Assembly: GCA_028711945.1 (NCBI GenBank)
Contig: JAQTRG010000006.1
Location: forward strand, 1 to 14,626
Origin: Minisyncoccota bacterium
GTDB lineage: Bacteria; Patescibacteriota; Minisyncoccia; Minisyncoccales; Minisyncoccaceae
DNA length: 14,626 bases
Reading direction: 5' to 3'
Positions 1 to 14,626 of this stretch are shown piece by piece (position 1 is the stretch's first letter; each line of letters starts with the position of its first letter). Under the pieces are notes generated by a model that saw only the letters and a list, made by a program, of their open reading frames with translations, made no database searches and was not told the DNA's origin. The translations under genes were made by a program, and so were the position numbers.

Positions 1-329
1 TAAAAGGATTAGCCAGAGAATTAAATATTCCAGTATTAGCTTTATCTCAACTATCAAGAGCTGTTGAAACAAGAACACCAAAGACTCCTAGGCTTTCTGA
101 TTTGAGGGACTCAGGTAGTATCGAACAAGATGCCGACGTTGTTTTATTTATCTATCGTGACGATGTGTACAACGAAAATTCTCCAAGAAAAGGAATCGCC
201 GATATTATTATTGCTAAACACAGGAATGGACCTATTGGCAGAGTTGAATTATTCTTTGATAAACAAAGAACCTGTTTCAGAAACATTGAAACAGGTCGTG
301 ACTTTATAGAGGGAGATGTTGGATTCTAG
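1..329 (+). CDS. dnaB: Replicative DNA helicase DnaB, C-terminal part (5' end outside window)
   Basis: The reading frame is open from base 3, giving 108 residues of the C-terminal RecA-like motor domain of the hexameric replicative helicase, which unwinds DNA ahead of the fork using ATP. The segment has the typical run [10 protein letters not shown] (sensor/H3 region), then [16 protein letters not shown] (the H4 DNA-binding loop region) and [18 protein letters not shown], which carries the KHRNGPxG arginine-finger motif near the C-terminus. The protein ends normally at TAG 327-329, so only the 5' part is missing. The gene converges on rplU and their stop codons overlap by four bases. A perfect inverted repeat in its last codons may be the rplU terminator. 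Family assignment is secure. Confidence 0.96.
270..296 (-). terminator. Probable rplU terminator embedded in dnaB coding sequence
   Basis: ACCTGTTTC (270-278) and GAAACAGGT (288-296) form a perfect 9-bp inverted repeat with a 9-base loop. Read on the minus strand, the hairpin lies 29 bases after the rplU stop and is followed by a T-rich tail (TCTTTGTTT). That is the layout of an intrinsic terminator placed inside the convergent gene. The tail is not a pure T-run, so strength is uncertain. Confidence 0.5.
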
Positions 330-637
330 TTCTTAATATCAACTATTTCTACTTCGGTGTAGGGCTGTTTATGGCCCTTTTTTAGTCTGTATCTTTTTTT
401 TGGTTTGTATTTAAAGATGATAACTTTGTCGTGTCTGTCATGCTTTACTACGTTTCCAGTTACTTTAGCGCCCTTTAGAAAAGGAGCTCCGATTTCTACA
501 TTATTTTCATCAGCAATCAAAAGCACCTCGTCGAACACGATTTTTTCTCCTTCTTTAGCCTCAAGTTTTTCTACTTTAATCTTTTCTCCAGGAGCTACTT
601 TATATTGTTTCCCTCCAGTTTTTATTACTGCTAACAT
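326..637 (-). CDS. rplU: 50S ribosomal protein L21
   Basis: The 103-residue product is the usual size for bL21, which binds 23S rRNA in the large subunit. It starts [14 protein letters not shown] and contains the basic C-terminal segment [20 protein letters not shown], the classic L21 signature. The start is ATG at 635-637. No Shine-Dalgarno is seen; the upstream bases are A/T and C only (TTACACAAAAAC). The gene stands alone here: rpmA, its usual partner, would have to follow the stop but dnaB is there instead. It is expressed from a good promoter about 30 bases upstream. Assignment is secure. Confidence 0.97.
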
Positions 638-665
638 GTTTTTGTGTAATTAAATTAACATATTG

Positions 666-694
666 TATATACCATTTTATCAGTTTATAGTCAA
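666..694 (-). promoter_or_regulatory. Promoter of rplU
   Basis: On the minus strand TTGACT (689-694), a 17-bp spacer, then TATATA (666-671) preceded by TGG, giving an extended -10. The predicted start near 659 leaves a leader of about 20 bases without a ribosome binding site. Confidence 0.65.
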
Positions 695-704
695 TAATTT
701 AATG

Positions 705-1673
705 TTATCTTCTGATAAAGATCTCAGACAAGATGAAGGCAATATATACCATAAGGAGGATAGCAGCTTCTTTTTTACTTATCTTGCTGTCATTTTTGAT
801 AAATATAAAGAACAAGAATATGGCTAAGAATGTGAAAATTCTTGCAAGGAAGAACGGAGAGAAATCAGTAATTACTATTGGATTAATAAGAGAAACTATT
901 CCCAAGACTAGAGTTGCTGGAGCAACGATTGTTCCCATAAGGTCTCCCAATATCATCCAATCAACTCCTTTTCTGGCTGAACTGATTGCAAAAAATATCT
1001 CTGGAACACAGTTTCCTAGCCCAACTATAAATATACCTATCAAAGCTATGGGCAAATTAAATGTTATAGCAAAATAACTAGCTGACCTAACGATTCCCTC
1101 AGCAGCAATTATGAATAAGACTATGCTTAAAATAACTTTGAATACTCCATTAAAAGAAGCTTTAAAGCTTTGAGTGATTGTATTTTCGTCTTCACAGATT
1201 TTAGTAAATCTTTCTTTTTTAGAGAATAGCCAAGCAACATATAAAAAGAAGAATAGTATTAAGAGAATTCCATCTATTCTAGAAAGAACGCCATCTCCTA
1301 TCAAAAGAATAGGCAGTATTGCGGCGATAATAGTAAAGAATAAGGTATTGTGAACGGTTTTGCTTTTAGCTGGAATGCCATTTTTAGCAAATATAGCAGC
1401 TAGGGCAATAGACAAAGTTAAATCAACCACATTCCCTCCGATTACATCTCCAAAAGATAATTCAGGAATGCCATGTAATGCTGATGAAATTCCTACAAAT
1501 AGATTTGGCAATGATCCTACAAAAGCCATCACAAGAAAAGAAACAACGAATTCTTTCCATCCTAAATATTTAGCAATTTTTATTAAGCTTTTGACAACCA
1601 GCTCTCCAGAAAAGAAAAATATAAAACAGGAAGCAAGAAAGACTAAAAGATATATAGTAGTTTCATTTATCAT
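705..1673 (-). CDS. CaCA-superfamily cation (sodium/calcium-type) exchanger, divergent
   Basis: The 322-residue, about ten-helix membrane protein has the internal duplication of the Ca2+:cation antiporter superfamily, whose members swap Ca2+ for Na+ or H+ across the membrane. Repeat 1 runs GSLPNLFVGISSALHG...GDVIGGNVVDLT (residues 53-86). Repeat 2 runs GNCVPEIFFAISSARKG...GDLMGTIVAPAT (220-254). They are joined by a hydrophilic loop at 151-172. Compared with the family consensus, residue 57 is Asn where Glu is expected, 84 is Asp, 225 keeps the Glu, and 252 is Pro where an acid or amide is expected. The ion is therefore uncertain. Start ATG 1671-1673. It lies 38 bases after the EamA-type gene, probably the same transcript. 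Family call is good; substrate unknown. Confidence 0.8.
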   Translation of the reverse strand: MINETTIYLLVFLASCFIFFFSGELVVKSLIKIAKYLGWKEFVVSFLVMAFVGSLPNLFVGISSALHGIPELSFGDVIGGNVVDLTLSIALAAIFAKNGIPAKSKTVHNTLFFTIIAAILPILLIGDGVLSRIDGILLILFFFLYVAWLFSKKERFTKICEDENTITQSFKASFNGVFKVILSIVLFIIAAEGIVRSASYFAITFNLPIALIGIFIVGLGNCVPEIFFAISSARKGVDWMILGDLMGTIVAPATLVLGIVSLINPIVITDFSPFFLARIFTFLAIFLFFIFIKNDSKISKKEAAILLMVYIAFILSEIFIRR

Positions 1674-1711
1674 TGTTTTCTTTTTTTATTATATTTATAA
1701 ATAATTTTAAA

Positions 1712-2140
1712 TTAAAATATTGAAATAAGTATTGCTCCTCCGACCATCATAATTACTCCAATTAATTGTTGCCATTTTAAGCTTTCTCCGAGAAACATAA
1801 AAGCAAAAATAGCGACAAAGACTAAGCTCATTCTATCCACAGTGACTACCTTAGTAGCATCTCCATTTTTTAAGGCAAAGAAATAGAAAAGCCAAGACAG
1901 GGCTCCTGCTATTCCAGCTAAACCAATTAAAATCCAATCTTTAAGAAGTATTGATTCAAAAGAGAAGTTGTTGAATTTTTTTAAAGAAATGCTGGTGATA
2001 ATCAAAAAAGCAGCCATTATTATTGAACGAATAGTGGTAGCTAAAGTGGAATCAATATTTTTTAATCCTAGTTTTCCGAAAATGGCAACTAGAGCAGCCA
2101 TTAAAGCGGAAAGTGTTGAATATAATAACCAAGCTTGCAT
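1712..2140 (-). CDS. Single-domain EamA/DMT-superfamily transporter
   Basis: This 142-residue protein is one EamA repeat with about five hydrophobic helices (roughly residues 3-22, 33-51, 67-88, 95-117, 121-142). Typical drug/metabolite transporters carry two fused repeats of about 300 residues, so this half-size protein would need to work as a dimer. Signature-like stretches are ALVAIFGKLGLKNID early and the terminal part FLGESLKWQQLIGVIMMVGG, which matches the conserved EamA 'GE...QxxGxxLIxxG' ending. Start ATG 2138-2140 follows directly after a promoter, so the mRNA may be leaderless. It precedes the CaCA exchanger, with tRNA-Glu upstream. Substrate cannot be told from sequence. Confidence 0.82.
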   Translation of the reverse strand: MQAWLLYSTLSALMAALVAIFGKLGLKNIDSTLATTIRSIIMAAFLIITSISLKKFNNFSFESILLKDWILIGLAGIAGALSWLFYFFALKNGDATKVVTVDRMSLVFVAIFAFMFLGESLKWQQLIGVIMMVGGAILISIF

Positions 2141-2146
2141 ATTATT

Positions 2147-2174
2147 ATTATATTATATCTGTAAATAAATTCAA
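2147..2174 (-). promoter_or_regulatory. Possible promoter of the EamA transporter gene
   Basis: Minus strand: TTGAAT (2169-2174), 16-bp spacer, TATAAT (2147-2152), with a second overlapping TATAAT (2152-2157). A start about seven bases after the -10 would fall on the ATG, giving a leaderless message. The region is very AT-rich, so chance matches are likely. Confidence 0.4.
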
Positions 2175-2208
2175 TTAAAAAATTTGTTTAGTGTTTCTAT
2201 AAAGAGTG

Positions 2209-2280
2209 TGATCCCAACCGGAGTCGAACCGGTGTTATTAGATTGAGAATCTAACGTCCTAACCACTAGACGATGGGACC
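2209..2280 (-). tRNA. tRNA-Glu (anticodon CTC)
   Basis: On the minus strand a complete 72-base cloverleaf can be drawn. The acceptor stem is GGTCCCA/TGGGATC with one G-T pair. The D arm is GTCT-AGTGGTTA-GGAC, the anticodon stem TTAGA/TCTAA with loop TTCTCAA, and the T arm ACCGG-TTCGACT-CCGGT; the discriminator is A. The anticodon at 2245-2247 reads CTC, for GAG codons. The base pattern is that of bacterial tRNA-Glu. The 3' CCA is not encoded (CAC follows the discriminator base) and must be added by nucleotidyltransferase. It sits 28 bases after the ftsI stop, so it is probably cut from the division-gene transcript. Confidence 0.97.
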
Positions 2281-2308
2281 ATGATATATAAAACTAATAA
2301 CATGGAAG

Positions 2309-4024
2309 CTATTTTTTGTCCAAGTTTTCTTCACGATCAGGAGATACTTGCCAGTAATCAAGAATATATTTAGCAATATCGTGAAAAATTGGTACTGCTG
2401 AGTATTCAGATGTTTTTGTTTTGGTAGGATTATCAAGTTTTACCAAAGCGATAAATTGAGGGTCTAAGGCTGGAGCAAAGCCCATAAATGTCTGCCATGT
2501 GTGGTCAGAGTAGCCTGATTGGTTTATTCCTAAAGAACTATATGGAACTTGTGATGTTCCAGTTTTTCCTCCAATCCAATAGCCAGGTATTGCAGCTAGA
2601 TGGCCAAAACCTTTTTCAACAACATTGATTAACATATTTTTAAGTTGTAAGCTGGCTTCGGTTGTAATGACATTATCTTTTAAGACGACAGGCTTTATTA
2701 TCTCTTTGTTTCCTGCTTTATCAATTTCTTTAACTATATATGGTTTCATTAGTTTCCCGCCATTTATAACTGTAGAAAAAGCTCTAATCATTTGTATGGG
2801 AGTTATTCCTATCCCTTGTCCAAAAGAAGCATTAGCAAAATTAACATCTATATTGTTTTGTAGGGCTTTTTTAATTTCTCTATTTTCTGAATAAACTTCT
2901 CCTGCCAAGTCTATTCCTGTTTTTTCAAACAAGCCGAACTTTTTAAGGTAATCGTAGAATTTATTGTGCCCTATTGTGCTTTCAGCAAACATTACTCCGG
3001 TATTGACTGATCCTTGCAATACTTCTGTCATTGTTATTTTCCCCCATACTTTATTAGAATAATTAGAAACTCTATATGTTCCATATTGTGCATATCCTAA
3101 TTTGTCATCAAAAACAGTATCAGGAGTAACTGCTTTTTCATTAATGGCCATAGACATGGTTATGGGTTTGAATATAGATCCAGGTTCAAATAGTTTTTGG
3201 ATAGAGGAATTCTGAAAATTTTCCATCTTTTCATTTTTATAATCATTAGGATTAAAGTTGGGAGATTGAGCCATGGCTATTATTTCTCCGGTATTGGGGT
3301 TCATGATAATAATTTCTCCTCCTTCTGCTCCATATTTTTCTATTCCCTCATTGAGTAATTTTTCTGTCATGAATTGAATATTGTAATCAATAGTTAAAGA
3401 CAAAGAATCTCCGTTTAAAGAATCTTTTTCTGATAATGAGAAAAGAAAATCCCAAGGGTTTTTTTCTTTCTTCTGAAGAGCCACTTCTCCTTTTATTTTT
3501 TCATTGTAATATTCTTCAAGACCATATTGGCCCTTTCCCTCTTCATTGATAAAGCCAATAAGTTGGCTACCTGTATTATTTCTGGGATAATATCTTTTAG
3601 TTTTGTATTCAATGTGTACGCCTTTAATTCCAGCAGCTTCTATCTCTGCTGCTTTTTCCTTGGTTATTACTTTTTCAATGGTTTCATAAAGACTCCCTTC
3701 TTTTTTCATTATGCCTAAAAGATAATTAAAATCTTTATCGATTAATTTTGAAAGCAATTGAGCAGTTGCCTCTTTTTCAGTAATTTCTTCTGGGGAGACA
3801 AAAAGACTTGCTTCTTTTTCAGCCAAAGCTAGAATTTCTCCATTTTTGAAATATACTCCCCCCCTTTCGCCCTCTACTTCAGCAAGAGAATTTTGTTGTC
3901 CTTGGGCCATTGCTTTATAGAAATCACCTTGATTGATTTGTAAATAAAATAAGCGGGATAAAATTATCCCTCCTATTATAAAAATAATACCGACAATAAT
4001 GTTTAGCCTAAAATTATTAACCAT
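2309..4024 (-). CDS. ftsI: Division-specific peptidoglycan transpeptidase (class B PBP, FtsI/PBP3-like)
   Basis: With the ATG at 4022-4024 the protein has 571 residues: one N-terminal membrane helix (about 8-27), a PBP-dimer domain, then the transpeptidase domain. The three penicillin-binding motifs are intact: SIFK (283-286, catalytic serine), SVN (339-341) and KTG (487-489). It should cross-link septal peptidoglycan outside the membrane. The frame stays open up to a TTG at 4058-4060, but that would overlap ftsL by 35 bases. The ATG lies one base after the ftsL stop and puts the membrane helix directly after the start, so I prefer it. The position after ftsL in the dcw cluster fits. A SpoVD-type protein is less likely because no C-terminal PASTA domain is seen. 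Confidence 0.93.
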   Translation of the reverse strand: MVNNFRLNIIVGIIFIIGGIILSRLFYLQINQGDFYKAMAQGQQNSLAEVEGERGGVYFKNGEILALAEKEASLFVSPEEITEKEATAQLLSKLIDKDFNYLLGIMKKEGSLYETIEKVITKEKAAEIEAAGIKGVHIEYKTKRYYPRNNTGSQLIGFINEEGKGQYGLEEYYNEKIKGEVALQKKEKNPWDFLFSLSEKDSLNGDSLSLTIDYNIQFMTEKLLNEGIEKYGAEGGEIIIMNPNTGEIIAMAQSPNFNPNDYKNEKMENFQNSSIQKLFEPGSIFKPITMSMAINEKAVTPDTVFDDKLGYAQYGTYRVSNYSNKVWGKITMTEVLQGSVNTGVMFAESTIGHNKFYDYLKKFGLFEKTGIDLAGEVYSENREIKKALQNNIDVNFANASFGQGIGITPIQMIRAFSTVINGGKLMKPYIVKEIDKAGNKEIIKPVVLKDNVITTEASLQLKNMLINVVEKGFGHLAAIPGYWIGGKTGTSQVPYSSLGINQSGYSDHTWQTFMGFAPALDPQFIALVKLDNPTKTKTSEYSAVPIFHDIAKYILDYWQVSPDREENLDKK

Positions 4025-4025
4025 A

Positions 4026-4325
4026 TTACTTTTGAGCAATAGCGACATTGCTTGAGACAAAAATGTAGTTCAATTTCTTAACTTTTTCAAATCCTTGTTC
4101 CAATACTTTTTCTTCAAGATTTTGTAAGTTCCTATCTTTATTAACAGAAAGTTCTAATTGAGCAGTTTCTTTTTTTAATTCTTTTATTAATTCTGATTTT
4201 TCTCCTACAAAGTAGCTTGTTTCTGTGTATTTTACTATTTGAAAAATATAAAAGCAGGCTAAAAAGATTATTAATCCGGCTGAAATGATGAAAAATCTTT
4301 GGGAATCTGTTTTGGCTATGGTCAT
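4026..4325 (-). CDS. ftsL: FtsL-like small division protein
   Basis: The 99-residue protein has a short cytoplasmic start, one membrane helix (about 11-31) and an extracytoplasmic, charged, heptad-like stretch (about 35-80) that can form a coiled coil. That is the FtsL/DivIC plan: a bitopic scaffold in the FtsQLB-type complex that activates FtsWI. Sequence similarity is too weak to prove it, and the call rests on topology plus its place between rsmH and ftsI, the standard ftsL slot. It begins four bases after the rsmH stop and ends one base before ftsI, so translation is probably coupled. No Shine-Dalgarno. Confidence 0.75.
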   Translation of the reverse strand: MTIAKTDSQRFFIISAGLIIFLACFYIFQIVKYTETSYFVGEKSELIKELKKETAQLELSVNKDRNLQNLEEKVLEQGFEKVKKLNYIFVSSNVAIAQK

Positions 4326-4329
4326 GTTG

Positions 4330-5199
4330 TTATATCTTTATTGCTGCTCTTAATTTTGAAGACCTTGCTCTTGGATTTGATATTGTTTCATCAACCATCG
4401 GAACAATTGGCTTCTTTGTTAATATTTTTAATTCATTGCTCCTCTCTTTTTCTCTTAGAAACTCTTTGACGATTCTATCTTCAAGGGAGTGGAAGGAAAT
4501 GGCTACTAACCTTCCTCCTTTGTCTAAAGCTTCTAAGGCTTGAGGAAGAGCAAGACTTACATTGTCTAATTCTTGATTAACTCTTATTCTCAATGCTTGA
4601 AATGTTCTTGTTGCAAAATGTGGTTTTGCGTGTGTGTACCATCCTGGAACAGCTTGTCTTATTATCTCTACTAGCTGTTGAGTGGTTTTAATCTTTGTCC
4701 TTTTTCTTTCTTCAACTATTTTTTTAGCAATTCTTTTGCTGAAGTTTTCTTCTCCATATTCTCTTATTATTGTTTCAATTTCTCTTTCGTTGAATTCATT
4801 TACTATTTGTTCTGCAGTTATTTCTCCTTTTCCGTAATTCATTATCAATGGTTCATCTTTCTGGAAACTAAATCCTTTTTCACTTTCATCAATATGCCAG
4901 GAAGACATTCCTAAGTCGAAAAGTATTCCCGAAACATTATTGAATCCATTCTGTTTAATAATTTCTTTTAAATTTACATACGAATCATTAATTGGAATCA
5001 ATCTCTCAATTCCTTCGTTGCTTATTTTTTCAAAGATATCTTTATCTACTTCTATTCCTAATACTTTTCCATTGGGTGCTGTTCTTTTTAAAATCTCTTT
5101 AGCGTGTCCTCCTTCGCTTAATGTGCAATCTATGTAATTTTCATTCGGTTTAGGATCAAGATATTCAATTACTTCTTTTAATAATACTGGAATGTGCAT
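4330..5199 (-). CDS. rsmH: 16S rRNA (cytosine1402-N4)-methyltransferase
   Basis: The 289-residue RsmH (MraW) uses S-adenosylmethionine to methylate N4 of C1402 in the decoding centre of 16S rRNA. Visible motifs are HIPVLLKEVIEYL at the start, YIDCTLSEGGHAKEIL (22-37, the SAM site, with SE where most homologues have GG), FDLGMSSWHIDESEKGFSF (94-112), HFATRTFQALRIRVNQEL (194-211) and ISFHSLEDRIVKEFL (234-248). The usual MRMD box is replaced by IMNYG (119-123). Length is slightly below the common 300-315. It starts one base after the mraZ stop, the canonical order of the dcw cluster. Confidence 0.95.
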   Translation of the reverse strand: MHIPVLLKEVIEYLDPKPNENYIDCTLSEGGHAKEILKRTAPNGKVLGIEVDKDIFEKISNEGIERLIPINDSYVNLKEIIKQNGFNNVSGILFDLGMSSWHIDESEKGFSFQKDEPLIMNYGKGEITAEQIVNEFNEREIETIIREYGEENFSKRIAKKIVEERKRTKIKTTQQLVEIIRQAVPGWYTHAKPHFATRTFQALRIRVNQELDNVSLALPQALEALDKGGRLVAISFHSLEDRIVKEFLREKERSNELKILTKKPIVPMVDETISNPRARSSKLRAAIKI

Positions 5200-5200
5200 A

Positions 5201-5632
5201 TTATATTCCCAATTCTTTTAATCCTTCTGCAATATCTTCTACTTGAGTATCAGTTGTCTGCCCATATTTCTGCCACCTGTCTTCATCCCAAATTTCAATT
5301 CTGTCGTATAAGCCAGCTAGTACAGTTTTTTTATCTAACTTGGCATAATCTTTTAAATAATCAGGGATAAGAATTCTACCTAGGCTGTCTAATTTCATAT
5401 CCATTGCTCCCCCCAACATCACTCTTGCAAAACTTCTTGCATTGCCTTGTGACAAAGGAAGTTTGCTTAATTTATCAGCTAAAGCTTCCCACACTTTTTG
5501 TGGGTATAAAAAAAGGCACCCATCAATTCCTCTCGTGAGGACGGCGCCATCAGATAAAACACTTCTAAATTTAGTAGGGATTGTTAATCTCTTCTTTGGG
5601 TCTAAGTTATAATTGTATTGACCAATTATCAT
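5201..5632 (-). CDS. mraZ: MraZ, AbrB-fold transcriptional regulator of the division cluster
   Basis: The 143-residue protein has the two SpoVT/AbrB-like repeats of MraZ: LDPKKRLTIP (10-19) and LDSLGRILIP (81-90), both variants of the family DxKGRxxxP box. In E. coli and mollicutes MraZ forms rings that bind short repeated boxes before its own gene and control the dcw operon. Here it is the first gene of mraZ-rsmH-ftsL-ftsI and is preceded by 10-bp direct repeats that fit that role. It starts at ATG 5630-5632 with no clear Shine-Dalgarno and a leader of about 60 bases. Confidence 0.95.
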   Translation of the reverse strand: MIIGQYNYNLDPKKRLTIPTKFRSVLSDGAVLTRGIDGCLFLYPQKVWEALADKLSKLPLSQGNARSFARVMLGGAMDMKLDSLGRILIPDYLKDYAKLDKKTVLAGLYDRIEIWDEDRWQKYGQTTDTQVEDIAEGLKELGI

Positions 5633-5639
5633 AATTTAC

Positions 5640-5668
5640 TTATCCACAGCGAATTTTAGTTATCCACA
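5640..5668. promoter_or_regulatory. Pair of DnaA-box sequences in the mraZ leader
   Basis: TTATCCACA occurs on the plus strand at 5640-5648 and again at 5660-5668, spaced exactly 20 bp (about two helical turns). Both match the strong E. coli DnaA box TTATNCACA. A third relaxed-consensus copy, TTTTCCACA, lies on the minus strand at 5740-5748, upstream of the promoter. Binding here would place DnaA on both sides of the mraZ promoter. The sequences are seen; the binding is inferred. Confidence 0.6.
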
Positions 5669-5691
5669 CTTTTCCCCACTTGTTAACACTA
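5662..5691 (-). promoter_or_regulatory. Three 10-bp direct repeats, candidate MraZ operator
   Basis: Read on the minus strand, three contiguous decamers begin with NAGTG: TAGTGTTAAC (5682-5691), AAGTGGGGAA (5672-5681) and AAGTGTGGAT (5662-5671). They start just after the predicted transcription start. E. coli MraZ is known to bind TGGGN boxes with 10-bp period and mycoplasma MraZ binds AAAGTG-type repeats, so position, period and sequence fit. The last decamer overlaps a DnaA box. Confidence 0.55.
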
Positions 5692-5698
5692 CACCACC

Positions 5699-5727
5699 AT
5701 TTTATACCACTACTAAATACTTGTCAA
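5699..5727 (-). promoter_or_regulatory. Promoter of the mraZ-rsmH-ftsL-ftsI operon
   Basis: Minus strand TTGACA (5722-5727), 17-bp spacer, TAAAAT (5699-5704): perfect -35 and five of six in the -10. The start would be near 5692, about 60 bases before mraZ. Confidence 0.78.
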
Positions 5728-5781
5728 CCACCCGTCAACTGTGGAAAACTAAGGGCTTATCTATATTTTGTGCTTTAAAGC

Positions 5782-5806
5782 AAAAACACCGCTATAAACG
5801 GTGTTT
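5782..5806 (-). terminator. Intrinsic terminator of the Clp-like operon
   Basis: AAACACCG (5784-5791) and CGGTGTTT (5799-5806) form a perfect 8-bp stem with a 7-base loop. On the minus strand it is followed by a short T-run. It lies 21 bases after the stop of the Clp-like gene and separates it from the mraZ promoter. Confidence 0.85.
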
Positions 5807-5826
5807 GGGGCTCTATATTAGAGGTT

Positions 5827-8322
5827 CTATCCTAGAATTACCACTTCGAATTTAATAGGGTCAATCTGTATTTGCGCACCATTAGGAATTGAGTCAGAAA
5901 GCAGAGCTTTAGCAATAGCATTCTCTATCTTGTCTTGAATCACCCTTTTCATTTCCCTTGCTCCAAATACTGGGTCATAGCTTAAATCAACAATTTTTTG
6001 CTTTAACTCTTCAGTGATTATTAAATTAATTTTCTTTTGTTTTAAATTGTTTGCTACTTTATCTAATTGTAATTGAGCTATTAGAGATAAGTCATCTTTG
6101 CTTAATGATTTGAAAATTATTGTTCCATCAAACCTGTTGATGAATTCTGGTCTGAATGTTCCTTTTTCAAAAATATAGTTGAGAAGATCTTTTTTAATTT
6201 CAGACATTTGCTTTCCTTCGTTTATCGCCTTAAGAATTATTTGATATCCAGCATTAGAGGTAGCGATAATGATTGTGTTAGTAAAGCTAACTTTTCTTCC
6301 CATGTTATCATTAACATATCCTTCATCTAATACTTGAAGAAACAAATTTAATATATCTGGATGTGCTTTTTCTATTTCATCTAAGAGAACAAGAGAAAAA
6401 GGATTTTCTTTTACTTGAGTTGTTAAAATTCCTTCTTGAGTCTCAGATCCCAAAAGTCTTGGGATATCATCTAGTCTTTGGAATTCTGACATGTCAATTC
6501 TCACCATTTTGTCTTCAGAGCCAAAATATGTTTCTGCCAGAGCTTTTGCTGTTTCTGTTTTTCCAACCCCAGTAGGTCCCAAGAATAAGAAGCTTCCCAT
6601 TGGTCCTTTTCTAGTTTGTATTCCTGTTCTTGCTCTTCTTAATGCAGAAGATATTTCTTTTATTGCTTCTTCTTGTGCAATAATTCTTTTGTGTAGGATG
6701 GATTCAAGATTTAAAAGCACTTCTTTTTCTATGCTTTTTATTTTTCCAATAGGAATTTGTGTTTTTTCAGAAAGAATTTTATCGACATGTTCTGGTAGAA
6801 CCACTGGAGAATCGGAAAGTTTTCCACTGTAAATAGTTGTTTCTTCAAGAAGGTTTATCGCTTTTTGTGGGAATGGATAAGAAGAAATGTATTTTTCACA
6901 AACAGTAATGATTTCTTTTAAAGAAGTAAATGGTATGAATTTTTGATATTGATATTCTAAATCAAAAACTTTTGATTCAAGCATTTCTAATGTTTCGTCT
7001 TTATTCATTTCTTCAACTTCTATTTTTTGGAATAAGGCAAGAATTGAAGGCTTCTTTTCTATATACTTGTGCAAGCCATCAAAAGAGGTTAAGCAAATAG
7101 TTTTAAATCTTGGTGAATTAAGATATGGCCCAATGATTCCTGAAACATCAACTATGCCAGCTTTTTTCTCTCCCCCTAAGAAATCATGGAAATCGTTGAT
7201 GATTAGAATTACATTTCCAGCTTGTGCGGCTTCAAGGAAGCATTGATCAAGAATTCTTTCCATTTGTTCATATGAAGAAATGTTTGTTGAAAGAGAAATT
7301 ATATCTAATTCAAGAAAACGGCAGTCATTAATTTGACGATCAGATTGTTTCAATAAGCATTTTCTTATAAGACCATGAACAATGTTTTTTCTTCCTGATC
7401 CTGGGTCTCCTATAATTAATGCATTACCAGCTTCTTTTTTAGATAATATTCTTTCAACTTGAGGAACCTTGTCCTTGTGCCCTATTATTTCTTCATATCC
7501 TCTTCTTTTTACCTGATCGCTCCAATCGATTGAGTATGATTCTAGAGTAGGAGTATACCCTGCTGACCAATCTCTTCCCAATGAGCCAGCTTTAAGAAGA
7601 TTTTCATAATCCCACGCTGTTTTTCTTTTTTTGATTGTTCTATCTACCCTTTCCATCCAACTGTTAACTTTTTCAAAGTCTTGTTCATCAAGATACGATT
7701 CAGATATTATGGTTTTCAAATTTGGTTCAATTTTAGCTAGAGATGCAATAATGTCTCCTTCTTTGATTTCTTTTCCCTCTCTTCTTGTCGAGATGTTCAA
7801 AGCTTCTGCTACAATAGCTTCAAACTCTTCTTTAGTTGATGGTAGTTGATTTTCTAGGTTTCCTTTTATCGAATCCTTTATTCCTTCCCAATCGATAAGT
7901 AGTCTGGAAAAGATAAATGATATTTTTGGATTCTTTTTAGAAAACAAAAAGAAATAAAGAAGAATAGTTGAGTTTGGATATTTAAGGTTTCTTTTTTGAG
8001 CGTAATCAATTGCCTGATTAATAATTTTTGCTGATTTAAAATTAAGCAACTCAGCAAGATTATTTTGTTTATCCAAAAGAATATTATCGTAGCTATTAAT
8101 TTTCATGCATTCTTCAAAAAAGCAATCTTTGCTTTTGAAGATAGCAAAAAGAGATAATAAAAGAACGAAAAGTTCAAGATAATTATTTGAAAGGGTAAAA
8201 ACAAAGAAGCCAAAAGATACAATCGTTCCCAAAAGCAATACCATTTTAACAGCTTTAACTAATAGAAATAATTTTTCCAGTTTTATAGCTGTGTATATGT
8301 CTGTTTTATTTAAATCAAACAT
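5827..8322 (-). CDS. Membrane-anchored ClpA/B/C-type double AAA+ ATPase with degenerate first ATPase site
   Basis: The 831-residue protein has two N-terminal hydrophobic helices (about 24-44 and 48-64). A helical region follows (about 80-235; its part near 165-210 resembles one Clp-N repeat), then two AAA+ modules. Module 2 is complete: Walker A GPTGVGKT (582-589), Walker B VLLDE (645-649), sensor 1 TSN (688-690), RPEFINR with the arginine finger (724-730) and sensor 2 GAR (787-789). Module 1 is damaged: Walker A reads GDPGSGRKN (305-313), with Arg for the catalytic Lys, and Walker B reads IINDF (374-378), with no Glu. I see no IGF/VGF-type ClpP-docking loop after sensor 1 and no ClpB coiled-coil insertion. 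It probably unfolds or remodels proteins at the membrane. It overlaps the upstream small membrane protein by 8 bases (ATGTTTGA). Confidence 0.88.
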   Translation of the reverse strand: MFDLNKTDIYTAIKLEKLFLLVKAVKMVLLLGTIVSFGFFVFTLSNNYLELFVLLLSLFAIFKSKDCFFEECMKINSYDNILLDKQNNLAELLNFKSAKIINQAIDYAQKRNLKYPNSTILLYFFLFSKKNPKISFIFSRLLIDWEGIKDSIKGNLENQLPSTKEEFEAIVAEALNISTRREGKEIKEGDIIASLAKIEPNLKTIISESYLDEQDFEKVNSWMERVDRTIKKRKTAWDYENLLKAGSLGRDWSAGYTPTLESYSIDWSDQVKRRGYEEIIGHKDKVPQVERILSKKEAGNALIIGDPGSGRKNIVHGLIRKCLLKQSDRQINDCRFLELDIISLSTNISSYEQMERILDQCFLEAAQAGNVILIINDFHDFLGGEKKAGIVDVSGIIGPYLNSPRFKTICLTSFDGLHKYIEKKPSILALFQKIEVEEMNKDETLEMLESKVFDLEYQYQKFIPFTSLKEIITVCEKYISSYPFPQKAINLLEETTIYSGKLSDSPVVLPEHVDKILSEKTQIPIGKIKSIEKEVLLNLESILHKRIIAQEEAIKEISSALRRARTGIQTRKGPMGSFLFLGPTGVGKTETAKALAETYFGSEDKMVRIDMSEFQRLDDIPRLLGSETQEGILTTQVKENPFSLVLLDEIEKAHPDILNLFLQVLDEGYVNDNMGRKVSFTNTIIIATSNAGYQIILKAINEGKQMSEIKKDLLNYIFEKGTFRPEFINRFDGTIIFKSLSKDDLSLIAQLQLDKVANNLKQKKINLIITEELKQKIVDLSYDPVFGAREMKRVIQDKIENAIAKALLSDSIPNGAQIQIDPIKFEVVILG

Positions 8323-8695
8323 TAAAGTATCTTAACCCGTATATTATTCCTAGTAATGCCAAGAAAGGATAGATTAAAATAAAAATAAAGGCAACAATGC
8401 CTGAAATGAAGATTATTAGTTCGTAAACAATAAAGGCAATGATTAACATGGTTCTCATTATAAACCCTATTATTCTAGTAAATATATTAGAAATAAAGGC
8501 TTCAAAGTATTTTCCTATGTCTACTCCTCTTCCATATGACCAAGTAATCATTTTCCAAGGGGAAAACAAAGACTTGATAGTCTCTTTTATGGAAAAAAAT
8601 TCAGAGCCGAAAAGCAAATAGTTTCTAGCTATTACTAAAACTTTTTTTGGTGAAATAATGAATTGCCAATATAAGTATTTGGTAAGAATATTCAT
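8315..8695 (-). CDS. Small membrane protein coupled to the Clp-like ATPase
   Basis: I do not recognise a characterised family. The 126-residue protein has an amphipathic, aromatic and basic N-terminal two thirds (SPKKVLVIARNYLLFG, SLFSPWKMITWSYGRGVDIG) and ends with two strongly hydrophobic helices (about 74-96 and 98-120). Its stop overlaps the start of the membrane-anchored Clp-like ATPase by 8 bases, a translational-coupling arrangement that suggests the two act together, perhaps as a membrane adaptor and its motor. ATG 8693-8695 is only about five bases from the predicted transcription start, so the message is nearly leaderless. Function unknown. Confidence 0.85.
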   Translation of the reverse strand: MNILTKYLYWQFIISPKKVLVIARNYLLFGSEFFSIKETIKSLFSPWKMITWSYGRGVDIGKYFEAFISNIFTRIIGFIMRTMLIIAFIVYELIIFISGIVAFIFILIYPFLALLGIIYGLRYFNV

Positions 8696-8706
8696 GCTTG
8701 ATATTA

Positions 8707-8734
8707 ATTATAACTCATACTTTTAAAATGTCCA
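8707..8734 (-). promoter_or_regulatory. Promoter of the membrane protein/Clp-like operon
   Basis: Minus strand TGGACA (8729-8734), 16-bp spacer, TATAAT (8707-8712, perfect -10). Start predicted near 8700, almost at the ATG. It is back to back with the promoter of the poly-aspartate gene; the two -35 boxes are 12 bp apart. Confidence 0.65.
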
Positions 8735-8738
8735 CAAT

Positions 8739-8753
8739 TTGTCATCTTGACAA
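8739..8753. promoter_or_regulatory. 15-bp palindrome between divergent promoters, candidate operator
   Basis: TTGTCATCTTGACAA is a perfect 6-bp inverted repeat around a 3-base centre. It covers the -35 of the rightward promoter and begins five bases from the -35 of the leftward one. A dimeric regulator bound here could control both. No regulator gene is adjacent. Confidence 0.45.
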
Positions 8754-8774
8754 TAATTATTAGATAATTATAAT
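8747..8774 (+). promoter_or_regulatory. Perfect-consensus promoter of the poly-aspartate gene
   Basis: TTGACA (8747-8752), 16-bp spacer, TATAAT (8769-8774). Both hexamers match consensus exactly. The start near 8781 leaves a leader of about 55 bases. Confidence 0.72.
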
Positions 8775-8836
8775 GATAACATCAGTTAGAAAAGGTCGAC
8801 AAAAAACCTTTTAAATAAGATAATAGTTTTAAAAAA

Positions 8837-9034
8837 ATGATATTTGAGGAAGAGGTAGAGGAAATTAAACTTTTTAACGACGAAGACGATTCTTGCGACT
8901 CTGATTATGATGAAAATGACGATGACGATGATGACATTGATGACGATGACGATGATGACATTGATGACGATGACGATGATGACATTGATGACGATGAAGA
9001 AGACCCCGCACAAATCGATTATAATGAAGAATAA
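8837..9034 (+). CDS. Small poly-aspartate protein with 24-base internal repeats
   Basis: The 65-residue protein is almost entirely acidic. It begins MIFEEEVEEIKLFNDEDDS, then has aspartate runs broken by single isoleucines (DDDDDDID repeated), and ends DPAQIDYNEE. I know no family for it. The ATG has no Shine-Dalgarno, but the gene has a perfect-consensus promoter in front and an intrinsic terminator behind, which supports it being expressed. Possible roles are an acidic tail protein that mimics nucleic acid, binds cations or binds basic proteins; these are guesses. It is divergent from the Clp-like operon and shares its palindrome. Reading frames on the opposite strand here (VIVIVI or HRHRHQC repeats) are antisense artefacts. 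Confidence 0.7.
   Translation: MIFEEEVEEIKLFNDEDDSCDSDYDENDDDDDDIDDDDDDDIDDDDDDDIDDDEEDPAQIDYNEE
8918..8989 (+). repeat. Three perfect tandem 24-bp repeats inside the poly-aspartate gene
   Basis: Units at 8918-8941, 8942-8965 and 8966-8989 are identical, each encoding DDDDDDID in frame (five-GAY block, ATT, GAT). Copy number can change without shifting the frame. Identical codon choice in all three copies points to recent duplication rather than selection on protein alone. Confidence 0.97.
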
Positions 9035-9050
9035 ATTTGATTAAATAGTT

Positions 9051-9076
9051 GGCTCTGTGAAAACGGAGCCTTTCTA
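9051..9076 (+). terminator. Intrinsic terminator after the poly-aspartate gene
   Basis: GGCTCTG (9051-9057) pairs with CGGAGCC (9064-9070), one T-G pair, loop TGAAAA, followed by TTTCTATTT. Confidence 0.8.
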
Positions 9077-9077
9077 T

Positions 9078-9106
9078 TTGCAAAAATATTACCTATTTGA
9101 TATCAT
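9078..9106 (+). promoter_or_regulatory. Possible promoter of the thioredoxin-fold gene
   Basis: TTGCAA (9078-9083), 17-bp spacer, TATCAT (9101-9106). Four of six and five of six matches. The region is AT-rich. Confidence 0.45.
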
Positions 9107-9139
9107 ATATTAGTAATAATAAAAATAATAAAAATTTAC

Positions 9140-9856
9140 ATGGAAAAAACGAAAAAACCAGTAAATAGATGGCAAGTAGCAACATTTGCTTTAGCTCTTC
9201 TATCAATTGTTCTTGCAGGTATTTTGGCTCAAGACAGATTAACAACAATGACACCGCAAAAAGCTGCAGAAAAAGCAATAGCTTATATTAATAAAAATCT
9301 TGGAGTAAGTGTTACTTTAGTAAAAGCAGGAGATGAAAAAATAAATCTATTGTATAAATTTATTTTAAAAGCTAATGGTCAAGAATATCCTTCATATGTT
9401 AGCTCTGACGGTAAAAAACTTTTTACCTCTGACAGTATAAACATGGAAGAAGCTCCTAAAGTTACTGGACCAGAAATGACACTAAAGGAATCAACTGAAT
9501 TAGACGGAGGATTTAAAGAAATTAAAGATGTAGAAGTTTGTAAAGAAAATGAAAAACCAATAGTATATTTCTTTGGTACAAAAACTTGTCCACACTGTAT
9601 GTGGGAACATCCAATCATCCAGGATATTGCATCTCAATTTGGAGACAATATCGTATTCAAAGACAATGTTGATAATGGCAAAGATGAAGATATTTTCTTA
9701 AAATACAGCGAAGGCTCTGTCCCAATGACTGTAATTGGCTGTAAGTATTACAGGGGTGGTTCTGGAGAAACATATGGCGAAGAAGCAGAAAAAGTAAATC
9801 TAATAAAAACTATTTGTAGAGCCACAGGAAATCAACCATCTAGTCTTTGTCAATAA
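9140..9856 (+). CDS. Membrane-anchored thioredoxin-fold protein with CPHC motif
   Basis: The 238-residue protein has a cytoplasmic basic start, one membrane helix or signal anchor (about 12-30), and a small alpha/beta domain (about 38-98, with KAAEKAIAYINKNL). Then comes a thioredoxin fold (about 139-230): YFFGTKTCPHCMWEHP, with the redox pair C150/C153 in a CPHC motif as in DsbA, and the cis-proline at SVP (193-195). It probably oxidises or exchanges disulfides outside the membrane. Four further cysteines (134, 201, 226, 237) may form structural or relay pairs. Start ATG 9140 has no Shine-Dalgarno. It is monocistronic, between its own promoter and terminator. A DsbB/VKOR partner is not in the window. 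Confidence 0.87.
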   Translation: MEKTKKPVNRWQVATFALALLSIVLAGILAQDRLTTMTPQKAAEKAIAYINKNLGVSVTLVKAGDEKINLLYKFILKANGQEYPSYVSSDGKKLFTSDSINMEEAPKVTGPEMTLKESTELDGGFKEIKDVEVCKENEKPIVYFFGTKTCPHCMWEHPIIQDIASQFGDNIVFKDNVDNGKDEDIFLKYSEGSVPMTVIGCKYYRGGSGETYGEEAEKVNLIKTICRATGNQPSSLCQ

Positions 9857-9862
9857 AGCAAA

Positions 9863-9890
9863 GAGCACCCCTTCGGGGTGTTTTTGGTTT
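9863..9890 (+). terminator. Intrinsic terminator of the thioredoxin-fold gene
   Basis: AGCACCC and GGGTGTT pair around CTTCG (9871-9875), followed by TTTTTGGTTTTT. It lies seven bases after the stop. Confidence 0.88.
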
Positions 9891-9901
9891 TTATAGCGTT
9901 C

Positions 9902-9930
9902 TTGACAAGATTATATTAATATAGTATATA
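9902..9930 (+). promoter_or_regulatory. Promoter of the candidate large noncoding RNA
   Basis: TTGACA (9902-9907, perfect), 17-bp spacer, TATATA (9925-9930). It comes right after a terminator and before a region with no ORF, so it should start a noncoding transcript near 9937. Confidence 0.65.
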
Positions 9931-9936
9931 AATATT

Positions 9937-10653
9937 AGTTATTAATAATGACTATTCAGTGGCTTACTTTAACCATATATCACAAGTATTGTTAAAGTAG
10001 GTCATTTGATAGCAAATAAGCTGTAGGTGACCAAGTAAGCGTTGAATATTTAAACCCAGGTTTTGCTACTCTGGGGGTGGACATTCCGAACCTATAAGTT
10101 AGAACGAACGGTGCTCGCACGTCTCTAGTTGCTGATGATTACTCGATGACGAGACGCAAGCAAATGCACCAAACCGTGTGGCTTTTGCTGAGGAGCTTTA
10201 GAAGATTTGGGAAGTTGAATTAGGCTGGAGCAAACTTCATCTCCCCCTAGATTCCTTTCCCCGTAACTGATAAGCAAAGCCCGTACTGCCAACTGTCCCT
10301 TGCTGAAAGGGTTTGAAAAAACGATGCTTTAACAGGCTTTCGTTCAGGATCTATCGTCCGTAGGGCTTTAGATCATTAAAGTGTACAGCTTATGAATATC
10401 TTCATAATTTGAAAGAGTTCGAAACAGATTGTTTCTTGCCATCTTTTATTCCTGGGAACAACTCCTTTGTTTAGGAGGTCGTGAAGAAAAGCGACTTACC
10501 CGAAAGGATTGCTAGCCTACTTTAGTAGCCTAGCCTAGGTGGTAGAATGAGAACTACTTCAAGTATATGAAGAAAAAGAGGTATCCTGCTGACTGCGAGA
10601 TTGCACAATGATGCATCCACTATCAGACTAGGCTCTACCTCTTTTACCTTTTT
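9937..10653 (+). ncRNA. Candidate large structured noncoding RNA (about 720 nt), class unknown
   Basis: No ORF above 60 codons exists on either strand, base composition is richer in G and C than the flanks, and stems are dense. Clear pairings are 9965-9973/9991-9999 (9 bp, extendable to 13), 10004-10008/10013-10017, 10055-10059/10071-10075, and 10110-10114/10166-10170 enclosing 10120-10125/10151-10156. Further ones are 10211-10216/10233-10238, 10297-10301/10307-10311, 10348-10353/10369-10374, 10390-10396/10401-10407 (7 bp, loop TATC), 10462-10466/10473-10477, 10511-10515/10530-10534 around 10517-10520/10525-10528 with a C-C mismatch, 10557-10561/10568-10572, and 10574-10583/10636-10645 (10 bp). 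The last helix is followed by ACCTTTTT. Signatures of RNase P, tmRNA, SRP RNA and group I/II introns are missing. Known giant RNAs (ROOL, GOLLD, OLE, HEARO) cannot be excluded by eye. Confidence 0.6.
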
Positions 10654-10659
10654 ATAAAA

Positions 10660-10683
10660 CAAAAAACTCCGCTTTCACGGAGC
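10660..10683 (-). terminator. Intrinsic terminator of rplJ-rplL (possibly bidirectional)
   Basis: CTCCG (10667-10671) and CGGAG (10678-10682) form the stem with a 6-base loop. On the minus strand it is followed by TTTTTTG. It is 10 bases past the rplL stop. In the plus direction the hairpin is followed by CTTTGTGCTTTT, so it may also back up the end of the noncoding RNA. Confidence 0.82.
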
Positions 10684-10692
10684 TTTGTGCTT

Positions 10693-11103
10693 TTATTTAA
10701 GCTCAACAGTTGCACCTGCTTCTGTAAACTTCTTTTTGATTTCTTCAGCTTCTTCTTTTTTAACTTCCTCTTTGATTGTTTGAGGAGCAGAAGCAATTGC
10801 ATCAACTAAATCTTTAGCTTCTTTTAGACCTTTTTGTGTTAGGTCTCTTACAACTTTAATTACTTCAATCTTTTTTTCGCCAGCGCTTGTTAGTACAACG
10901 TTGAAAGAAGATTTTTCTTCAACAGCAGGACCAGCAGCGGCAACAGGAGCAGCAGCCATCATTTGAGGAGCAGCTGATACGCCGAATTTCTTTTCTAGAA
11001 CCTTTACCAATTCAGCTAGGTCTAGAACTGACATCTTTTCTACTTCTTCTACTAACTTTTTGAATTTCTCAGGAACTTCTACGATTTCTATTTCTTCTGC
11101 CAT
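10693..11103 (-). CDS. rplL: 50S ribosomal protein L7/L12
   Basis: The 136-residue bL12 stalk protein recruits and stimulates translational GTPases. The N-terminal dimerisation helices include [20 protein letters not shown] (22-41). An Ala/Pro-rich hinge follows (about 44-62), and the C-terminal domain has [20 protein letters not shown] (78-97), the GTPase-contact region. It is somewhat longer than the usual 120-128 residues because of an acidic N-terminal extension and an insertion near 105-120. It follows rplJ by 78 bases with no Shine-Dalgarno. A strong hairpin lies in the gap. Assignment secure. Confidence 0.97.
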
Positions 11104-11125
11104 TTTGTTTTTGTTAATTTTTCTA

Positions 11126-11150
11126 TTGATAAGAACAATGTTTTTATCAA
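11126..11150 (-). promoter_or_regulatory. Hairpin between rplJ and rplL
   Basis: TTGATAA (11126-11132) and TTATCAA (11144-11150) are a perfect 7-bp inverted repeat, extended by AAC/GTT across one imperfect position, leaving a 3-base loop. No T-run follows on the minus strand. It could be a processing or stability element that helps make more L12 than L10; L12 is needed in several copies per ribosome. Confidence 0.4.
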
Positions 11151-11181
11151 GTAGTTATTTTAACTTATTAATTATTTTTTA

Positions 11182-11703
11182 TTATTGTTTTTGATCTCTA
11201 ATATTTGAAAGCGCAATCACCAACTTCCTTAAGTTTCCAGAAAGGACTCCTACGAAGTTTGTTGCTGGAGCATTTAGTGTTCCAACAAGCATTCCCAATA
11301 GTTGTTCTTTGCTTGGCAATTCGGCTAATCTAATGACGTCGGCCATTTGATAGAACTTATTTTCTAAGAAACCTCCAAGGATCTTAGCTTGTCCATTCTC
11401 TTTTGAGAATTGATAGACTAATTTACTTGGTGTTATCTCGTCATCATATCCGAATACCATTGCTACTTCTCCTTCTAATTCTTTTGTTCCCAATTCAACT
11501 TTCTTGTTCTTTAGAGCTATTTCCATTAAGCTTTTCTTTGCTACTTTCAATTCGCTTCCCTGTTCTTTCAATACTTCTCTGAACTTGGCTAAGGTTTTAA
11601 CCTTTATACCAGTAAAATCCATGAAAACTATTGATTTTTGCTTTTCTATTTTTTGCTCTAAATCACTAACGATATTTTGTTTTTGTTCTTTTGTTAAAGG
11701 CAT
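11182..11703 (-). CDS. rplJ: 50S ribosomal protein L10
   Basis: The 173-residue uL10 forms the base of the ribosomal stalk and binds 23S rRNA and L12 dimers. It begins MPLTKEQKQNIVSDLEQKI and has FMDFTGIKVKTLAKFREVLK (27-46) and LKVAKKSLMEIALKNK (52-67), typical of the rRNA-binding domain. The C-terminal part (LLGMLVGTLNAPATNFVGVL, 134-153) leads into the helix that holds L12. It is the first gene of rplJ-rplL, preceded by a recognisable L10 leader. ATG 11701-11703, no Shine-Dalgarno. Confidence 0.97.
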   Translation of the reverse strand: MPLTKEQKQNIVSDLEQKIEKQKSIVFMDFTGIKVKTLAKFREVLKEQGSELKVAKKSLMEIALKNKKVELGTKELEGEVAMVFGYDDEITPSKLVYQFSKENGQAKILGGFLENKFYQMADVIRLAELPSKEQLLGMLVGTLNAPATNFVGVLSGNLRKLVIALSNIRDQKQ

Positions 11704-11714
11704 ATTTTTGTATT

Positions 11715-11737
11715 AAAAAATCTGTGATTCACACAGA
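11715..11737 (-). terminator. Attenuator-like terminator hairpin in the rplJ leader
   Basis: Minus strand TCTGTG (11732-11737), loop TGAAT, CACAGA (11721-11726), then six Ts (11715-11720), ending just 12 bases before the rplJ ATG. Its 5' arm is also the 3' arm of the L10-leader closing helix, so the two structures exclude each other. Confidence 0.6.
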
Positions 11738-11802
11738 CAAGAGAAAACAATAGTATATTGCTTTATCCTCGGTAGGACTTATTAATGCCTACTGTCTGTG
11801 GA
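11730..11802 (-). promoter_or_regulatory. Ribosomal protein L10 leader (autoregulatory RNA)
   Basis: Read on the minus strand, the leader has the arrangement of the known L10 leader: CCACAGACA, a GTAGG/CCTAC stem (11788-11792/11772-11776) with TTAAT in its loop, then the conserved CCGAGG just after CCTAC, and a closing strand TGTCTGTG. CACAGACA/TGTCTGTG (11793-11800/11732-11739) is an 8-bp closing helix. A further hairpin CAATA-TAC-TATTG lies inside. Known L10 leaders bind the L10(L12) complex and lower rplJL expression. I recognise the pattern by eye only. Confidence 0.75.
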
Positions 11803-11817
11803 TTTATTTATATTTTG

Positions 11818-11845
11818 ATTATACTCAATATTATTAATCTGTCAA
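11818..11845 (-). promoter_or_regulatory. Perfect-consensus promoter of rplJ-rplL
   Basis: Minus strand TTGACA (11840-11845), 16-bp spacer, TATAAT (11818-11823). Both hexamers are exact. The -35 lies inside the last codons of the upstream DJ-1/PfpI gene. Transcription would start about 10 bases before the L10 leader. Confidence 0.82.
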
Positions 11846-12355
11846 TACTTTTAAAATAGCTTGTCCAAACTCTTCAGCAAAGTCAGCATTTTCTCCTGTT
11901 ATTATGTTTTTGTCTGTTATCACACTTTTTCCTGTATACTCTCCCCCATTTTCTTTAATTGTTTTGATTGCAGACTTGTCCATATTCGAAGACCAGACTG
12001 TGCATTTCTTTTTATTAAGTACGCCTGCTTTAGCAAGTATTGTTGGAGCAATGCAGATTGCAGCTAGTATTTTGTTTTTTTGTATAGCTTGTCTTGCAAT
12101 ATCATATGAAATTTCATTATCTAAATATGTTTTTGCTCCTGATCCACCGACAAAGATAATGGCATCAAAATTGTTAGCGTTTACTTCTTCTAATGATAGA
12201 TCAGGAGAGGCTTCTCCTCCAAATGTTCCAACAGCTATCCCTTTTTCATTGCTTGCGGTTTTTGTTTCAATTCCATTTTTTTCTAAAATCTGCTTGGGGA
12301 TAAAATACTCTTCATCTCTGAAATTTTTATTTGCAATAATTAATAATGCTTTCAT
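11834..12355 (-). CDS. DJ-1/PfpI-family protein
   Basis: The 173-residue protein has the flavodoxin-like fold of the DJ-1/ThiJ/PfpI family, covering glyoxalase/deglycase-type enzymes, chaperones and peptidases. The nucleophile elbow AAICIAP (98-104) has the conserved C101, followed by Ile rather than the His of PfpI peptidases, so it looks more DJ-1/YajL-like than protease-like. E15 or E16 (DEEYFIP) is the usual partner acid; IIFVGGSGA (66-74) and ITGENADFAEEFG (152-164) are family blocks. Biochemical function is uncertain. No terminator is seen before rplJ, so read-through into rplJL is possible. The start lies directly after an extended -10. Confidence 0.87.
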   Translation of the reverse strand: MKALLIIANKNFRDEEYFIPKQILEKNGIETKTASNEKGIAVGTFGGEASPDLSLEEVNANNFDAIIFVGGSGAKTYLDNEISYDIARQAIQKNKILAAICIAPTILAKAGVLNKKKCTVWSSNMDKSAIKTIKENGGEYTGKSVITDKNIITGENADFAEEFGQAILKVLTD

Positions 12356-12361
12356 TGTTGT

Positions 12362-12370
12362 ATTGTAGCA
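12362..12370 (-). promoter_or_regulatory. Extended -10 promoter of the DJ-1/PfpI gene
   Basis: Minus strand TGCTACAAT matches the extended -10 form TGnTATAAT. The start would fall at about the ATG, implying a leaderless mRNA. No good -35. Confidence 0.45.
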
Positions 12371-12371
12371 T

Positions 12372-12395
12372 AAAAAAAGAAGGCGTTTAAGCCTT
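12372..12395 (-). terminator. Intrinsic terminator of the 110-residue hypothetical gene
   Basis: Minus strand AAGGC (12391-12395), loop TTAAAC, GCCTT (12380-12384), then CTTTTTTT. The TAA stop of the gene lies in the loop. Confidence 0.78.
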
Positions 12396-12719
12396 TATTC
12401 TTTTATAATGTTTTGGTTGTATTATAAAAGATGGAACTTTGTTCGTGCCCTTATTTTCAAGGCAAATTTTAAGGAATTTTTCAATAATTTTTATACTAAG
12501 GGACTTAACTGGGATAGGGCGCTTTTCTCCATTGATCCCATCCTTTAGGATGTTAATCATTTTTTGTTCAACACACTTTTCCAGCAATCTCATTTTTGTT
12601 TCAAAAGAGACGCTATAGTTAAGAGCAATGACAATTGCCCCATAAATTTTACCTTCGCTTAATAGATTGTCAACTCTTGCTTCGGCAAATAATCTTTCTC
12701 CAGAATAGACTTCGGTCAT
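12387..12719 (-). CDS. Hypothetical protein, 110 residues
   Basis: I do not recognise this protein. It is soluble and mostly helical, with an N-terminal stretch GERLFAEARVDNLLSEGKIY, two cysteines (C49 in EKCVEQK and one near 87), and a basic end (IIQPKHYKRIKA). It has a strong Shine-Dalgarno (AGGAG, 7 bases before ATG 12717-12719), an extended -10 promoter and its own terminator, so it is a real monocistronic gene. The clear ribosome binding site sets it apart from most genes to its left. It may be regulatory or accessory. Confidence 0.78.
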   Translation of the reverse strand: MTEVYSGERLFAEARVDNLLSEGKIYGAIVIALNYSVSFETKMRLLEKCVEQKMINILKDGINGEKRPIPVKSLSIKIIEKFLKICLENKGTNKVPSFIIQPKHYKRIKA

Positions 12720-12745
12720 GTGGCTTCTCCTAAATACTAAATCCC

Positions 12746-12754
12746 ATCATATCA
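12746..12754 (-). promoter_or_regulatory. Extended -10 promoter of the 110-residue hypothetical gene
   Basis: Minus strand TGATATGAT. The start near 12739 gives a leader of about 20 bases carrying AGGAG. Confidence 0.55.
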
Positions 12755-12757
12755 CAT

Positions 12758-12784
12758 TAAAAGAAAACCGCCAGATGGCGGTTT
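12758..12784 (-). terminator. Strong intrinsic terminator of the two-helix membrane protein gene
   Basis: AAACCGCC (12765-12772) and GGCGGTTT (12777-12784) form a perfect 8-bp stem with a 4-base loop, followed on the minus strand by TCTTTT. It starts eight bases after the stop. Confidence 0.88.
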
Positions 12785-12792
12785 CTTAATCA

Positions 12793-13203
12793 TTAATCTT
12801 CTTGTTTTTCTTTTCTAGCCATTGACCAGTGGAATAGGTATAAGGGCAAAGCAATTAAAAGCATTGTCAATGAGTCAACCATTCTTTTAGCTCTTTCTGA
12901 TTTATAACATTCTTCTCCAATATTTTGTGCTTTCCAATTTTCATATTCAGAGATAAGAGTTGTAATTTTTTGTTTATCATCTTCTGTGGCGGCAGGACTT
13001 TCTTTGAGCTTATTTATATCAGCGACACTGGTAAAATATGGCTGATTATTGCAAAAACTGTAATCTCTCTTTTCAGCTTCTTTAAAGAAAGATGATTTGA
13101 TTGATGTGTTGATAAAGTTCCCTATCCCTACAGCTAGAAATATTAAACTAATTAGAGATACGACATATAGATAAATTGTTTTAATAAGTTTTCCTGTTTT
13201 CAT
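12793..13203 (-). CDS. Hypothetical two-helix membrane protein, 136 residues
   Basis: No family is recognised with confidence. A membrane helix at about 8-31 (YLYVVSLISLIFLAVGIGNF) and a second at about 108-126 (LTMLLIALPLYLFHWSM) flank a roughly 75-residue extracytoplasmic part that holds two cysteines (C51 in SFCNNQP and C99 in GEECYKS), which could form a disulfide outside the cell. This plan is common among small envelope proteins of Patescibacteria. ATG 13201-13203 lacks a Shine-Dalgarno but has an extended -10 about 20 bases before the predicted leader. It has its own terminator. Confidence 0.8.
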   Translation of the reverse strand: MKTGKLIKTIYLYVVSLISLIFLAVGIGNFINTSIKSSFFKEAEKRDYSFCNNQPYFTSVADINKLKESPAATEDDKQKITTLISEYENWKAQNIGEECYKSERAKRMVDSLTMLLIALPLYLFHWSMARKEKQED

Positions 13204-13230
13204 ATTTTTTTGTTTATTTTTAATGTTTAA

Positions 13231-13239
13231 ATTATATCA
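13231..13239 (-). promoter_or_regulatory. Extended -10 promoter of the two-helix membrane protein gene
   Basis: Minus strand TGATATAAT, a full match to the extended -10. The start near 13224 gives a leader of about 21 bases. Confidence 0.55.
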
Positions 13240-13260
13240 TAATAATTAATAGTAAAATAG

Positions 13261-13289
13261 TTGACATTTTTGATGTTTTATATTATGTA
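13261..13289 (+). promoter_or_regulatory. Promoter of the 61-residue gene
   Basis: TTGACA (13261-13266, perfect), 17-bp spacer, TATGTA (13284-13289). It is divergent from the promoter at 13231-13239. Confidence 0.55.
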
Positions 13290-13303
13290 TATAGAGGATC
13301 TTT

Positions 13304-13489
13304 ATGACATTGATTAAAGGTTTGGGAAATTCTTCTCAGCTTAAGAATAGTCTGATGAAGGCTTTGCAAAATGGAGTGCCTTGCGAAATGGGACTTACTA
13401 CTGTACAGAAGGATGAACAAAAAAAGCAAAGAGGAATGAATCCTAAAGATGTCTATGAAAACTTTAATTTTCCGCGAAGGAGAATCTAA
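13304..13489 (+). CDS. Hypothetical small basic protein, 61 residues
   Basis: I do not recognise this protein. It is short and basic (KKQRGMNPKDVYENF, ending FPRRRI), with no membrane helix and one cysteine. A Shine-Dalgarno AGAGGA sits six bases before ATG 13304, a perfect -35 lies upstream and an intrinsic terminator follows directly. Together these make a complete small transcription unit and argue that it is real despite its size. The Arg/Lys-rich tail suggests nucleic-acid or membrane contact, which is only a guess. Confidence 0.72.
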   Translation: MTLIKGLGNSSQLKNSLMKALQNGVPCEMGLTTVQKDEQKKQRGMNPKDVYENFNFPRRRI

Positions 13490-13493
13490 CCAT

Positions 13494-13520
13494 ACACCCC
13501 ATTTCGGGTGTTTCGTGTTT
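13494..13520 (+). terminator. Intrinsic terminator of the 61-residue gene
   Basis: ACACCC (13494-13499) pairs with GGGTGT (13506-13511), loop CATTTC, followed by TTCGTGTTTT. Confidence 0.78.
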
Positions 13521-13527
13521 TATAAAA

Positions 13528-13549
13528 GAAAAAAGAGGCATTTTGCCTT
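13528..13549 (-). terminator. Intrinsic terminator of the 142-residue gene
   Basis: Minus strand AGGCA (13544-13548), loop AAA, TGCCT (13536-13540), then CTTTTTTC. It lies two bases after the stop and faces the plus-strand terminator at 13494. Confidence 0.8.
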
Positions 13550-13550
13550 T

Positions 13551-13979
13551 TTATTTTAATGGTACAGTCAGATATTCTTTAAAGTGTTCTTTAAGAATAT
13601 TCTCAGTTTTTTTAACTGATATTTTGAAAGAGTTTTTTGAAATATCCACTATTTCTTTAGTTGGTCTTTTTATATACAAGAAATGAATTGGAGAACCATT
13701 ATGGTTAACAATTAATATCGGACCGCCAATAGATGCTACTGGATAAACATCAATTAGATGTCCAGATGGAGTTTTGAGCCATGAATGACAGTAGTTAGGA
13801 TAATAATAGCCATCTTCGCATTTTAAGGTCGGGATAATTTTAGTAATTGCTCTTGCCAGAACATGGCAAGACAGTAATTCAGTTCCTAGGTCTATTTCTA
13901 TTTTTTCGACCACATTTTTTATTGTTTTAAAGAGCATTAGTTCTTGTTGATTGATAAAACGTGCTGCGAAAGGAATCAT
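13551..13979 (-). CDS. Hypothetical protein, possible papain/transglutaminase-like fold
   Basis: The 142-residue soluble protein has spaced residues that look like a cysteine-protease/transglutaminase triad: C38 at the start of a helix (LLSCHVLARAITKIIP), H65 (NYCHSWLKTPSGH) and D77 (LIDVYPV). The order Cys-His-Asp and the HSWL...G-IDVYP block are typical of small papain-like-fold proteins. There is no signal peptide or membrane helix. The assignment is by motif only. Just upstream of ATG 13977-13979 is GGTGAT, which can pair with the 16S 3' end. A palindrome lies between -10 and start. Single gene with its own terminator; function unknown. Confidence 0.72.
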   Translation of the reverse strand: MIPFAARFINQQELMLFKTIKNVVEKIEIDLGTELLSCHVLARAITKIIPTLKCEDGYYYPNYCHSWLKTPSGHLIDVYPVASIGGPILIVNHNGSPIHFLYIKRPTKEIVDISKNSFKISVKKTENILKEHFKEYLTVPLK

Positions 13980-13992
13980 TTATAAATCACCA

Positions 13993-14007
13993 AGGTTAAT
14001 TTAACCT
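13993..14007. promoter_or_regulatory. Palindrome at the transcription start of the 142-residue gene
   Basis: AGGTTA-ATT-TAACCT is a perfect 6-bp inverted repeat six bases past the -10 (14014-14019), over the expected start. It is well placed as a repressor site or a 5' hairpin. Confidence 0.4.
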
Positions 14008-14013
14008 AAGAAG

Positions 14014-14022
14014 AATATATCA
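14014..14022 (-). promoter_or_regulatory. Extended -10 promoter of the 142-residue gene
   Basis: Minus strand TGATATATT, the same TGATATnnT form seen before the two minus-strand genes to its left. Confidence 0.5.
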
Positions 14023-14048
14023 CAATTATTATTTTTTTCAACTCGATC

Positions 14049-14067
14049 ATTCGCAGGCATTGCGAAT
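14049..14067. repeat. 19-bp inverted repeat upstream of the three-helix membrane protein gene
   Basis: ATTCGCA-GGCAT-TGCGAAT is a perfect 7-bp inverted repeat, unusually GC-containing for this window, 20 bp upstream of the -35 at 14087. Possible operator; no T-run on either side. Confidence 0.5.
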
Positions 14068-14086
14068 TTACTCACATGATAAATGT

Positions 14087-14116
14087 TTGACATATCAATT
14101 AATAAATGGTTAGATA
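14087..14116 (+). promoter_or_regulatory. Promoter of the three-helix membrane protein gene
   Basis: TTGACA (14087-14092, perfect), 18-bp spacer, TAGATA (14111-14116). Confidence 0.5.
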
Positions 14117-14152
14117 GGGTAGCTTGTTTTTTAAAGCCAAGGAGAGGATGTT

Positions 14153-14515
14153 ATGATATTCGATGATTTGGTACTGCCGATCTTCGTGCTTGGACTTTTT
14201 TATATTGTGGCATTGTCTATCGTGACGTATTTATCGTGCATGATGTTGCAGAAAATGCCCGAGACTGAGGAAGAAAAGAAAAATACGAGACCATCCTGGA
14301 CGGGACCAGAAAGAACATCATATCTAGCCATTGTGACAACATGGTTAATGTATGGGATTGCTTCTTTTCTCCTGTTCAGCGGTAAAATAGTTGTTATAAT
14401 ATTTGGCATCGGGATAGCTGTATTCGCTGTCGCAATATTAACGACAACATCAATATTAGCATTTATAGTTATAAATCAAAAAAGAAAAAATGCTATACCT
14501 TGTCAGCCACCATAA
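14153..14515 (+). CDS. Hypothetical three-helix membrane protein, 120 residues
   Basis: No family is recognised. Hydrophobic helices lie at about 6-31, 57-75 and 79-108, with a charged loop (MPETEEEKKNTRPSWTGPER, 35-54) between the first two and a short polar tail. It has the best ribosome binding site of the window (AAGGAG, 10 bases before ATG 14153, followed by a second GAGG), a perfect -35, and a terminator overlapping its last codons. The 5' third uses more GC-containing codons (CCG, TCG, GTG) than its neighbours, which may mean later arrival. Role unknown. Confidence 0.75.
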   Translation: MIFDDLVLPIFVLGLFYIVALSIVTYLSCMMLQKMPETEEEKKNTRPSWTGPERTSYLAIVTTWLMYGIASFLLFSGKIVVIIFGIGIAVFAVAILTTTSILAFIVINQKRKNAIPCQPP

Positions 14516-14533
14516 TGGTTGACAATTTTTTTA
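14500..14533 (+). terminator. Intrinsic terminator overlapping the end of the three-helix gene
   Basis: TTGTCAGCC (14500-14508) pairs with GGTTGACAA (14517-14525) with one G-T pair, loop of 8, followed by TTTTTTT. The stop codon TAA is inside the loop. Confidence 0.87.
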
Positions 14534-14547
14534 TTATTTACCCATAA

Positions 14548-14626
14548 TCAAACTTGAATTTTAGAGAAAAGGTATCCTCCTAGAGACGTTAAAAGAATAA
14601 TGACAATAGTTAAAACAGCGAAATCA
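14548..14626 (-). CDS. Probable 3' end of a membrane protein gene (5' end outside window)
   Basis: Before a TGA at 14548-14550 (minus strand) the frame is open to the window edge for 25 codons, encoding a hydrophobic helix and a short tail (VLTIVIILLTSLGGYLF, then SKIQV). That is what the C-terminus of a membrane protein looks like. The fragment is too short to identify and could be chance, but it is convergent with the terminated gene at 14153, as expected for a real end. Confidence 0.45.
   Translation of the reverse strand, partial: DFAVLTIVIILLTSLGGYLFSKIQV

Follow-up and report, generated by a model that had tools for sequence, protein, structure and literature searches.

Large noncoding RNAs are few in bacteria, and their functions are poorly understood. 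Rfam holds families for tmRNA, group I and II introns, and HEARO. It also includes ROOL, GOLLD, and OLE, and GOLLD is presented as a large noncoding RNA with one conserved part and another that is much less so (PMC12286853). In GOLLD the conserved part is the 3' one; descriptions of this RNA come from phages and prophages, where tRNA islands are often close by. Among leader elements, boxA (consensus GYTCTTTAANA; PMC5725501) is used in rRNA and before CRISPR arrays, where a long untranslated RNA has a boxA-type element just past its promoter (PMC7862264, PMC10250234). Leaders served by LoaP-type NusG paralogues carry a UNCG-type hairpin as the LoaP target (PMC12691694).

The RNA described here resembles each of these systems in part. 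It is large, as GOLLD is, and its family has one conserved part; however, that part is at the 5' end, no phage or tRNA-island context was seen, and there was no Rfam match. ROOL and OLE are of similar length, structured, and noncoding, but there was no Rfam match to them, and no feature in common was found. The boxA-type element just past the promoter recalls the rRNA and CRISPR leaders, whereas the present family adds a conserved 24-bp hairpin and a putatively competing strand (strand C), its transcript belongs to neither of these two groups, and the window's own boxA is degenerate. If the 5' hairpin recruits an antitermination factor, it would act much as the LoaP leaders do, which differ in their UNCG-type target.

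The locus between the thioredoxin-like gene and rplL

The window (the whole stretch of 14,626 nt that was analysed) very probably contains a gene whose product is a long, untranslated RNA, a member of an RNA family of tiny Patescibacteria. We infer both of its ends, which place the gene at roughly 9937-10653. It lies between a thioredoxin-like gene (trx, identified by a Pfam match below the cut-off) and rplL (ribosomal protein L7/L12), tail to tail with the latter. The features are as follows.

9902..9930, plus strand: promoter TTGACA-17-TATATA, read from the sequence; TTGACA also precedes the leader in the other nine family members
9938..9948, plus strand: boxA-like leader element GTTATTAATAA, a weak copy (7/10 consensus positions, p = 0.41 alone)
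9954..10010, plus strand: conserved 24-pair hairpin of strand A (9954-9973) and strand B (9991-10010); two-sided changes at 13/24 pairs in ten sequences
9959..10067, plus strand: stretch that aligns with G013b, a short member of 167 nt (local alignment score 66, 0/100 shuffles)
10023..10033, plus strand: strand C (GTAGGTGACCA), A-like and able to pair with strand B (p = 0.049 and 0.063 in the window; 0/1000 for nine members)
10068..10645, plus strand: body, structured and noncoding, with no relative found (z -3.72, 0/60 shuffles; best body match 2/100, with G018c)
10574..10653, plus strand: 3' helix (10574-10583/10636-10645) and T run (10649-10653), read from the sequence as the presumed RNA end

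TTGACA (9902-9907) and TATATA (9925-9930) are separated by a 17-nt spacer, and a terminator-like site is located upstream at 9861-9885; both were found where the preliminary description had placed a promoter directly after the terminator of another gene. A promoter scan gave four promoter-like sites against 2.0 expected, and the TTGACA site was not among them because the scan requires T as the final base of the second hexamer. The 3' helix is perfect over 10 bp and is followed by TTTTT at 10649-10653, also as described.

The statement that about 800 bases lack an ORF was borne out by the analysis. No ORF of at least 60 aa was found between the flanking genes, the longest ORF overlapping the RNA had 55 aa on the minus strand, and the longest open run of the sense strand was 41 codons, with 492/500 shuffles at least as long. 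This closed sense strand supports the noncoding reading. The composition was likewise less AT-rich than the surroundings, the G+C content being 0.41 in the RNA, 0.43 downstream of the hairpin, and 0.33 in the whole window. The RNA folded better than all of its shuffles (z -3.84; 0/20 as good). Elsewhere in the window, a 65-aa ORF consisting mostly of aspartate repeats was observed in simple-repeat DNA (8837-9034, plus strand), as were an ordinary ribosomal-protein leader (L10_leader, RF00557, 49.2 bits; 11706-11819, minus strand) ahead of an rplJ-like gene and a tRNA-Glu (anticodon ctc; 2208-2280, minus strand).

A covariance-model search with Rfam 15 gave no family match inside the RNA at the gathering score; therefore, none of the ordinary classes named in the preliminary description was found. 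ROOL, GOLLD, and OLE had neither a gathering-score match nor any match up to E 10 in 9860-10720. The models of RNase P RNA, tmRNA, group I and II introns, and HEARO did not match the RNA, and ARAGORN found no tmRNA. RF00010 was present in 25 of the 30 genomes searched in a related set and was not found in the window's genome (G000), from which it may simply be missing because the assembly is 86% complete. Relaxed Rfam matches reached at best E 0.12 for the window RNA and E 0.011 for the RNA of another member, G007; they were rejected because they fell far short of the gathering scores and came mostly from microRNA models placed on the long hairpin. The RNA family is new in the sense that it is absent from Rfam 15 and from the literature searched, as judged by titles and abstract openings.

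A family with a common 5' module

By blastn against 60 genomes and against the 247 genomes of the order, the window RNA matched nothing longer than 41 nt apart from itself. Relatives were reached via synteny instead, by comparing the trx/rplL site across the bacterial family. Sixteen genomes had trx and rplL on one locus; three others gave no rplL match and two were outside the search. The gap between the genes was 38-90 nt in 11/16 genomes and long in the other five: 297 nt (G013), 331 nt (G018), 616 nt (G007), 825 nt (G002), and 842 nt (G000). TTGACA, a leader, and a long hairpin were present in all five long gaps, and the site carries family members in four genera. In a further record (L096), the gap was 2345 nt with a 666-aa ORF, and the hairpin was not matched there.

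A model of the hairpin from the five trx/rplL sequences (R1) was searched over 247 genomes and found five new places (G016, G018 C39, G013 C1, G018 C25, and G004) on the RNA strand with E 2.9e-13 to 3.4e-6, each with TTGACA and a leader upstream of the hairpin. Eleven genomes matched R1 at E 0.05 or better, four of them with weak hits alone, which were left uncounted. These weak R1 matches, in G068, G059, G022, and G008 (E 0.005-0.044), showed no TTGACA and leader upstream by eye and were rejected, as was a match in G002 C3 (E 0.006) to a second model, R2, which was built from all ten sequences. R2 matched 7/21 family genomes at ten places, where its scores hold by construction because these places are its training sequences; the window's genome was the sole representative of its genus among the genomes of this search. 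It matched 2/383 genomes in a class sample, both from the window's bacterial family, and 3/379 in a phylum sample, namely the window, G930, and G652; these large searches used strict filters and may miss weak members. No R2 match was found in 57 further loci.

The presence of the family is patchy, with three copies in G018 and two in G013. Five of the ten members occupy the trx/rplL site, tail to tail with rplL. Three (G013b, G016, and G018b) are flanked by a Kazal-domain gene on one side and the gene of a MiaB-like radical-SAM protein on the other, with one more ORF between these genes at the G018b site; the assignment is Pfam-based for both genes of G013b and the Kazal gene of G016 and by likeness for the rest. 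G018c is located near a Clp protease gene, and the G004 member between two ORFs. At L127 (G018 C25), a second TTGACA promoter-like stretch was observed after the terminator of the short member and before the Clp protease gene. With the 3' ends of several members placed by eye, lengths range from 167 to 729 nt, and from 193 to 729 nt at the trx/rplL site alone; of two members at the Kazal/miaB site, G016 measures 496 nt and G013b 167 nt. In several short members, a terminator-like hairpin closes the RNA shortly past the module. The terminator ends could be aligned between G016 and G018b (0/300 shuffles).

In the five-sequence alignment, 90.8% of the cells of the 24-pair A:B hairpin were paired, with two-sided changes in 12/24 pairs, and sliding the partner strand lowered the pairing to 34-56%. 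With ten sequences, two-sided changes were observed at 13/24 pairs and 92.7% of the cells were paired. A measure of further pair types was no better than in shuffles (278/500 for five sequences and 343/500 for ten). The preliminary description had looked to homologues with compensatory changes for its stems in general; such changes were found for the hairpin at 9954-10010, and the other stems are without comparative support.

The ten leaders, scored with A or G allowed at position 8 of boxA, jointly fit the element, with none of 5000 shuffles and none of 300 permuted consensuses as good. The core G[CT][TC]C was located 4-22 nt after the -10 box in nine leaders, the exception being the window; the leader starts were set by eye because the -10 boxes were. 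Tested singly, 2/10 leaders were significant, and the window had p = 0.41. Among rRNA leaders of the order, a boxA within one mismatch was present in 13/30 (last 300 nt; 1.5 expected), and the rRNA leader of the window's genome carries TGTTGTTTGAAA. These sequence comparisons support a boxA in the ten-member set; the support does not extend to the weak copy in the window.

The 50 nt downstream of the hairpin contain a second pairing partner for strand B, namely strand C. The summed B:C energy of nine members was -124.6, vs -79.6 (sd 6.8) for shuffled sequences, and 0/1000 shuffles were as good; G018b was left out because of an N gap. In the mirror control, in which strand A was paired with its upstream 50 nt, 811/1000 shuffles were as good. 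Singly, all nine members fell below the shuffle mean, and four or five reached p < 0.05 in two tests; the window alone gave p = 0.049 and 0.063. C may be a duplicate of A and, whether or not it is, A and C are predicted to compete for B. The A:C pairing also passed the summed test (1/300) and was given less weight because C resembles A. Two of the nine members tested, G007 and G016, showed pairing of the strand around A with the 3' part (p = 0.002 in each case). Such a closing helix was rejected as a family-wide feature, being significant in 2/9 members, and is absent from the window RNA (p = 0.73). In the predicted fold of G002, a helix just outside A closes the RNA, and in that of G016 strand B is paired with C, and the outer half of A with the 3' part. 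The modelled G016 fold is what a switch from the nascent to the finished RNA would look like. The window itself has the TTGACA promoter, the leader, the covarying A:B hairpin, and strand C, the leader and the B:C pairing being weak singly.

Bodies and distant matches

By local alignment, the 5' part of the window RNA was similar to six of the nine other members (0/100 shuffles each), one of which is the member with the N gap. No such similarity was found with G007, G002, and G004, whose putative homology is based on the hairpin, position, and leader. The window body, folded from 10014 on, gave z -3.72 with 0/60 shuffles as good. All nine bodies folded below the shuffle mean, from z -0.73 (G013) to -5.72 (G016), with terminators included where present; the folding was unremarkable for G013 (46/200 shuffles as good) and weak for G007 (3/60). 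Against seven other bodies, the window body had no clear relative (2/100 with G018c and 34 to 96/100 with six others) and, because no body relative was found, its stems are without comparative support. Among the 28 pairs of eight bodies, G002 and G007 have a 32-nt motif in common (0/100). Blastn with the G007 RNA returned itself and pieces, the longest of 91 nt at 71% identity, and the G002 RNA returned, besides itself, no piece above 49 nt. Seven of the eight other loci of the G002 search were inspected by eye, resembled coding or AT-rich chance matches, and were rejected. Long open runs were observed in G002 (185 codons on the other strand, 1/500 shuffles) and G007 (92 codons, sense, 23/500), while the sense run of G004 was shorter than chance (492/500 at least as long).

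As judged by sequence, then, the family members have a common 5' module and then diverge. Of the structured class of about 720 nt put forward in the preliminary description, a new noncoding RNA stands, and one conserved architecture of that size is not supported, the 5' module alone being common over lengths of 167-729 nt.

Two matches lie further off in Patescibacteria, in genomes whose proteins are labelled Candidatus Buchananbacteria (G930) and Candidatus Saccharibacteria (G652); both have a boxA with 10/10 positions. In G930, a promoter, this exact boxA, a hairpin, and strand C (p = 0.034) are located downstream of a ribosomal L1 gene and precede a 321-aa ORF, for which a protein search returned only the ORF itself. 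The homology of G930 rests on this architecture because its hairpin gives nearly the same score on either strand (42.5 and 42.3 bits). In G652, boxA and a hairpin stand ahead of a 177-aa ORF, for which the protein search gave one relative in addition to itself; the membership of G652 is doubtful because strand C is lacking (p = 0.355). Neither ORF had a Pfam match. At the loci L133 (1480-2596) and L134 (932-1600) of two distant Patescibacteria, boxA and a long hairpin precede orphan ORFs with a G+C content of 0.55-0.60, vs 0.38-0.39 upstream or outside.

Interpretation of the family

Comparison of the members shows a conserved 5' module, in which the promoter is followed by the boxA-like leader, the A:B hairpin, and strand C, and bodies that differ and are mostly noncoding. 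We give about even chances to the explanation that the window's noncoding RNA gene is free-standing and belongs to a family outside Rfam, with a conserved 5' module, a member-specific body, and boxA antitermination. The module would drive transcription of the RNA, and boxA, by analogy with rRNA operons and CRISPR arrays, would recruit NusB/S10; the loaded elongation complex would then resist termination and complete the long structured untranslated RNA. A:B would pair first in the nascent RNA and could be rearranged by strand C or, in some members, by the 3' part. The body may act as a structural or regulatory RNA on some target.

One giant structured RNA class, in which the fold is conserved throughout and the body has diverged in sequence past detection, would agree with the window body folding better than 60/60 shuffles, the site kept in four genera, and the 32-nt motif common to G002 and G007. 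We consider it unlikely, however, given lengths of 193 to 729 nt at the trx/rplL site and a window body without a clear match among seven others. Somewhat less likely again is that the module is the 5' leader of protein genes, the bodies being decayed or fast-changing orphan genes. The ORFs of 321 and 177 aa behind boxA and hairpin in G930 and G652, with no relative or one besides themselves and with a G+C content above their flanks like the bodies, point in this direction, as do the long open runs of G002 and G007. Against it, the sense runs of the window and G004 are shorter than chance, several short members terminate soon after the module, and the bodies fold well.

An action of the RNA on the convergent rplL, by antisense reading or by insulating both units, would suit the five members that are tail to tail with this gene; with the other five located elsewhere and a trx-rplL spacing of just 38-90 nt in 11/16 genomes, we hold it to be very improbable. 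The chance of a mobile or phage-derived RNA element, which the multiple copies in G018 and G013 and the patchy presence might indicate, appears smaller still. Matches were found in 57 phage and 161 plasmid records, none covering 80% of the query, and among the matches listed they were pieces of at most 7% of the query. In viral contigs, a trx alignment search found none, and three RNA pattern scans gave one match, inside a 69-aa ORF. The trx/rplL site, moreover, is kept in four genera.

For the free-standing RNA gene, a conserved 5' head with fast-changing bodies separates the selected part, namely expression and folding control, from the part that turns over. The setting is one of reduced genomes, of whose RNA genes little is known. 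If the boxA reading is true, the use of antitermination extends to a long RNA of another kind than rRNA and CRISPR arrays. Tentatively, and with considerable doubt, the family may represent a modular RNA platform, in which a Nus-antiterminated head with a three-strand switch would drive fast-changing, interchangeable structured RNA bodies, and elsewhere in Patescibacteria perhaps orphan proteins; it would then add to rRNA and CRISPR arrays another case in which boxA is used for noncoding transcripts.
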